Assembly: GCF_001583435.1 (NCBI RefSeq)
Contig: NZ_CP013251.1
Span: forward strand, 4,167,215-4,231,214
Origin: Endozoicomonas montiporae CL-33
Lineage (GTDB): Bacteria > Pseudomonadota > Gammaproteobacteria > Pseudomonadales > Endozoicomonadaceae
Length of the DNA: 64,000 nucleotides
Direction of reading: 5' to 3'
Every line of letters begins with the position of its first letter. Positions within the stretch are counted from its first letter, which is position 1. The notes beneath the pieces were generated by a model. The model was not told the origin of the DNA and did not search any database. It worked only from the letters and a program-made list of their open reading frames with translations. Of the stretch, positions 1 to 64,000 are shown in pieces. The translations under genes and the position numbers were made by a program.

Positions 1-1
1 C

Positions 2-2860
2 GTTCAGATCATGGACACCCTGGAAATTGAAAAGCCCTGCATCGATCCGGACGACGAGTGCTACAACACCGAATGGTCCACTGAATACACCCTGCCAAAA
101 GCCTACGACGAATATCTTAAGTCCTGGGTTATCCTGCATGTTTTGCAATCTCTGTTCGACCCGACTCTGGGCGACAAGCAGGAAAAGAACTTTATTTTTA
201 ACATGAGCGTGGGTTATGACCTGAAAGGTATCAAAACACCACGTATGCAGACCTTCATCGATGACATGATGGACTGCAGCAACCATGAAAACTTTGACGC
301 TTATAAAGAGTCCATCAAGCAATGGCTGCGCGAGCCTGAAGTGATGGCTACGTTCCAGCACAAGGGGCGCATTGAATCACTGGAACAGCAGATTGACGAA
401 ATCTCTCCGAAGATCGTTCAGTCCGTCACCCTGTCTACCATGCACGGTTGCCCTCCTCATGAAATTGAAGCGATCTGCCAGTACATGCTGACAGTGAAGC
501 GCATCGATACGTTTGTAAAACTCAACCCGACCCTGCTGGGCTATCAGCGCGTTCGCGACATTCTTGATCAGCGTGGCTTTGATTACATTGGTCTGAGCGA
601 AGAGGCTTTCAGCCACGATCTGCAAATGACCGACGCACTGCCCATGCTGCACCGTCTGCGTGACGTAGCTGCTGAAAAAGGCCATCACTTTGGCGTCAAG
701 CTCTCTAACACACTGGGCTGCATAAACGATAAAGGTCGTCTGCCTGGTGATGAGATGTACATGTCCGGTCGTGCACTGTATCCACTGACCATCAATCTGG
801 CTGCCATTATTGCTGACGAATTCAGTGGTCAGCTGCCTATGTCCTACTCCGGTGGTGCATGGAAAGGCAACATCGCCAACATCTTCAACACCGGTATCCG
901 CCCGATCACCATGGCCACCGAGATGCTGAAGCCCGGTGGCTATATGCGTCTGCGTGACTGTGCCAATGCTCTGGAAGAGTCTCACACCTGGGACATGAAA
1001 GAAGTCGATGTACAGGCATTGAAACAGTTAGCCGAACACGCTCTGACTGATGACGAATACACCAAGAAAAGCTGGCACGAGACACCTCGTAAAAAAGAAG
1101 GCGCTTCTCCACGGTTTGACTGCACCATCGCCCCCTGTAAAGAAACCTGCCCTATTGGACAGGATGTGCCTGAATACATTCAGAATGTTGCCCGTGGCGA
1201 TTATCAGGGCGCACTCAGCCTGATCTACGACAAGAACCCACTGCCCGGCATTACCAGTCACATCTGTGATCACCAGTGCATGACCAGCTGTACCCGTAAG
1301 GATTACGAAGGCTCTATAAAGATTCGCGACATGAAGCGAATTGCTGTTGAACAGGGCTGGGAACAGTACAAATCAGAATGGAAAAAGCCCAGCCAGATCT
1401 CACAGGCCCGTTGTGCTGTGATTGGCGCAGGCCCCAGTGGTTTGTCAGCGGCCTACTTACTGGCACGTGCCGGCTTCCCTGTTGTGGTGTTTGAAAAAGA
1501 GCGCGATGCGGGCGGTATCATTCGTAACGTTCTGCCTAACTTCCGTATCCCTGCCGAAGTCATTCAGCAGGACATCGATTTTGTCAGAGCACACGGCGTG
1601 CAGTTTGAATTTGGCTGCGACCCTGACATCAACGCCCCTATGCTGAAAAACGTGGGTGGTTTTGACTACGTGTTCATGGGCGTAGGCGCAGAGAAAGGCA
1701 ATCACATGCCACTGGAAGGCGACCGTTCCCGTCTGCTGCCTTCACTGTCCTTCCTGAGAACCTTCAACAGCAAGCCTGAAACCATTGCCCTTGGCAAGCG
1801 TGTTGCCGTTGTCGGTGGTGGTAACACCGCTATGGACAGTGCAAGAGCTGCACTGAAGATGCCTGGTGTTGAAAAAGTCACTGTCTTCTATCGCCGGACA
1901 GAGCATGAAATGCCAGCGGATCGTGAAGAATATCACAACGCTGTTGCAGACGGTGCCGAGTTCCACTTCCTGACCAATCCTGAGCACATGACCAAAACCG
2001 GTCAGCTGACCTGCCGTGTCATGGAACTGGGAGAGGAAGATGCCAGTGGTCGTCGTCGTCCGGTTGCTACCGATAAGACCATGACCGCACAGATCGATAC
2101 CGTTATCACTGCGATTGGTGAGTCTGCGGATGCCGAACTGTTGAACGGCATGGGCTTACCGGTAGGTCGTGATGGCTGGACGATTGTTGACAAGAGCACC
2201 TGTGAAACCGCGGTTTCCGGTATCTTCCTGATCGGTGACGCACATACCGGTCCATCCACTGTCGTGCGTTGTATCGACGAAGCCAGAAAAGCGACCGATA
2301 CGATCATCAAGCGAGAGTCTGCAAGAGTGCATACCAATACAACAGCACTGTCGCCTGATTCCCAAACCATCCGTCAGCGCAGGGGCTTTATTCCTCTGAC
2401 TAACGTGACCCGCGAAGACACCGAAGCCTTTGCCACCCAGGAAGGCGAACGCTGTCTGGAATGCAACCACATCTGTAACAAGTGTGTGGGTGTCTGCCCG
2501 AACCGCGCTAATGTGGCTCTGGATATTCCCGGCTTTAAAGAACGTTATCAGGTTCTGCATCTGGATGCGTACTGTAACGAGTGCGGTAACTGTGCCCGTT
2601 TCTGTAACTGGGACAGCAAGCCTTACAAGGAAAAACTGACCATCTTCAGCCTGATGGAAGACTTCGAAAACAGCACCAACACTGGCTTCTTTGTTAATAA
2701 CGAAGATGTGTGGGTTCGTCACGATGGCGAAGTTCGCATGCTGCACATCAATGCTCTGGGTGAAATGGGAGAACTGCCCGACGAGCTGGTCAGACTGGGT
2801 CGCGTTATCCGCCACGTGTACCTGAAGTACCCATACCTGCTGGGTGCTGTTGATCAATAA
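2..2860 (+). CDS. ygfK: YgfK-like putative selenate/purine reductase flavoprotein (5' partial)
   Basis: The frame is open from base 2, so the true start lies outside the window; about 952 codons are seen against roughly 1030 in E. coli YgfK. The N-terminal third looks like a dihydroorotate-dehydrogenase-type fold. It is followed by a glutamate-synthase-small-subunit-like part with CTIAPCKETCP near residue 371, an FAD-binding GAGPSG near residue 470 and an NAD(P)-binding GGGNTAMD near residue 602. The C terminus has two cysteine clusters (CLECNHICNKC and CNECGNCARFC) for Fe-S centres. YgfK is an oxidoreductase subunit named for selenate reduction in E. coli, and it sits in the conserved purine-degradation cluster with ssnA and xdhD, as here. 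The natural electron acceptor and substrate cannot be told from sequence. It is cytoplasmic, with no signal peptide visible in the portion seen. Confidence 0.9.
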   Translation, partial: VQIMDTLEIEKPCIDPDDECYNTEWSTEYTLPKAYDEYLKSWVILHVLQSLFDPTLGDKQEKNFIFNMSVGYDLKGIKTPRMQTFIDDMMDCSNHENFDAYKESIKQWLREPEVMATFQHKGRIESLEQQIDEISPKIVQSVTLSTMHGCPPHEIEAICQYMLTVKRIDTFVKLNPTLLGYQRVRDILDQRGFDYIGLSEEAFSHDLQMTDALPMLHRLRDVAAEKGHHFGVKLSNTLGCINDKGRLPGDEMYMSGRALYPLTINLAAIIADEFSGQLPMSYSGGAWKGNIANIFNTGIRPITMATEMLKPGGYMRLRDCANALEESHTWDMKEVDVQALKQLAEHALTDDEYTKKSWHETPRKKEGASPRFDCTIAPCKETCPIGQDVPEYIQNVARGDYQGALSLIYDKNPLPGITSHICDHQCMTSCTRKDYEGSIKIRDMKRIAVEQGWEQYKSEWKKPSQISQARCAVIGAGPSGLSAAYLLARAGFPVVVFEKERDAGGIIRNVLPNFRIPAEVIQQDIDFVRAHGVQFEFGCDPDINAPMLKNVGGFDYVFMGVGAEKGNHMPLEGDRSRLLPSLSFLRTFNSKPETIALGKRVAVVGGGNTAMDSARAALKMPGVEKVTVFYRRTEHEMPADREEYHNAVADGAEFHFLTNPEHMTKTGQLTCRVMELGEEDASGRRRPVATDKTMTAQIDTVITAIGESADAELLNGMGLPVGRDGWTIVDKSTCETAVSGIFLIGDAHTGPSTVVRCIDEARKATDTIIKRESARVHTNTTALSPDSQTIRQRRGFIPLTNVTREDTEAFATQEGERCLECNHICNKCVGVCPNRANVALDIPGFKERYQVLHLDAYCNECGNCARFCNWDSKPYKEKLTIFSLMEDFENSTNTGFFVNNEDVWVRHDGEVRMLHINALGEMGELPDELVRLGRVIRHVYLKYPYLLGAVDQ

Positions 2861-2897
2861 GACCGACTAATAAATGAGTTAAGCAAAAGTAGGAACA

Positions 2898-2925
2898 GTT
2901 GCCGACAGCAGTAAACGTCGGCAAC
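2898..2925. other. intergenic hairpin between ygfK and ssnA
   Basis: A perfect 9-bp stem (GTTGCCGAC / GTCGGCAAC) with a 10-nt loop lies 37 bp after the ygfK stop and 24 bp before ssnA. No T-run follows, so it is more likely an mRNA processing or stability element than a terminator. Confidence 0.4.
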
Positions 2926-2948
2926 TGAACGACAGGAAGAGGACAATA

Positions 2949-4274
2949 ATGCTACTGATAAAAAATGCTACCGCTGTCCAGTTTCAGCCTGCTTCCGTAA
3001 CGGAAGGGGTTGATATTCTGGTTGATGGCAACAAAATTGCCCGGGTTGGCAAGGACATTGACGCCAGACAGGCAACCAAAGTCATTGATGCGGCAGGCCG
3101 TGTGGTGATGCCTGGTATCGTTTGCAGCCATAACCACTTCTACTCAGGTCTCTCCCGCGGTGTGATGGCTGACATCAAACCCAGCCCCGACTTTATCAGC
3201 ACCCTGAAAAACCTGTGGTGGCGTCTGGACCGTGGTATCGACGAAGAAATCCTGTACTACAGCGGTCTGATCTGTTCACTGGAAGCCATCAAATCCGGTA
3301 CCACTACGGTTATTGACCATCATGCTTCGCCTTCCTTTATCAAGGGTTCACTCAGCACTCTGCGCAAAGGTTTTATGAAAGCCGGTCTGCGTGGCATGAC
3401 CTGTTTTGAAACCACGGACCGTAACTACGGCATTAAAGAGCTGGAAGACGGTGTTCAGGAAAACATCGATTTTGCCAACCTGATTGACAGTGCCAAAGCA
3501 AAAGGCGACGAACCTTATCTGGTTGAAGCCCATATCGGCGCACATGCTCCGTTTACCGTACCTAATGACGGTCTGGGCATGCTGGCAGATGCTGTAAAAG
3601 AAACCGGCCGTGGTCTGCATATTCATGTGGCTGAAGACAAATACGACAGCACATGGAGCCGTCACCACTACGGACAGGAACTGCTGCAACGTCTGGACTC
3701 CTTCAATCTGCTGAACGAAAAATCCCTGATCGCTCACGGCATCTACCTGACCGACGCCGACATTGAACTGTTGAATGCGCGTAACGGCTTCCTGGTGCAC
3801 AACCCTCGCTCCAACATGAACAACAATGTGGGCTACAACGCCCGGCTGGAAAAATTCAGCAACGTTGCTCTGGGCACCGACGGTATTGGCAGCGACATGC
3901 TGGAAGAAATGAAGTTTGCCTTCTTCAAGCACCGCGATGCCGGTGGTCCGCTGTGGCCAGACAGCTTCCTGAACTTCCTGAATAACGGTAACCGCCTGCT
4001 GGAACGCAACTTTGGCGGACAGTTTGGACGACTGGAGCCCGGTTATCAGGCAGATCTGGTGATTCACGATTACATCAGCCCGACACCTTTCGTTGGCGAT
4101 AACCTGCCAGGACATCTTGCCTTTGGTATGGGCAGCAATGGCGTGCGCACGGTTGTTGTTGATGGCGCTGTCGTCTATGAGGATCGCGAATTCCCATTCG
4201 ATGTATCAGGCATTTATGCCGAGGCACGCACAGCCGCTGCACGCCTCTGGAAAAATATGGACAACCTCGACTAA
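2949..4274 (+). CDS. ssnA: SsnA-type amidohydrolase
   Basis: The 441-aa protein is almost the length of E. coli SsnA (442 aa). It belongs to the metal-dependent amidohydrolase superfamily (TIM barrel, chlorohydrolase/guanine-deaminase-like). The metal-binding HNHFYSG motif follows the first strand (about residue 58), HIHVAEDKYD supplies a further metal histidine (about residue 225), and GTDGIGSDM (about residue 310) carries the catalytic aspartate. The start follows GGAAGAGG with good spacing. It is the second gene of the purine cluster. The family is predicted to hydrolyse a ring amide or amine of a purine breakdown product; the exact substrate is not fixed by sequence. It is cytoplasmic. 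Confidence 0.9.
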   Translation: MLLIKNATAVQFQPASVTEGVDILVDGNKIARVGKDIDARQATKVIDAAGRVVMPGIVCSHNHFYSGLSRGVMADIKPSPDFISTLKNLWWRLDRGIDEEILYYSGLICSLEAIKSGTTTVIDHHASPSFIKGSLSTLRKGFMKAGLRGMTCFETTDRNYGIKELEDGVQENIDFANLIDSAKAKGDEPYLVEAHIGAHAPFTVPNDGLGMLADAVKETGRGLHIHVAEDKYDSTWSRHHYGQELLQRLDSFNLLNEKSLIAHGIYLTDADIELLNARNGFLVHNPRSNMNNNVGYNARLEKFSNVALGTDGIGSDMLEEMKFAFFKHRDAGGPLWPDSFLNFLNNGNRLLERNFGGQFGRLEPGYQADLVIHDYISPTPFVGDNLPGHLAFGMGSNGVRTVVVDGAVVYEDREFPFDVSGIYAEARTAAARLWKNMDNLD

Positions 4275-4363
4275 GCACTCCATGGCAGGGCCAGGAGGCT
4301 GTCCGAGAATAGCGCCCTGCCAGCCAGATCTCTATATAAGAACCCCCCGGGAGGGGATGAGTA

Positions 4364-5704
4364 ATGCTAAGTACCGACGCTGACCTTGCTAACGGGACAA
4401 AACCTGACCTGCTGGAACGATTTTTTAAACTGAAACAGCACGGCACCACTGTTAAAACAGAAGCCATTGCCGGCTGCACCACCTTCATCACCATGTGCTA
4501 CGTGGTGTTTGTTGTACCCGAAATGCTGTCTGCTACCGGAATGGATCGGGGGGCACTGTTTGTTGCCACCTGTCTGGTAGCCGGTCTGAGCTCCATTGTG
4601 ATGGGGCTGTACGCGAACTGGCCTGTGGGGCTGGCTCCGGGTATGGGACTGAATGCCTTTTTTGCTTATGCCGTCGTACTGGGCATGGGTTATTCATGGG
4701 AACAGGCCATGGGCGCTGTTTTCTGGGGTGGTATCGGCTTCATGCTCCTGAGTATCTTCAAGGTTCGGGAATGGATTATTAACAGTATTCCAAAAGGACT
4801 ACGAATCGGTATCACTGCCGGTATTGGTCTTTTCCTCGCCCTGATTGGTCTGAAAAACTCAGGCATCGTTGTGGCTGACCCCGGCACCATTGTTGGTCTG
4901 GGCAACATCACTTCATTTGCTCCAGTTATGGCAAGTCTCAGCCTGTTCCTGATTCTTGCCCTGAGCTACCGGAACATGAAATCTGCGGTACTGGTTTCTA
5001 TTGCCGTTATCACCGCTATCGCTCTGGGCTTTGGCGATGTTCAGTACACCGGTATTGTCGCCGCACCACCCAGCATTATGCCTATCTTCGGCAAGCTCGA
5101 CATCATGGGTGCCCTGAACCCTGACATGATTGGTGTCATTGTCGCCTTTATGTTCGTCAACCTGTTTGATACCACCGGCACCCTGATCGCAGTAGGCGAC
5201 AAAGCAGGTCTGGCTGATGAAAACGGCAAGATGGAGAACATGAGCAAAGCCATGGTGACCGATGGTACGTCTTCATGGATCGGCGCCATCATGGGTGCAC
5301 CAACCGTGACCACTTATGTTGAAAGTGCCTCTGGTGTAGCCGTTGGTGGACGCACAGGCCTGACCGCCGTCTTCGTTGGTCTGCTGTTCCTGTTGTCACT
5401 GTTCCTGTCTCCACTGGCCGGTATGGTTCCAGGTTATGCCACCGCTGGCGCATTGATGTACGTCGCCGTGTTAATGACCTCCAGCCTCGGCAGCATGGAA
5501 TGGTCTGACCTGACAGAAGCTGGTCCGGTGGTCATCACCACCATCATGATGCCTCTGAGTTTCTCTATTGCTAACGGTATTGCCCTTGGCTTCATCGCTT
5601 ATCCGGTGATCAAGCTGCTGGCAGGCCGTGTGAAAGAAGTCAGTGTGAGTGTATGGGCTCTGGCCATTATGTTCGCACTTAAGTTTGTGATCTTTGGAAT
5701 TTGA
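4364..5704 (+). CDS. ghxQ: NCS2/AzgA-type purine permease (GhxQ-like)
   Basis: The 446-aa polytopic membrane protein has about 12-14 hydrophobic helices. Its N-terminal region carries the family's AGCTTFITMCYVVFV segment, followed by GLAPGMGLNAFFAY (about residue 85), and a later NLFDTTGTLIAVGDKAGL segment (about residue 265), the signature of AzgA-like nucleobase:cation symporters. E. coli has ghxQ (ygfQ) in the same cluster for hypoxanthine/guanine uptake, which fits guaD and xdhD downstream. A GGGAGGGG Shine-Dalgarno precedes the ATG at about 8 nt. Which purine it prefers is inferred from context only. Confidence 0.85.
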   Translation: MLSTDADLANGTKPDLLERFFKLKQHGTTVKTEAIAGCTTFITMCYVVFVVPEMLSATGMDRGALFVATCLVAGLSSIVMGLYANWPVGLAPGMGLNAFFAYAVVLGMGYSWEQAMGAVFWGGIGFMLLSIFKVREWIINSIPKGLRIGITAGIGLFLALIGLKNSGIVVADPGTIVGLGNITSFAPVMASLSLFLILALSYRNMKSAVLVSIAVITAIALGFGDVQYTGIVAAPPSIMPIFGKLDIMGALNPDMIGVIVAFMFVNLFDTTGTLIAVGDKAGLADENGKMENMSKAMVTDGTSSWIGAIMGAPTVTTYVESASGVAVGGRTGLTAVFVGLLFLLSLFLSPLAGMVPGYATAGALMYVAVLMTSSLGSMEWSDLTEAGPVVITTIMMPLSFSIANGIALGFIAYPVIKLLAGRVKEVSVSVWALAIMFALKFVIFGI

Positions 5705-5773
5705 TTCGAAGGCGTTACCCGTTTCTTCTCTTCGGGTAACCGGGAGAAGGAGCGGCAACGAAAAGGACTAAGA

Positions 5774-6589
5774 ATGATCAAGCAGTATTTACGACCAAAG
5801 AGTCTGGATGAAGCCCTGGCGTTCAAAGCAAAGTACGGTGACGACGCCGTTTATATGGCAGGGGGAGCACGTCTGAATGCTGCGCCCAGCAGAACAGAAC
5901 GGCCAATCGCCATCAGCCTGTCAGAACTGGAACTGAAAGGCTGTGAGAAAACCTCAAGAGGTTGGGAAATCGGTGCCCTGACAACCTTGCAATCGATCGT
6001 CGATCATCCGGAACTGCCTGACGGGCTCCGCGAAGCGGCCGCTCTGGTATACAGTCGCAATGTCCGTAACCAGTGCACCCTCGGTGGTGAAATTGCTGCA
6101 GGTCTGCCCGCCTGTTTGATTGTTCCGGCTCTGCTGGCAATGGACGCAAGCGTTGAGCTGACAGAAGGCTTTGGCAATGTAAAAGTGCAGTCCATGGCTG
6201 ACTATCGGGAAGGACTGATCACCAAAATCATCGTACCCGCTGAAGTGTATGCCTGTTTCAACGAGAACGTCAGCAAATGTGCTGCTGACCAGCCCATCGT
6301 TAATGCCAGCTTTGCTGTACATCGTGGCCACGAAGGTCAGGAATCCTACGGCGTTGCCGTCGCCGGTTCATCATCACCTGTCACCATGCTACCTGTAGAA
6401 GATTCCATTTGTGCTTTTCTAACTAACGACATTAGCCGTAAGGATCTGGAAAACGCCGTATCCAGTGCTGCCAGCTGCGAGTCTGATTTCAGAGGCAGTG
6501 CAGATTATAAATGCGAAGTCAGCGGCGTTCTGGTCGCCTCTATGGTCGAAGCGTACCGCGCTCAGGCGAGCAAAGTGAAAGGACAGTAA
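5774..6589 (+). CDS. ygfM: YgfM, FAD-binding subunit of molybdopterin dehydrogenase
   Basis: The 271-aa protein corresponds to the FAD_binding_5/CO_deh_flav_C type of xanthine-dehydrogenase flavin subunit. The N-terminal MIKQYLRPKSLDEALAFKAK and the YMAGGARLN loop (about residue 33) match the FAD-binding pattern, and NQCTLGGEIAAGLP (about residue 95) is the second FAD-contacting segment. It ends 3 bp before xdhD, so translation of the two is probably coupled. It should pass electrons from the XdhD molybdenum centre to an acceptor. As in E. coli YgfM, the usual [2Fe-2S] partner subunit is not present as a separate gene in this cluster. Confidence 0.85.
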   Translation: MIKQYLRPKSLDEALAFKAKYGDDAVYMAGGARLNAAPSRTERPIAISLSELELKGCEKTSRGWEIGALTTLQSIVDHPELPDGLREAAALVYSRNVRNQCTLGGEIAAGLPACLIVPALLAMDASVELTEGFGNVKVQSMADYREGLITKIIVPAEVYACFNENVSKCAADQPIVNASFAVHRGHEGQESYGVAVAGSSSPVTMLPVEDSICAFLTNDISRKDLENAVSSAASCESDFRGSADYKCEVSGVLVASMVEAYRAQASKVKGQ

Positions 6590-6592
6590 AAA

Positions 6593-9469
6593 ATGGAAAT
6601 TACATTTAACCTTAACGGTAAAGAAAAAACGGTTCGGGCTGAAGCCGGTGAGAATGCACAGGTTCTGCTGAAGCGTCTGGGCATGCGCTCTGTTCGTAAC
6701 AGCGACGATGGTTATGGTTTTGCCGGTTCCGACACTATCCTGCTCGATGGTCATACCGTTAACGCTACCCTGCTGATTGCCGCCCAGCTGGAAGGCTGCG
6801 ATGTCGTCACAGCAGAATCACTCAACGAATACGGCAAACTGGGTCCTGTTCAGTCTGCACTGATTGACGCCGGTGTCGTACAGTCCGGTTATAACGATCC
6901 TGCACTGGTTCTGCTGCTGACTGATCTGCTGAAGCGCAACCCTGATCCTGATCGTGCTGAAATCACCGATATCCTGTCGTCTCTGTTCCTGAGGGAAAGT
7001 GCCTATCAGCAAGTGTTTGATGCCATTGAAATCGCCAGCAAGCGCATCAAAAACCCACAATTCACTAAAACGACAGCACCTTCTTTTGGCGACAACCTTC
7101 GCCACGTCGGCAAGCCCGGTGGCAAGGTGGATGCCGCAGCAGCGATTAAGGCAGAAGCCTGCTTTGTTGAAGACTTTGTAGCCGCCGATGCCTGCGTGCT
7201 GAAAATGCTGCGCAGCCCGCATGCCCACGCATACATTACCAGCATTGACACCACCGAGGCTGAAAGCATGCCCGGCGTGGTGGCAGTGTTTGATCATCGT
7301 AACTGCCCGGATGTGTACTACACACCAGGCGGCCAGACTGTACCTGAACCCTCTCCGTTAGACCGTCGTCTGTTTGGTCAGAAACTGCGCCACTACGGTG
7401 ACCGTGTGGCAGCCGTTGTCGCAGAAACAGAAGCTCAGGCAGAAGCCGCCCTGAAAACCATCAAGGTTGAGTATGAAGAGCTGAAGCCGGTTCTGTCGAT
7501 TCGCGAAGCTATGGCTGAAGATGCTCCGATTGTTCACAACGGTGTTATAAGCTACAGCGTTGGTGCGCCGGACAACCTGGAAGAACAGAATAAAACCGCA
7601 GACCCTCGTGATGGTCGTATTCACTTTAATTTCCCGTTTGGTGGCGATCCACGCAAAAACATTGCGGCCACCGGTCATGGTGAAATTGGTGATGTGGATA
7701 AAGGCTTTGCCGAAGCCGACGTGGTGCTGGAACGTTCCTATCAATCCCGTCAGGCGCAGCAACTTCCACCTGAGCAACACCTTTGCTACACCTACATGGA
7801 AGCGGATCGCATTGTGGTTCGCGCTGCTACTCAAGTGCCATGGCACGTTCGCCGTAAAATCGCCACAGTGCTGGGTATAAAGCAACATAAGATTCACGTC
7901 ATCAAAGAACGTCTTGGCGGTGGTTTTGGCTCCAAACAAGACATTCTCGTGGAAGAAGTGTGTGCTTTCGCGACACATACTACAGGCCGCCCCGTTCTAT
8001 TCCGCCACACCCGTGAAGAAGAATTTATTGCGTCTTCTACCCGTCACGTTGCTGAAATCAAGATCAAAATGGGTGCGAAAAAAGACGGCACCATCACAGC
8101 ATTCGATGTCGATTTCCGCTTTAACACCGGACCTTATGGCAACCACGCGCTGACCGTTCCGTGTAATGCGCCAGCCATTTCCCTGCCTCTGTACCCTTGT
8201 GACAACGTTAAGTTCCAGGTGACCACTTACTACTCCAATATTGCGCCTACCGGTGCGTATCAGGGTTACGGTGGTCCAAAGGGTAACTTTGCGGTACAGA
8301 TGATCGTTGCCGAAATGGCCGACGAGCTGGGTATCGATCAGCTGGAAATGATCGAGAAAAACCGGGTACACGAAGGTGAACGTCTGGAACTGCTGGGTAA
8401 AGTCGGCGAAGGCAAATTGCCAACATCGGTTCCTGTGGCTCACAGCTGTGCGCTGGGCAAGGTACTGGAAACCGGTGCCAAACAATTTGGCTGGAACACA
8501 CCGAAAGAAGAGCCTGCCGAGTCTCATATCCGTGTCGGTCGCGGTCTGGCGACCATGCAACAGAAGTCAGGTATCCCTGATATCGATCAGGCCAATGCCT
8601 GGATCAAACTGGCTTCCGACGGCACCCTGATTGCCCACTCCGGTGGTGCCGACCTGGGTACCGGTCTGGATACCGTTGTTGCCAAACTGTCAGCCGAAGT
8701 GCTGTGTACCAGTCTGGATGATATTCATGTGGTGTCGGGTGATACCGACAGCTGTCTGTTTGACAAGGGGGCTTACGCTTCCAGTGGCACTTGCTTCTCC
8801 GGCAACGCTGCCAAGCTGGCTGCCGAAGATCTGCGCAACAAGATTCTGAAAACAGCGGCTCATCTGCTGGAAGAGTCTGTTGAAGAGCTCTGTGTTGAAT
8901 ACCCCGGCATCGTTAAAGGCAAAGACAAGAGCATCAGCTTCTGTGAAGTGGCCGAATGCGCTGAAAGCGGTACCGGCTGTGGTCAGCTGATGGGACAAGG
9001 TAGCTATATTACCAGCGAGTTTGCCTTCCCTTACGGAGCCAACTTTGCCGAAGTGGCTGTCGATACCCGCACCGGTAAAGTGTCACTGCGCAAATTCCAC
9101 GCTCTGGTGGACTGCGGCACTCCGGTCAACCCTGAACTCGCTCTGGGACAGATTTATGGTGCCAGCTTGCGAGCCATTGGCCACACACTACAGGAAGCGG
9201 TTCAGTATGACGACAAAGGACGTGTAGTGAACGCTAACTTTGCTGATTACGGTGCTCCTATGGTTGGTGACCTGCCAGAAGACTTCCTGGCAACACTGGT
9301 TCCAAGTGATGATCCTGTTGGACCGTTCGGTGCCAAGTCAGTGTCAGAAATCAGTGTGAATGCTGCTGCACCTGCCATTGTTTCCGCAATACACGACGCT
9401 ACAGGTGTATGGGTTCGTGACTGGCACATTACACCGGAAAAAATGCTGAGAGCTTTGCAGGAGAAGTAA
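6593..9469 (+). CDS. xdhD: XdhD, molybdopterin-dependent purine hydroxylase large subunit
   Basis: The 958-aa protein aligns along its length with E. coli XdhD (956 aa). Residues 1-150 have the shape of the [2Fe-2S] ferredoxin and helical domains of xanthine dehydrogenases, but the cysteines are gone: SVRNSDDGYGFAGSD replaces the plant-ferredoxin loop and QSGYNDPALV replaces QCGFCTPG. The rest is the molybdenum domain, with ERLGGGFGSKQD (about residue 437), GAYQGYGGPKGNFA (about residue 555) and near the C terminus GPFGAKSVSEI carrying the catalytic glutamate. The cysteine loss is shared with E. coli XdhD and is not a local decay. The likely role is hydroxylation of a purine (xanthine or hypoxanthine type), with YgfM and possibly YgfK as electron partners. 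Confidence 0.9.
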   Translation: MEITFNLNGKEKTVRAEAGENAQVLLKRLGMRSVRNSDDGYGFAGSDTILLDGHTVNATLLIAAQLEGCDVVTAESLNEYGKLGPVQSALIDAGVVQSGYNDPALVLLLTDLLKRNPDPDRAEITDILSSLFLRESAYQQVFDAIEIASKRIKNPQFTKTTAPSFGDNLRHVGKPGGKVDAAAAIKAEACFVEDFVAADACVLKMLRSPHAHAYITSIDTTEAESMPGVVAVFDHRNCPDVYYTPGGQTVPEPSPLDRRLFGQKLRHYGDRVAAVVAETEAQAEAALKTIKVEYEELKPVLSIREAMAEDAPIVHNGVISYSVGAPDNLEEQNKTADPRDGRIHFNFPFGGDPRKNIAATGHGEIGDVDKGFAEADVVLERSYQSRQAQQLPPEQHLCYTYMEADRIVVRAATQVPWHVRRKIATVLGIKQHKIHVIKERLGGGFGSKQDILVEEVCAFATHTTGRPVLFRHTREEEFIASSTRHVAEIKIKMGAKKDGTITAFDVDFRFNTGPYGNHALTVPCNAPAISLPLYPCDNVKFQVTTYYSNIAPTGAYQGYGGPKGNFAVQMIVAEMADELGIDQLEMIEKNRVHEGERLELLGKVGEGKLPTSVPVAHSCALGKVLETGAKQFGWNTPKEEPAESHIRVGRGLATMQQKSGIPDIDQANAWIKLASDGTLIAHSGGADLGTGLDTVVAKLSAEVLCTSLDDIHVVSGDTDSCLFDKGAYASSGTCFSGNAAKLAAEDLRNKILKTAAHLLEESVEELCVEYPGIVKGKDKSISFCEVAECAESGTGCGQLMGQGSYITSEFAFPYGANFAEVAVDTRTGKVSLRKFHALVDCGTPVNPELALGQIYGASLRAIGHTLQEAVQYDDKGRVVNANFADYGAPMVGDLPEDFLATLVPSDDPVGPFGAKSVSEISVNAAAPAIVSAIHDATGVWVRDWHITPEKMLRALQEK

Positions 9470-9476
9470 AACAGGT

Positions 9477-9505
9477 GCCGGGGTAGCTCAGGCTATCCCG
9501 GCTTT
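9477..9505 (+). terminator. terminator-like hairpin after xdhD
   Basis: Arms GCCGGGGTAG and CTATCCCGGC pair with one mismatch around a 6-nt loop and are followed by TTT. The T-run is short, so termination would be partial. Confidence 0.45.
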
Positions 9506-9506
9506 A

Positions 9507-9670
9507 TAAGTACTCAACCATACGAAATCATATTTTCTGACTCATTGATCAGATTCTCTGACTGCGTTGCAACTCTGGTCACATAGCTTGCTATGCTCCC
9601 GCCGTTGCGCCTTGCAGAGCACCTGCCCAATAAGCCAGAAATATTCGATTCCGTATGGCCGAGTACTTAA
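9507..9670 (-). repeat. MITE-like palindromic repeat, family B, copy 1
   Basis: This 164-bp element begins TAAGTACTCAACCATACG and ends CCGTATGGCCGAGTACTTA, so its ends are inverted repeats. A second copy in the opposite orientation lies at 63316-63494. The two share the terminal arms and an internal block that includes ACTCTGGTCACATAGCT, read in reverse in the other copy. It has no coding capacity. It ends 56 bp before guaD and may carry part of its promoter region. Confidence 0.75.
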
Positions 9671-9726
9671 GAATAATGTCAGACAAGCTGTCTGATGATA
9701 AATCCAAAATACAACAAGGTGTTGTC

Positions 9727-11046
9727 ATGCAATACCCAAATACAGTCAAAGCTGTCCGGGGAAGTTTGCTGGATATCAGCGAAGTCGGCAGCGATCTGGA
9801 ATCGATAGAAAACAATCTGCGCTACATCAAAGACGGCCTGCTGATTATCAATCAGGGCAAGGTTGCTTTTGCCGGTGAATGGAAAGAGGGTAAGGATTCC
9901 CTGCCGGATTCCATTCGCATCTGTGATTACCGCGGCAAACTGATTGTGCCCGGATTTATTGATACCCACATTCATTATCCGCAAATGGAAATTGTCGGTG
10001 CCTATGGCGAACAGCTGTTGGAATGGCTGAATACCTACACTTTCCCCACTGAAATGAAATACGGCGACAAGCGCTATGCCAAGGAAATGGCCGGGCTGTT
10101 TGTTAAAGAGCTGCTGAAGAACGGTACTACCACCGCCATGGTGTTCTGTTCTGTGCATCCGGAATCTGTAGACGCCCTGTTCGAAGTGTGCGACCAGCGC
10201 AATATGCGCATGATTGCCGGTAAGGTGATGATGGATCGTAATGCTCCGGAAGAGCTACTGGATACACCACAAAGCAGTTATGACGACTCTCGTCGTTTGC
10301 TGAAAAAGTGGCATAACCGCAATCGTCTGCTGTACGCCATTACACCAAGATTCGCTCCTACCTCCAGCCCTGAGCAGCTGGAAAAAGCCATGGCTCTGCG
10401 CGAAGAGTTTCCGGATGCTTACGTTCAAACCCATTTATCTGAAAACACTGACGAAATCGCGTGGGTTGAATCATTGTTTCCAGAACGCAAAAGCTATCTG
10501 GATGTCTACGACCATTACCGTTTAACCGGTGAGCGCAGTGTTTATGCACACTGTATTCATCTGGACGAACAGGAATGGCAAACCATGGCTGAAACCGGTT
10601 CATCGGTTGCCTTCTGCCCGACGTCCAACATGTATCTGGGCAGTGGTCTGTTTAATTATCCGAAAGCCGTGAAAGACAATGTGCGGGTGGGCATGGCCAC
10701 CGACGTTGGTGCCGGTACGTCATTCAACATGTTCCAGACCCTGAATGAAGCATACAAGGTGGTGCAGTTGCAGCAGCAGAAACTGTCGGCCCTGGAAGGC
10801 TTCTATCGGGCAACTCTGGGCGGAGCACACTCTCTGTATCTGGATGACAAGATTGGTAATTTCAACATTGGTAAAGAAGCCGACTTTGTCGTACTTGACC
10901 CGATGGCCACTCAGGTACAGCAACTGCGCTGGGATAACTCCACCACACTGAGTGAGAAACTGTTTGTACTGATGACTCTGGGTGATGACCGGAACATTTA
11001 CCGAACCTACGTCGATGGTTCAATGGTTTATTCCAGCACCCGGTGA
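9727..11046 (+). CDS. guaD: guanine deaminase
   Basis: The enzyme converts guanine to xanthine and ammonia. The start at 9727 gives 439 aa, the E. coli GuaD length, and lies after AAGGTG. An earlier in-frame ATG at 9655 would begin inside the upstream repeat and is rejected. Metal-ligand motifs of the amidohydrolase family are present: GFIDTHIHYPQ (about residue 77), QTHLSENTDEI (about 235), YAHCIHLDEQEW (about 274) and MATDVGAGTSF (about 323). Together with the GhxQ-like permease and XdhD it makes a complete route from imported guanine to xanthine and beyond. It is cytoplasmic and zinc-dependent. Confidence 0.93.
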   Translation: MQYPNTVKAVRGSLLDISEVGSDLESIENNLRYIKDGLLIINQGKVAFAGEWKEGKDSLPDSIRICDYRGKLIVPGFIDTHIHYPQMEIVGAYGEQLLEWLNTYTFPTEMKYGDKRYAKEMAGLFVKELLKNGTTTAMVFCSVHPESVDALFEVCDQRNMRMIAGKVMMDRNAPEELLDTPQSSYDDSRRLLKKWHNRNRLLYAITPRFAPTSSPEQLEKAMALREEFPDAYVQTHLSENTDEIAWVESLFPERKSYLDVYDHYRLTGERSVYAHCIHLDEQEWQTMAETGSSVAFCPTSNMYLGSGLFNYPKAVKDNVRVGMATDVGAGTSFNMFQTLNEAYKVVQLQQQKLSALEGFYRATLGGAHSLYLDDKIGNFNIGKEADFVVLDPMATQVQQLRWDNSTTLSEKLFVLMTLGDDRNIYRTYVDGSMVYSSTR

Positions 11047-11194
11047 CAGATGACTTGAAAAAGCCTCTTTTTTTGGAAAAGAGATTCAATAAACCCCGAT
11101 TTTCGTTGCAGTCAGGACAGGAATGCCGTCACTTCTGAAAATCACGACAAGAGACTTTTATTGATTAATATATTGACGATTAAACGGAACTGTA

Positions 11195-12130
11195 ATGAGA
11201 GTTGTAATAGCTTTGGGAGGCAATGCGATCCTCCAGCGTGGAGAGCCCCTCGATTGTGATACCCAGCGTAAGAACATCAAAATAGCTGCCGAATCCATTG
11301 CCCGAATTGCCAAAGATCATCAGGTTATTCTGACACACGGCAATGGCCCACAGGTGGGTTTGCTGGCATTGATGAATGATCACTACAAAGACGTCGCCCC
11401 CTACCCTCTCGACTCACTGGGTGCCCAGACCCAGGGCATGATTGGCTATCTGTTTGAGCAGGAACTGCGCAACCAGATGCCGGGCAGAAAAGTGTGTGTG
11501 ATGTCCACACAGACACTGGTTGACAGTGATGACCCTGCGTTCACCGACCCTGACAAGTTTGTTGGCCCGGTGTATTCCCGCGAACAGGCTGACAGCCTGC
11601 TGAAAGAGCATCCGGACTGGGTTATCAAGGCTGACGGCAAGCATTTCCGTCGCGTGGTGGCTTCACCAAAACCTCAGGCCATTCTTGAATTGCCATCCCT
11701 GCAACATCTGGTCAGTGCCGAAGACATTACCGTGATTTGTGGCGGTGGTGGTGGCGTGCCGGTAAGACGCACCAGCGACGGGCTGTTAAAAGATGTTGAA
11801 GCCGTGATTGATAAAGACCGTTCATCCAGCCTGCTGGCAGAAAAACTGAATGCTGACGCTTTCCTGATTCTGACAGACGTTGATTCGGTTGCCACACAAT
11901 TCGGTCATCCCAAGTCGAAGAATATTCGTGCCGCTACACCGGAAGGACTGGATCAGTTTGATTTTGCCTCCGGTTCCATGGGGCCAAAAATCGAAGCGGC
12001 GGTGGATTTTGTCAAACACACCGGAAAGATGGCCGCCATTGGTTCGTTGAATCGATGCAGCGAAATTCTCTGTTCCGATTCGGGCACGGTCATAAGACCT
12101 GATGTTCCCGGGCAGGTGACTTATTACTGA
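11195..12130 (+). CDS. yqeA: carbamate kinase (YqeA/ArcC type)
   Basis: The 311-aa enzyme reversibly makes ATP and carbamate from carbamoyl phosphate and ADP. The amino-acid-kinase fold is clear from ALGGNAILQRGE at the start, LTHGNGPQVGLLALMND (about residue 46), VICGGGGGVPV (about 178) and DKDRSSSLLAEKLNADAF (about 208). E. coli YqeA (310 aa) lies in the same ygeW-yqeA-ygfK-xdhD region, so this copy is probably the energy-yielding last step of purine or allantoin-type breakdown rather than arginine deiminase metabolism. No arc genes are nearby. The stop codon abuts a MITE-like repeat. Confidence 0.9.
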   Translation: MRVVIALGGNAILQRGEPLDCDTQRKNIKIAAESIARIAKDHQVILTHGNGPQVGLLALMNDHYKDVAPYPLDSLGAQTQGMIGYLFEQELRNQMPGRKVCVMSTQTLVDSDDPAFTDPDKFVGPVYSREQADSLLKEHPDWVIKADGKHFRRVVASPKPQAILELPSLQHLVSAEDITVICGGGGGVPVRRTSDGLLKDVEAVIDKDRSSSLLAEKLNADAFLILTDVDSVATQFGHPKSKNIRAATPEGLDQFDFASGSMGPKIEAAVDFVKHTGKMAAIGSLNRCSEILCSDSGTVIRPDVPGQVTYY

Positions 12131-12289
12131 TACCAATCCCGCCTTCTAAACATGAATTGCGCAGCCATTATGAACCGCGGGAGCTGCGTTGGAACTCCTC
12201 GCAATAGCTCGCTATTACTCGTCGTTCCGCCTTGTCCCGCAATTCAGAATGACTTGCTCATGGTCATATTTAGAAGGTGGCATTGGTAT
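12130..12289 (+). repeat. MITE-like palindromic repeat, family A, copy 1
   Basis: A 160-bp element with terminal inverted repeats (ATACCAATCCCGCCTTC ... GAAGGTGGCATTGGTAT). The same element lies inverted at 21047-21212. Shared internal blocks include GAATTGCGCAGCCATT and CTATTACTCGTCGTTC. It starts on the last base of the carbamate-kinase stop codon and contains no ORF. Confidence 0.78.
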
Positions 12290-12383
12290 AGCGCATCTTT
12301 TCAACCCTATTGAAGAGAAACGTTGTTGTGTGGGTTGGAACGGCTGAAACAACTTTCAACCGGGTGAGTATCGTTGAGCATCC

Positions 12384-12446
12384 GTGTTGGGAAGTCACTT
12401 CGTTCGTCGCAACCTACAAGTCGCAACCTACAAGTCGCAACCTACA
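12384..12446 (+). repeat. half of inverted-repeat element C plus a 14-bp triplication
   Basis: CGTGTTGGGAAGTCACTTCG followed by TTCGTCGCAACCTAC is a close relative of one arm of the 132-bp element at 28991-29122. The outer end GTCGCAACCTACAA is repeated three times in tandem (about 12407-12447). The rest of 12290-12505 shows no gene or clear signal apart from a poorly matching second arm near 12327. Confidence 0.55.
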
Positions 12447-12505
12447 AAGAGTCTGATGACGGCTTTGAGCAGTTTCTCCGAGACAAGTAAAAACGAGTTT
12501 AGATT

Positions 12506-12816
12506 ATGCAGATTGGTATTCCTGGAGAGATTCAGGCGAATGAAAACCGGGTGGCAGCCACACCGGATACGGTAAAGAAACTGATCAAGCTGGGCTACAG
12601 TGTTGTCATTGAAAGCGGAGCCGGTTTAAAAGCCAGTTTCGGTGACAGTGCCTACACCGATGCTGGTGCTCAGATCAGACCAAACGACGAAGTATGGCAA
12701 TCCGATCTGGTCATGAAGGTCAATGAACCTTCCGACGAAGAAATTGCCCTGTTAAAAGACGGTGCTACTCTTGCCAGCTTTATCTGGCCAGGACAGAACG
12801 AAGCCTTAATGAATAA
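12506..12816 (+). pseudogene. pntA: pntA N-terminal fragment (transhydrogenase alpha subunit, interrupted)
   Basis: Residues 1-103 of NAD(P) transhydrogenase subunit alpha (MQIGIPGEIQANENRVAATP...) match E. coli PntA up to SFIWPGQNEALMN. A 1107-bp IS then interrupts the gene, with a 7-bp target duplication TGAATAA at 12810-12816 and 13924-13930. Removing the IS and one duplicate restores a 509-aa frame (E. coli 510 aa), so there is no other damage. PntAB is an inner-membrane proton pump that couples the proton gradient to NADPH formation. As it stands, the fragment ends about 20 codons inside the IS. Confidence 0.92.
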
Positions 12817-13923
12817 CTCATGTTACGCACCCAGAAAAATCTGCCATGCTTTAGAGCATGAACACAGAGCTGTTTGAGCTGTATAGCGATTACCTGCTGT
12901 CCTCATTCGGCAAAACGACAGCTACACAGCTGTCATCTTTGCTGGACGGCGCATACAGCCATGATCAGGTAACACGCCTTCTGTCCCGTAATCACTTCGA
13001 CAGTAAGACTCTTTGGCACCATGTTAAAGCCGTTGTGCGTCAGGAAGAGCGCGATGATGGAGTACTTATTGCCGACGACACTATTCAGGAGAAACTCTAC
13101 ACTGATGAGAACGACCTGATTGCATGGCACTTTGATCACACCTTTGGTCGTTCGGTAAAAGGTATCAACCTTCTCAACTTTGTTTACCATGTCGGTGATA
13201 TCTCTATTCCCGTGGCCTACAAGCTTATCGAAAAGCCTATTCAATACTCCGACGTAAAAACTAAAAAAGTTAAACGCAAGGCTGAAACCACCAAGAACGA
13301 AGACTTTCGGGAGATGCTGAAAGTTTGCTGTGATAATCAGCTCAAATTTCGTTACGTGCTGGCAGATAGCTGGTTCTGTTCTAACGACAACATGCTGTAT
13401 ATACGACACGAATGCGATAAGCATTTTGTCATGGCCAGCAAGTCAAACCGGAAGGTTTCGCTGAGTGAGGAAGATAAAAGTCGGGGGCGCTCACAGCGCA
13501 TAGATTCCATTGATTTCTCAGAAGAAAAGCCTATCAAAGGCTGGATTGCAGGCGTGGACTTCCCCGTTCTGCTGTTCCGGCAGGTCTTTACAAACAAAGA
13601 TGGCAGTAAGGGCATTCTCTATCTGATATGCAGTGATCTTGAGTGTGACGCAGAGGCTTTGAAGGCGATCTACAAAAAACGGTGGAAAGTTGAAGTCTTC
13701 CATAAAACACTCAAATCTAATGCGTCAATGGCCAAGTCACCGACTTATACAGTTTTGACGCAGAGTAATCATCTGTTTATGTCGATATATTCGGCATTTC
13801 GTCTCGAGGTGCTGGCTAATAAGCTTGATTTAAACCATTTTGAGTTGCGGGCAAAGCTTTATCTCACTGCATTGAAATCATCGTTCCAGAAACTTCAGTC
13901 GATGAAGGGGTGCGTAACATGAG
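12817..13923 (+). mobile_element. 1107-bp insertion sequence (copy 1, in pntA)
   Basis: The ends are inverted repeats CTCATGTTACGCACCC and GGGTGCGTAACATGAG (16 bp, perfect), flanked by the 7-bp duplication TGAATAA. It encodes one transposase. An apparently identical copy in reverse orientation lies at 37388-38494, flanked by TTACAAA. The sections compared base by base are identical and the two proteins are the same, so transposition was recent. Confidence 0.95.
12858..13922 (+). CDS. DDE transposase of the 1107-bp IS (IS4 superfamily)
   Basis: The 354-aa protein has a DDE-type core: LIADDTIQEKLY (about residue 72, first Asp), VLADSWFCSNDNMLY (about residue 168, second Asp) and KKRWKVEVFHKTLKSNASM (about residue 274, with the catalytic Glu). 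It belongs to the IS4-like superfamily; I cannot name the ISfinder group with certainty. The stop codon is formed inside the right terminal repeat (GTAACATGA). It appears intact and identical to the copy at 37389-38453. Confidence 0.88.
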   Translation: MNTELFELYSDYLLSSFGKTTATQLSSLLDGAYSHDQVTRLLSRNHFDSKTLWHHVKAVVRQEERDDGVLIADDTIQEKLYTDENDLIAWHFDHTFGRSVKGINLLNFVYHVGDISIPVAYKLIEKPIQYSDVKTKKVKRKAETTKNEDFREMLKVCCDNQLKFRYVLADSWFCSNDNMLYIRHECDKHFVMASKSNRKVSLSEEDKSRGRSQRIDSIDFSEEKPIKGWIAGVDFPVLLFRQVFTNKDGSKGILYLICSDLECDAEALKAIYKKRWKVEVFHKTLKSNASMAKSPTYTVLTQSNHLFMSIYSAFRLEVLANKLDLNHFELRAKLYLTALKSSFQKLQSMKGCVT

Positions 13924-15149
13924 TGAATAAACTGAGCCAGCGTAATATTAACGTTCTGGCTCTGGACAGCGTACCACGCCTGTCGCGTTCACAGTCGCTG
14001 GACGCACTGAGTTCCATGGCCAACATTGGTGGTTATCGTGCCGTTGTTGAAGCCTCCCATCATTTTGGTCGTTTCTTTAACGGTCAGATCACCGCCGCCG
14101 GTAAAATTCCTCCCGCCAAAGTGCTGGTGATTGGTGCCGGTGTTGCGGGGCTGGCCGCTCTGGGCGCAGCAGGCAGCATGGGCGCCATTGTTCGCGCTTT
14201 CGATACCCGACCTGAAGTGAAGGAACAGGTTGAAAGCATGGGGGCAGAGTTCCTTGAGCTTGATTATGAAGAAGAACAGGATTCTTCCGACGGCTACGCC
14301 AAAGAAATGAGTCAGGCCTTTATCGATGCCGAAATGGCATTGTTTATGGAACAGGCCAAAGACGTTGATATCATTATCACCACTGCACTGATCCCCGGCC
14401 GTCCGGCACCCAGACTGATTACCGAAGAGATGGTAAAAGCCATGAAGCCCGGCAGTGTGATTGTCGATCTGGCAGCACTCACCGGCGGTAACTGCGAATG
14501 CACTGAAAAAGATCAGGCAGTCGTGAAACACGGTGTGACCGTGATTGGCTTTACCGACATGCCCAGCCGTCTGCCTACCCAGTCATCCCAGCTTTACGGC
14601 ACCAACCTGGTGAACATGCTCAAGCTGATGACACCGGAAAAAGACGGCGAGCTGGTGATTGATTTTGACGATGAAGTGGTTCGTGGCCTGACCGTCGTCA
14701 AAGAAGGCAATATTACCTGGCCACCGCCTCCTGTTAAGGTCAGCGCCGCACCAACTACCAAAGCAGCACCCAAAGCGGTAGAAGAACAGCCGGAAAAACC
14801 GGCACGTCCCTGGCTGAAACCTGCCCTGCTGGTTGCCGGCGCCTGCCTGTTCGGCTGGGTGGCAAACGCAGCACCTGCAAGCTTCCTTGAACATCTAACC
14901 GTCTTTGTTCTGTCGTCTATTGTTGGTTACTACGTTATCTGGAACGTGACCTCTGCCCTGCACACCCCCCTGATGAGTGTTACCAATGCCATCAGCGGCA
15001 TCATTGTTGTGGGTGCTCTGGTGCAAATGGGGAGTGATAACAGTGCCGTCCTTGCCTTGTCGGGCATCGCTCTTGTCGTCGCCATGATTAACATCGTCGG
15101 GGGCTTTGCGGTCACCCAGCGTATGTTGAAAATGTTCATCAAAGAATAA
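13924..15149 (+). pseudogene. pntA: pntA C-terminal fragment
   Basis: This holds residues about 102-509 of PntA, resuming at [24 protein letters not shown]. It includes the dinucleotide-binding [18 protein letters not shown], the conserved [15 protein letters not shown] segment and four C-terminal membrane helices ending in TQRMLKMF. The IS's last base plus the duplicated target creates an in-frame GTG at 13923 (GTG AAT AAA CTG), with AAGGGG 12 nt upstream, so a truncated protein lacking the first ~100 residues could be made. Loss of part of the first NAD-binding half makes activity unlikely. Confidence 0.9.
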
Positions 15150-15163
15150 TAAGGAGGTTAATC

Positions 15164-16561
15164 ATGTCTGAAGGATTATTAGTCTCTGCGTATCTGCTCG
15201 CAGCCATGAAATTTGTGATGAGTCTGGCCGGACTGAGCCGTCAGGAAAGTGCCAGGAATGGCAGTTTCTACGGCATGCTGGGCATGACCGTCGCCATTGT
15301 TGCCACCATTGCTCACGCCAGTATTGCCGGTATGAACTGGGTCACCATGCTCATGATTCTCGGTTCCGGTATCGGCCTTTATCTGGCCAAAAAAGTGGAA
15401 ATGACCGAAATGCCACAGCTGGTTGCCATCCTTAACGGATTTGGTGGTTTGGCTGCAGTTCTGATTGGTTTTTCCAGTGCTATCGAAGTGATCACCGGCA
15501 CAGGTCTGGCCACAGCCGTTATGTCTACGGCTGAAGTGATGATTCACGATGCCCAGATCGGTTTTGGTGTCATGGTCGGTACAGTGACCTTTAGCGGTTC
15601 GATCATTGCCTGCCTGAAGCTGCATGGCCGCATTACCAGTAGCCCTGTTTCCCTGCCCGGCGGGCACTGGACCAATCTCGCCATCATTGGCGGCGCGGTG
15701 TTGATGGCTATCGTCTTTGTACAACAGCAAAACATGATGGCACTGTTGTTAATGACTGCGTTTGCCTTTGTGTTTGGTATTACCCTGGTGATGGGCATCG
15801 GTGGTGCGGATATGCCAGTGGTGGTTTCCATGCTGAATGCTTACTCCGGTATTGCAGCGGCAGCCACCGGTTTCATGCTGGGCAACAACCTGCTGATCAT
15901 CACCGGTGCCATGGTCGGTTCTTCCGGCGCCATCCTGTCTTACCTGATGTGTGCAGCCATGAACCGGTCATTTATTTCCGTAATTCTGGGTGGTTTTGGT
16001 ACAGAAGGCGGCACTATTGTTGCCACGGAAGATCAGGGCGAACACACAGAGTCCAGCGCTGAAGACGTGGCGGACATGCTTAAAAATGCTTCCAGCGTCA
16101 TCATCACTCCCGGTTACGGCATGGCCGTTGCACAGGCCCAGCATCCTCTGCAGGAACTGGTGAACAAACTGCGCGAGAAAAACGTCAAGGTTCGTTTTGG
16201 TATTCATCCGGTTGCAGGCCGTCTGCCAGGCCACATGAATGTTCTGCTGGCTGAAGCGAAAGTACCTTACGACATCGTTGAAGAAATGGACGAGCTGAAT
16301 GACGATTTCACCGACACCGACGTTGTACTGGTGATTGGTGCGAACGACACCGTTAACCCGGCCGCCATGAATGACCCGAACAGCCCGATTGCCGGCATGC
16401 CGGTGCTGAAGGTATGGGAATCTGGCCAGGTGGTTATCTTCAAACGTTCAATGGCTACCGGTTATGCAGGCGTTCAGAACCCGCTGTTCTTCAAGGAAAA
16501 CTCCAGCATGCTGTTTGGTGATGCCAAGAAGTCTGTACTGGATATTCTGAATTTTGTCTGA
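15164..16561 (+). CDS. pntB: NAD(P) transhydrogenase subunit beta
   Basis: The 465-aa membrane protein (E. coli 462 aa) has eight or nine helices in its first ~260 residues, including the proton-channel part. The C-terminal NADP(H)-binding domain carries [46 protein letters not shown] and [16 protein letters not shown]. It starts 14 bp after pntA behind AAGGAGG. It is intact, but its partner pntA is split, so transhydrogenase should be inactive unless a second copy exists elsewhere. Confidence 0.95.
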
Positions 16562-16584
16562 GTTGTTAAACGCTTAAACCCTAT

Positions 16585-16626
16585 AAAGACGACGCAGTAT
16601 AACTTTTAACTGCGTCGTCTTTTTAT
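16585..16626. terminator. rho-independent terminator after pntB
   Basis: A perfect 14-bp stem (AAAGACGACGCAGT / ACTGCGTCGTCTTT) with a 10-nt loop is followed by TTTATT. It lies between pntB and the convergent 1254-codon gene and may serve both. Confidence 0.85.
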
Positions 16627-16635
16627 TAAATGATG

Positions 16636-19600
16636 TTATTTACTGCTTTCTTCAAGTTGTTTTACAGTCTCCTCTTCCTGATATTCAAAGAAGTGCGGCA
16701 GAGAGGCAAACCAGCAACGTTCATTCTTGAAAGAAAAGTACTCCAGAGACATATACGGTTCATCAGGGTTTGCATTCATAGCAATTTCTACCGGCTTGCC
16801 CATACCCGGCTTACAGTTATACACATCGGTTGCAGCGGCCGTCAGGCGCACAGGCATGGCCAGCGCATCAGCCAGAATAGCGAAATCCTGCAAAGCCTTG
16901 GGTGTCGCCAGAAACGTGCCATTCTGAATTCTTGCTTTAACGCCGTCCAGATCAAATCTTGCTGGCAAAGCGCTTCCATCCGGTTTTTTGCCTGTGCTGA
17001 TTAACACTTTCAGGTAATCACGAACTCTCAGCTGCATCAGTTGTCCCGTAGCATCTGGCAGAGCTTTCTTTTCTTTGACCTTTTCTTTGACCTTTTCTCT
17101 AACAGGAGCTCTCTGCTTTTTGCCTTTGCTTTTTTTTCTGCTTTTACTTTTTTGAGCGGACTGAGGTTTTGCCGCTTCCAAAGACGCTGAATCTTCGTGT
17201 GTCGAGGCAGTTAAACCCGCATTGCCCATTCTCCATGATTGCCGGGTGCCCCCTAACGAGTACTCCAGCGAACTGAATAGATCCTCAGATATGAAAAAAC
17301 CGACAGGAAACTCAAAAGCTTGTGGAGCTTCAGCAGGTTCAGGGGCAACAATCGGTTCATAAGTGCTGTCAGCGGCTCCTATAATAAAGCTGTCTCCGGA
17401 TTCAACGGGTTGCTTAGTCGAGGAGGAGGCTGCTAATGATTCCGGTTGGGTCTCGACAGAAAGTTCTGACAGCTTGAACTCAAGAGGAGGGTTATTCAAT
17501 GCTGGTAACCCATCAGTCACAGGAGACTTTAGTACCTCACTGCCGTCTTCGGACATATCAGGGCTTTCAACTGGCTGTCGATCAGAAGTTGAGGTTGGAG
17601 CTTCAGTGACATCAGGCTTAGAGGCTGATGCTGAGGTTGAAGCTTTAGTGATATCAGGCTGAGAGACTGGCTGAGTCTGTGCAGAGTCTGGTATATCAAG
17701 GTTCACTCTCAAAGTACCTTTGGGTATCGCACCACCTGTAAATTCAGTCGGTTTACGGCTTAATGTTACCAACCACTGTTTGCCCTTGTGATTCACCATT
17801 AACGATCTGCCAAGATTCCTTGCCACCTGTGTCAATGGGTGAGGATCAATACTGCTGGCAGGGGCGAATGCTTCTATGGGCAACGTTTGAGCCTGCTCTG
17901 CAGGCGCTCCTATTCTCGACACAATATCAGCCGAGCCTGATGCGTGTCTCAGTTCGTCCTTCAAAAAGTCCGGTAAAATGCCCAAAATATTTTCTTCTAC
18001 GAAGTGCACCCTGCGGGGTGGTTTTGTGACAGGCTGTGCAATGGGCACTTTAGCTGGCTGACTATCACTAGTCTGCTGTGGAGAGCTCTGTTGTAAAGAG
18101 CTCTGCTGTAAAGAGCCCTGTTGTGAAACGTTCTGTGGTGAAGCAGCCTGCACTGAACTCTCAACAGTCTGCCGATCCAGTATGCTCCTGATAAAATGAA
18201 TACTTCCATTCAGCTTTGAACTGAAGCCTTTTATCCAGTCAATATTGGTCTGAATAACTTTACTCCTCGCTTTACGCCTTTCTTTAACTTCTGTATCCCT
18301 GCTTCCCCCGCTCTCCTCTCTTTGAGCCAGATACTGCCTGAGCACCCGTCCTCTCAACTGATAAATTTGTGGCAACCTCTCGCAACACCGGGAAACCCGC
18401 CCCGCCTTATCAACCAGATCATCCGCCAGATCATGCAGCTCAAGCAATTGCTCCAGAAATTCTGATTGATCGTCGCCAAGTTCATAAAAGACATCCAGAG
18501 CTGACTTAATCGACTGCGCTATTTCCAGTACCGCCCAGTTAATGCTTTCTGCCTCACCTTTCAGCTTTCTCAGTACATGGTTAAATCGAAACTCGTCGTC
18601 CGGAGGAGGAACTTCATTGTTTCCTAATATCTGCTCATACTGATAAGTGGCATTGACCAGCTCATTCATTTTTTCCAAAAGAGGTGCAAGACGAATTGAA
18701 AGAATATCCGCATAGCCATAATGTGCCTGTGCTTTATCAAAAGTACTGGCATTCTGATCCTGAACAACTTCCGCAAAAATTGCCTTAATGACTCTGTTGG
18801 GTTCGTTTCGGGCAAATGCTTCAAGTGCTTTTTTCAAACAAGCGTTGAGCTTAACGTCTGCCTTTTCCTCTCCAGTCTGATGGACTTCAGGAGACTCCGA
18901 AGCCACTTTGGCAGACGACACACTGACAGGCTGTTGTTCAGCTATCCGCTTCTGTCTGCGCCTCTCACGCTTCTCAAGCTTTGCCTGTATCTTCTGTTTC
19001 TGAAGTTCTTCTTCCCGGATCAGCTCATTGCCTCTGTCAATGACTCTCTGCTCCAGATCTTTTAAATGCTGAACTTCGGAGCTGCAGTGCCGGTCAATGC
19101 CCGAATACAAATAAAGCAGAGATGCCCTATCCTGTTCAGACAGTAACCGGTTTTCATCAATGTGCCCAATCAGCTCTTCAAATGCCTTAACCACTTTCTC
19201 TGCACTTTCTATTCGCTCCCTGTGTTCACCCAGTGGTTCGGCCCGGTCGTATAACCAGGTCATGGTACTGATCAGCGACATACACAAACTGAAACAGTCT
19301 TTTGCAGGCACCTCTTCACTTTTTACCAGATCGCTAAACGTTTGCAGAAGCCTCAACGCTATATCAGGCTTATCGAGAATAATGGCTGCAACAATGGCAT
19401 TAATTAATTTAGGGCTGTCGCTTGCTTTTAGTTCTTTTAGTTCATTGCCACTCAACACCTCAAGCCAATGCTCAAGGTATTGCCCGTCTTCAGCCAGAAT
19501 CTTTCTGAGTTCGTCCCGTTTTTCATCAACCATGTAGAGTGGTTCGGAGCTCTGAATCATCACAGCAACGCTTTCACCCGCAGCGTCAAATTCTTTAACA

Positions 19601-20400
19601 CACTCCCTTAACTCTTTGTTGTCACCCTGGGCAATACCGCATTGCATCACCTCGCTTAGCACTCCCATCCATTCAAGAGTCTGGGCAATAAATTCCTCAG
19701 CCCTTGGAATAAAGAGTTTAGGATCACCCAGCCTCTCAAGAACGGGAGGCTGTAAAGCAACTGCACCAAAACGTTGTTTGCAAAATGCAGAATAAAGTCG
19801 AATATAACCCCTCTCTTTCCAATACTTGTTTTTTCGCTCTCCCAACCCCGGTGCCTGTGACAGGCTAGTCACCAGAGCTTTCTCTTCAGACGTCTGCTTT
19901 CTTTTACCTGCAGTTTTTCTGACCGCTTTATTAATCTGTTTTTGACGCTGGCTGGAAGGAGAAATCACTTCATAAACCTGATCCAACAACGCAATGTGAT
20001 GATCAATCAGATCTTTCAGCTGAGACATAACCACAAACTTTAAATGGGTCTCGCTGGAAAAACCATTTACCGGGTCGTACTCGATTGAAAACGACTCATC
20101 CAGTTGATTGATTTTAATGAAGTCCTTAATCTGCTTAACAGAATCATCTAAATCGTTACCGGCCTTAATAAGCGATACATCGGTTTTTCTTTTGGCAACC
20201 GCCTGTTGAAGCCTTCGTGTATCAGTGCCAGCCATTTCTTCAGCCTCTGCAATCACTGATCGGGCTTCTTCTTCGCTGACTGTGCGCCCCTCTCTGTTGG
20301 TCGCCTGCTTTTTTTCTGCTTCACCCGCAGAGCCTTCAGGGTTCTGCGGGTCAGGTAGTTCAGGCTGAGGGTTTGATTTTGACGGTCCCGGAGCATCCAT
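16636..20400 (-). CDS. large protein of unknown function, 1254 aa
   Basis: I do not recognise a family. No signal peptide or membrane helix is visible. Residues 1-60 are Pro/Glu-rich and disordered. About 60-560 is mostly helical with a highly charged coiled-coil segment (KLEKRERRRQKRIAEQ). About 560-760 is a second helical block. About 760-1070 is low complexity, with QQSS repeats and repeated TSTS/KPDVTEAP units. A lysine-rich stretch with KEKVKEKVKEKK follows. The last ~110 residues are compact; their pattern (GTFLATPKALQDFAILADALAMPV, then EPYMSLEYF) vaguely recalls the C-terminal half of OTU-type peptidases, but the D-G-N-C motif is absent, so this is only a hint. Large proteins of mixed helical and low-complexity build are common in host-associated gammaproteobacteria. 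Confidence 0.6.
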   Translation of the reverse strand: MDAPGPSKSNPQPELPDPQNPEGSAGEAEKKQATNREGRTVSEEEARSVIAEAEEMAGTDTRRLQQAVAKRKTDVSLIKAGNDLDDSVKQIKDFIKINQLDESFSIEYDPVNGFSSETHLKFVVMSQLKDLIDHHIALLDQVYEVISPSSQRQKQINKAVRKTAGKRKQTSEEKALVTSLSQAPGLGERKNKYWKERGYIRLYSAFCKQRFGAVALQPPVLERLGDPKLFIPRAEEFIAQTLEWMGVLSEVMQCGIAQGDNKELRECVKEFDAAGESVAVMIQSSEPLYMVDEKRDELRKILAEDGQYLEHWLEVLSGNELKELKASDSPKLINAIVAAIILDKPDIALRLLQTFSDLVKSEEVPAKDCFSLCMSLISTMTWLYDRAEPLGEHRERIESAEKVVKAFEELIGHIDENRLLSEQDRASLLYLYSGIDRHCSSEVQHLKDLEQRVIDRGNELIREEELQKQKIQAKLEKRERRRQKRIAEQQPVSVSSAKVASESPEVHQTGEEKADVKLNACLKKALEAFARNEPNRVIKAIFAEVVQDQNASTFDKAQAHYGYADILSIRLAPLLEKMNELVNATYQYEQILGNNEVPPPDDEFRFNHVLRKLKGEAESINWAVLEIAQSIKSALDVFYELGDDQSEFLEQLLELHDLADDLVDKAGRVSRCCERLPQIYQLRGRVLRQYLAQREESGGSRDTEVKERRKARSKVIQTNIDWIKGFSSKLNGSIHFIRSILDRQTVESSVQAASPQNVSQQGSLQQSSLQQSSPQQTSDSQPAKVPIAQPVTKPPRRVHFVEENILGILPDFLKDELRHASGSADIVSRIGAPAEQAQTLPIEAFAPASSIDPHPLTQVARNLGRSLMVNHKGKQWLVTLSRKPTEFTGGAIPKGTLRVNLDIPDSAQTQPVSQPDITKASTSASASKPDVTEAPTSTSDRQPVESPDMSEDGSEVLKSPVTDGLPALNNPPLEFKLSELSVETQPESLAASSSTKQPVESGDSFIIGAADSTYEPIVAPEPAEAPQAFEFPVGFFISEDLFSSLEYSLGGTRQSWRMGNAGLTASTHEDSASLEAAKPQSAQKSKSRKKSKGKKQRAPVREKVKEKVKEKKALPDATGQLMQLRVRDYLKVLISTGKKPDGSALPARFDLDGVKARIQNGTFLATPKALQDFAILADALAMPVRLTAAATDVYNCKPGMGKPVEIAMNANPDEPYMSLEYFSFKNERCWFASLPHFFEYQEEETVKQLEESSK

Positions 20401-20455
20401 TAGAAAATGACCTTGTTATACGATTATAATCTGTATCGACCAGCCCGGGAATTTC

Positions 20456-20950
20456 TCAGGAAGAGCGATTCTGAATGGTTTTGAGGTAATCCATCGCCAA
20501 CGTCCGGGCATCGCTGCGCAAGCAGAGATCACTCTTCCTCAACTCAAGATAAAGGCTTGCTGCAACAGTGGTTGCATTCAACAAAGATTGCTTGTCAGGA
20601 GTAGCCACCGTTTTTTTAAGCTTCTCTGTGAAATCAGGCAACAGCCGCTCAATATTGCGCACACCCCGGGCATCATACCCGGCTTTCTGTAACGCCATGG
20701 AACCCAGCACCTGCATTCTCAGAAAGCTAAGAAACTCCAGGGCTTCGAAATACTCACCCCGGCCAATTTTGATGCCCGCGTAGTGCATCCAGACCCAGAA
20801 ACGATCTTCAACCCATTGAGGATCGACAGCCGGATAAGCTCCCTTTCCCTGACTTAATGCCTTCTCAAGCCTTGAGTCTCTGGACCAGAGTATCACCGGT
20901 TCATCCACCCGAACGGCTGCGTCCTGCACTTTCAGAAATTTAAAGTCCAC
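20456..20950 (-). pseudogene. probable remnant: C-terminal part of a nucleotidyltransferase-like protein
   Basis: The 164-aa frame opens with DFKFLKVQDAAVRVDEPVIL and has no convincing start: only a GTG, and homology-like sequence (SPEALHV) continues upstream of it to an in-frame stop 14 codons back. Helical content and the WVEDRFWVWMHYAGIKIGRGEYFEAL stretch resemble the C-terminal helical part of aminoglycoside-nucleotidyltransferase-fold proteins. The N-terminal catalytic part (the GS...D.D motif) is missing, and a MITE-like repeat begins about 100 bp upstream. It is probably a decayed gene. The family assignment is tentative. Confidence 0.35.
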
Positions 20951-21046
20951 ATGGAGCGCTTCAGGACTGACGTCCCTGTTTCATCATGCATTTCCAGCAC
21001 TGTCCACAGACGACATCAACAAAGCAATGTATGAAAACGACCTCTT

Positions 21047-21212
21047 ATACCAATTCCGTTTTCTAAATATGACCATGAGCAAGCCAATCCAAATCGCTGG
21101 GCAAGGAAGAACGACGAGTAATAGCTGGAGCTGGCTATTGCGAGGAGTTCTGACGCAGCACCAGCGGTTTGGAATGGCTGCGCAATTCATGTTTAGAAGA
21201 CGGAATTGGTAT
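21047..21212 (-). repeat. MITE-like palindromic repeat, family A, copy 2
   Basis: This 166-bp element begins ATACCAATTCCGTTTTC and ends GAAGACGGAATTGGTAT. It is the reverse-orientation copy of 12130-12289. It ends 38 bp before the GntP-family start codon, so it forms most of that gene's upstream region. Confidence 0.78.
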
Positions 21213-21250
21213 TATCTACAGAACAATGGAAAGAAAAACAGGAGCGAAAG

Positions 21251-22600
21251 ATGTATCTTGTATTGATCCTGATTGCCGTGGTCGCCTTTGTTGTCATTGC
21301 CACCTCCCGTTACAAACTTCACCCCTTCATAACGCTTTTACTGGCAGCCTTTGCCACGGCACTGCTGGCAAGGATGCCACTGTCTGATATTGCGCCCACC
21401 ATCAGTGCCGGGTTTGGCGGTATTCTTGGCTCAATCGGTATCGTTATTATTCTTGGCACACTGATCGGAACGATTCTGGAAAAAACCGGAGCGGCCATTA
21501 CCATGGCTGACTCGATTATCAAACTACTGGGGGAACGCTTTCCCAAGCTAACCATGTCCATTATTGGTTATCTGGTCTCCATCCCCGTATTCTGCGATTC
21601 CGGTTACGTCATTCTGAACTCGCTCAAACATTCAGTCGGTAAACGGCTGAATGTGTCTGCAGTCGGCATGAGTGTTGCACTGGCAACCGGCCTGTATGCA
21701 ACACACACTTTCGTTCCTCCCACTCCGGGCCCAATCGCTGCAGCTGGTAATCTGGGGCTGATGGAAAATCTGGGGCTGGTGATTGGACTTGGCAGTATTG
21801 TCGCTGCCTGTACGGCTCTGGCAGGTTTATTCTGGGCCAGCAAGGCGACCAAACACCTGACCTGTGAAGAAGATCAGGAAGTGGTAGAAAGTTATGAAGA
21901 GCTGAAAGCTCAGTATGGCGAACTGCCCTCACCCGCTAAAGCCTTCGCTCCTATCATGGTTCCGATTGTGTTGATCTGTCTGGCATCCATCGCCAACTAC
22001 CCCACCAAACCTTTTGGTAACGGTAACAGCTTCCAACTGCTACTGCTGTTTCTGGGTACACCACTGAATGCCCTGATGGTCGGTCTGGGTCTGGCGGTCA
22101 CTCTGATCCGGGGTGAAAAGCGCACAAAGCAGTTCACTGACCTGATTGGTGCCAGCATTCTTGCCTGTGCGCCTATCCTGTTAATCACCGGAGCAGGTGG
22201 TGCATTTGGACGAGTTCTGTCTTCTACTGATATTGGCACCTACCTTGGTGAAGCCCTGTCCGGCCTTGGCATCGGCATATTCATGCCCTTTGTGGTAGCT
22301 GCTGCCTTAAAGACAGCACAAGGGTCTTCCACTGTGGCACTGGTCACCACATCGGTTCTGGTAGCACCCATGCTGGGCGATATCGGCCTTGCCAGTGAAA
22401 TGGGTCGTGCTCTGACGGTTCTGGCTATTGGTGCGGGTGCTATGACGGTATCCCATGCCAACGACAGTTTCTTTTGGGTGGTTTCACAATTCAGCAAAAT
22501 GAATGTAGGTACTGCCTATAAAGCACAAACCATGGCGACACTGGTACAGGGCATTACCGGTATTGCTGTCGTCTATATGATGAGTCTTGTGCTTCTTTAA
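21251..22600 (+). CDS. GntP-family gluconate/organic acid:H+ symporter
   Basis: The 449-aa inner-membrane transporter has about 12-14 helices. The family pattern is clear: LHPFITLLLAAFATALLARM at the start, GFGGILGSIGIVIILGTLIG (about residue 55), PVFCDSGYVILNSL (about residue 115), THTFVPPTPGPIAAAGNLG (about residue 155) and AALKTAQGSSTVALVTTS near the C terminus. The start at 21251 follows AGGAGCGAAAG; an upstream in-frame start at 21206 would lie in the MITE and is rejected. No sugar-acid kinase or other catabolic gene is beside it, so the substrate (gluconate, idonate, serine or another) is undetermined. Confidence 0.88.
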   Translation: MYLVLILIAVVAFVVIATSRYKLHPFITLLLAAFATALLARMPLSDIAPTISAGFGGILGSIGIVIILGTLIGTILEKTGAAITMADSIIKLLGERFPKLTMSIIGYLVSIPVFCDSGYVILNSLKHSVGKRLNVSAVGMSVALATGLYATHTFVPPTPGPIAAAGNLGLMENLGLVIGLGSIVAACTALAGLFWASKATKHLTCEEDQEVVESYEELKAQYGELPSPAKAFAPIMVPIVLICLASIANYPTKPFGNGNSFQLLLLFLGTPLNALMVGLGLAVTLIRGEKRTKQFTDLIGASILACAPILLITGAGGAFGRVLSSTDIGTYLGEALSGLGIGIFMPFVVAAALKTAQGSSTVALVTTSVLVAPMLGDIGLASEMGRALTVLAIGAGAMTVSHANDSFFWVVSQFSKMNVGTAYKAQTMATLVQGITGIAVVYMMSLVLL

Positions 22601-22686
22601 TACCTTGCAGCTCACTAATTCAAACCGTGAGCTGGTCATTCCACGGATACTGCCCTGCATTTCCTTGCAAACCATCTACACTCTTT

Positions 22687-22724
22687 ATCTTAAGTGAATC
22701 TCACAATCTTAAGTGAATCTCACA
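22687..22724 (+). repeat. 19-bp tandem duplication
   Basis: ATCTTAAGTGAATCTCACA is present twice in direct tandem, 28 bp before the FHA gene. Confidence 0.85.
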
Positions 22725-22752
22725 ACCTGACTGTTAACGACTTGCGACCACC

Positions 22753-23973
22753 ATGCAGCTTATGATCATCAGCTTGCCTGCAAGCGAACAGGTTGCCAAC
22801 CTTAATCACTCGCTGAATGCCGACGAGCTGTTTATCGGTCAGTCAGAGTCCTGCCAGATCCGATTACCTGATCGTCAGAACCTTGTTACTGACCAGCATA
22901 TCCGTCTGATTCGGGAAGACAGCCAATGGTATGTGGAAAACCTGAGTGACCACCCATTGCGTATTAACCAGGTAGAAGTGCCGGAGCGAGCCCGTCAACG
23001 CATGCTATTAAGCGACGGCGACATTATTTTCTGTGGGGACTATCAACTGGCTGCCAGTGATTTCAGCCCCTGGCTCGGCAGCTCTGACCTGCTTGAACCC
23101 CCTGATCTGGTCACCGCACAAAATCAGACACCGGACTACTGCGTTCTCCCAACCACCAGTGAAGAACACGAAACTGATCTGAACGATCCTTTTGCCCTGG
23201 AACCGGTAACCATTGACAACACTGTAAAATCTGAAGTCAACGACTGGCAAAAGCCTCAGGATGATACGGCCCTGGTGGAACTCTCACCGTCCTCAACCAT
23301 GAGTCATGTCACCTCAGAACCAGTCAGCAGCCAGAGCCTGCAAAGCCGCAGCTCATTAATCGATGTGCTGTCTGAAGCGGATGAACTGGATAATGACTGG
23401 AACATTCATCGGGGGCTCTGGTACGGAAAAATTACTCAGCCGCAGGAACCCGCCGAGACCTGTTTTCACTCACCACTGTCAACAGAAAATACAGACAGCA
23501 CTCATCCGGTGGTCACCCGGATTCCACGCATTTTTTCCCCACCGGCTGATGCCGGAAAGCAGTCGAAATCAACTTCCCGCTCGTCAGGTGCACACCAGCG
23601 ATCCATCTGTCAGGCAATGCTTTCAGCGCTTGATCAGACAATGGCAGACTTCAGCCCGGATCAGCTGCTTAAACAATTTAAACGACCAATGTCGTCATCA
23701 CCGGTCACTGACACAAGCCGGACAAAACGGATACGACATTACCTTGGCTGCCAACCGAGACGACCGGAAAGAAACGATTTCCAAAATGACTACCAGCATT
23801 TTTACCAACAGTTAATGACCAGCAAACAATACCGGCTATTGTTTTTACAGCGGTTTCGTCAGGCACTGAAAGAACAGGAGCATCCGGTCGGGGACATTGA
23901 TTTAAGGAGTGGTGATATAAATACCGATGGTGTCAATAGCGACGATGTAAGGAGCAACGATGATGGAACGTAA
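22753..23973 (+). CDS. FHA-domain protein, type VI secretion associated
   Basis: In the 406-aa protein, residues about 25-100 form an FHA phosphothreonine-binding domain (FIGQSESCQIRLPD, then VTDQHIRLIRE and NQVEVP). A Ser/Pro-rich linker follows. The C-terminal ~130 residues (QAMLSALDQTMADFSPDQL and YRLLFLQRFRQALKEQE) fit the C-terminal region of T6SS FHA proteins (TagH/ImpI). The last residues are repetitive (DINTDGVNSDDVRSNDDGT). It overlaps by 14 bp the start of a tssJ-like lipoprotein gene, the usual order in T6SS clusters. No other T6SS gene remains in the window, so this is a remnant and probably not functional here. Confidence 0.72.
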   Translation: MQLMIISLPASEQVANLNHSLNADELFIGQSESCQIRLPDRQNLVTDQHIRLIREDSQWYVENLSDHPLRINQVEVPERARQRMLLSDGDIIFCGDYQLAASDFSPWLGSSDLLEPPDLVTAQNQTPDYCVLPTTSEEHETDLNDPFALEPVTIDNTVKSEVNDWQKPQDDTALVELSPSSTMSHVTSEPVSSQSLQSRSSLIDVLSEADELDNDWNIHRGLWYGKITQPQEPAETCFHSPLSTENTDSTHPVVTRIPRIFSPPADAGKQSKSTSRSSGAHQRSICQAMLSALDQTMADFSPDQLLKQFKRPMSSSPVTDTSRTKRIRHYLGCQPRRPERNDFQNDYQHFYQQLMTSKQYRLLFLQRFRQALKEQEHPVGDIDLRSGDINTDGVNSDDVRSNDDGT

Positions 23974-24295
23974 AAAAGCCGTCTTTGTGCTAATCATGGT
24001 GGCCATACTTCTGTTCGGCTGCAGTTCAAAACAACCACCCCGAACGACACTGACCCTGAACATCGAGGCAGGCTACGACATCAATACAACCAGCCCCGGT
24101 CAGGCGGCTCCGCTGCAAACGCGCCTGTATGAACTCGGCAGTAAAACATTATTTGAACAGGCAGACTTTCTTGACCTCTACCTGAAAGACGCCAGTACTC
24201 TGCAAGACAGCCTGAATCGGGATAGGGTGGAGCCTCGCGGCTCCACTCCTCCCACAACACCCAGCGTACGGGTCCGTACTGGGCGTTTCGGTTAG
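23960..24295 (+). pseudogene. tssJ: truncated T6SS lipoprotein TssJ
   Basis: A lipoprotein signal is followed by the lipobox LFGC (Cys about residue 21) and then TTLTLNIEAGYDINTTSPGQA and QTRLYELGSKTLFEQADFLDLY, typical of TssJ (SciN), the outer-membrane anchor of the type VI secretion membrane complex. Homology stops near residue 86 (QDSLNRD), at the edge of a group II intron relic. The last ~25 codons are intron sequence. The normal protein is about 150-180 aa, so half is missing. The downstream tss genes are absent. Confidence 0.75.
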
Positions 24296-24906
24296 TTAAG
24301 CGTCTACCATCAGCACAAACATGACAATGGAAGGGTCAGTGATACAAGACATATGACTCACACCACCCGCCGGGCTTTTGTAATCCTGTAATGCCGATAT
24401 AGTCTCAGCTCTTATGACCTTGCAGCTTTCGGTTCCGCCGTCACCGCTTGGCATGAGCACCAGTGTTTGCTGGCCTTTGTCTGCGTCCGATATATCGAGA
24501 AACAGAAACTAATCACCGCTCTAACCGTTCAGGCCTTCACTGACTTCGCCAGCTACTATGCCGTCTGCTGACTTCTGTATGGCGATCAGGACATCTTACG
24601 ATGACCTCAGTCTGAAATATCAGACACCAGACAGACCTCCCGAGGTAAGTTACACCGCCTTCCCTGCACAACTGCCGGATTTACTGTCCGAGTGTCCGGA
24701 TGAGTATGGGACTTCGTCATCACATGCTGACTCGTCCTCACGCAGACAGCCTCATATCCGATTTCTATTCGTCAGCTCGCAGTTTTGCTCCACACTGCCT
24801 TCAGTCTGCACCTCGCGATACAAACCTTGTGCTTCGCTAGCCCTTCGCCCTCATCTGGCTGGGCAGGGGACTTTCACCCCCAAGCTGTGCAACATGCTCG
24901 GCACAC
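24216..24906 (-). mobile_element. probable group II intron relic lacking its reverse transcriptase
   Basis: Read on the minus strand, the segment starts GTGTGCCGAG, the group II 5' consensus (GUGYG). It carries GGGGGTGAAAGTCCCC near the 5' end and further structured blocks. It ends with a domain V-like hairpin (CGCCCAGTACGG ... CCGTACGCTGGGTG, about 24257-24287) and a domain VI-like stem ending in CCCTATCCCGAT. The 5' exon contains a strong hairpin (ACCCCGGAGC / GCTCCGGGGT), as expected for class C introns, which insert after terminator-like stems. Only about 200 bp separates the 5' RNA domains from domain V, so the intron-encoded protein is gone. The plus-strand 132-codon ORF at 24558-24956 is judged spurious. 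Confidence 0.6.
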
Positions 24907-24986
24907 ATGAACTACCCCGGAGCAAGCTCCGGGGTATCAAGTTAGCTTCTGAGTAACTCCCCATGAGCTCGCCGGTTAGCAAGCCC

Positions 24987-26384
24987 CTAACCGACAGCAG
25001 TTTCAACCGGCGTTAATGTGAAGCCCATATCTTTAGCCTTCTGCTTCAGGGTTTTCAAAACTCTTTCTCTGTACCGCTGCTCAAAGTATTCCTGACCTTC
25101 ATCTACATACTGGCTCCCATGCTTGAGCATACTGTAAACCAGCCTTGCCAGCTTATGCGCTGTTGCCGTAATCGCCTTTGGAGCACCAAGCTTGCTTCGC
25201 ATTCTTCGGTAATAAGCACCCAAAGCACTTTTTGATCTGGTCAGTGAATAAGCCGCCAACCTGAATGCTGTTGCGGCTGCGCCTGGCAAACGCTTGGTTT
25301 TCCGGTTCAGAACTTTACCACCGGATATTTTGGTTCCGGGACAGAGCCCTAACCAGGAGGCAAAATGTTTAGCGGAAGGCCATCGACTCATATCCAGACC
25401 GATTTCTGAAACAATCTTCAGAGCCGTATTTTCATCAATGCCATCGATATCAGTCAGATCGACACCACTCACCCGGTTGAGCTCTGAACGCACATCAAAG
25501 TCTGGAGCGCAACGGGACTTCCGTTTTTTTGAAGGCTTATCTGGCGTAGAAGGCTTTTGAGAGTCTTTATCATCTTTGCTGTCAAATGTGTTGAGCTTCT
25601 GTTCCAGAGCTTTGTCACAAGCCCTGATTTTTTCATCATAAGTATCGTAAAGTTCAACAGCTTGCCGCAGAGCAAATACATGCTCATCCCGATAATGCCC
25701 CTTCAGGGATTTGGCGATTTCTTCCTCGGATTTTTTGCAGTGCTTGTCACGATATTTAGCCAACTCCACAGGATTCCGCTGCCCATTCAGTATGGCGCGG
25801 ATAATAGTCATACCGGTTTTTCCGGTAATATCAGTCACCACATTATCCAGTAACAGATTCATCTGTCGAAGTGCCTTTTGCATATGCTGGATGTGGGAAG
25901 CACGGTAGCCAACAATAGTGTCACGTTGTCGTCTATAAGATCGTAAAGAGCAAACCTGCTCATCAGGGCGGAACGCGCCATTGAGCAACCCGTAAGTATG
26001 TAACTGCAAAAGCCATTGGCAGTCCAGAACATCATACTTACGTCCGGCAACATTCTTTACATGTCGTGCATTGACCAGCTTTACATCAAGTCCCCGGGAT
26101 TCCAGTATTTCAAACGCAGGTATCCAGTAAATTCCGGTTGACTCCATCACAACGGTGGTAATGCCAAGCTTTACGAGCCAGTCAGCCATAGCTTCAAGGT
26201 CTGCGGTAAAACAGCCAAACGAACGCACCGGTTGTTCATCTAACTCTTCTGGCACAGCAACAAAATGTGACTCTGACCCGATATCAATACCGGCGGCAAA
26301 GAGATTGATTTTCTCCAGATGTCCAGCAATACGCTTTTTGACTCTGTCAGAATGGGAACGGTTGGATTTGCTGCGGCGAGACAT
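24987..26384 (-). CDS. IS110-family transposase
   Basis: The 465-aa recombinase has the two IS110 domains. The N-terminal RuvC-like DEDD domain has AAGIDIGSESHFVAVPEE (about residue 31), VVMESTGIYWIPAFEIL (about 78) and GRKYDVLDCQWLLQLH (about 113). The C-terminal Transposase_20 domain has DIDGIDENTALKIVSEIG and the serine-bearing KISGGKVL (about residue 365). It appears intact and is the only IS110 copy in the window. IS110 recombinases are guided by a bridge RNA from non-coding element ends; the ~250 bp upstream (26385-26630) is the expected place. Confidence 0.92.
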   Translation of the reverse strand: MSRRSKSNRSHSDRVKKRIAGHLEKINLFAAGIDIGSESHFVAVPEELDEQPVRSFGCFTADLEAMADWLVKLGITTVVMESTGIYWIPAFEILESRGLDVKLVNARHVKNVAGRKYDVLDCQWLLQLHTYGLLNGAFRPDEQVCSLRSYRRQRDTIVGYRASHIQHMQKALRQMNLLLDNVVTDITGKTGMTIIRAILNGQRNPVELAKYRDKHCKKSEEEIAKSLKGHYRDEHVFALRQAVELYDTYDEKIRACDKALEQKLNTFDSKDDKDSQKPSTPDKPSKKRKSRCAPDFDVRSELNRVSGVDLTDIDGIDENTALKIVSEIGLDMSRWPSAKHFASWLGLCPGTKISGGKVLNRKTKRLPGAAATAFRLAAYSLTRSKSALGAYYRRMRSKLGAPKAITATAHKLARLVYSMLKHGSQYVDEGQEYFEQRYRERVLKTLKQKAKDMGFTLTPVETAVG

Positions 26385-26713
26385 GGTTTACCCTCTATAC
26401 TTCCGTGCGAAGGCATATCCGGATATGGGGCTGTCGATGATTCGCATTCTTCCGAACGAGATCGCATATTGCGTCATCAGTGATGTTGTCGCCAGCTCCC
26501 CGACCACGCTTTCAAACGGGCAAAAGGCACCAGTGTGTTTACGGTCTCTGGTCCGGATATGTCTTCCTTTCTATCATAGGCATGTAGACAGTAGTTGGGA
26601 GAAAAGTTACTCATAGATGTTCAGCCGAGCCCGGCTTGGAGCGCTCTAGAGTAGACGCTGTGGGTTAAGACTGCCTGTTTCAGGCCAGTAATCCGAAACC
26701 GTAGATTACGAGT
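26385..26713. other. gene-free stretch upstream of the IS110 transposase
   Basis: No credible gene. It probably includes the left non-coding end of the IS110 element. GTTACTCATAG near 26606 partly matches GAGTAACTCCCCATGAG on the other side (about 24951), but I could not fix the element's exact ends because IS110 elements lack clear terminal inverted repeats. A short palindrome (GCCGAGCCCGGC) lies near 26623-26634. Confidence 0.4.
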
Positions 26714-27130
26714 TCAGGCGCTTGCGACCGTCAGACCGACTTCCTGACCATACGACAGTTCAAGGTTATGCCCGTCCGGATCTTTAATAAACGCCCAGTA
26801 GCCCGCAGGGTAACCGGTATCCACAGGCTCACGAACCAGAATGTTCGCTTTACGGGCACGGTCGCATAATTGATCCAGCACCTCCCGTGATTCACAACCC
26901 ACTCCGATATGAGCAAAAGGTCCAAGGGTGGGGGCAGGCTGGTTTGATTCCATCAGTACAATCACGAAAGGTCTGGTTTTATCGGATAGCCAGACCACTC
27001 GTGTTTCATCCGGCTTCAGGCCACGCTGGTGAACCACTGACATGTTGGCATAGTCGGCATAGAACTGAATGCTGGCATCGATGTCCTGTGACGTCAGGGC
27101 GATATGGGTCAGGCCGATACCCTTATTCAT
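26714..27130 (-). CDS. VOC-family (glyoxalase/bleomycin-resistance fold) protein
   Basis: A start at 27130 gives 138 aa (MNKGIGLTHIALTSQDIDAS) with GGGAG 9 nt upstream; a longer start at 27148 lacks a good site. Two beta-alpha-beta-beta-beta units are visible: LTHIALTSQDIDASIQFYADYANM, and PFAHIGVGCESREVLDQLCDRA followed by YPAGYWAFIKDPDGHNLELSYG. The metal ligands are probably His9 and Glu124 (NLELSY), with His75 (AHIG). The family covers glyoxalases, dioxygenases and resistance proteins; the substrate is unknown. It stands alone between an IS110 element and a repeat-bearing spacer. Confidence 0.8.
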   Translation of the reverse strand: MNKGIGLTHIALTSQDIDASIQFYADYANMSVVHQRGLKPDETRVVWLSDKTRPFVIVLMESNQPAPTLGPFAHIGVGCESREVLDQLCDRARKANILVREPVDTGYPAGYWAFIKDPDGHNLELSYGQEVGLTVASA

Positions 27131-27197
27131 CCAATGTTCTCCCATCATACGGGCTGTTTTTTTATTCTTGTCACCTAACCATACTGGTAATTCCTAT

Positions 27198-27248
27198 TTC
27201 GAGCTATAACTATGTTCGAGCTATAACTATGTTCGAGCGATAACTATG
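27198..27248 (+). repeat. 17-bp tandem repeat, three units
   Basis: TTCGAGCTATAACTATG occurs three times head to tail, with one change (GCTA to GCGA) in the third unit. Confidence 0.9.
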
Positions 27249-27699
27249 GCAAAAGTTTCCAGTGACGAGAACAGGCAAATAACACCCACAAATCTAATAG
27301 CCAACTATCGAATCCACTGATCAATATCAGTAAAACATTCAATTTAACTGATAAGGTCACTCACCATACAATGCAGTTAGTGATTTTTTAATGTTCTGAC
27401 AAGCTTTCTGGTTAAGGTTTCCATGCGCTTCCAAGCCGCTGTCGAACCAAAGTCTGCTTACCAACGATAGCTCCATTGGGCCAGAGCCTGACAGAACCTT
27501 TGCCAGCCTATACAAACAGGCAATACCAGACATAAACACAGTAATGGTATTCTTCTGGTGCGCAAAAAAGGTCAGAACCGGACACGGCACCAGCACTGAT
27601 AAACAGCAATCAGAACCTTATGTGGGCGATAAAGCGGTTATTGAAACCCGGGCCCGGACTCAAGGGCTGCCAATATGAAAGCAGCCAGACAAAACGATT
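27249..27699. other. spacer with no convincing gene
   Basis: An open frame of 79 codons on the minus strand (27357-27596) has no recognisable family, and I see no good ribosome site. It could be a decayed gene tail. Nothing else stands out up to the carboxypeptidase start. Confidence 0.4.
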
Positions 27700-28878
27700 A
27701 TGATGAAAAAAAGTTTACTGAATTTATTCTCCGGGTTGTTACTCACAGCCACTGCAGCTTCTGCCCAGATGGTTATTGTGCCGGATGCGCCCCGGGTCAA
27801 TGCCAAAGGCTATGTGCTGATGGATTTCCATTCCGGCAAAGTCATTGCGGCCTCTAATGAACATGAAGAGCTGGCGCCCGCCAGCCTGACCAAAATCATG
27901 ACCAGTTATGTCATAGGGCAGGAGCTGAAAAATGGTCGTCTGGCCCTGGATGACAAGGCCACTGTCAGCCGCAATGCCTGGGCCAGGAACTTTCCCGGCT
28001 CTTCTCTGATGTTTATTGAAGTCGGTGAGAAAATTGCGATTTCTGATCTGTACCGCGGGCTCGTAATTCAGTCAGGTAATGATGCCTCTGTAGCACTGGC
28101 AGAACACGTTGCAGGCAGTGAAACGGCCTTCGTACAGTTGATGAACAACTGGGCTCGGCAGATAGGTATGACCAGCACGCACTTTACCAATCCTCATGGT
28201 TTAGACAGTGACGGCAAACACACCACTGCTCTGGATATGGCAAAGCTGTCACGGGCTTTGATTCGTGATATCCCGGACCAGTATCCGTTGTACAGCGAAC
28301 GCTCTTTCGAATGGACAGGCATCACCCAGCAAAACCGCAACAAGCTGCTGTGGGATAAAAGCCTGAACGTCGATGGTATTAAGACCGGTTATACCGCAGA
28401 TGCCGGTTTCAGTCTGGTAACCTCTGCTACTGAAGACGACATGCGTCTGATTACCGTGGTGATGGGAACCCCCAGCGAACAGGCTCGTATGGATGAAAGC
28501 CGCAGGTTGCTGCAATACGGTTTCCGCTTTTTCGAGACCAACAAACAGCTGAATGAAGGCGAAACCCTTGAAAACGCCAGAATCTGGCAGGGTCAGGTGG
28601 ACTACGTACCAGCCGGTGTCTATAACGATGTTTATATTACGCTGCCAACGACCCAGATGAACCGTATGAGCATGTCTTATGAAATAGACAGCGCTCTCAC
28701 AGCCCCTATTGCCAAAGGTGACAGCATTGGTACTGTAACCTGGACAGTAGGTGAAGAGGTTGTGGAACAGCGGCCGATCATTGCTCTGGAAGCGGTAGAA
28801 CGTGGTGGACTGGTGAAACAACTGCTGGACACAGTTCGTCAGTTTATTGATTCTTTGAAAGTCAAAATATTTGGCTGA
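27700..28878 (+). CDS. dacC: serine-type D-Ala-D-Ala carboxypeptidase (PBP5/6 class)
   Basis: The 392-aa precursor has a Sec signal peptide (MMKKSLLNLFSGLLLTATAASA). The S11 peptidase motifs are all present: SLTK (about residue 62, nucleophile Ser), SGN (about 124) and KTG (about 227). The C-terminal beta domain ends in an amphipathic helix (KQLLDTVRQFIDSLKVKIFG) that anchors PBP5/6 proteins to the outer face of the inner membrane. The length fits E. coli DacA/DacC (about 400 aa). It trims the terminal D-Ala of peptidoglycan pentapeptides. The choice between dacA and dacC cannot be made from sequence; the usual neighbours (rlpA, lipB) are absent. Confidence 0.9.
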   Translation: MMKKSLLNLFSGLLLTATAASAQMVIVPDAPRVNAKGYVLMDFHSGKVIAASNEHEELAPASLTKIMTSYVIGQELKNGRLALDDKATVSRNAWARNFPGSSLMFIEVGEKIAISDLYRGLVIQSGNDASVALAEHVAGSETAFVQLMNNWARQIGMTSTHFTNPHGLDSDGKHTTALDMAKLSRALIRDIPDQYPLYSERSFEWTGITQQNRNKLLWDKSLNVDGIKTGYTADAGFSLVTSATEDDMRLITVVMGTPSEQARMDESRRLLQYGFRFFETNKQLNEGETLENARIWQGQVDYVPAGVYNDVYITLPTTQMNRMSMSYEIDSALTAPIAKGDSIGTVTWTVGEEVVEQRPIIALEAVERGGLVKQLLDTVRQFIDSLKVKIFG

Positions 28879-28990
28879 TGAACCGCTTTTGCTGCAGGCT
28901 GAACTGAACGCTATTACTCAATCCAGCCTGCATATTATTAATAAATTAATGGTACTGACTTAACTACTTCCTACATGAAAACAAAGAGCT

Positions 28991-29122
28991 GTAGGTTGGG
29001 ACGAACGAAGTGACTCCCAACACGGTGAGCCTGTTTTCAAAGGTTGTTTTGATGCCGTCATACTGGTGCGCTATATGGACAGTCACCGTGTTGGGAGTCG
29101 CGTTCCGCTCGTCCCAACCTAC
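28991..29122. repeat. inverted-repeat element C (132 bp)
   Basis: The outer arms of about 37 bp are near-perfect inverted repeats: GTAGGTTGGGACGAACG ... ACTCCCAACACGGTGA pairs with TCACCGTGTTGGGAGT ... CGTCCCAACCTAC. The centre is about 50 bp with no ORF. A related half-element lies at 12384-12446. The rest of 28879-29219 holds a weak hairpin (TGCAGGCTG / CAGCCTGCA, 28893-28932) after the carboxypeptidase gene and no gene. Confidence 0.75.
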
Positions 29123-29219
29123 GCCCGGATTCACCAAATGACGTGTCAGATGTCTCTATTATCAGGGCACTTGACCTTTGGTCATCACCATTGATCAATA
29201 AAGTTCAAACGAATATTTA

Positions 29220-30137
29220 ATGGGAAATACTACAAGACATTGGATGCCTGAAGGTCTGAAATATATTCTGGTATCGTCACTGGCATTTGCACTGATGTCG
29301 AGTTGCGTCAAACTGGTCAGTACTTACGATATTCCTGTGCTACAAATTGTGGCAGCAAGGGCATTTATTTCGCTGCTTTTGAGTTATGCCGTCATCAGGC
29401 GCAAGGGTATTCCGGTGCTGGGCAATAACAAGCTGCTGCTGACCCTGAGAGGAGTGGCTGGTGTGATTGGTCTCATGTGTATTTTCTATGCACTGACCAT
29501 ATTGCCATTGGCAGAAGCCAACATTATTCAGAACCTGACGCCTGTTTTCACTGCCGTTCTGGCTATCTCGTTACTTGGAGAAAAGGTTCACCGTTCAACC
29601 ATTGCCTGCATTGCATTGTCACTGATTGGTCTGGTTATTACCGTAAAGCCGGGACTTCTGGTCAACAGTGCGACGGATCTGCCAGCAACGGGTGTTATTG
29701 CAGCGTTGTTTGGCGCGGTGGCCAGTGCCATTGCCTATACCACCGTGAAAAAACTGAGCACCACGGAAGACAGCTCGGTCATTGTCTTTTATTTTCCTCT
29801 GATCGCTCTGCCGGTATCCCTGACGTTACTGGGAACCGATATTGTGATGCCGGAAATAGAAGCTCTGGTATTGCTGATTCTTATCGGAGTACTGACACAA
29901 TTGGCACAAATCTGCCTGACCAACGCCATGCGGGTGGAAGCCGCCAACCGTGTGACCGCTTATTCGTATATCCAGATTATTTTCTCAATGATTCTGGGCG
30001 GATTGCTGTTTAATGAAATACCGTCTGTCTGGACATGGTTGGGGGGCAGCCTGATTGTTACAGGCGCCCTGATTAACGTGTTTGGTAATGTACGGAAACA
30101 GAGTCAGGTCAGCGATATGAAAACCCGCACCACCTGA
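29220..30137 (+). CDS. EamA/DMT-family transporter
   Basis: The 305-aa inner-membrane protein has ten hydrophobic helices arranged as two EamA repeats (about residues 12-140 and 155-290). The first repeat contains LTLRGVAGVIGLMCIFYALTILPLAEA, typical of the drug/metabolite transporter superfamily (RhaT/YdcZ-like group, often called S-adenosylmethionine or threonine/homoserine exporters). The substrate cannot be inferred. It is convergent with the chrR gene, the two separated by a strong hairpin. Confidence 0.85.
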   Translation: MGNTTRHWMPEGLKYILVSSLAFALMSSCVKLVSTYDIPVLQIVAARAFISLLLSYAVIRRKGIPVLGNNKLLLTLRGVAGVIGLMCIFYALTILPLAEANIIQNLTPVFTAVLAISLLGEKVHRSTIACIALSLIGLVITVKPGLLVNSATDLPATGVIAALFGAVASAIAYTTVKKLSTTEDSSVIVFYFPLIALPVSLTLLGTDIVMPEIEALVLLILIGVLTQLAQICLTNAMRVEAANRVTAYSYIQIIFSMILGGLLFNEIPSVWTWLGGSLIVTGALINVFGNVRKQSQVSDMKTRTT

Positions 30138-30142
30138 AACAT

Positions 30143-30193
30143 AAAAAACTCCGGACACAGTGGCTATTCTTTTTATTCACCACTGTGTCGGAG
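30143..30193 (-). terminator. terminator between eamA-type gene and chrR
   Basis: The stem CTCCGGACACAGTGG / CCACTGTGTCGGAG (one bulge) is followed on the minus strand by TTTTTT. It would end the sigma/chrR transcript and may also act for the convergent transporter gene. Confidence 0.75.
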
Positions 30194-30231
30194 AGGATTG
30201 TGCATCCTTTCACCGCTCGGAACCTTGTTTG

Positions 30232-30291
30232 TAGATGAAAAGTTCGTAAATGAAAAGTTCATAGATGAAAAGTTCAAAAATGAAACATTCA
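30232..30291. repeat. 15-bp tandem repeat, four units
   Basis: Units of the form TAGATGAAAAGTTCA occur four times with small changes; the last reaches the chrR stop codon. Confidence 0.85.
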
Positions 30292-30933
30292 GAGGTCAAA
30301 AAACGGCTGCAATAGTCGTGGAATCAATCCTGTGAATTTCAGCGGTGCATCCGTTGCGATCAGGCAGATACAGTCTTCGTGTGTATCTACCATGGGCTGA
30401 TGACTGATATCACCGTCCAGATCGGCAATATCTCCTGCACGGAAACGGCCCAGTTCATCGCTGTAAGAACCCTGCAACACCAGAGTAAGCTCCGAGCCGG
30501 TATGGCTGTGCTTGGGCATACTGGTTCCGGGGGCGATTTTCAACAGTCGCAACTTGCCTTCCGGAGCGGGGATGATGAACTGCTTCATTCCCGGAGCCAT
30601 AGTGCGCCAGTGCAGCTTATTCAGGTCTTCGCCCAGCATGGGCTGCAGGGGAGCCGGAACATTACCCACAGCCTTGACCGGTGAGGACTGGAAAGGTTCC
30701 GGAGCAACGTTGTCGAGCATGGCCAGCATATTGTCACGGGCACCGTCAGACATTGTCACCGGTTCCAGCTGTTCCAGCAGGGTACGACCAACATCTTCAG
30801 CATCAGAAACCGCCTTCCGACAGTGTTCACAGCTGGACAGATGGCAGGCAATGACCATGGCAATGGATTCCGGCAGGCTGCCAGCTGCATAACTCATCAG
30901 TGAACTGGGGTCAGGATGATGGATAGCTGTCAT
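30289..30933 (-). CDS. chrR: ChrR-family anti-sigma factor
   Basis: The 214-aa protein has an N-terminal zinc anti-sigma domain with HPDPSSLMSYAAGSL, then HLSSCEHCRKAV (His and two Cys for zinc, about residues 31-38). A C-terminal cupin domain (about 110-200) has PKHSHTGSELTLVLQGSYSDE. This is the layout of ChrR, which in Rhodobacter sphaeroides holds the ECF sigma factor RpoE and releases it on singlet oxygen. Its ATG overlaps the sigma gene by 4 bp, so the two are coupled. It is cytoplasmic. Confidence 0.9.
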   Translation of the reverse strand: MTAIHHPDPSSLMSYAAGSLPESIAMVIACHLSSCEHCRKAVSDAEDVGRTLLEQLEPVTMSDGARDNMLAMLDNVAPEPFQSSPVKAVGNVPAPLQPMLGEDLNKLHWRTMAPGMKQFIIPAPEGKLRLLKIAPGTSMPKHSHTGSELTLVLQGSYSDELGRFRAGDIADLDGDISHQPMVDTHEDCICLIATDAPLKFTGLIPRLLQPFFDL

Positions 30934-31544
30934 GATTCCCCTCCTGTGCTCAGGTCTGCGTGACCTATTTGCTTACGCAGTTTGTCAAAGGCCAGGCGCA
31001 GACCGGATTTCACACTTCCTAAAGGAATGTCCATATCGTCTGCTATTTCGCGGTGGGACTTCCCTTCAAAATACACTTTATAAACCAGTTGTGATTGTTG
31101 GTTGGGCAGGCTGTTAATGGCCTGCCGGAGCTTGTCAGAATCGGCCGAAGCATAGCTGGGTTCGAAGCCGAAGTCGGGATAAACCTCCATCGGAACAATG
31201 AAGCCCGGCTTATCTTTTCGCATCCGGTCGATCCACAGATTACGGGTAATCCTGAAGATCCATGTCGAGGCAGTGGCTTTATCAGGGTTATAACTGCCAC
31301 AGTGACGCCAGACCGATAACATGGCTTCCTGAACCAGTTCTTCTGCCATTTCACTGTGCGCCCCTTTTCGTATCAAGTGGTTTTTGAGGCGAGGGGCAAA
31401 GTAATCGTACAGACGCACAAACAGTTGTTTGTCCCGGTATCGGGCAAGATCGACCAGATTCTGCCTGAGTGCATCCGGAGTAGTGTTGTCTGATTCCATA
31501 TTGTTTTTATACGCAATAGCAGTGGGTATCATGTCGGCTGCCAC
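30930..31544 (-). CDS. rpoE: ECF sigma factor (RpoE of the RpoE/ChrR pair)
   Basis: The protein is up to 204 aa. Region 2 is seen in ELVQEAMLSVWRHCGSYNP and STWIFRITRNLWIDRMRKDK; region 4 in LPNQQSQLVYKVYFEGKSHREIADDMDIPLGSVKSGLRLAFDKL. The partner ChrR identifies the group as the singlet-oxygen type (ECF11-like). The start is uncertain: ATG codons at 31532 and 31499 are also in frame, and 31499 (MESDNTT) would give 189 aa, closer to family length. No TGATCC-type promoter was found just upstream of the gene. A plausible target operon with that motif lies at 54169. Confidence 0.9.
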   Translation of the reverse strand: MAADMIPTAIAYKNNMESDNTTPDALRQNLVDLARYRDKQLFVRLYDYFAPRLKNHLIRKGAHSEMAEELVQEAMLSVWRHCGSYNPDKATASTWIFRITRNLWIDRMRKDKPGFIVPMEVYPDFGFEPSYASADSDKLRQAINSLPNQQSQLVYKVYFEGKSHREIADDMDIPLGSVKSGLRLAFDKLRKQIGHADLSTGGES

Positions 31545-31626
31545 AGTGTTGTCTTATTCGCTTTTACGGCGGGCAACCGATTTCAGATCTTAGAAGCTGT
31601 TCACGATCTTGTTGTCATACGATGAG

Positions 31627-31872
31627 TTAACGACGACTTTTTAAGATATGTATGACCTTCAGACCTGTCCATAGTAGAACAATAATCAGACCCAGCATAA
31701 CGCTAAATACACCCAAGGGCAGAAACAGGCTTTCATGAAGCCGGCCCGCATCATCTACGTATTGGTAAAACCGGTTTTCAAGCCAGAGAAAAATAAAACC
31801 TGCCAGAATAAGAGTCAGCCCCGGAAATAACACATATCTCTTTGAATAATACTGTCTTTTTTGCTGTTTCAA
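31627..31872 (-). CDS. small membrane protein, DUF3955-like
   Basis: The 81-aa protein has two hydrophobic helices (LFPGLTLILAGFIFLWL and LFLPLGVFSVMLGLIIVLLW) joined by a short polar loop with VDDAGRLHESLF. That arrangement and the loop-plus-FxPLG pattern resemble DUF3955 proteins. AAGGAGCT lies upstream of the ATG. The function is unknown. It lies upstream of the sigma factor gene in the same orientation, about 80 bp apart. Confidence 0.6.
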   Translation of the reverse strand: MKQQKRQYYSKRYVLFPGLTLILAGFIFLWLENRFYQYVDDAGRLHESLFLPLGVFSVMLGLIIVLLWTGLKVIHILKSRR

Positions 31873-31910
31873 TACATTGAGCTCCTTTCCGTGACTGCTC
31901 CCCCAACTAA

Positions 31911-33635
31911 AGAGGGTGTCGCAAAACCCACTACAAGCCGGTAATCTGGATATAAAGTAGCTTTACCGGCTTCAGTATGACAACAAGACCGCAAATCAAG
32001 ATTAATACAGCTCCACAGCTCGATATTTTTTCAGGTGCAGCCAGTAGTCCGGATCACAAAAAACACGATAAGCCCAAAGGATCAGGCAACAAAACAGACA
32101 AACGACGTTTTGTTGCTCCGAACCCCAACGCCATCACCCTTGGCAACTCTAACTTGAAAGAACACCTTGAACTAACTGGTCAGAAAACACCTTTTACTGT
32201 TGCATCCCTTCTTGATGAGCAAGACTGGTCTGATTTTGAGCAAAGGTATGCCTCAGAAGGTCGCCCTCCTTATTCACCCCGTAACATGATGGGTTTGATT
32301 CTCTATGGCATTATGCAGGGCATTACCTCGCTGAGAACTCTGGAGCGACTAGCCCGTGTTGATCTTGGCTGTATGTGGGTTACCGGTGGGATTTTTCCAG
32401 ACCACGCCATTATTGGTCGCTTCATCAATATGCATAGCAAGTCCATGGCCGGTGCATTTTTTGAAAGCCTGACACGAGCCGTCCTCAAAAAGACGAACTC
32501 TGATGGTAGCTGTCTGGCTGGTGATGGAACGGTCATAGAAGCCGCCTGCTCAAGCTACAACCTGATGAAGCAGGAGGCTGCACAACAGGCTCATGAAACA
32601 GCACAAAAGCAAGCTGACAACCATCCAGACTGTCCTGAAAACAAAAAGAAACTGGAGATGGCCAGCAGTACTCTCGAAGCAGTTATTGAACGCAACGAGA
32701 AGCGAAAAAAGAATGGTAAATCAGGAAGTGCTGTCGTTAGCCCTACAGAGCCTGAAGCCGTTGTTCAAAAGATGAAACGGGGGCGAGGTTATACAACGGG
32801 TTACAAACCATCCGTGTTAGCCAATAACAAGCGGGTGGTACTGGCTCAGGCTGTTGATCCCACCAATGAAACAACTGTCGTAAGTCCAATGCTTGATCAG
32901 TCAATGCAGATCACGGGCAAACCAGTAGATGAAATGCTTCTGGATGCTGGTTACTTCAATGATGAAGTCATTTCAACCAGTCTGGAACGCGACATCAGCC
33001 TGCTATGCCCTGAGGGTAAAGAGCCAGGCAAGCCCAAAGAATCCAAAAAGTTCCAGAAGGGACATTTTTATTATGATGAGACTAATGACGTTTATCGTTG
33101 CCCTGCAGGAAAAGAGCTGGTTCTCATCGGGCAGATAAAGGGAAGCATTCGCACAAAAGAGCAAAAGATATATGGCAATGGACCGTGTGAAGGTTGTCCT
33201 CTCAAAGATCAGTGTACGACCAATAAGAAAGGGCGCCGCATAAAACGCTATGCGATGGATGATGCCAAGGATGCACTGAGGCAGGTTATGCAGCACCCGA
33301 AAGCTAAAAAGTCTTTCAGCAAAAGAAAGGCGATGGTTGAGCCTGTCTTTGCCTATTTACGGGATATACAGGGGTTAAACCGTTTTCGTCGCAAGGGGTT
33401 GGAGAAAGTTAAACTGGAGTTTGGCTTACACCTGCTGGCCTATAACCTGAGCCGGGCTGTAAAAGCCAGTTTTCACGCTATTTTCAGGTACAACAGGATT
33501 CTCTGGCTGTACTTTGAGCGGTATCGGCCATTTGACAGAAAATGGGGCAGCTGGGAAAGAGATCCAGTGAAGCGTCATTCTTTGCAGAGAAAAGTGCTTC
33601 ACTGGGTTTAAATTTTGGCTTTTAAGACACCCTCT
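31911..33635 (+). mobile_element. IS1182-family element, copy 1, inside the left hairpin of the IS605 element
   Basis: The ends are AGAGGGTGTCGCAAAA and TTTTAAGACACCCTCT. The flanks read CCCCAACTAA before and AAAGTTGGGG after; joined they make a perfect 8-bp stem with an AAAA loop, so the element sits in the loop of a palindrome. No longer target duplication is visible. Confidence 0.88.
31977..33611 (+). CDS. IS1182-family transposase, copy 1
   Basis: The 544-aa DDE transposase has an N-terminal domain (YSPRNMMGLILYGIMQGITSLR and the GGIFPDHAIIGRF signature, about residue 140), a catalytic LAGDGTVIEAACSS (Asp, about residue 182), a MLLDAGYFNDEV (second Asp, about 322), a cysteine cluster (CEGCPLKDQCTT) and a C-terminal RKAMVEPVFAYLRDIQGLNRFRRKGLEKV with the catalytic Glu. 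It appears intact. It is clearly related but not identical to the copy at 35363-37000; the last ~50 residues differ strongly. Confidence 0.92.
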   Translation: MTTRPQIKINTAPQLDIFSGAASSPDHKKHDKPKGSGNKTDKRRFVAPNPNAITLGNSNLKEHLELTGQKTPFTVASLLDEQDWSDFEQRYASEGRPPYSPRNMMGLILYGIMQGITSLRTLERLARVDLGCMWVTGGIFPDHAIIGRFINMHSKSMAGAFFESLTRAVLKKTNSDGSCLAGDGTVIEAACSSYNLMKQEAAQQAHETAQKQADNHPDCPENKKKLEMASSTLEAVIERNEKRKKNGKSGSAVVSPTEPEAVVQKMKRGRGYTTGYKPSVLANNKRVVLAQAVDPTNETTVVSPMLDQSMQITGKPVDEMLLDAGYFNDEVISTSLERDISLLCPEGKEPGKPKESKKFQKGHFYYDETNDVYRCPAGKELVLIGQIKGSIRTKEQKIYGNGPCEGCPLKDQCTTNKKGRRIKRYAMDDAKDALRQVMQHPKAKKSFSKRKAMVEPVFAYLRDIQGLNRFRRKGLEKVKLEFGLHLLAYNLSRAVKASFHAIFRYNRILWLYFERYRPFDRKWGSWERDPVKRHSLQRKVLHWV

Positions 33636-33657
33636 AAAGTTGGGGGCTTCTGACTTC

Positions 33658-34830
33658 TCAGGCAGCAACCAGCACTGTGCTGGATTTACGCTTGCCTCCA
33701 TCAGCAGAGACGGACAGCCCTTCCGCCTTTAATTTCAAAATACCTTGCTTCTTCACGTTGATGGCAGCGTTGATGTCACGATCTGCGACATACCCGCATT
33801 CACACGTCCATGACCGGATATTCAGCGGCATTTCCTCTTGCTTTCGATCACAGCAGGAACACGTCTTCGAGGAAGCAAACCACTGGTCGATCTTCACCAG
33901 ATGCTTACCTGCCTGTTTCGCTTTGTAGTCGAGCTTGATGACAAGGGAGTGCCAGCCTGCATCAGCTATGGATCGGGCAAGGCAATGGTTCTTGAGCATG
34001 TTCTTGACCTTCAGCGTTTCCACAATCACCGCTTGGTTTTCGTCAATGAGTTGTCTGGAAAGTTTGTGCTGAAAGTCATTACGGGCAAAGGCTACACGCT
34101 CATGCGCCTTTGCCACGAGTAATCTTGCTTTGACTCTGCCTTTAGAGCCTTTCTTGCATCTTGATAAAGCCTTCTGTTTTCGCTTCAGGTTGCGTTGTGC
34201 ATTTTTTATGAATCGGGGATTGCCGGTTTTTACTCCGGTACTGGTAATGGCAATGTCAGTTAAACCAACATCAACGCCAACTATGCGAGAGCTTTGCAGT
34301 TCGGTTATCTGCCTCGCTTCAGACATATCATCTTCAGCCAAAACAGAAGCGTAGAACTTACCTGTTGGTGTTTTGGTCAGAGTGATGGACTTGACTGTTC
34401 CGGTTATTTCTCTGTGAATCCTTGCCTTGATTGGTTTGCACTTGGGGACTTTGACCCAGTTTTCGCCCACAGCAACCGACATGCAATGGTAACTACTCTG
34501 TTTACCGTGTTTCGACTTGAAGCGGGGAAAGCGGGCTTCCAGCTTCGGGTTAAAGAAGTTCTGGAACGCCTTGTCCAGATTGATAACAGACTGCTGCAAG
34601 GCAATCGAATCAGCTTCTTTCAGCCATGAATATTTGCGGCTTTTCTTGGCAGTGACCAGCAGAGGTTTCAGGTCTTTTCTCGGGGAAAGATTCTGCTCCC
34701 GTACCTTATAGTAATGAGTCTTTATCGCCAGTGCCTTATTCCAGACCATACGCACAGCACCAAACTGACGGTTTAAAAAATCCGTCTGTTCTGGCGTTGG
34801 GTAGATGCGTACTTTAGTGGCTTTAAGCAT
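33658..34830 (-). CDS. tnpB: TnpB, RNA-guided nuclease of the IS605 element
   Basis: The 390-aa OrfB/TnpB protein is a likely omega-RNA-guided DNA nuclease. The RuvC catalytic set is intact: Asp in GVDVGLTDIAITSTG (about residue 190), Glu in VIVETLKVKNMLKN (about 270) and Asp in VADRDINAAINV (about 354). The zinc ribbon CSCC ... CECG (about 331-350) is also complete. The N-terminal MLKATKVRIYPTPEQTDFLNRQFG is the usual helix-turn-helix opening. The omega-RNA should overlap the gene's 3' end and run to the element end, which here is cut by IS1182 copy 1 just 22 bp after the tnpB stop codon. Confidence 0.93.
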   Translation of the reverse strand: MLKATKVRIYPTPEQTDFLNRQFGAVRMVWNKALAIKTHYYKVREQNLSPRKDLKPLLVTAKKSRKYSWLKEADSIALQQSVINLDKAFQNFFNPKLEARFPRFKSKHGKQSSYHCMSVAVGENWVKVPKCKPIKARIHREITGTVKSITLTKTPTGKFYASVLAEDDMSEARQITELQSSRIVGVDVGLTDIAITSTGVKTGNPRFIKNAQRNLKRKQKALSRCKKGSKGRVKARLLVAKAHERVAFARNDFQHKLSRQLIDENQAVIVETLKVKNMLKNHCLARSIADAGWHSLVIKLDYKAKQAGKHLVKIDQWFASSKTCSCCDRKQEEMPLNIRSWTCECGYVADRDINAAINVKKQGILKLKAEGLSVSADGGKRKSSTVLVAA

Positions 34831-34895
34831 TGGTGTATATCTGCTATATACTTTGATTTAAATATTTATAACGCATAATAGCAGGTTGGTGTATT

Positions 34896-35300
34896 TTGAC
34901 AATACGAAAAGGTAGGCACTGCGCTTTTGAGCTTCACGCCCACTTGGTTTTCTCCACCAAATATAGAGGTAAAGTGTTTAATGATAAGCACCTCAAGACT
35001 CTGGAAAATATTTTCCGGCATGTGTGCAATGAGTTTGAGGTAGAGCTGATCGAATTTAATGGAGAAACTGACCATATACACCTGCTCATTCACTATCCAC
35101 CAAAAGTACAGCTATCAAAGCTAGTGAATAGCCTCAAAGGGGTCAGCAGCCGAAAAATGAAGCTACATCATCCAGAACTGGTAAAGCCTGCCTATTTGAA
35201 AAATGCTTTATGGGCAAGAAGTTACTTTGCTGGCAGTTGCGGCGGCGCAAGCATTGATGTGCTCAAAACCTACATTGAGAATCAAGCCAGACCTGATTAG
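34896..35300 (+). CDS. tnpA: IS200/IS605 TnpA, Y1 HUH transposase
   Basis: The 134-aa single-strand transposase has the HUH motif as DHIHLLIHYPP (about residue 58) and the nucleophilic tyrosine in VLKTYIENQ near the C terminus (about residue 127). The length is normal for Y1 transposases and the protein is intact. It cuts and joins single-stranded element ends through their hairpins. Since both hairpins now contain IS1182 insertions, self-mobility is probably lost. A GTG at 34890 and the divergent tnpB start share a 65-bp control region. Confidence 0.93.
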   Translation: MTIRKGRHCAFELHAHLVFSTKYRGKVFNDKHLKTLENIFRHVCNEFEVELIEFNGETDHIHLLIHYPPKVQLSKLVNSLKGVSSRKMKLHHPELVKPAYLKNALWARSYFAGSCGGASIDVLKTYIENQARPD

Positions 35301-35338
35301 GAGTCCTTGCGGACTCCCGCCTTATATCCCCTGCCTAA

Positions 35339-37066
35339 AGAGGGTGTCTTAAAAGTCAAAACTCAAATCCAGTGAAGCACTACTTTTTGCAAAGCATGAT
35401 GCTTCATTGTGATTCTTCCCTTATTCGTTCGTTTGCTGCCAAATGACCAACGTGATCCAGATAGCAACCAGAGAAGCCAGTTTAACCATAAAATGACGTA
35501 AATACTGACTTTTACAGCACGACTCAGGTTATAGGCCAACAGGTGTAGGCCAAATTCCAGTTTAACTTTCTCCAGTCCCCTGCGACGAAAACGGTTTAAC
35601 CCCTGTATATCCCGTAAATAGGCAAAAACAGGCTCAACCATCGCCTTTCTTTTGCTGAAAGACTTTTTAGCTTTCGGATGCTGCATAACCTGCCTCAGTG
35701 CATCCTTGGCATCATCCATCGCATAGCGTTTTATGCGGCGCCCTTTCTTATTGGTCGTACACTGATCTTTGAGGGGGCAACCTTCACACGGCCCATTGCC
35801 ATATATCTTTTGCTCTTTTGTGCGAGTGCTTCCCTTTATCTTGCCGATGAGAACCAGCTCTTTTCCAGCAGGGCAATGATAAACGTCATTGGTTTCATCA
35901 TAATAAAAATGCCCCTTCTGGAACTTTGCTGACTCTTTGGGTTTGCCTGGCTCTTTACCCTCAGGGCATAGCAAACTGATATCGCGCTTCAGGCTGGTTG
36001 CAATAACGTCATCATTGAAATAACCCGCATCCAGTAGCATTTCATCAACAGGTTCACCCGTTACTTGCATTGACTGGTCAAGCATTGGGTTTACAACAGT
36101 CGTTTCATTGGTAGGGTCAACAGCCTGTGCCAGTACCACACGCTTGCTATTGGCTAATACCGATGGTTTGTAGCCTGTCGTGTATCCTCGCCCCCGTTTC
36201 ATCTTTTGAACAACGGCTTCAGGCTCTGTGGGGCTTACGACAGCACTTCCTGATTTACCGTTTTTCTTTCGCTTCTCATTGCGGTCAATAACTGCTTCGT
36301 AAGCACCGCTGGCCATCTCCAGGTTCTTTTGATTTTTAGCGGAATCTGGATGGTTGTCAGCTTTCTGTTGCGCTGCTTCAAGAGCTTGCTGCGCGGCTTC
36401 CTGCTTAATCAGGTTGTAGCTTGAGCAGGCTGCTTCTATGACCGTTCCATCACCAGCCAGACAACTTCCATCGGAGTCTGTTTTTTTGAGAACAGCTCGT
36501 GTCAGGCTTTCAAAAAATGCACCGGTCATGGACTCGCTATGCATGTTGATGAAGCGACCAATAATGGCATGATCTGGAAAAATCCCTCCGGTAACCCACA
36601 TACAACCAAGGTCAACACGAGCTAATCGTTCCAAAGTTCTCAGCGAGGTAATGCCCTGCATAATGCCATAGAGAATCAAACCCATCATATTACGGGGTGA
36701 ATAAGGAGGACGTCCTTCCGGGGCATACCTTTGCTCAAAATCAGACCAGTCCTGCTCATCAAGAAGTGCTGCAACCATGAAGGGCGTTTTTTGACCAGCC
36801 TGCTCAAGGTGCTCTTTCAGGCTCGTGTTACCGAGGGTGATAGTGTTGGGGTCAGGAGCAACAAAACGACGATTGTCTGATTTATGGCCTCCTGATCGTT
36901 TGGATTTGTCCTGCTTTTTGTGATCAGGACTACTGGCTGCACCTGAAAAAATATCGAGCTGTGGAGCAGTATTAATCTTTATTTGCGGTCTTGTTGTCAT
37001 GCTGGAGCCGGTAGAGCTACTTTATATTCAGATTACCGGCTTATGAAGGCTTTTGCGACACCCTCT
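35339..37066 (-). mobile_element. IS1182-family element, copy 2, inside the right hairpin of the IS605 element
   Basis: The ends are AGAGGGTGTCTTAAAAG and CTTTTGCGACACCCTCT. The flanks CCCCTGCCTAA and AAAAGTCAGGGG join into a 9-bp stem with one mismatch. The orientation is opposite to copy 1. Confidence 0.88.
35363..37000 (-). CDS. IS1182-family transposase, copy 2
   Basis: The 545-aa transposase has the same domains and catalytic residues as copy 1 (LAGDGTVIEAACSS, MLLDAGYFNDDV, RKAMVEPVFAYLRDIQ). It differs by many scattered substitutions (for example QDKSKRSGGHKSDNRR against HDKPKGSGNKTDKRR near the N terminus) and by an unrelated last ~45 residues. The two are therefore separate insertions of related elements, not one recent duplication. 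Confidence 0.92.
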   Translation of the reverse strand: MTTRPQIKINTAPQLDIFSGAASSPDHKKQDKSKRSGGHKSDNRRFVAPDPNTITLGNTSLKEHLEQAGQKTPFMVAALLDEQDWSDFEQRYAPEGRPPYSPRNMMGLILYGIMQGITSLRTLERLARVDLGCMWVTGGIFPDHAIIGRFINMHSESMTGAFFESLTRAVLKKTDSDGSCLAGDGTVIEAACSSYNLIKQEAAQQALEAAQQKADNHPDSAKNQKNLEMASGAYEAVIDRNEKRKKNGKSGSAVVSPTEPEAVVQKMKRGRGYTTGYKPSVLANSKRVVLAQAVDPTNETTVVNPMLDQSMQVTGEPVDEMLLDAGYFNDDVIATSLKRDISLLCPEGKEPGKPKESAKFQKGHFYYDETNDVYHCPAGKELVLIGKIKGSTRTKEQKIYGNGPCEGCPLKDQCTTNKKGRRIKRYAMDDAKDALRQVMQHPKAKKSFSKRKAMVEPVFAYLRDIQGLNRFRRRGLEKVKLEFGLHLLAYNLSRAVKVSIYVILWLNWLLWLLSGSRWSFGSKRTNKGRITMKHHALQKVVLHWI

Positions 37067-37387
37067 AAAAGTCAGGGGGCTTACGGCGAAAATGCTAACA
37101 ACCATTTATATGGGTTAGCAGCACGATCACCTTTGTCACCTGACAACCCTGAACGTCGGACTTTTCAGTCACTCTGACCTACCAGGTATTTTTCAGGGAT
37201 AGAAAATGAACGTTCAAGCAAATATATGCCCCGGGCTGATATGTGGCTATATACCTGACATCAGTTCTGCGTCAAACAGTGACTTAAATCACACATACCT
37301 GACTTTTGCTGAATTCGACTGTACCCGGCAAAAGTGTCTCGCTATGCTGATCCGAAAACTACATTTTAAACCATGAATTATTACAAA
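37067..37387. other. former upstream region of the cas operon
   Basis: About 320 bp between IS1182 copy 2 and the IS on the cas3 start. No gene is seen. It contains a candidate CRP site (37278-37293) and, at 37373, the original cas3 start codon followed by four codons (ATG AAT TAT TAC AAA) before the IS. I found no sigma-70 promoter with normal spacing. Confidence 0.6.
37278..37293. promoter_or_regulatory. candidate CRP-binding site upstream of cas3
   Basis: AGTGA-N6-TCACA matches the CRP half-site pattern TGTGA-N6-TCACA with one mismatch. It lies 80 bp before the ancestral cas3 start. cAMP-CRP control of type I cas operons is known in enterobacteria. The site is now separated from the operon by a 1.1-kb IS. 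Confidence 0.4.
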
Positions 37388-38494
37388 CTCATGTTACGCA
37401 CCCCTTCATCGACTGAAGTTTCTGGAACGATGATTTCAATGCAGTGAGATAAAGCTTTGCCCGCAACTCAAAATGGTTTAAATCAAGCTTATTAGCCAGC
37501 ACCTCGAGACGAAATGCCGAATATATCGACATAAACAGATGATTACTCTGCGTCAAAACTGTATAAGTCGGTGACTTGGCCATTGACGCATTAGATTTGA
37601 GTGTTTTATGGAAGACTTCAACTTTCCACCGTTTTTTGTAGATCGCCTTCAAAGCCTCTGCGTCACACTCAAGATCACTGCATATCAGATAGAGAATGCC
37701 CTTACTGCCATCTTTGTTTGTAAAGACCTGCCGGAACAGCAGAACGGGGAAGTCCACGCCTGCAATCCAGCCTTTGATAGGCTTTTCTTCTGAGAAATCA
37801 ATGGAATCTATGCGCTGTGAGCGCCCCCGACTTTTATCTTCCTCACTCAGCGAAACCTTCCGGTTTGACTTGCTGGCCATGACAAAATGCTTATCGCATT
37901 CGTGTCGTATATACAGCATGTTGTCGTTAGAACAGAACCAGCTATCTGCCAGCACGTAACGAAATTTGAGCTGATTATCACAGCAAACTTTCAGCATCTC
38001 CCGAAAGTCTTCGTTCTTGGTGGTTTCAGCCTTGCGTTTAACTTTTTTAGTTTTTACGTCGGAGTATTGAATAGGCTTTTCGATAAGCTTGTAGGCCACG
38101 GGAATAGAGATATCACCGACATGGTAAACAAAGTTGAGAAGGTTGATACCTTTTACCGAACGACCAAAGGTGTGATCAAAGTGCCATGCAATCAGGTCGT
38201 TCTCATCAGTGTAGAGTTTCTCCTGAATAGTGTCGTCGGCAATAAGTACTCCATCATCGCGCTCTTCCTGACGCACAACGGCTTTAACATGGTGCCAAAG
38301 AGTCTTACTGTCGAAGTGATTACGGGACAGAAGGCGTGTTACCTGATCATGGCTGTATGCGCCGTCCAGCAAAGATGACAGCTGTGTAGCTGTCGTTTTG
38401 CCGAATGAGGACAGCAGGTAATCGCTATACAGCTCAAACAGCTCTGTGTTCATGCTCTAAAGCATGGCAGATTTTTCTGGGTGCGTAACATGAG
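37388..38494 (-). mobile_element. 1107-bp insertion sequence (copy 2, at the cas3 start)
   Basis: It has the same 16-bp terminal inverted repeats as copy 1 and is flanked by the 7-bp duplication TTACAAA (37381-37387 and 38495-38501). It lies between codons 5 and 6 of the ancestral cas3. Its outer end CGTAACATGAG supplies a new in-frame ATG at 38490. Confidence 0.95.
37389..38453 (-). CDS. DDE transposase of the 1107-bp IS, copy 2
   Basis: 354 aa and identical in sequence to the transposase at 12858-13922. It is transcribed away from the cas genes. The identity of both proteins, and of the DNA segments compared, points to very recent movement. Confidence 0.88.
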   Translation of the reverse strand: MNTELFELYSDYLLSSFGKTTATQLSSLLDGAYSHDQVTRLLSRNHFDSKTLWHHVKAVVRQEERDDGVLIADDTIQEKLYTDENDLIAWHFDHTFGRSVKGINLLNFVYHVGDISIPVAYKLIEKPIQYSDVKTKKVKRKAETTKNEDFREMLKVCCDNQLKFRYVLADSWFCSNDNMLYIRHECDKHFVMASKSNRKVSLSEEDKSRGRSQRIDSIDFSEEKPIKGWIAGVDFPVLLFRQVFTNKDGSKGILYLICSDLECDAEALKAIYKKRWKVEVFHKTLKSNASMAKSPTYTVLTQSNHLFMSIYSAFRLEVLANKLDLNHFELRAKLYLTALKSSFQKLQSMKGCVT

Positions 38495-40913
38495 TTACAA
38501 ATACTGGGGAAAAGCAAAGTACGAGCCGGATCACCACAGCAGTGAATACCATCTGCTGCCCTATCACTGTCTGGATGTCGCTGCGGTAGCAGATCTCTGG
38601 CTAAGTGAGTCAGGTTCCCTGCTCTCACAAATCTCAAGGCACTTGAACACGCCCCCGGAACAAGCAAAAAGTGTTGTGCTGTTTTTCATACTTCTGCACG
38701 ATCTGGGCAAGTTCGACGCCCGCTTCCAGAATTTTCGGGAAGACATCAGGGTCTCATTGCAGGGAAGTGAATGGGAAGTCGATGCCGATCCCGTTTATTA
38801 TTCTCACGGACCATCTGGTTATAAACAGTTTTGCAGACTCTACGATACCAATGAAGCAATGAAAGCTGTGGCCGGTCATCATGGCTATTGTGACACCCTG
38901 TTCGACTACCACCCGCCTGAAGCAGACGACGAATTACTTGAACTTGATGATAAAGCTCGCAAAGAATGGATTCAGTTCTGTCTGAACTTCTGCCGCCTCA
39001 GCTCTGTCCCTGATGTTGGAGACATCCCGCTACTGGCGGGGCTATGCAGCGTGTCAGACTGGATAGGTTCATCAATTACCAACTTCACCACCGACTCTGA
39101 CATTGATCTTTGTGATTACTACCAGCAAACCCTTCCAAGAGCAAAAAAAGCCCTGACAGACGCAGGCATTATTAACCCACTACTGGGGGCGGGTTTTAAC
39201 TTCCTGTTCCCAGACTACCAGCCCCGAGGCATCCAAACCCTGCTGGGGCAATTACCACTGGAAGCCGGTCTTACCCTTGTAGAGTCAGACACCGGTTCAG
39301 GAAAAACAGAATGGGCTTTGGCCTATGCGTCCAAACTGATTGAATCCAACCTTGCCGATGGCATTGTGTTTGGCTTGCCAACTCAGGCAACAGCGAACGG
39401 TTTGTTCGACCGGATTGGCGAAGCCGCTGACAAACTATTCCCCGATGCCAAACCGACTCTGGCTCATGGCAAATCCCGCTATCTGTTTTCTGATGAGAGT
39501 GGCTTCTTGCACCAATCCAATAAACGGGCTTTTTTAGGGTCAGTATCCGTCGCCACTATCGATCAGATTCTGATGGGAGTGCTTAGTATTCGTCATCAGT
39601 TTGTTCGCTCCTTCGGCACTCGTAAGTCCGTGCTGATCCTGGATGAAGTACACAGCTATGACGCCTACATGACCGGTTTGATTGAACAGGTGCTGAAAGG
39701 TCAACATGAAGCGTTCTCAAGTGTCATACTGCTCTCTGCCACCTTGCACGATCCTTTAAAAGAAGCATTGCTCTCATGCTATCAGGGGCAATCACACACC
39801 AAACACTACCCGCTGATTAGTCATACGAGTTTACAGGGCACTACCCGGCACTTTTCATTAGACCACTCCTCTGAACCGACCAAAGTCATCACAACACAAT
39901 GCTGGCAAAGTGACGACCTGTTGCCTACTGCCGACCAGTTGAAAACCGTTAGGGAGTGGGTCAATCAAGGGGCAATGGTCGGAATAATCTGTAACACCGT
40001 AAAAGCCGCCCAGCGCTTATACCACCGATTAAACGACGGCTCATTGAATGTCCCCATAGACCTGTTTCACGCCCGTTACACGTTTTCAGACCGACAACAC
40101 CGGGAAGAACAGGTACTGGCAAGTTATGGAAAAAAAGCTCCACGGCAGGGGCGTTTGCTAATTGCCACCCAAGTCGTTGAGCAGTCACTCGATCTCGACT
40201 TTGATGTTCTGATCAGCCAGATAGCCCCCGTAGAATTTCTGATGCAACGAATGGGGCGGTTGTGGCGACATAACCGATGCAATACCGAACTGCACCCTCG
40301 TAGCGAGGTAGTTAAAACACCACTGTTTATTACGCTGTTGCCAGAGCCTCCCACTACTGCGCTGACAAAACAGGAGTGGAAACAGCACTATCAGGACAGC
40401 GGCTATGTGTACAAAAATATTCGTCTGCTGTTCCGCACAGAAGTCTATCTGAAACAGCGTCAACAAATGTCATTTCCGGCCTGCTACCGGGAAGCGATCG
40501 ATTATGTGCATCAGGTTGATGCCTGCGACGATGAGCCAGACGCTCTGACGATCATTGCTGAAGAACACAACATCAGAGCACAAGGGGCTAACTACACTGC
40601 ACGATTGCTAAGCAACCTTCAGTCCAGGCCACTCAGTGATATCGATCCACGCTGCGCTCTGCTAACCCGTGACGGGGAAATGAGTGAATCCGTTGTTTTG
40701 TTCAACGCAAAAGGCGAACTACTCCATGGCGGGCATTTTGGCGAACAGCAAGATCGTGAAAACAGCACCGTAGCACTGACAAAGAAGCACGTTAAAGGCA
40801 CCAAAGATGAAAAAAACTATTGCACCAGGGCAGTGGTTGGAAAAGACATCATTTACAACGAAATGGGTGTTATTGAATCTGACCTTGTCAATGAACTGAA
40901 TACAGGAAGTTAA
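38490..40913 (+). CDS. cas3: Cas3 helicase-nuclease, type I-E
   Basis: The 807-aa protein opens with YKYWGKAKYEPDHHSSEYHLLPYHCLDVAAVADLW, matching E. coli Cas3 after its HYWGK start; cited here by key residues YWGK and HCLDVAAVA. The HD nuclease motif LLHDLGKFDARF is at about residue 68. The SF2 helicase has Walker A SDTGSGKTEWALAYA (about 270), DEVHSYDAYM (about 385), LLSATL (about 415) and the C-terminal VVEQSLDLDF plus QRMGRLWRH. It unwinds and degrades DNA marked by Cascade. The present ATG comes from the end of an inserted IS; the first residues changed from MNYYKYW to MSYKYW, so the protein is practically intact. Promoter access is another matter, as the IS separates it from its old upstream region. 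Confidence 0.95.
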   Translation: MSYKYWGKAKYEPDHHSSEYHLLPYHCLDVAAVADLWLSESGSLLSQISRHLNTPPEQAKSVVLFFILLHDLGKFDARFQNFREDIRVSLQGSEWEVDADPVYYSHGPSGYKQFCRLYDTNEAMKAVAGHHGYCDTLFDYHPPEADDELLELDDKARKEWIQFCLNFCRLSSVPDVGDIPLLAGLCSVSDWIGSSITNFTTDSDIDLCDYYQQTLPRAKKALTDAGIINPLLGAGFNFLFPDYQPRGIQTLLGQLPLEAGLTLVESDTGSGKTEWALAYASKLIESNLADGIVFGLPTQATANGLFDRIGEAADKLFPDAKPTLAHGKSRYLFSDESGFLHQSNKRAFLGSVSVATIDQILMGVLSIRHQFVRSFGTRKSVLILDEVHSYDAYMTGLIEQVLKGQHEAFSSVILLSATLHDPLKEALLSCYQGQSHTKHYPLISHTSLQGTTRHFSLDHSSEPTKVITTQCWQSDDLLPTADQLKTVREWVNQGAMVGIICNTVKAAQRLYHRLNDGSLNVPIDLFHARYTFSDRQHREEQVLASYGKKAPRQGRLLIATQVVEQSLDLDFDVLISQIAPVEFLMQRMGRLWRHNRCNTELHPRSEVVKTPLFITLLPEPPTTALTKQEWKQHYQDSGYVYKNIRLLFRTEVYLKQRQQMSFPACYREAIDYVHQVDACDDEPDALTIIAEEHNIRAQGANYTARLLSNLQSRPLSDIDPRCALLTRDGEMSESVVLFNAKGELLHGGHFGEQQDRENSTVALTKKHVKGTKDEKNYCTRAVVGKDIIYNEMGVIESDLVNELNTGS

Positions 40914-40915
40914 AA

Positions 40916-41467
40916 ATGTACCTATCAAAAGTGGTGCTGAAAGCCCGCGACAGTTACGAGCAACATCAGGCTATCTGGAGTTTGTTTCCCAATGTGCCCG
41001 AAAGAAAGCGGGATCACCTCTTTCGCATTGAGCAAACCAACCGTTCAAATTCTACGGTCCTGTTGCAATCGAGTACTGAACCCGAGAGCAACGAACACGT
41101 CAAAGTACTTGCCTGTAAACCCTTCCAGCCGGAAGTGCTGGCGGGTGCTTATTACAAATTCAAGCTGCTGGGCTATCCAACCAGACGCCTCAACCAGAGC
41201 AGAAAAATTATAGAAATTAAAGACCCTGATGAACGGGTGCAATGGTTGCAGCGGAAACTCAGCGGAGCCAACGTGACCGTCACTGCTATGGACAGTTTTC
41301 TGGTTCCCTATAAAAACAATACCCAGAGCCGGTTTGTCTGTTTCGAGGGCATTCTCCAGGTAACAGATAAAGCACAAATTGACCGGGCTTTGGTCATGGG
41401 TATTGGCCGAAAAAAACACGCAGGGGCAGGTCTGTTGTCGTTAGCACGAAGCGGCCAGGAGCAGTAA
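40916..41467 (+). CDS. cas6e: Cas6e crRNA endoribonuclease
   Basis: The 183-aa protein starts MYLSKVVLKARDSYEQHQAIW and ends GIGRKKHAGAGLLSLA, as E. coli CasE does (GIGPAKSMGCGLLSLA). The first segment includes the catalytic histidine region (EQHQAIWSLFP), and the glycine-rich C-terminal loop binds RNA. It cuts the array transcript within each repeat. It starts 2 bp after the cas3 stop. Its position directly after cas3, rather than after cas5e, differs from the E. coli order. Confidence 0.93.
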   Translation: MYLSKVVLKARDSYEQHQAIWSLFPNVPERKRDHLFRIEQTNRSNSTVLLQSSTEPESNEHVKVLACKPFQPEVLAGAYYKFKLLGYPTRRLNQSRKIIEIKDPDERVQWLQRKLSGANVTVTAMDSFLVPYKNNTQSRFVCFEGILQVTDKAQIDRALVMGIGRKKHAGAGLLSLARSGQEQ

Positions 41468-41476
41468 GGAAGAAAA

Positions 41477-41902
41477 ATGATTTACCAGCAAATTTATGAA
41501 GCATTTCAGGGGCTATCGAGCGGCGACCAGTCAGAGCTTAAACGGTGCAACCTGAAAAAGCTGATCAACGCACCCGCCTATTTCAGAGTATTGAAAATCA
41601 GCGGTGCCAAAGACAATCCTCAAACCCAGCGGATTCTGTACCTGTATTCCGGCATTGACGTCTGCAATGACGAACAAAGCACTTCCGTTGCTCAGGCGCT
41701 ATTCAATGCCGGCGTGAAGGAAGGACAAGTCCTACAGATTAATCGCAGTGGCGACAACAGCATCGACTACCTGAAGCGCCAGTTAACCCGTTGCAACAAT
41801 ATAGACATGCACGACCTTGGCAAACTATCCCAGTTCTGGGGCGACCACAAACGGCGAGTGCTGTTAAAACAATTCATCCTGCTGGATAACCATCCGGCCT
41901 GA
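41477..41902 (+). CDS. cse2: Cse2 (Cas11e), Cascade small subunit
   Basis: The 141-aa protein, somewhat shorter than E. coli CasB (160 aa), is predicted all-helical. It has KRCNLKKLINAPAYFRVL near residue 23 and LGKLSQFWGDHKRRVLLKQF near the C terminus, the family's conserved basic patch. Two copies form the belly of type I-E Cascade and hold the displaced strand. GGAAGAA precedes the start. Confidence 0.88.
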   Translation: MIYQQIYEAFQGLSSGDQSELKRCNLKKLINAPAYFRVLKISGAKDNPQTQRILYLYSGIDVCNDEQSTSVAQALFNAGVKEGQVLQINRSGDNSIDYLKRQLTRCNNIDMHDLGKLSQFWGDHKRRVLLKQFILLDNHPA

Positions 41903-41965
41903 AAATAACCCGCTTTCAGTAATACACCGCCTATCAACAGTGACAGAAGAAAAAGGAAGCAATCC

Positions 41966-42991
41966 ATGACAACGTTTATAAATATCCATGCCCTGATTTC
42001 TCACCCATCCTCCATGATGAACCGCGATGATGCCGGATTGCAGAAAACAGCTGTTTTTGGTGGAAGTTTACGCAGCCGTATTTCCAGTCAGTGCCTGAAA
42101 AGAGCCATCCGAAACAGTGATGTGTATCGGGAAGCCGTTGAAGAGACCTCCATTCGCACCAACAAAGTGGATGAACTACTGGCATTATGCAAAGAGCAAA
42201 TGCCCGACACAGATGGCAAACTGATTGAAGATGTATTGCTGAATCTCGGCTCCAAAGCCAAACCGGTTAAAAACAAAGAAACCGGTGAAACATCACGCCA
42301 GTTCGATGCCGTTCAACCTTATGCAATAGGCGCTATTCGCGAAGCCGTTAACCGGGTGCAGGCAGGCACACCACTCAAAGAATTGAAAAAAATGGTACAC
42401 ATCCCTACCTACGATGTGGCGCTTTCCGGTCGCATGGATGCGAGCTGTACCGAACGCAATGTCGAAGCGGCCATGAGTGTTGCTCACAGTCTCACGACCC
42501 ATGCTGCCGACATAGAAGTAGACTGGTTTACAGCCTGCGATGATCTCGCCGAACAAGGCTCCGGGCATATTGGCACAACCGAGTTCAGCTCAGGTGTTTT
42601 TTATCGCTACGCTTCTATCAATGTTGATTTACTGGCGGCCAATGTGAAGGCGAGCCTCTCAGATGTTCAACCCATCATTAACACATTGATTCGATGCTTT
42701 GCCCAGGTCACACCGGACGCAAAACAAAAAGTGTTTGCCGCCCACAACTCTGCTGAATTTATTATGGCAGTACAATCAAATCAGCCATTGTCATTAGCCA
42801 ACGCATTCAGAACGCCTGTGGATAATACAGGGGCTGTCATGGAAGACTCTATTACCGCACTGGGCAAACACTACGAAAAACTGACAGCAGCGTATGAACT
42901 CAGCAGCCATGCAAAAGCGCTGGACTTAACCGGAACACTGCAAAGCGAAAAAATAGCGCAGGTGAATACCATCAGTGACCTCCACTTCTAA
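41966..42991 (+). CDS. cas7e: Cas7e, Cascade backbone subunit
   Basis: The 341-aa protein begins TTFINIHALISHPSSMMNRDD and carries VFGGSLRSRISSQCLKRAIR (about residue 29) and VALSGRMDAS (about 150), matching E. coli CasC in its RNA-binding fingers. Six copies line the crRNA in type I-E Cascade. AAGGAAG lies upstream of the ATG. The 63-bp gap after cse2 has no other feature. Confidence 0.95.
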   Translation: MTTFINIHALISHPSSMMNRDDAGLQKTAVFGGSLRSRISSQCLKRAIRNSDVYREAVEETSIRTNKVDELLALCKEQMPDTDGKLIEDVLLNLGSKAKPVKNKETGETSRQFDAVQPYAIGAIREAVNRVQAGTPLKELKKMVHIPTYDVALSGRMDASCTERNVEAAMSVAHSLTTHAADIEVDWFTACDDLAEQGSGHIGTTEFSSGVFYRYASINVDLLAANVKASLSDVQPIINTLIRCFAQVTPDAKQKVFAAHNSAEFIMAVQSNQPLSLANAFRTPVDNTGAVMEDSITALGKHYEKLTAAYELSSHAKALDLTGTLQSEKIAQVNTISDLHF

Positions 42992-43001
42992 GGTGGAAGC
43001 C

Positions 43002-43667
43002 ATGAAAACACTCATACTAAAAACCGAAGGACTGTCGGCCTACGGTCTGCAAACCTTCGATGTCCATAGAAAGGTCAACCACTTTCCAACCCGTTCAGCC
43101 ATTCTTGGTATGCTCGGTGCCGCTTTGGGTATTACCCGGGCACGTCACAACGAACTGGCAGCATTATCACAGCAAATAACGGTGGCTGTTCAGGTGAATC
43201 AATGCGGCGAGAAAATGCTGGATTACCAGACAGTCCAAAACTTCCGCAGCCCGCACGGAAAAATACAGAAAGGCCAAACCAAGCCTTCGTATCGGGAATA
43301 CTGGTGTGACAGCGAACACACCTTTGCTATTACGGCTGCCAGCGATGTGATTGATCGTCTGGCAGCAAAAGTACAGGCACCCGAGTTTACAGTGTTTCAG
43401 GGGCGTAAATCCTGCCCCCTGACCAGGCCACTGTTTGAAACAATAGTGGCGGATGATAACCCGGCTAATGCGCTCATTACTTTGGGAAGTCCGGGGCAAA
43501 TCTTCAGTGATGTGAGCGGCAACCATCCGGTTGCCACGATTCAAGTCCGTGATCTGACCACCCGTTCACCCCGCAAGTACGCGATGCGAACCGTTCACGT
43601 GTGCGGAAAAAAGACAGTGGACAACCAGCTTGCTGCCGGTAGTGGAGGGTTAAATGAATCTGCTTAA
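43002..43667 (+). CDS. cas5e: Cas5e, crRNA 5'-handle binding subunit
   Basis: A start at 43002 (MKTLILKTEGLSAYG) gives 221 aa and follows AGGTGGAA; the longer frame from 42975 overlaps cas7e and is less likely. FPTRSAILGMLGAALGI (about residue 29) is the Cas5 signature, followed by QNFRSPHGKIQ and REYWCD. The family caps the 5' end of crRNA. It overlaps the cas8e start by 14 bp. Confidence 0.93.
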   Translation: MKTLILKTEGLSAYGLQTFDVHRKVNHFPTRSAILGMLGAALGITRARHNELAALSQQITVAVQVNQCGEKMLDYQTVQNFRSPHGKIQKGQTKPSYREYWCDSEHTFAITAASDVIDRLAAKVQAPEFTVFQGRKSCPLTRPLFETIVADDNPANALITLGSPGQIFSDVSGNHPVATIQVRDLTTRSPRKYAMRTVHVCGKKTVDNQLAAGSGGLNESA

Positions 43668-44427
43668 AGACGATTTTATTTCGACTACCCGTGGGAAGGT
43701 CTCGCTGAAAACAATTTTAACCAGCGATGAAGACTACCCGCTGCAATACTACTTTGATGAAATCCAGTTAGCGATGCTGCAATTACTCAGCTCGCTCACA
43801 ACCGCATTGCTGAGACCCACTGTAAAGGAGCTGCAAGACTACCTGAAGAACGGTGTCACTGAAGCACAATACGACGAAGCACTGGCAACGTGTAATCCTG
43901 AATGGTTTGAGGCGGATTGTTTTATGCAGTCCAGACCACCGAAAGGTGCGAAGTTTTTAGACGCACCAATTACCAAGTTGGTATCAGGTATCGAGTGTGG
44001 AGGGTCTCCAAACGCCAGTGGATTATTTTCTGATATTAAACAAGTTGAAACGGTCTGTACCGATTGTATTCACGGACTTAATTACAATTTGCACATGAAT
44101 ATTAAAGGGGAATGTTTTAGTAATACAGGTGCAACCGGTATTCGTGGCGGAGGTGCCATTAGCACACTGATTTCCGGCAAGAATACAAAGCAGACACTTT
44201 TGAGCAATGTGGTCGCTACCGATTATTTCGCAGAGTATGCCAAACTCGATGATGGCGCTGAAGCATCACCCATGTGGGTGAAACCACTCACCGGTAAAAT
44301 CTATCAGGCTCCCCTTATTGGGTTGGTTCGGGGGCTGTTTGCTCTGGCCTACCATATTGGTTTCCAGATAGAAGACACGGCTTGCACTTGTGACGTATGC
44401 GGCCACCCTTCAATACAGTCTGTTAAA
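43654..44427 (+). pseudogene. cas8e: cas8e (cse1) N-terminal fragment, interrupted by IS
   Basis: 258 codons of the Cascade large subunit remain, beginning MNLLKDDFISTTRGKVSL behind GGAGG. Matches to E. coli CasA include FEADCFMQSRP, ATGIRGGGAISTLISG and IGLVRGLFALAYHIGF, plus the zinc-type CTCDVCG near the break. The IS4-like element starts at 44428, with 5-bp duplication TTAAA (44423-44427 and 47744-47748). Joining this to 47749-48441 restores an uninterrupted 488-aa frame (E. coli 502 aa). Cas8e recognises the PAM and recruits Cas3, so interference should be blocked. Confidence 0.92.
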
Positions 44428-44834
44428 CCTAAATTCATCACTTGAGAATCCCGACTAAACTGTAACCCCATCTGCGAAGAGGGATACAGATGATTTTTCC
44501 ACCAAAATCTGTTCACCCAAAAGGTGAACTTAAAGAACTCAGCAAAAAGTGCTCAACGACCTCTCTTGAAGTGGACACGTTTGAGGGAAAAATCCATGTT
44601 GAGTGGGAACCTGGCGCATCAGTCACACCAATGGGGCAGTTACCCTTTTTTATTCAGTTTTTAAAAACAGGTTGTAGATTTGAACCATGGGTTGAAGATT
44701 GCCCTTTAACTTACAAAAGCAATAACGCACCTGAAAAAGTTAATGTAATAGGTTCCCTTTTTCTCTCAATACTCTCAGGTCACAAACGTTATGCTCATAT
44801 TGGAACGTTAACCGGGGATGGAGTGAATCCCAAA

Positions 44835-46448
44835 GGGTGAAAGTCTCATATTGACTGGTACTATAATTCCAAGTCACCTTTCTGCATGGGGAATGGGATG
44901 ACATTGTCCATACCCACTTCCGTGACCTTGGCGCAGTAGGTCACCGCCAGTAACTTCCAGCCATTGTCGAACATGCCACTCTGAATTAATGACCTTGCTG
45001 TCAAAATACCTTGGCCTCCGGGATGCCGCCACCTCATTCCAGAACACTTCATTCGCTGCGTTACCAAGGTTTTACAAGTAGCCTCAATAACCCCTGAGCC
45101 TATTGGCAAGTTGTGCGACAAGTGTTCAGCATAGTTCATGCGGGTTCGATTACTTCTGAAGTACTCCAGCTCTGTTTTCAACTTCGATCGACGAGGGTGT
45201 CGTTTATGCTGGTAAGCCAGAGCTTTGATGACTTTTTCAACACCTTCGGGCTCCTCTTTGAGGATGTGGCGATAGGTGATGAACTTTTCTCTGGATTTGT
45301 TGCTGTTTTCACCATAGGACAGGTCAAACGCTTTCTTCAGGTGCTCTGCGGCATGATAGAAGTCTACAACCTCGTGACCTTCAGGGAGTTCATTGGCAAG
45401 GTAGGTCCAGTTGTCTTTTGCCCCATCAGCGACTTTAACAAGCGTCAGATCTGGCCTCTGTCGAAGAGCTTCGCTCAGGAGTGCGGAGAGTGATTGTTTC
45501 AAAGTCACTTTCTTGCTTTCAGGCATTCGACTCATCCTGACCGTTGAGAGGCGTTCACCCTGTGCATCGTAAAACGACAATGTTCCACAACTGGCCTCCT
45601 GACAGCCAGCAGGGCCACGGGTTCGCTTGCCATCGACTCTATTCTGTTCCCGCTTTTCCTGACGTTTACCATCTTTCATCGGCAACATGACGCCATCAAG
45701 AGAAGCGGCCGCAGTCACAGCTTCTTCAGGAACCTTGACGCTTTCCCAGAGAAAGTCTTCAAAGGCTTCCCTATTGGGTTCCCACTGCGCATTGAACTTT
45801 TTGGGTAGTCTGGCCAGAGAGCTTTCCGAGGGCGTCATGTTCCCTATCAGATCAAGTAGGCTTTTAGCCTCTCCGGGAGGCATTTGCGCAACCATCCAGA
45901 CAGCTTGTTTAGCTGCTTTTGGTGTCCAATACCCCTCTACAATACCTGCCTGTAGCTCCAAAGGGATGATAGAGTGATCCTTACCGTTACGATAGAGCGT
46001 ACGCAAAACCCGGACAGGGCCGACAGCGGATTGATAAGTTTCTGAAGATCGCAACACCCGATGGTAACAGACACCGCTTACCTCAATCGCAGGAACGTCA
46101 ATATCAAGCCCGGTCAGGTCTTCTGCCAGAACGCTTTGCTCTGCTTCGATAAAGAGTTTATGGATCTCACCTTCATAGTCTTCAAAGTGCTTGATTGGGC
46201 TGTGTTCCTGACGAAGAACGGCCAGTTTTTGCTCAAGCTGTTGGATAGCATGACAAGAAAAATTGGCGGCTTCAGCTAGTGGCTGACATACTTGCATCGG
46301 GGCGGCCTTTCACTGTTGCGGTATCTTTTACAGTAACGATCATAGCGGTGTTTGGCCGTTCCTATGTAAGTCCAGAGAAAATTTGTAGCTGCTGTATAAA
46401 CCACGGACGGCAAGCCCAGAAAAAATGGTCAGTATGAGACTTTCACCC
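44835..46448 (-). mobile_element. ISKra4-type element nested in the IS4/IS1380-like element
   Basis: Ends GGGTGAAAGTCTCATA and TATGAGACTTTCACCC are inverted repeats. It is flanked by the 8-bp duplication ATCCCAAA (44827-44834 and 46449-46456). The length is 1614 bp. Confidence 0.93.
44861..46297 (-). CDS. ISKra4-family transposase
   Basis: The 478-aa protein has DDE-type blocks VTAAASLDGVMLPMKDGK (about residue 203), EASCGTLSFYDAQGERL, VKVADGAKDNW (about 290), VVDFYHAAEHLKKAF and the C-terminal NLPIGSGVIEATCKTLVTQRMK with the catalytic Glu. This set is typical of ISKra4-family elements. The frame is intact. Confidence 0.85.
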   Translation of the reverse strand: MQVCQPLAEAANFSCHAIQQLEQKLAVLRQEHSPIKHFEDYEGEIHKLFIEAEQSVLAEDLTGLDIDVPAIEVSGVCYHRVLRSSETYQSAVGPVRVLRTLYRNGKDHSIIPLELQAGIVEGYWTPKAAKQAVWMVAQMPPGEAKSLLDLIGNMTPSESSLARLPKKFNAQWEPNREAFEDFLWESVKVPEEAVTAAASLDGVMLPMKDGKRQEKREQNRVDGKRTRGPAGCQEASCGTLSFYDAQGERLSTVRMSRMPESKKVTLKQSLSALLSEALRQRPDLTLVKVADGAKDNWTYLANELPEGHEVVDFYHAAEHLKKAFDLSYGENSNKSREKFITYRHILKEEPEGVEKVIKALAYQHKRHPRRSKLKTELEYFRSNRTRMNYAEHLSHNLPIGSGVIEATCKTLVTQRMKCSGMRWRHPGGQGILTARSLIQSGMFDNGWKLLAVTYCAKVTEVGMDNVIPFPMQKGDLEL

Positions 46449-47743
46449 ATCCCAAATTACTGGGTATGACAAAGGTAGTCAGTGATGATTCTGCTCGTCG
46501 GGGTTTACTCAAAATAGATGAGAAAGAAGGTGTTGAATGGATGCAGCATCATTTGCAGGAATGCTATGAACCCTTATTAAAGTTACCATGGATATTAGAT
46601 GTCGACGTTACGATAAAAACCATTTACGGAAGTCAGGAAGGAGCAGAAACAGGTTATAACCCTCATAAGAAAGGGCGTCCTTCACATACTTATCATTCTT
46701 ACATGATGGCTAATTTAAAGCTGGTTCTTGATGTTGAAGTTCAGCCCGGTGATAAAGGAAACAGTAAGCATTCATTGCCCGGTTTAATAAATCTATTAAA
46801 CCGTCTACCAAAAGAGTGTTGGCCTGAATTTGTTCGAGGTGATTGTGACTGGGGCAGTGACAGAGTGATGTCAGAACTCGAACAAGCAAATTGTGGTTAT
46901 CTATTCAAAGTAAAGAAGACAGCCAACGTCAAAAAGTCCATATACCATGCGCACTGTAGCGGGGGATGGGTTCGCTACAACAGATATTGGGAAGGCAAGG
47001 AGTCAGAATTAAAACTAGGTGGTTGGGAGAAATCAAGACGAATCATTATTGTTCGAAGAAGATTATCAGGTGATTCTCTGTTGCTGGAGAAAGAGAATAA
47101 TAAGAAGCAAAAAGAAATCGCTTTTATCTCAGACCCTGAAAACATCAAACTCTTTGAGTACTCAGTATTAGTGACCAGTCTTGATAATGACGTTGTATCC
47201 ATCATAGATCATTACAGAGACAGAGCTGACTGTGAAAATAATTTTGATGAAATCAAAAATCACTGGGGATGGGGAGGTTACACAACCAAGGATATAAAGC
47301 GATGTCGTATTCTATCAAGGATGGTTGCACTGGCATATAACTGGTGGACTTTGTTTGTAAGACTGAGCAATCCTGATTCGCATAAAGAAGCAATAACCAG
47401 CAGGCCATTATTGATGAGTGCTATTGGCAAGTTAACAGAGAGTGGGCGTAAGAAAAAATAACGATTACCAGTCAGCATAATTTGATAAAAAAGATCCAAA
47501 CAATGCAGGAAGATCTCTGTGTATTTTTTGATGCCATTAAGAAGACTGCAGCGCAGTTGACTCCAATTGATATCTGGTGCCGAATATTAACGAGGGCTGT
47601 GTCGAAATTTTTAACAAAAGGTGAAATTATTACGCCTGTCCAGCTTATTAACTCAAGTTAAGCGAAAGCAAGGTTTAGCAGGATAGTAGCTGGCATTGCT
47701 CTCTTAGAGCGCGGTGGGTAATCGCTCAACTGCTGAATTTAGG

Positions 47744-48441
47744 TTAAACAGTTTAATCGTGAAAAATACACCGGCAGCTACGGCTCTAAAAAAGCTGGTC
47801 GTGACGGAGGAGCCGGTTGGTGGCCTCACCCCTATACACCCACAACGTTGAGAGAAGAAGGAGTCTTTGCCGTTTGCGCGCGTGATCACCATTGGCAATC
47901 ATGGCAGGAACTCAGCAGTTGCATTATTGGAAAAGAAACCAATAAAGCGACTTTTGCGCCTGCCTTTATTGTCAGGCAGTTCCAGCACATTAAATACCAG
48001 GATCAAACCAACCTTCTGGTAGGAGGAAATATCGCGGATCAGGGGTCAGTAACAGGTCGTGTCTACGATTTGTATTCCATGCCATCATCACTGAGCCAAC
48101 GATTAAGCCGGGTAACTCAGGTAATAGATGCAGGCCTTGAGCAACAAGAACGTTTGTCTCTGGCATTGAATAAAATGTTTGGAGCCGGATACGACAAACA
48201 CTTTGTGTCTGGTATCAAAGACAGCATCATTCAACGATTCAGCGCCAACGCACAGCAAATTATCCAGCAAACACTTCTGGATGTAGAGCGCAAAGAAGCT
48301 AAGGCGCTGAGAGAACAAGCGGTTGATGAATTACAGGAAGAAGCCCGCCTTTTATTTCTGGACACACAACGAAAATATCAACACGACTTGCCATTGTTCA
48401 AAGCTCTGATAAAAGGTGAACCGGCACTGTACAAAACCTGA
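47744..48441 (+). pseudogene. cas8e: cas8e (cse1) C-terminal fragment
   Basis: After the TTAAA duplicate the frame resumes with QFNREKYTGSYGSKKAG and WWPHPYTPTT, like E. coli CasA (LKEKFTFTVNGLWPHPHSP). It runs to the natural stop through the C-terminal four-helix bundle (TGRVYDLYSMPSSLSQRL, EQQERLSLALNKMFGAGY, DLPLFKALIKGEP). A TTG at 47848 is the first possible start, giving 197 aa. Translation would depend on an outside promoter. It ends 17 bp before cas1. Confidence 0.9.
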
Positions 48442-48458
48442 GTCAAAGGATTGGGATT

Positions 48459-49379
48459 ATGTCATTCATACCCATCAAACCCATCCCCGTGAAGGATCGT
48501 GTTTCTATGATATTCGTGGGTAAGGGGCGCATTGATGTTAAAGACGGTGCTTTTGTCATCATCGACGAAGTAAAAGGCGACAGAAAACATATTCCGGTCG
48601 GCTCAGTGGTCAGCATCATGCTGGAACCGGGCACACGAGTTTCCCATGCTGCTGTAAAACTGGCAGCAACGTCAGGCACCCTTTTGATCTGGGTGGGAGA
48701 ATCGGGTGTCCGCTTATACTCGGCAGGACAACCCGGTGGGGCACGTTCAGACAAACTGCTGTATCAGGCAAAGCTGGCACTTGATGAAGAACTTCGTCTT
48801 AAAGTTGTCCGGAAAATGTTTGAGTATCGTTTTGGAGAACCCGCACCGGCAAGACGATCGGTTGATCAACTCAGGGGAATCGAAGGCGCAAGAGTTCGCA
48901 AAACCTACCAGCTACTGGCAAAGCAATACGGCGTTGAGTGGAAAGGTCGAAAGTACGACCCCAAAGACTGGGACAGTGGTGACCAGGTCAATAAATGCCT
49001 GAGTGCTGCTACTTCCTGTCTTTACGGAGTCACCGAAGCGGCAGTACTGGCGGCAGGCTACGCTCCGGCCATAGGGTTTATCCATTCAGGCAAACCTCTG
49101 GCCTTCGTGTACGACATTGCAGACCTGTTCAAGTTTGAAACCGTTGTCCCTGTTGCTTTTCGGATCGCCGCCAAAGGAACAGCAAAGCCTGACAGGGATG
49201 TACGCATTGCCTGTCGCGACAGCTTTCGCGAGACCCGGCTGTTAAAGAAAATTATTCCAACCATTGAAGAAATACTCGCGGCAGGAGACATTGAACCTCC
49301 ACCACCTCCGGAGGACGCACAGCCTCCAGCTATCCCGGAGCCGGTTTCAAATGGCGATATCGGTCACAGGAGTCGTTAA
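48459..49379 (+). CDS. cas1: Cas1e integrase
   Basis: The 306-aa adaptation integrase is the same size as E. coli Cas1 (305 aa). The catalytic Glu lies in GVTEAAVLAAGYAPAIGFIH (about residue 142), the His in the same block (GFIHSGK, about 208), and the Asp in VYDIADLFKFE (about 218). The C-terminal tail is proline-rich (EPPPPPEDAQPPAIPEP). It is intact, but its partner cas2 is split, so spacer acquisition should have stopped. The cas2 ATG begins 2 bp after the cas1 stop. Confidence 0.95.
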   Translation: MSFIPIKPIPVKDRVSMIFVGKGRIDVKDGAFVIIDEVKGDRKHIPVGSVVSIMLEPGTRVSHAAVKLAATSGTLLIWVGESGVRLYSAGQPGGARSDKLLYQAKLALDEELRLKVVRKMFEYRFGEPAPARRSVDQLRGIEGARVRKTYQLLAKQYGVEWKGRKYDPKDWDSGDQVNKCLSAATSCLYGVTEAAVLAAGYAPAIGFIHSGKPLAFVYDIADLFKFETVVPVAFRIAAKGTAKPDRDVRIACRDSFRETRLLKKIIPTIEEILAAGDIEPPPPPEDAQPPAIPEPVSNGDIGHRSR

Positions 49380-49381
49380 GT

Positions 49382-49453
49382 ATGGGAATGCTCGTAGTCG
49401 TCACAGAAAACGTGCCACCCAGACTCAGAGGGCGTTTGGCAATATGGCTATTA
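49382..49453 (+). pseudogene. cas2: cas2e N-terminal fragment, interrupted by IS
   Basis: 24 codons, MGMLVVVTENVPPRLRGRLAIWLL, match the start of E. coli Cas2e apart from a conservative change. The IS begins at 49454 with duplication TATTA. Removing it rejoins WLL to EIRAGVYVG and gives a 95-aa Cas2 (E. coli 94 aa). Too short for the ORF track used by most gene callers. Confidence 0.9.
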
Positions 49454-51320
<1,867 letters not shown>

Positions 51321-51418
51321 ATAAATCAGTAGCTCTTTAACAATAAGCTTTTACTCTAAATGTCTGGTAAGATTTACAGTGCTGTTAACCAATTGATACG
51401 CAAGTCTATTTTTTTAGA
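51321..51418 (+). promoter_or_regulatory. CRISPR leader
   Basis: A 98-bp AT-rich stretch between the cas2 stop and the first repeat. It ends with a run of seven T and ACTG at the repeat junction. Leader position is supported by the repeat orientation (GGGGATGAACCG at the downstream end, as in E. coli), by the decayed repeat at the far end, and by an IHF site. It should also hold the array promoter, which I could not pin down. Confidence 0.75.
51386..51398 (-). promoter_or_regulatory. IHF-binding site in the CRISPR leader
   Basis: On the minus strand TATCAATTGGTTA fits the IHF consensus WATCAA-N4-TTR exactly. It lies 20 bp before the first repeat, the place where IHF bends the leader for Cas1-Cas2 integration in type I-E systems. 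Confidence 0.7.
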
Positions 51419-54070
51419 CTGTCTCCCACGACCGTGGGGATGAACCGTCGTTGTTGAGAATGCGCCAGAAGGAACGACACTGTCTCCCACGACCGTGGGG
51501 ATGAACCGAGTTCGAGACAGGCGGCAAGCAGAAAATACCCCTGTCTCCCACGACCGTGGGGATGAACCGTGCGGGGCTTTTTTTATGCCTGTAGGAAACT
51601 ACTGTCTCCCACGACCGTGGGGATGAACCGCGAAGCCTTCCAGTAGTTTTTCAGGAGATAGACTGTCTCCCACGACCGTGGGGATGAACCGCTGGGATTC
51701 CTGGTCTTTAGTTAGATGAATCACTGTCTCCCACGACCGTGGGGATGAACCGCAGCAGACGACAGGCGCAGAATTGCAGAGGCACTGTCTCCCACGACCG
51801 TGGGGATGAACCGAGCTTATCGAGTCCCGGATTGTTGATGTTGATCTGTCTCCCACGACCGTGGGGATGAACCGAACGGCAGTCCAGCATGTAGCCAGTA
51901 CTACACCTGTCTCCCACGACCGTGGGGATGAACCGAACGTGCTTACAGCAACAGCCTGTCAGGGACGCTGTCTCCCACGACCGTGGGGATGAACCGCCTC
52001 TTCATTCTCAATGGATGCTGCTTCTGGCCTGTCTCCCACGACCGTGGGGATGAACCGGGCAGTAACTCACTACCTTTCATTGATTCTGTCTGTCTCCCAC
52101 GACCGTGGGGATGAACCGGCTTTTGCCTGACCACTGGGAGATACGAGCCACTGTCTCCCACGACCGTGGGGATGAACCGGACTATGCAGCCGTGATTATC
52201 GGCAGCAAAGCCTGTCTCCCACGACCGTGGGGATGAACCGCTGGCACCATTGATCCGGACAGAACAGACGAGCTGTCTCCCACGACCGTGGGGATGAACC
52301 GTCTACCGAAAGATGAGCAATTGCGGATGTCTACTGTCTCCCACGACCGTGGGGATGAACCGCCCTGAAGAAGTGGCTTCTATCATTTCGGCTCCTGTCT
52401 CCCACGACCGTGGGGATGAACCGGTAAGAGTACCAATTTATCAATTCATTCGGCACTGTCTCCCACGACCGTGGGGATGAACCGGAAAAAATCGTACGCT
52501 AAGGTACAGTCGTACACTGTCTCCCACGACCGTGGGGATGAACCGTGGGGCCGCTATCGTGAAGCCGAACTGGTTGTCTGTCTCCCACGACCGTGGGGAT
52601 GAACCGCCAAGAGCAAGAATCACCCGTGAAGCCAGAAACTGTCTCCCACGACCGTGGGGATGAACCGTTATGAGGACGAAGGGAATGGTTGGTTCAGGCC
52701 TGTCTCCCACGACCGTGGGGATGAACCGCTCTTTCGTCAACATGGAATGAAATTAATAACCTGTCTCCCACGACCGTGGGGATGAACCGGTTACATTGCT
52801 GACCCGCAGCATCAGCAGCCACTGTCTCCCACGACCGTGGGGATGAACCGCAGCAGAAGAGCTGATGATGGGAACGCTTGCCCTGTCTCCCACGACCGTG
52901 GGGATGAACCGCCCTTTCTTCTGCGCTCAATGTTGGACACGTACTGTCTCCCACGACCGTGGGGATGAACCGAGGACAGCGGATCTCTGGGCTGATGCCA
53001 ACCGCTGTCTCCCACGACCGTGGGGATGAACCGCCGGATCAGTCCGGCATTATTAGCGGAGCAGCCTGTCTCCCACGACCGTGGGGATGAACCGTGCCTG
53101 GTTACTAACGGTTTTATATAGATTGCCTGTCTCCCACGACCGTGGGGATGAACCGAACTAACGACAGCCCACGTCAAAACCATTGCTCTGTCTCCCACGA
53201 CCGTGGGGATGAACCGTGGCGTGTATGGCTGGAGCGCACATTGTCACGCTGTCTCCCACGACCGTGGGGATGAACCGGGTTTTTTAATTACTTTTCAGAC
53301 TCTCTATTTCTGTCTCCCACGACCGTGGGGATGAACCGGGCTAGCACTACCAAAACAAGAATAAAAAGGACTGTCTCCCACGACCGTGGGGATGAACCGC
53401 GGGAACAGGTGTATCAGGAAGGCATGTTCCTCTGTCTCCCACGACCGTGGGGATGAACCGTGATGTCCCACATGTAGCAGGAATTGTTAGCCCTGTCTCC
53501 CACGACCGTGGGGATGAACCGTCACCAAGCGACTCCTGTGTATTTCCTCCGGACTGTCTCCCACGACCGTGGGGATGAACCGACTTTTAAATCAGCTTTA
53601 GATTCAGGGTCGTCCTGTCTCCCACGACCGTGGGGATGAACCGCAAATTGCGGAAATAGAATACAGGTGTATGGCCTGTCTCCCACGACCGTGGGGATGA
53701 ACCGGTCGAGGTGATCAATGATCGCAACGGTAACGTCTGTCTCCCACGACCGTGGGGATGAACCGCCCTTGATATATCTGTCAAAACGGTTACCCGGCTG
53801 TCTCCCACGACCGTGGGGATGAACCGCGATCAACAAGGAAAAATACGAGCAGGATGAACTGCCTCCCACGACCGTGGGGATGAACCGAGTAGAGGTTACA
53901 TATACGCCTGCTCCTGACACTGTCTCCCACGACCGTGGGGATGAACCGATCAATGACGATAACTTGCCTAATTGCAGGCACTGTCTCCCACGACCGTGGG
54001 GATGAACCGCTAACCCTAATATGGGCGTGTCTGTTTATAGGCTGTCTCCCACGACCGTGGGGATGAACCA
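51419..54070 (+). CRISPR. type I-E CRISPR array, 44 repeats, 43 spacers
   Basis: A 29-bp repeat that begins CTGTCTCCCACG and ends CGTGGGGATGAACCG recurs every 61 bp without exception (43 intervals from 51419 to 54042), so all spacers are 32 nt. The repeat contains the short palindrome CCCACGACCGTGGGG expected for Cas6e. Two repeats vary: the one at 53859 (CTGCCTCC) and the last at 54042 (final G to A). Variation at the far end fits a leader at 51321-51418. No two spacers appeared alike on reading. I could not search for targets. Confidence 0.98.
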
Positions 54071-54168
54071 GTTGCAATAGCTTTGCCCACATTTCTCGAC
54101 CGAAAGACCTCGATCAATTGGTAAGGGAGAACATTGCACAATTCTCTGAAGTTCATTTATTCTTTCAT

Positions 54169-54198
54169 TGATCCACTCATTCAATGAGCACGTAACAA
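54169..54198 (+). promoter_or_regulatory. candidate ECF (RpoE/ChrR-type) promoter
   Basis: TGATCC, an 18-nt spacer and TAACAA lie about 45 bp before the FAD oxidoreductase gene. TGATCC is the -35 element known for RpoE/ChrR promoters in Rhodobacter. The downstream genes are of the kind controlled by that sigma factor. The rest of 54071-54241 shows no gene. Confidence 0.5.
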
Positions 54199-54241
54199 GA
54201 TCCGTATCCCGAATTTTTACCTGACTTCCGGACGGAACCTA

Positions 54242-55615
54242 ATGAAAGACCATGGACTCAACATTGCAGTGATCGGCTCAGGCATCAGTGGCTTGTCCGC
54301 TGCCTGGCTGCTGTCCCGACAGCACAATGTGACACTGTTCGAAAAAGACGACCGGTTCGGTGGTCACAGTCACACCGTCAATGTTGAGGATAATAACCAG
54401 AATATCCCTGTGGACACCGGCTTTATTGTTTTCAATGAAGCCACCTACCCAAACCTGACCGCATTCTTTGACCATCTTAATGTAGATGTTACAGACACCG
54501 ATATGTCCTTTGCCGTATCCATGAACAATGGCCGGATTGAATACTCGGGTACTGATATAAACGGTTTGTTTGCACAAAGGCTGAATGCCATCAACCCCGG
54601 TTTCTGGCGAATGTTGATTGATGTGGTCAGGTTCTACCGCGCAAGCCACGAATGGCGAGCCACACTGACGGCATCCACCACACTGCGTGAACTGTTATCC
54701 CGTCACAGCTACAGCCGGAAATTTATTGATGAGCATCTGGTTCCCATGGGTGCCGCCATCTGGTCAACCCCTGCGGATAAGATGCTGGATTATCCGGCCC
54801 TGGCATTTCTGCGCTTTTGCGAAAACCACGGTCTGTTGCAACTCACAGATCGCCCCCAATGGAAAACGGTAAAAGGCGGCAGTCGTGAATACGTCAGTAA
54901 AATCATTAGCCAGCTCGGCAGCAACACCTTTCAAAATCGCTGCGTTCGAAAAATAAAACGTTATCCGGACAAAGTAATCGTCAGCGACCTTCAGGGCACT
55001 GAGTGGGCTTTTGACCATGTGGTGATGGCGTGTCACGCAGACACGACACTGCAACTACTCAGCGAACCCGACGAACTGGAACAATTGCTTCTGGGGGCAT
55101 TTACCTTTCAGCGCAACACTGCCGTACTGCACAGCGACAAGCGTTTCATGCCACAACAACAAAGGGCCTGGGCCAGCTGGAATTATCTCGGTACTGACCA
55201 AAAAGGGCCTTCCGTCACCTACTGGATGAACCGCCTGCAGCATCTGGATGGCAAAGACCTGTTTGTGACGCTTAATCCGGCTATGAATGTTGACCGCAGT
55301 TTGATCCACGGCAGCTATCTTTATGATCATCCGGTATTTACCAGAGCTGCCATAGAAGCCCAGCAACGACTCTGGGAGCTTCAGGGGCGTCAGCGTACCT
55401 GGTTCTGTGGCGCATGGTTTGGCTACGGCTTTCATGAAGACGGCCTGCAATCAGGTCTTGCTGTGGCTGAAGCTCTGGGCGGACTCAAACGACCGTGGTC
55501 GGTAGAGGGCGAAAATAATCGCCTTGTTCTGCCGGAATCGTACGGAGCCAGTCATTCAAAATCAGGCTCCGACAACAGGACAACATCTGCCAGCAAAACA
55601 GAGAGTGTTGTATGA
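54242..55615 (+). CDS. FAD-dependent amine-oxidase-like oxidoreductase (COG2907 type)
   Basis: The 457-aa protein has an N-terminal Rossmann FAD motif IAVIGSGISGLSAAWLLSRQ, then FEKDDRFGGHSHTV, which binds the ribose and flavin. The C terminus has CGAWFGYGFHEDGLQSGLAVAEALGG, the second flavin-contact region. This is the predicted NAD/FAD-binding protein that accompanies DUF1365 and cyclopropane synthase genes in many proteobacteria. The reaction is unknown, though a role in lipid modification is inferred from linkage. Its stop overlaps the next start (ATGA). Confidence 0.85.
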   Translation: MKDHGLNIAVIGSGISGLSAAWLLSRQHNVTLFEKDDRFGGHSHTVNVEDNNQNIPVDTGFIVFNEATYPNLTAFFDHLNVDVTDTDMSFAVSMNNGRIEYSGTDINGLFAQRLNAINPGFWRMLIDVVRFYRASHEWRATLTASTTLRELLSRHSYSRKFIDEHLVPMGAAIWSTPADKMLDYPALAFLRFCENHGLLQLTDRPQWKTVKGGSREYVSKIISQLGSNTFQNRCVRKIKRYPDKVIVSDLQGTEWAFDHVVMACHADTTLQLLSEPDELEQLLLGAFTFQRNTAVLHSDKRFMPQQQRAWASWNYLGTDQKGPSVTYWMNRLQHLDGKDLFVTLNPAMNVDRSLIHGSYLYDHPVFTRAAIEAQQRLWELQGRQRTWFCGAWFGYGFHEDGLQSGLAVAEALGGLKRPWSVEGENNRLVLPESYGASHSKSGSDNRTTSASKTESVV

Positions 55616-56400
55616 AATCAGCCATCTATTGGGGAAGTTTGATGCACAACCGAATTCGCCCCAAAAAGCATCGTTTTCGCTATCGCATGGCGTCATGGCT
55701 GATCGATCTGGATGACCTGCAACAGCTGGATAAACGCTTGTGGCTGTTTTCTTTTAACTCATTCAACCTGATTACTTTTCAGTCTAAAGACTACGGGGAT
55801 GGCTCCGGCCGCTGCCTGAAGCAGCAAGTTAATGAACTGCTGGTTGAAAATAGCATTCAAGCTGCTGACCGGGTTGAGCTGATGTGCTCGCCCAGAATGC
55901 TGGGGTATGTGTTCAATCCATTGTCGGTCTATTTCTGTTATCGCAATGATCAGCCCCTGGCAATGGTTTATGAAGTGACCAATACATTTGGGGAACGGCA
56001 CTCCTATGTGATTCCGGTAGAAGACAGCGATCAGACATTGATCAACCAGACCACCAGCAAGCGCCTGCATGTTTCCCCATTCTTCGCCATGAACTGCCAG
56101 TACCGATTCCGCGTAAAAATCCCTGATAACAGCCTGTCACTGGGCATTGAACTATTAGACGAACAGGGAAAGCTGTTTGCAGCCGTATTTCAGGGACAAA
56201 AGAAAGCGCTTAGTAATCAGCAAACGATTCTTCAGCTCTGTCTGCTGCCCTGGCAAACCCTGAAAGTGATCAGTGCGATTCACTGGGAAGCTCTGAAACT
56301 CTGGATAAAAGGCATCAAAATTGTCAGACATCAACCGGCAGAGCAGCCATTCAGCTGGAGCCTTGGTAAAAGTCTTGTCAGGAAAGGAAACCACTTATGA
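55612..56400 (+). CDS. DUF1365 protein
   Basis: The 262-aa protein starts AIYWGSLMHNRIRPKKHRF, the family's opening, followed by LMCSPRMLGYVFNPLSVYFCY and VYEVTNTFGERHSYV (about residues 83-125), the diagnostic core, and RLHVSPFFAMNCQYRFRV. The biochemical function is not established. It overlaps both neighbours by 4 bp (ATGA), so the three genes form one tightly coupled unit. Confidence 0.9.
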   Translation: MKSAIYWGSLMHNRIRPKKHRFRYRMASWLIDLDDLQQLDKRLWLFSFNSFNLITFQSKDYGDGSGRCLKQQVNELLVENSIQAADRVELMCSPRMLGYVFNPLSVYFCYRNDQPLAMVYEVTNTFGERHSYVIPVEDSDQTLINQTTSKRLHVSPFFAMNCQYRFRVKIPDNSLSLGIELLDEQGKLFAAVFQGQKKALSNQQTILQLCLLPWQTLKVISAIHWEALKLWIKGIKIVRHQPAEQPFSWSLGKSLVRKGNHL

Positions 56401-57620
56401 ACACCTCAGAAGAGCTGACCAATCGCTCGACTGCGACCACAGACTCCTCGTCAGTATTTAGCCTGCCTTTATGGTGGCTAAAGAATAAGCTGGACAATGC
56501 CGGTGTCAGCAAAATGATCATCACGCTTGAATCGGGTGAAGAGCTTCATACCGGCACACTCAGAGAAGACACCAGAGTGGCCCGAATCAAACTACACCGC
56601 CCTCTGGCCCTGATGAAAGCATCACGGGCTGGCATTAACGGTCTGGCAGAATCTTATATGTCCGGTGACTGGAGTACTGCCGATCTGGTTGCCGTTACAG
56701 ACTGGGCGATGGTGAATGAAAAAATACTGGCTTCGTTATTCGATCCAAACTGGTTCAGTGGAAAAATACAGAGACTACTTCACCTGCTAAACAACAACAG
56801 TCGTAAAGGAAGCCGAAAAAATATTGCGGCTCACTATGACCTTGGAAACGCGTTTTACCAGCCCTGGCTGGATAGCACCATGACCTACTCCAGCGCCTTG
56901 TTTCACCATGACAATGAATCGTTAGAGCAAGGGCAACACAATAAATACAATCAGGTTCTGAACTGGCTGGACGTTCAACCTGATCAAAGCGTTCTGGAAA
57001 TAGGCTGTGGCTGGGGCGGCTTTTCAAAAGCGCTGGCTAAACGGCAAGACAGCAATTATCACGGTGTAACGCTTTCCACAGAGCAGCTGACTTATGCCCG
57101 GGAAACCAACAAAAGTCATCGCCATCAGTTCAGCCTGACCGATTACCGCGACATAAACGGCCAGTATGACCGGCTTGTGTCTATCGAAATGATTGAAGCG
57201 GTGGGAGAAAACCACTGGCCGGTCTACTTTAAGAAACTCTATGAAAGCCTCAAGCCCGGAGGCATTGCAGTTCTGCAAGTCATTACCATTGATGAAGATC
57301 GCTTTGACGATTACCGCAAAGGTGCGGACTTTATACAGCGTTATATCTTTCCCGGCGGCATGTTGCCCACTCATCAGATTATGCAGGATCAAATAGCTCA
57401 TGCAGGTTTGAAGATGGAAGGCACGCTGGCCTTTGGTCAGGACTATGCGAGAACCCTGAATGTATGGATGAAGCAATTTAATGCCTGCCGGCCTGACATG
57501 AATCTTGAGGGTTTTGATGATCGTTTTCACAAAATGTGGAATTTTTATCTCGCCTACTGCGAAACCGGTTTTAAGTGCAACAGCATTAACGTGCGCTTCT
57601 ACAAAATAAAAAAACAATGA
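56397..57620 (+). CDS. cfa: cyclopropane-fatty-acyl-phospholipid synthase
   Basis: The 407-aa SAM-dependent enzyme methylenates double bonds of membrane phospholipid acyl chains. NIAAHYDLGNAFYQPWLDSTM and TYSSALF (about residues 142-165) are the family's substrate-side signature. SVLEIGCGWGGFSKALAKR (about 199) binds SAM, and EMIEAVGENHWPVYF (about 263) and RYIFPGGMLPT follow. E. coli Cfa is 382 aa. In Rhodobacter the cfaA gene belongs to the RpoE/ChrR response. Confidence 0.92.
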   Translation: MNTSEELTNRSTATTDSSSVFSLPLWWLKNKLDNAGVSKMIITLESGEELHTGTLREDTRVARIKLHRPLALMKASRAGINGLAESYMSGDWSTADLVAVTDWAMVNEKILASLFDPNWFSGKIQRLLHLLNNNSRKGSRKNIAAHYDLGNAFYQPWLDSTMTYSSALFHHDNESLEQGQHNKYNQVLNWLDVQPDQSVLEIGCGWGGFSKALAKRQDSNYHGVTLSTEQLTYARETNKSHRHQFSLTDYRDINGQYDRLVSIEMIEAVGENHWPVYFKKLYESLKPGGIAVLQVITIDEDRFDDYRKGADFIQRYIFPGGMLPTHQIMQDQIAHAGLKMEGTLAFGQDYARTLNVWMKQFNACRPDMNLEGFDDRFHKMWNFYLAYCETGFKCNSINVRFYKIKKQ

Positions 57621-57648
57621 GCTGGAATCATGACAATGGAGCAATACA

Positions 57649-58212
57649 ATGACAAGGAAATTCATTTACCAACTGTTTGGTTTGATGTCACTGATCTGGC
57701 TAGCGGGGTGCAACACAATGAAACCCGATGATTACGCCAACACTACACCCGTGCTTAAAATTGAAGATTACTTTCAGGGACATACATTAGCCTGGGGTAT
57801 GTTTCAGGATCGTTTTGGTAAAGTGCGAAACCGTTTTAAAGTCGAAATGGTGGGCACCGTAAAAGACGGTGTACTAACGCTGGATGAGGACTTTTTCTAC
57901 GAAGATGGCTCCACCTCTAACCGTCTCTGGAAAATCAAGATTCTAGGTGACGGATTATACGAAGGAACCGCAGGCGACGTCATCGGACTGGCAAAAGGCA
58001 AAGCCGCAGGTCACGCCTTTAACTGGACTTACCAGATGGATCTGCCCATTGGCGACAGCAAATGGCGAGTGACGTTTGACGACTGGCTGTTCCTGCAGGA
58101 AGATGGTGTGCTTATCAATGTAGCCACTGTTACCAAGTGGGGCATAACTCTGGGCAAACTAACCTTCGTCTTTGGCAAAAAAGAGCCTTTGGAAGAAGCG
58201 TTCAAGCCATGA
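57649..58212 (+). CDS. DUF3833 lipoprotein
   Basis: The 187-aa precursor has a lipoprotein signal and lipobox (LIWLAGC, Cys at residue 21). The mature part has DYFQGHTLAWGMFQDRFGKV and then RRFKVEM-like and WTYQMDLPIGDSKWRVTFDDW segments of DUF3833. Function unknown. It is found in the same operon type as cfa and DUF1365 in other bacteria. The start follows 28 bp after cfa. Confidence 0.87.
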   Translation: MTRKFIYQLFGLMSLIWLAGCNTMKPDDYANTTPVLKIEDYFQGHTLAWGMFQDRFGKVRNRFKVEMVGTVKDGVLTLDEDFFYEDGSTSNRLWKIKILGDGLYEGTAGDVIGLAKGKAAGHAFNWTYQMDLPIGDSKWRVTFDDWLFLQEDGVLINVATVTKWGITLGKLTFVFGKKEPLEEAFKP

Positions 58213-58252
58213 AAACTGCAACCGTACGACAATCACAATGACAACAATAACA

Positions 58253-59014
58253 ATGACAACAAAAAAGAACGTTATCTGGATTACCGGTGCCAGCATGGGC
58301 ATTGGCAGAGCCCTTGCCCTGGAGCTGGCAAGCCGTGGACATACGGTTATAGCCAGTGCCCGAAGTGAAGATAAACTGACGACACTGGTTGAAGAGTCCG
58401 CCTCACTCCCCGGCTCGATTCATGCCTACCCTCTGGATGTCACCCATCAACAAGCTGTAAACGACGCGGTGGCTGCCATTCAAAAAGATTTTTCAACCAT
58501 TGATCAGGCAATCCTGAATGCCGGTACATTTCTGCCAATGCAGGGCAACCGGTTCAAAGCCGATGTGATTAAACAGCAGTTTGATCTGAATGTGTTTGGT
58601 GTCAGCTATTGTCTGGAAGCATTGATCCCGGTCATGAAGCAACAAAAGCAAGGATTGCTGGCAATCAATGCTTCATTGGCCGGTTATCGCGGACTGCCCA
58701 AATCGGCGGCCTACGGTGCCACGAAAGCTGCACTGATCAACATGGCAGAATGTCTGAAACTGGATCTGGACAGGGAAGGGATTGATGTGAAAGTGATCAA
58801 CCCCGGTTTTGTAAAAACACCCCTGACGGATAAAAACGATTTCCATATGCCGTTTCTGGTCGATAGTGAACAGGCCGCCAGAGTGATCAGTGATGGATTA
58901 GCCCGAAGTCGGTTTGAGATACGTTTCCCGACCCTTTTTGCAGGCTTATTGGGATTGCTGAAACACCTGCCCTACCGGTGCTATTTTGCTCTTGTGAAGA
59001 GAGCAAAAATCTGA
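58253..59014 (+). CDS. short-chain dehydrogenase/reductase
   Basis: A start at 58253 gives 253 aa (MTTKKNVIWITGASMGIGRA); 58238 is an equal alternative, and a longer frame from 58172 runs inside the preceding gene. TGASMGIGRALA is the cofactor loop, LNAGTF the NAG motif, and YGATKAALINM holds the catalytic Tyr and Lys. SDRs accompany cfa/DUF1365 operons elsewhere. The substrate is unknown. It ends convergent with the tetR gene. Confidence 0.88.
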   Translation: MTTKKNVIWITGASMGIGRALALELASRGHTVIASARSEDKLTTLVEESASLPGSIHAYPLDVTHQQAVNDAVAAIQKDFSTIDQAILNAGTFLPMQGNRFKADVIKQQFDLNVFGVSYCLEALIPVMKQQKQGLLAINASLAGYRGLPKSAAYGATKAALINMAECLKLDLDREGIDVKVINPGFVKTPLTDKNDFHMPFLVDSEQAARVISDGLARSRFEIRFPTLFAGLLGLLKHLPYRCYFALVKRAKI

Positions 59015-59016
59015 AC

Positions 59017-59046
59017 AGCATGCTGCAAGAGCTATTGCAGCATGCT
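59017..59046. terminator. bidirectional terminator between SDR and tetR
   Basis: A perfect 12-bp stem (AGCATGCTGCAA / TTGCAGCATGCT) with a 6-nt loop overlaps the tetR stop codon. On the minus strand TTTTT follows after a few bases. Confidence 0.65.
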
Positions 59047-59628
59047 TTCCTGAATATACGTCAACAACAAACCCGTTCTTTGCCTGACTTCTTCTTTGCT
59101 ACTATCCAGCAGGCCCAGAGACAGAGCGTTGATCATGGCAACGGTCATTTCTGCACAAAACTCCGGCGTCAGCCCGGGTTTTAATTCTGCTTCCCCTGCC
59201 CTGTACATATGCTCATAGCCTGCCTGCATGGAATGCGACTGTTCGGAACCAGTTAGGGTAGAAAGGTTTGCCAGCATGTAGTTAATGAGTTCTTTTTCAA
59301 ACGCTTCGGCATGAATAATAAAGAGCTCCATCTCACCAATAATAAAACCAAGTTGGGCTGCAAGGCCATTGTGGTGTTTGATGGCGACGGCAATGTTTTC
59401 CTGCAATCGGTTAAACAACCGTATCTGGCAGACTTCCAGAATCAGCTCCTGACGGGTGCCGTAGTAGTTATAAAAGGTTTTCTTGGCAATATCTGCAGCT
59501 TCACACAGATCATCCACTGTTGTATTTTCCAGCCCTTTAAGGCTGATCAGCCTGACAAGTTCATCCTGAATTTTTTCCCTGACCGCCCGTTTTTTTCGTT
59601 CCCTGCGGCTGATTACCTGTACTGTCAC
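59032..59628 (-). CDS. TetR-family transcriptional regulator
   Basis: In the 198-aa protein, residues about 15-65 form the DNA-binding domain, with ENTTVDDLCEAADIAKKTFYNYYGTRQELI as the helix-turn-helix (key residues TFYNYYGTR). The C-terminal ~130 residues are helical and would bind a ligand. It is divergent from the P450 gene, with a palindromic operator candidate in the 175-bp gap, so it probably represses the P450-Rieske-decarboxylase operon and perhaps itself. The ligand is unknown; a steroid-, terpenoid- or fatty-acid-like substrate of the operon is a reasonable guess. Confidence 0.9.
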   Translation of the reverse strand: MTVQVISRRERKKRAVREKIQDELVRLISLKGLENTTVDDLCEAADIAKKTFYNYYGTRQELILEVCQIRLFNRLQENIAVAIKHHNGLAAQLGFIIGEMELFIIHAEAFEKELINYMLANLSTLTGSEQSHSMQAGYEHMYRAGEAELKPGLTPEFCAEMTVAMINALSLGLLDSSKEEVRQRTGLLLTYIQESMLQ

Positions 59629-59698
59629 TAACCCGATACTCCATTATCTTCATAAAAAAAGACACTCTGTGAAACAGGTCACAGACTGAGACTACCTT

Positions 59699-59745
59699 GT
59701 CGTCCATTTGGACGACTTGCATACAAAAGTACACCACGGTATATT
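59699..59745 (+). promoter_or_regulatory. TetR operator palindrome joined to a sigma-70 promoter
   Basis: GTCGTCC-ATTT-GGACGAC is a perfect 7+7 palindrome (59699-59716). Immediately after it come TTGCAT, a 17-nt spacer and TATATT (59717-59745), a good sigma-70 promoter for the P450 gene. Confidence 0.72.
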
Positions 59746-59803
59746 TTTTCACAACCATTCTCTGGGCTATACCACCAGACAAACAATAATAAGGAAGCCA
59801 ACC

Positions 59804-61048
59804 ATGGGTGCTGCTGAAGAAAATCTGCCTCCGGTAGAAAGCGTGTTTAATCCGATGTCGAGTGCCTACTGCCAGAACCCTGTTCCCCAGTGCCTGGCTC
59901 TTGCTGAACGCGGACGGCTGGTATGGTTTGCCCCCTGGCAATCCTGGATCATGACTCAGCTTGATGATGTGATGGACTGCTGGAAGCGTGAATATCTTTC
60001 CTCTGACTTCTATGACTGGGAATACGCTAAACCCCGGCCTCCTGAAAGCGAATGGACCAACTTCGAACGCGCCATGATTGGTCACAGCTTACTGGCAGAC
60101 CATACCCACCATCGTCTGATTCGGAAAATTGTGTCTCCGGCCTTCTCAAGGAATGTGGTTGATGAGATACAGCGCCGTATTGACCCTGACATCAAAAAAC
60201 TTTACGCCGATCTGGGGGAGCCTGAGTCCTTTGACTTTATTGAAAAAGTTGCCCGGCACATACCTTTTATTTCTATAACCCGAATGGTAGGCGTGCCTGA
60301 AAAATACTGGGACGATATCAAACCCTGCATCATGAAGTTCACCGAAGCCTGGAACCCTACCCTGCCTCAGGAGCGCATACAGGCAGCTGTGGATGCCAGT
60401 AACCGGGCCATTGATATCATTATCGAGATTCTGGCGGAAAGACGTAAATTACCTCACCAGGAAAACGACTTCATCAGTGTACTGCTGAAGGCAGAAGAGA
60501 CTCATGAAGACTTTGTCGAAGGCGATATCATCACGCTGATTCTGGCCCTGATCGGAGCTGGTGCTGACACCACCCTGATTGGACAACAGTGGACCGCTTA
60601 TTCACTGGCTAAACATCCGGAACAGGCCCAAATAGCCCTTTCTTCTCCCGAAGCGTTTACCAATGCATTCAGTGAAGTCATGCGCTGGGGCAGCCCCGGC
60701 AAGATGGGCTTTGCCCGTTACGCGTCTGAAGATATGGAACTGCTCGGACAACAGGTTCGAAAAGGACAGATGATTCTGCTGATGCCGCACCTGAAGAACC
60801 ACAACCCGGCTATTTTTGAAAATCCGGAAGTGTTTGACGTTCAGCGCAAGTTCGACCCGGATGTGCTGTTCGGCTATGGTCCCCGTTTCTGTATCGGTGC
60901 ATCGCTGGCAAAACGTCAGCTCTATTTGTCCATGAGCGAGATGTTCAAGCGATTCCCGAATCTGTCTCTCGAAAGTGAACCGGAGCGTGATGAAATGGAT
61001 CACAACTCCATCGCGTTCAAAAAACTCATGATCAAAACCAACTTATAA
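59804..61048 (+). CDS. cytochrome P450
   Basis: The 414-aa soluble bacterial P450 begins at the ATG behind AAGGAAG; the upstream ATG at 59708 lies in the promoter region. The oxygen-binding I-helix motif is LIGAGADTTLIGQQW (about residue 247), ExxR is SEVMRW (about 290), and the heme-thiolate loop is FGYGPRFCIGASLAKRQ (Cys about residue 366). It needs a ferredoxin and reductase, not found nearby. The next two genes are an oxygenase and a decarboxylase-like protein, which suggests stepwise oxidation of a small hydrophobic molecule. Confidence 0.93.
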   Translation: MGAAEENLPPVESVFNPMSSAYCQNPVPQCLALAERGRLVWFAPWQSWIMTQLDDVMDCWKREYLSSDFYDWEYAKPRPPESEWTNFERAMIGHSLLADHTHHRLIRKIVSPAFSRNVVDEIQRRIDPDIKKLYADLGEPESFDFIEKVARHIPFISITRMVGVPEKYWDDIKPCIMKFTEAWNPTLPQERIQAAVDASNRAIDIIIEILAERRKLPHQENDFISVLLKAEETHEDFVEGDIITLILALIGAGADTTLIGQQWTAYSLAKHPEQAQIALSSPEAFTNAFSEVMRWGSPGKMGFARYASEDMELLGQQVRKGQMILLMPHLKNHNPAIFENPEVFDVQRKFDPDVLFGYGPRFCIGASLAKRQLYLSMSEMFKRFPNLSLESEPERDEMDHNSIAFKKLMIKTNL

Positions 61049-61103
61049 AGCTTGATAAGTCGTGTTTGATAAGTAGCGGTTGATAATAAGAAGGATAAAC
61101 GTC

Positions 61104-62129
61104 ATGACTAAACGATACGAACAACCTATCCCCTTTGGCTGGTATGCCATTGAGTATTCTGACAAGCTCAAGGCGGGTGACGTAAAACCATTGCAGTATT
61201 TTGGAGAGGAACTGGTTCTGTTCCGGACTGAATCCGGTGAAGCACAGGTACTGGACGCCTACTGTCCACATCTGGGGGCGCACCTTGGACACGGCGGCTT
61301 AGTGAAAGGTGAAAGCATCAGCTGTCCGTTCCACGCCTGGGAGTTTAATGGTGAAGGGATGGCAACCAACATTCCCTACGCCAAGCGCACGCCACCCAAG
61401 GTGAAAAACAAGCAGTGCATAAAAAGCTATCCGGTGGTGGAGAAGAACCAGATGATCTGGGCCTGGTACCATCCTTACGATGAAGCGCCTACCTTCGAAG
61501 TGGAAGAAATTGCTGAAATCGGTCATGAAGACTGGTCAGAAGTTTCAACCTATGAGTGGACCATTCCAACCATTATTCAGGAAACCGGCGAAAACGCAGC
61601 GGATCTGGCTCACTTTATTACCGTTCACGGAATGCCGAACATGCCTGAAGGCGATGTTATTTATGATGGCGTTCGTCGTATCACCGAGTTTGACGGCAAT
61701 GCCAAAGCGGTAAAAGAAGATGGCACCATTGACCGGGACGACACCAGCAACAACGAAGCCATTCACCTGTATTCAGCCAATACCGGCCCCGGGCTGTCAT
61801 TGCAGCGCTTCTCCAGAATGTTTGATATCGTCATGATGGGTACCATGACACCCATTGATGACCAAAGCATGCAACTACGCTTCAACTTCACCCTGCCTAA
61901 TGCTGCAACGGATATCAAGAAAGCCATTGCTGAAGGCATACGTAATGAAATTGTGCACCAGGTTGAGCAGGATATTCCTATCTGGGAACACAAAAAGTAT
62001 CTGCCCAAGCCCATCCTGTGCGACGGCGATGGCCCCATTGGTCAGTACCGCCGCTGGTTCAAACAGTTCTACGCTGAAAAGCCTGTAGAAACCACTGAGA
62101 GTAAAGAAGAGTTGATTGCCACGGTATAA
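61104..62129 (+). CDS. Rieske non-heme iron oxygenase, alpha subunit
   Basis: The 341-aa protein has its Rieske [2Fe-2S] motif as CPHLGAHLGHGG, then CPFHAWEFNGEG (about residues 54-80). The mononuclear iron site appears in ENAADLAHFITVHGMPNMPEG (about 161-180: Asp/His/His). The short single-subunit layout resembles KshA/Neverland-type oxygenases acting on steroids or similar rings. The start at 61104 follows AAGGA. No reductase gene is beside it. Confidence 0.9.
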   Translation: MTKRYEQPIPFGWYAIEYSDKLKAGDVKPLQYFGEELVLFRTESGEAQVLDAYCPHLGAHLGHGGLVKGESISCPFHAWEFNGEGMATNIPYAKRTPPKVKNKQCIKSYPVVEKNQMIWAWYHPYDEAPTFEVEEIAEIGHEDWSEVSTYEWTIPTIIQETGENAADLAHFITVHGMPNMPEGDVIYDGVRRITEFDGNAKAVKEDGTIDRDDTSNNEAIHLYSANTGPGLSLQRFSRMFDIVMMGTMTPIDDQSMQLRFNFTLPNAATDIKKAIAEGIRNEIVHQVEQDIPIWEHKKYLPKPILCDGDGPIGQYRRWFKQFYAEKPVETTESKEELIATV

Positions 62130-62212
62130 TCAGCCTTCCCCAGCGGGCAGGCAGATAGCTGCCTGACCGCTTTTCTGACCACAACCCATAATAACAATAA
62201 GAGAGCACCATC

Positions 62213-62989
62213 ATGAGCACCGGACCTCAGACGCCTCCAGGTGAAATTGTTAACTGGCCGATGTTGAAAATTAAATACGACACCGACCCTTCTGCCATTG
62301 CCAAACTGCTGCCTCCCGGCATTGAGCCCGGCACAAAGCCTACGGTTACCATTACCATCTACAACTTCCCCATTTTGAACGAGCCCGAGTTCGGCTATGT
62401 CATCAGTGTCGATGCCATTTGTGACGGTGTGGAAGGCGAGTACCAACTGTGTAATGGTATTGATCAGGAAGCACCGGTACAAAGCTGTCAGGAACGCTGG
62501 GGACAGCCAAAATTCATTGCTGAAACCCAATATTACCGGATGATTGATACCGTTACTGCCAAGTGTACTCATCAGGGTTATACCTTTCTGGAGTTCACCG
62601 GCAAAGTCACTGGTGTCGATGAAGACGCAGGTGATGTTGTGACCAACGACTGGTGGGTGAAGTTCTCCCGCTCCGTCGATATGATGCCCGGCAAATACGA
62701 TCTTCCCCCCAAGGTCGTTCATGTAAGAAGTGAATTCGGCACTGCCCATCAGGAAATTCTGGACGGTGAACTGACTCTGCGCGAAAGTCCATGGGACCCT
62801 ATTGCCACTCTGCTGCCTATCAAGAGCGAAGTAAAAAGTGTTCTCTGGACGCCGGTCTTTAAAGATCGCCAATACGCAGACTACAAGCAGCTGGACGGAG
62901 AAGCCTTCTGGCCCTTTACCGAAACCATCAGTGGTTCACGCTGGCCTGGTTTGTGCGGTACACCCATTAAGAAGTTAAGTACTCAGTAA
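62213..62989 (+). CDS. acetoacetate decarboxylase-like protein
   Basis: The 258-aa protein carries the ADC fold pattern: LKIKYDTDPSAIAKLLPPGIEPG at the start, RWGQPKFIAETQYY (about residue 97) with the lysine that would form the Schiff base, and MMPGKYDLPPKVVH. ADC-like proteins include true decarboxylases and enzymes of other aldol or Schiff-base chemistry. It is the third gene of the P450 operon; a good hairpin terminator follows. Confidence 0.8.
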   Translation: MSTGPQTPPGEIVNWPMLKIKYDTDPSAIAKLLPPGIEPGTKPTVTITIYNFPILNEPEFGYVISVDAICDGVEGEYQLCNGIDQEAPVQSCQERWGQPKFIAETQYYRMIDTVTAKCTHQGYTFLEFTGKVTGVDEDAGDVVTNDWWVKFSRSVDMMPGKYDLPPKVVHVRSEFGTAHQEILDGELTLRESPWDPIATLLPIKSEVKSVLWTPVFKDRQYADYKQLDGEAFWPFTETISGSRWPGLCGTPIKKLSTQ

Positions 62990-63019
62990 TATATAGATTG
63001 TTTAATTTCCTCACCCTTA

Positions 63020-63057
63020 AATAAGCCAGCGTTGTTAATAACGCTGGCTTATTCTTT
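63020..63057 (+). terminator. rho-independent terminator of the P450 operon
   Basis: A perfect 14-bp stem (AATAAGCCAGCGTT / AACGCTGGCTTATT) with a 6-nt loop is followed by CTTTCC. The stretch 63058-63315 is AT-rich with no gene. Confidence 0.88.
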
Positions 63058-63315
63058 CCTGAAAACAGCCTTGAATCACTTATCAACAAATCGTCATCAA
63101 TGAACCAATCCAAAAAATAAAGAACACTTTAGATAAGCCAAAGAAATTAGAAATAAACGCTTATTTAAAAATATACCTCCAGACACTCTGATTAAGCTAT
63201 AGAATCACATCTGAAAAAACAACCGGTTTATTAATTAACGATCATTCAAAAATCAAGTCAGCTAAATTTATACGCTACAAACAGTAAATGGATTCTCCAT
63301 TTAATTACAACAACG

Positions 63316-63494
63316 TAAGTACTCGGCCATACGGAATCGAATATTTCTGGCTTATTGGGCAGGTGCTGAACAAGGCGTTTATGCCCTTGGGTGCAACGGC
63401 GGGAGCATAGCGAGCTATGTGACCAGAGTTGGAACGCCGTGCAGTGCCTGAACAATGAGTCAGAAAATATGATTTCGTATGGTCGAGTACTTAA
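63316..63494 (+). repeat. MITE-like palindromic repeat, family B, copy 2
   Basis: A 179-bp element beginning TAAGTACTCGGCCATACGG and ending CGTATGGTCGAGTACTTA, the inverted counterpart of 9507-9670, with a longer centre (an extra AAGGCGTTTATGCCCTTGGG block). It ends 23 bp before the last gene. Confidence 0.75.
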
Positions 63495-63517
63495 GTTTAA
63501 GTGAGGAAGTTCAGACG

Positions 63518-64000
63518 ATGCGTTATCTCGAATTTAAAAAAGTGGCAAGATGGTTTGTTTACTTTTGCCTGTTTTGCACCCCTGCTGAACTTGCTTTTGC
63601 ACGCGGTTTATCGAGCACAGTCACTACAACAAATCTTCCCACTAACGGTACTATAACCACTCCAACTGTCACAACCCCAGCAGCATCTCTGGCTGATAAA
63701 AATGCTGCGTTGTGTGATAGTGATGACATCGATACAGATGATAAAGATGCCTGCCTTGATGTCATGAGAAGGTTATCAGCGCTATCCAGAGAATTTAAAA
63801 AAGTAAAAGTCTATACAGAAGGGTGGTTTTTCTCTGAAGCAACCACCATCGACGCCAGCTCACCAGACACGGTACACATAATATCTGGAAATCTGACATT
63901 GAAAAAGGGCAGTGTCGCAGCTGCTAAAAATATTGCCATCATGGGTTATGGCAAGCCAAAGCTCTGGCTAACATCAAGTACATTTGCTACTTTTGATTCG
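63518..64000 (+). CDS. secreted protein of unknown function (3' partial)
   Basis: The frame is open to the window end, 161 codons, with GAGGAAG 8-9 nt before the ATG. It starts MRYLEFKKVARWFVYFCLF, then CTPAELAFARG: a positively charged n-region, hydrophobic core and likely cleavage after AFA. A Thr/Pro-rich segment (about residues 32-57) follows, then a Cys/Asp-rich acidic part (CDSDDIDTDDKDACLD). The last seen residues (DTVHIISGNLTLKKGSVAAAKNIAIMGYG) have the rhythm of a parallel beta-helix, so a large secreted or surface protein is possible. I do not recognise a family. Confidence 0.7.
   Translation, partial: MRYLEFKKVARWFVYFCLFCTPAELAFARGLSSTVTTTNLPTNGTITTPTVTTPAASLADKNAALCDSDDIDTDDKDACLDVMRRLSALSREFKKVKVYTEGWFFSEATTIDASSPDTVHIISGNLTLKKGSVAAAKNIAIMGYGKPKLWLTSSTFATFDS

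Follow-up and report, generated by a model that had tools for sequence, protein, structure and literature searches.

IS1182-family insertions in the end hairpins of an IS605-type element in Endozoicomonas montiporae CL-33

The stretch of the Endozoicomonas montiporae CL-33 genome analysed here (64,000 nucleotides, contig NZ_CP013251.1, positions 4,167,215 to 4,231,214, referred to as the window) holds an IS605-type element with a second transposon, of the IS1182 family, at each of its ends. The locus raises the question whether the two guests arrived independently, and whether it was the hairpin form of the IS605 ends that made them targets.

Two guests in the end hairpins of one IS605 element

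The features of the locus are as follows (positions in the window).

31891..37094, - strand: IS605-type element with its two guests; boundaries set by comparison with a second genomic copy and with relatives
31891: right end of the IS605 element, GTGACTGCT on the + strand
31900..31907, + strand: right-end hairpin, outer arm CCCCCAAC
31908..31911, + strand: target duplication TAAA at copy 1, first copy (hairpin loop)
31912..33634, + strand: IS1182-family element of type 1 (copy 1), 1723 bp, ends GAGGGTGTC/GACACCCTC
31977..33611, + strand: IS1182-family DDE transposase, type 1, 544 aa (NF033551, 298.3 bits, cut-off 270)
33635..33638, + strand: target duplication TAAA at copy 1, second copy
33639..33646, + strand: right-end hairpin, inner arm GTTGGGGG
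33658..34830, - strand: tnpB, RNA-guided nuclease of IS605, 390 aa (PF01385, PF07282, NF040570)
34896..35300, + strand: tnpA, Y1 HUH transposase, 134 aa (PF01797, NF033573)
35300..35317, + strand: second, subterminal left-end hairpin, GGAGTCC TTGC GGACTCC, free of a guest
35328..35335, + strand: left-end hairpin, inner arm CCCCTGCC
35336..35339, + strand: target duplication TAAA at copy 2, first copy
35340..37065, - strand: IS1182-family element of type 2 (copy 2), 1726 bp
35363..37000, - strand: IS1182-family DDE transposase, type 2, 545 aa (NF033551, 296.3 bits, cut-off 270)
37066..37069, + strand: target duplication TAAA at copy 2, second copy
37070..37078, + strand: left-end hairpin, outer arm AGTCAGGGG
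37094: left end of the IS605 element, adjoining the TTAG site at 37095-37098, read on the - strand

In most respects the host is an ordinary member of the IS200/IS605 family, with the Y1 transposase TnpA, the accessory TnpB, subterminal hairpins, a conserved left tetranucleotide and no target duplication. TTAG precedes the left end in both IS605 copies of this genome and in the Photorhabdus relatives examined. Relatives have intact hairpins, and a hairpin similar to the guest-free subterminal one occurs at the equivalent place in them. Unlike in IS605 itself, both recognition hairpins of the host hold a 1.7-kb guest. The guests belong to the IS1182 family, as both transposases exceed the NCBIfam cut-off and each single transposase gene lies between terminal inverted repeats of the GAGGGTGTC/GACACCCTC kind. 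Residues D183, D323 and E455 (type 1 numbering), which by their motif we take to be the putative catalytic triad, are invariant in 25 aligned relatives; no solved structure matched the transposase profile at E 0.01. The two transposases are 86% identical and diverge at their C termini.

Copy 1 is flanked by CCCCCAAC-TAAA on the left and TAAA-GTTGGGGG on the right, copy 2 by CCCCTGCC-TAAA and TAAA-AGTCAGGGG, and in each IS605-end hairpin the duplicated target is the 4-nt loop itself (TAAA on the + strand in either case). An earlier note on this DNA had placed both insertions in an A-rich loop; because the guests begin and end with GAGGGTGTC...GACACCCTC, the 'AA' or 'AAA' seen at the joints can now be assigned to the 4-bp loop duplication. 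Joining the flanks gives a hairpin at both ends, as that note had stated, but the left-end one is imperfect, with 6 bp, an interruption and then one more pair. In a 400-kb sample of the same genome (57,080 positions), a fold as good as that of the right-end site is reached by 0.026% of background positions, and one as good as that of the left-end site by 0.23%. The occupied sites are indeed the IS605 end hairpins. Guest-free paralogues of the two hairpins are present in this genome too, in five short elements derived from IS605.

Four guests at two IS605 copies

A second copy of the same IS605 element lies elsewhere in the genome, with both hairpins occupied and the two IS1182 types exchanged. 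The guests at the two copies follow one type in 219 of 221 distinguishing columns, and the left-end target duplications of the two copies differ in length, 4 bp against 5 bp. Exchanged types, nearly unmixed guests and differing duplication lengths therefore favour four separate insertions over a composite transposon, in agreement with the earlier claim of separate targeted events. A single unit in which two IS1182 copies carried the IS605 core here is suggested by the inverted IS1182 copies around a gene pair, but we regard it as scarcely credible, given that each guest is bordered by a loop duplication and by a matching pair of hairpin arms that belong to it alone, and that in both genomic copies it is IS605 ends that form the outer arms. 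The flanks thus lead us to reject it: neither a core moved together with its flanking IS elements nor a duplication outside the pair was found.

It could also be proposed that a doubly occupied IS605 was duplicated once and that inversion or gene conversion later exchanged the types. Only two substitutions separate the two IS605 bodies, all four ends of the full copies are occupied against none of the ten free ends of the five short elements (Fisher 1/1001), recombination products between IS1182 elements at IS605 ends seem to be present in Photorhabdus, and each of the exchanged guests agrees with the other type at a single internal base (columns 263 and 1388). At column 263, however, the window copy departs from the other type-1 copies, and beyond these two internal bases the only exception among the diagnostic columns is the last, a flank base. 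Inversion would moreover leave mismatched hairpin arms, and since the observed arms match and the guests are almost unmixed, inversion or simple recombination is disfavoured as the cause of the exchange, as it is by the unequal left-end duplications. We consider this history improbable and favour four separate insertions.

In all four guests the 5' end of the transposase gene faces outward. Both orientations are found in two other copies (L032 and L034) and in those of Photorhabdus, so there is no orientation rule.

Hairpin preference across insertion sites

Hairpin targeting by members of the IS1182 family is already in print (PMC4923244, PMC5678879); what is new here is loop duplication together with the recurrent occupation of IS605 ends. 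According to the same two papers, IS1272/TnSha1 of staphylococci, of the same transposase family, inserts mostly into hairpins that have no sequence in common and include several terminators, and some non-palindromic targets are described as well (PMC5678879). Whereas IS1272 removes the hairpin partly or wholly and leaves no duplication, in our sites both arms are present and 4-5 bp are duplicated. This corresponds to an alternative route, 'pathway c', that is outlined in PMC5678879; the new insertions of that study had no duplication. IS1397 and ISKpn1 (IS3 family), IS621 (IS110 family) and other elements likewise use short repeated palindromes, but the available text of PMC1525189 names the IS3, IS110, IS4, IS256 and IS5 families and REP sequences as targets, and has no occurrence of IS605. 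ISCaa15, an IS1182-family element of Amoebophilus, is tabulated in PMC3196728 with two copies and 4-bp direct repeats; a hairpin target is absent from the part of the description seen.

We assembled a non-redundant set of 36 sites at which 4-5 bp are duplicated, drawn from the own genome, from relatives within the Endozoicomonas group, and from Photorhabdus, Massilia and others. Ends were examined at 40 loci, namely 33 of a 50-locus set (the other 17, mostly partial matches or contig-end cases, were left out by eye) plus L001, L006 and L047-L051. Fifteen without such a duplication were dropped (L059, L062, L063, L065, L066, L068, L074-L076, L082-L085, L090, L098), as were L047 (a hybrid), L048 (right arm formed by another IS end) and L071, L001 and L006 (duplicate arms), which left 20. 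The own genome contributed seven sites, two in L030 being dropped as duplicates, and 20 further stretches chosen for paired or single ends contributed nine, the other 11 having no pair, no 4-5 bp duplication, or being hybrids or arrays. L053 and L057, probably hybrids, were retained. The IS605-type class comprises 14 sites, assigned for most by adjacent genes, for L232 and L235 by their arms and a known IS605 at the place, and for L032 and L227 by similarity alone; L055 was classed as 'other', and the label 'REP' is our own presumption. A single-protein scan of genome contigs and a search of viral contigs found no copies, and a plasmid search found one record; class, order and family searches found copies in four genomes only (G000, G025, G027, G037), but with the best three or four candidates per genome scored they do not demonstrate absence elsewhere.

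Pairing was finally scored on folds with the loop held open; a looser score without register was abandoned, as 36% of random positions did as well as the lowest-scoring own site and the mean was skewed by folds that failed. Summed over the 36 sites, arm energy was -190.7 against -114.0 +/- 10.5 for re-dealt arms, and none of 10,000 re-dealings was as good. The same holds for the 16 sites that are neither IS605 nor REP nor hybrid (0/10,000), while for the 14 IS605-type sites alone 26 of 10,000 re-dealings reach the observed value, because these hairpins resemble each other. The earlier suggestion that IS1182 relatives recognise small hairpins thus stands as a preference: on joining the flanks of other copies, as had been proposed as a check, 21 of the 36 sites fall in the best 1% of random positions of the own genome, but 13 are weak, with p of 0.05 or worse (L054, L064, L221, L053, L067, L225, L031, L236, L057, L049, L060, L230, L073), so that hairpins are preferred and not required. 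An obligatory hairpin is contradicted for the very same element by L031, a type-1 copy identical to that of the window over 1725 aligned bases which sits in a weak hairpin. The targets share the IS1272-like property of hairpins without a fixed sequence, apart from the weak sites and a C-rich 5' arm throughout, and terminator-like and REP-like hairpins are also hit.

The composition of the arms allows another reading, in which a dimer of the transposase recognises a pair of C-rich half-sites, separated by 4-5 bp, in normal duplex DNA and hairpin potential is incidental, such dyads being common at IS605 ends, REPs and terminators. IS30 is a precedent for such a dimer. The left arm has more C than G at all 36 sites and the right arm more G than C at 34, and sites such as L049, L060 and L073 retain the C-rich left arm without a stem. 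However, pairing of the inner stem bases lies far above the re-dealt level, including at sites other than IS605 ends. Moreover, 15 of the first 27 sites carry a CCC/GGG motif; 12 of the 15 reach a fold of -5 or better, compared to 119 of 1209 (9.8%) motif-bearing background positions; two other motif definitions gave 13/19 vs 151/2840 and 15/19 vs 123/1963. The C/G dyad alone is therefore an insufficient explanation, and we consider this reading somewhat unlikely.

We favour, with a probability of about 0.78, the following explanation. An IS1182 clade with ends GAGGGTGTC/GACACCCTC or close variants would prefer short hairpins whose 5' arm is rich in C and whose 3' arm is rich in G, the terminal hairpins of IS200/IS605 elements being prime targets. 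Joining would take place at both 5' sides of the loop, so that the 4-5 nt of the loop are duplicated as the target while the two arms remain on opposite sides of the inserted element. One IS605 would have been hit at both ends in this way, and the second copy, independently, at both ends by the other type. The transposase may recognise the folded form, as a cruciform or in single-stranded DNA, and not merely a sequence dyad; folded and linear dyads look alike in sequence statistics.

IS605 ends as recurrent targets

The earlier claim that IS605 ends are hit repeatedly holds well. Seven of the nine IS1182 copies in the own genome sit in IS200/IS605-type ends, six of them no more than 250 bp from tnpA or tnpB and the seventh (L032) in a hairpin that has the same sequence as the left end of an IS605 miniature in genome G022. 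Matches to tnpA or tnpB, some of them short or 1.7-2 kb from the IS1182, were found at 14 of the 50 loci (Massilia, a Burkholderiaceae MAG, Modicisalibacter, Photorhabdus, Nitrincola, Halomonas and Hp36). The enrichment at such ends is nevertheless modest if only intergenic, polarity-matched hairpins are counted as available (about 190 per genome, up to about 40 of them IS605 ends), with P about 4e-4 for 7/9 copies and 6e-3 for 5/7 distinct targets. The ten guest-free ends of the five short IS605-derived elements in this genome also count against the favoured explanation. Part of the preference may reflect that IS605 ends are simply non-essential hairpins with a C-rich 5' arm. Chimeric guests are nearly absent.

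Hybrid units, in which outer IS605 ends surround an IS1182, could have been moved by TnpA in trans after loss of the IS605 body. Photorhabdus thracensis has several with both outer ends (L066, L068, L084, L233), G022 has one (L047), and four Photorhabdus copies share one transposase frameshift; IS605-body matches at these units are short only, an absence that is not firm with 9 of 30 first-look candidates scored. Against such movement, both IS orientations occur, L082 is without part of the left end, L090 is joined to a different right end, and deletion by recombination between two IS1182 copies accounts for each case separately. We find hitch-hiking of this kind quite doubtful. A wider, speculative and rather improbable view is that the clade is specialised on hairpins handled by TnpA (IS200/IS605 ends and REP palindromes), the activity of one family exposing targets for the other, and that an IS605 occupied at both ends then loses its body, which leaves an IS1182 framed by the two outer IS605 ends, a hybrid that might remain mobile through TnpA.

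Since the target of this hairpin-directed DDE transposon keeps both arms together with the loop duplication, empty sites are directly readable, so that recognition of a cruciform, a single strand or a dyad can be tested. One transposon family is found recurrently in the recognition ends of another, and double occupation should halt the movement of the host. The right-end guest should also cut tnpB off from the outer half of that end, on which the TnpB guide RNA presumably depends.

Occupied ends of the IS605 element

Both ends of one IS605-type element in the window contain a 1.7-kb IS1182-family element each. The genes of the IS605-type element are:

33658-34830, minus strand: tnpB
34896-35300, plus strand: tnpA

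The two guests (type 1 in the right-end hairpin, type 2 in the left-end one) share 87.7% of their DNA and 86% of their protein sequence and diverge at the C termini, as the earlier note had it. With their ends taken as GAGGGTGTC/GACACCCTC, both show a 4-bp target duplication, TAAA (plus strand), which is the hairpin loop at both IS605 ends; the right-end target hairpin reads CCCCCAAC-TAAA-GTTGGGGG, and the left-end one, in minus-strand orientation, CCCCTGACT-TTTA-GGCAGGGG. The further claim that these hairpins are the IS605 ends is upheld by relatives with free hairpins, in genomes of the same family and in Photorhabdus thracensis, whose layout equals that of the window element: after TTAG, a hairpin, GATATAAGGC or a near variant and, where the sequence was printed, a second hairpin at the left, and a hairpin followed by GGGGAGCAGTCAC at the right. 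The window's own genome also contains five short IS605-derived elements (L183-L187) with both hairpins unoccupied, one right end among them having the window's outer arm CCCCCAACTGAAGTAGGGGG. Right-end signatures total eight in this genome: the two occupied copies, the five short elements and one other, which looks like a remnant without hairpin. Going by the names of its close protein relatives, the organism belongs with the Endozoicomonas group.

An IS701-family element (37386-38496) with perfect 18-bp inverted repeats (37386-37403 and 38479-38496) directly adjoins the IS605 element in the window. Beside it is a long reading frame (38481-40913), which we take to be helicase-like.

The second occupied copy of the IS605 element lies at 2.146-2.151 Mb (locus L030), its body two substitutions apart and its outer sequence different. 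Both hairpins are occupied here too, in the reverse arrangement, with type 2 at the right end and type 1 at the left. The guests of the two copies follow one type at 219 of 221 diagnostic columns, the exceptions being one internal base in each exchanged guest (columns 263 and 1388) and one flank base; the left-end duplication is TTTA in the window versus TTTTA in L030. The simplest account of these sequences is four separate IS1182 insertions; as a rival, conversion of whole elements could likewise have exchanged the guest types.

Hairpin targets in this and other genomes

Nine IS1182 copies with both ends were found in the genome, one of them interrupted by another element. A tnpA or tnpB gene lies within 250 bp of six, and the target hairpin of a seventh (L032) matches the left end of an IS605 miniature base for base. 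The other two lie in a strong hairpin (L033), just past a reading frame and therefore apparently terminator-like, and in a weak one (L031). The earlier note had held non-palindromic targets to speak against hairpin targeting; of these nine sites most are IS605-type ends, and the L031 site is weak. Insertions of other elements were seen at two loci: at L035 (4340-8731) a two-gene element, presumably resembling IS21, interrupts an IS1182 copy whose target hairpin adjoins tnpA, and at L034 (5580-8310) the tnpB of another IS605-type element, beside an occupied left end, is broken by a further gene that we assume to be transposase-like.

In P. thracensis, at least one IS605 end arm was found at 8 of 10 compared copies with both exact ends; the exceptions are L067 and L070, the latter a perfect stem between convergent genes. 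A tblastn search with two TnpA and one TnpB of the window's genome gave matches in 24 of 73 loci (L030-L102), several of which had been chosen for having tnpB; the 24 include 14 of a 50-locus set (Massilia, a Burkholderiaceae MAG, Modicisalibacter, Nitrincola, Halomonas, Hp36 and Photorhabdus). IS1182 insertions also occur in REP-like palindromes (L050, L051, L079 and L088).

One genome of the same genus (G027; L221-L231, L240) has 194 IS1182-type ends. In 11 stretches selected for paired ends the pairs are spaced 47-359 bp apart, several at about 249 bp, and some occupy REP-like palindromes whose repeats are nested, tandem or spaced 40 bp.

Joining the flanks of IS1182 copies, as the earlier note had suggested, yielded hairpins at most sites. 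The test covered 36 sites, duplicates excluded, that have a target duplication of 4-5 bp (27 plus 9 later). Folded with the loop kept open, they had a summed energy of -190.7 against -114.0 ± 10.5 for re-dealt right arms, and none of 10,000 re-dealings, nor any of 300 internal arm shufflings, was as good. Among 57,080 positions of the window's genome, a background only indicative for sites from other genomes, 21 of the 36 rank in the best 1% and 23 in the best 5%. Taken alone, 14 IS605-type sites were equalled by 26 of 10,000 re-dealings and 16 other sites by none; the remainder are four REP-like sites and two probable hybrids. C exceeds G in the left arm at 36/36 sites and G exceeds C in the right at 34/36; in a 400-kb sample of the genome, hairpins of matching polarity are roughly as frequent as those of the reverse polarity (90 vs 79 clusters).

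Extrapolated from the sample, a whole genome should have about 1222 hairpins with the polarity and strength of the targets, of which about 190 fall outside reading frames of at least 100 aa, and we estimate at most 40 IS605-type ends (14 elements with genes plus 6 right-end matches). Seven of the nine copies at such ends then give P 3e-11 to 4e-4, and five of seven distinct targets P 5e-8 to 6e-3, according to the hairpin pool counted. The enrichment at IS200/IS605 ends anticipated in the earlier note thus holds on these assumptions; hairpin type partly explains it, and selection against insertions within genes probably accounts for another part.

Possible recombination products

A related genome (G022, L047) has a single IS1182 element between both outer ends of a window-type IS605, apparently without the body. 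IS1182 copies or derivatives link the outer left to the outer right arm at six P. thracensis loci (L066, L068, L082, L084, L090 and L233), the IS605 body apparently lacking there, and at L083 the inner left to the outer right arm. These joins are as expected if two guests, whether in one IS605 element or in different ones, had undergone deletion or inversion between them, and L083 resembles an inversion product. A single transposase frameshift is common to four of the Photorhabdus copies (L082, L083, L084 and L090). In G027, an IS1182-type element (L224) likewise lies between outer arms of opposite IS605 ends, the body gone. Lone IS1182 ends adjoin IS605-like outer arms at G000:C1:1711560 (L237) and 4897800 (L238), possible remnants of further occupied ends.

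Relation to known hairpin targeting

According to excerpts of PMC5678879 and PMC4923244, IS1272, an IS1182 member, targets hairpins and removes all or part of them with no duplication, whereas the window copies duplicate the 4-bp loop. For the targeting of palindromes by certain IS1182 members both papers refer to a 2015 review, and a loop-duplicating pathway is drawn as an alternative in PMC5678879; an excerpt of PMC1525189 lists REP-targeting elements from five families. None of the titles and abstract openings searched, with most subscription papers outside coverage, described a connection of IS1182 with IS605 ends. The targets are sequences that can form a hairpin, and they may be either folded or linear when hit. 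Hairpin targeting is confirmed as a general behaviour of these IS1182 elements; their loop targeting is a new variation on this already known habit, and its association with IS605 ends is striking.
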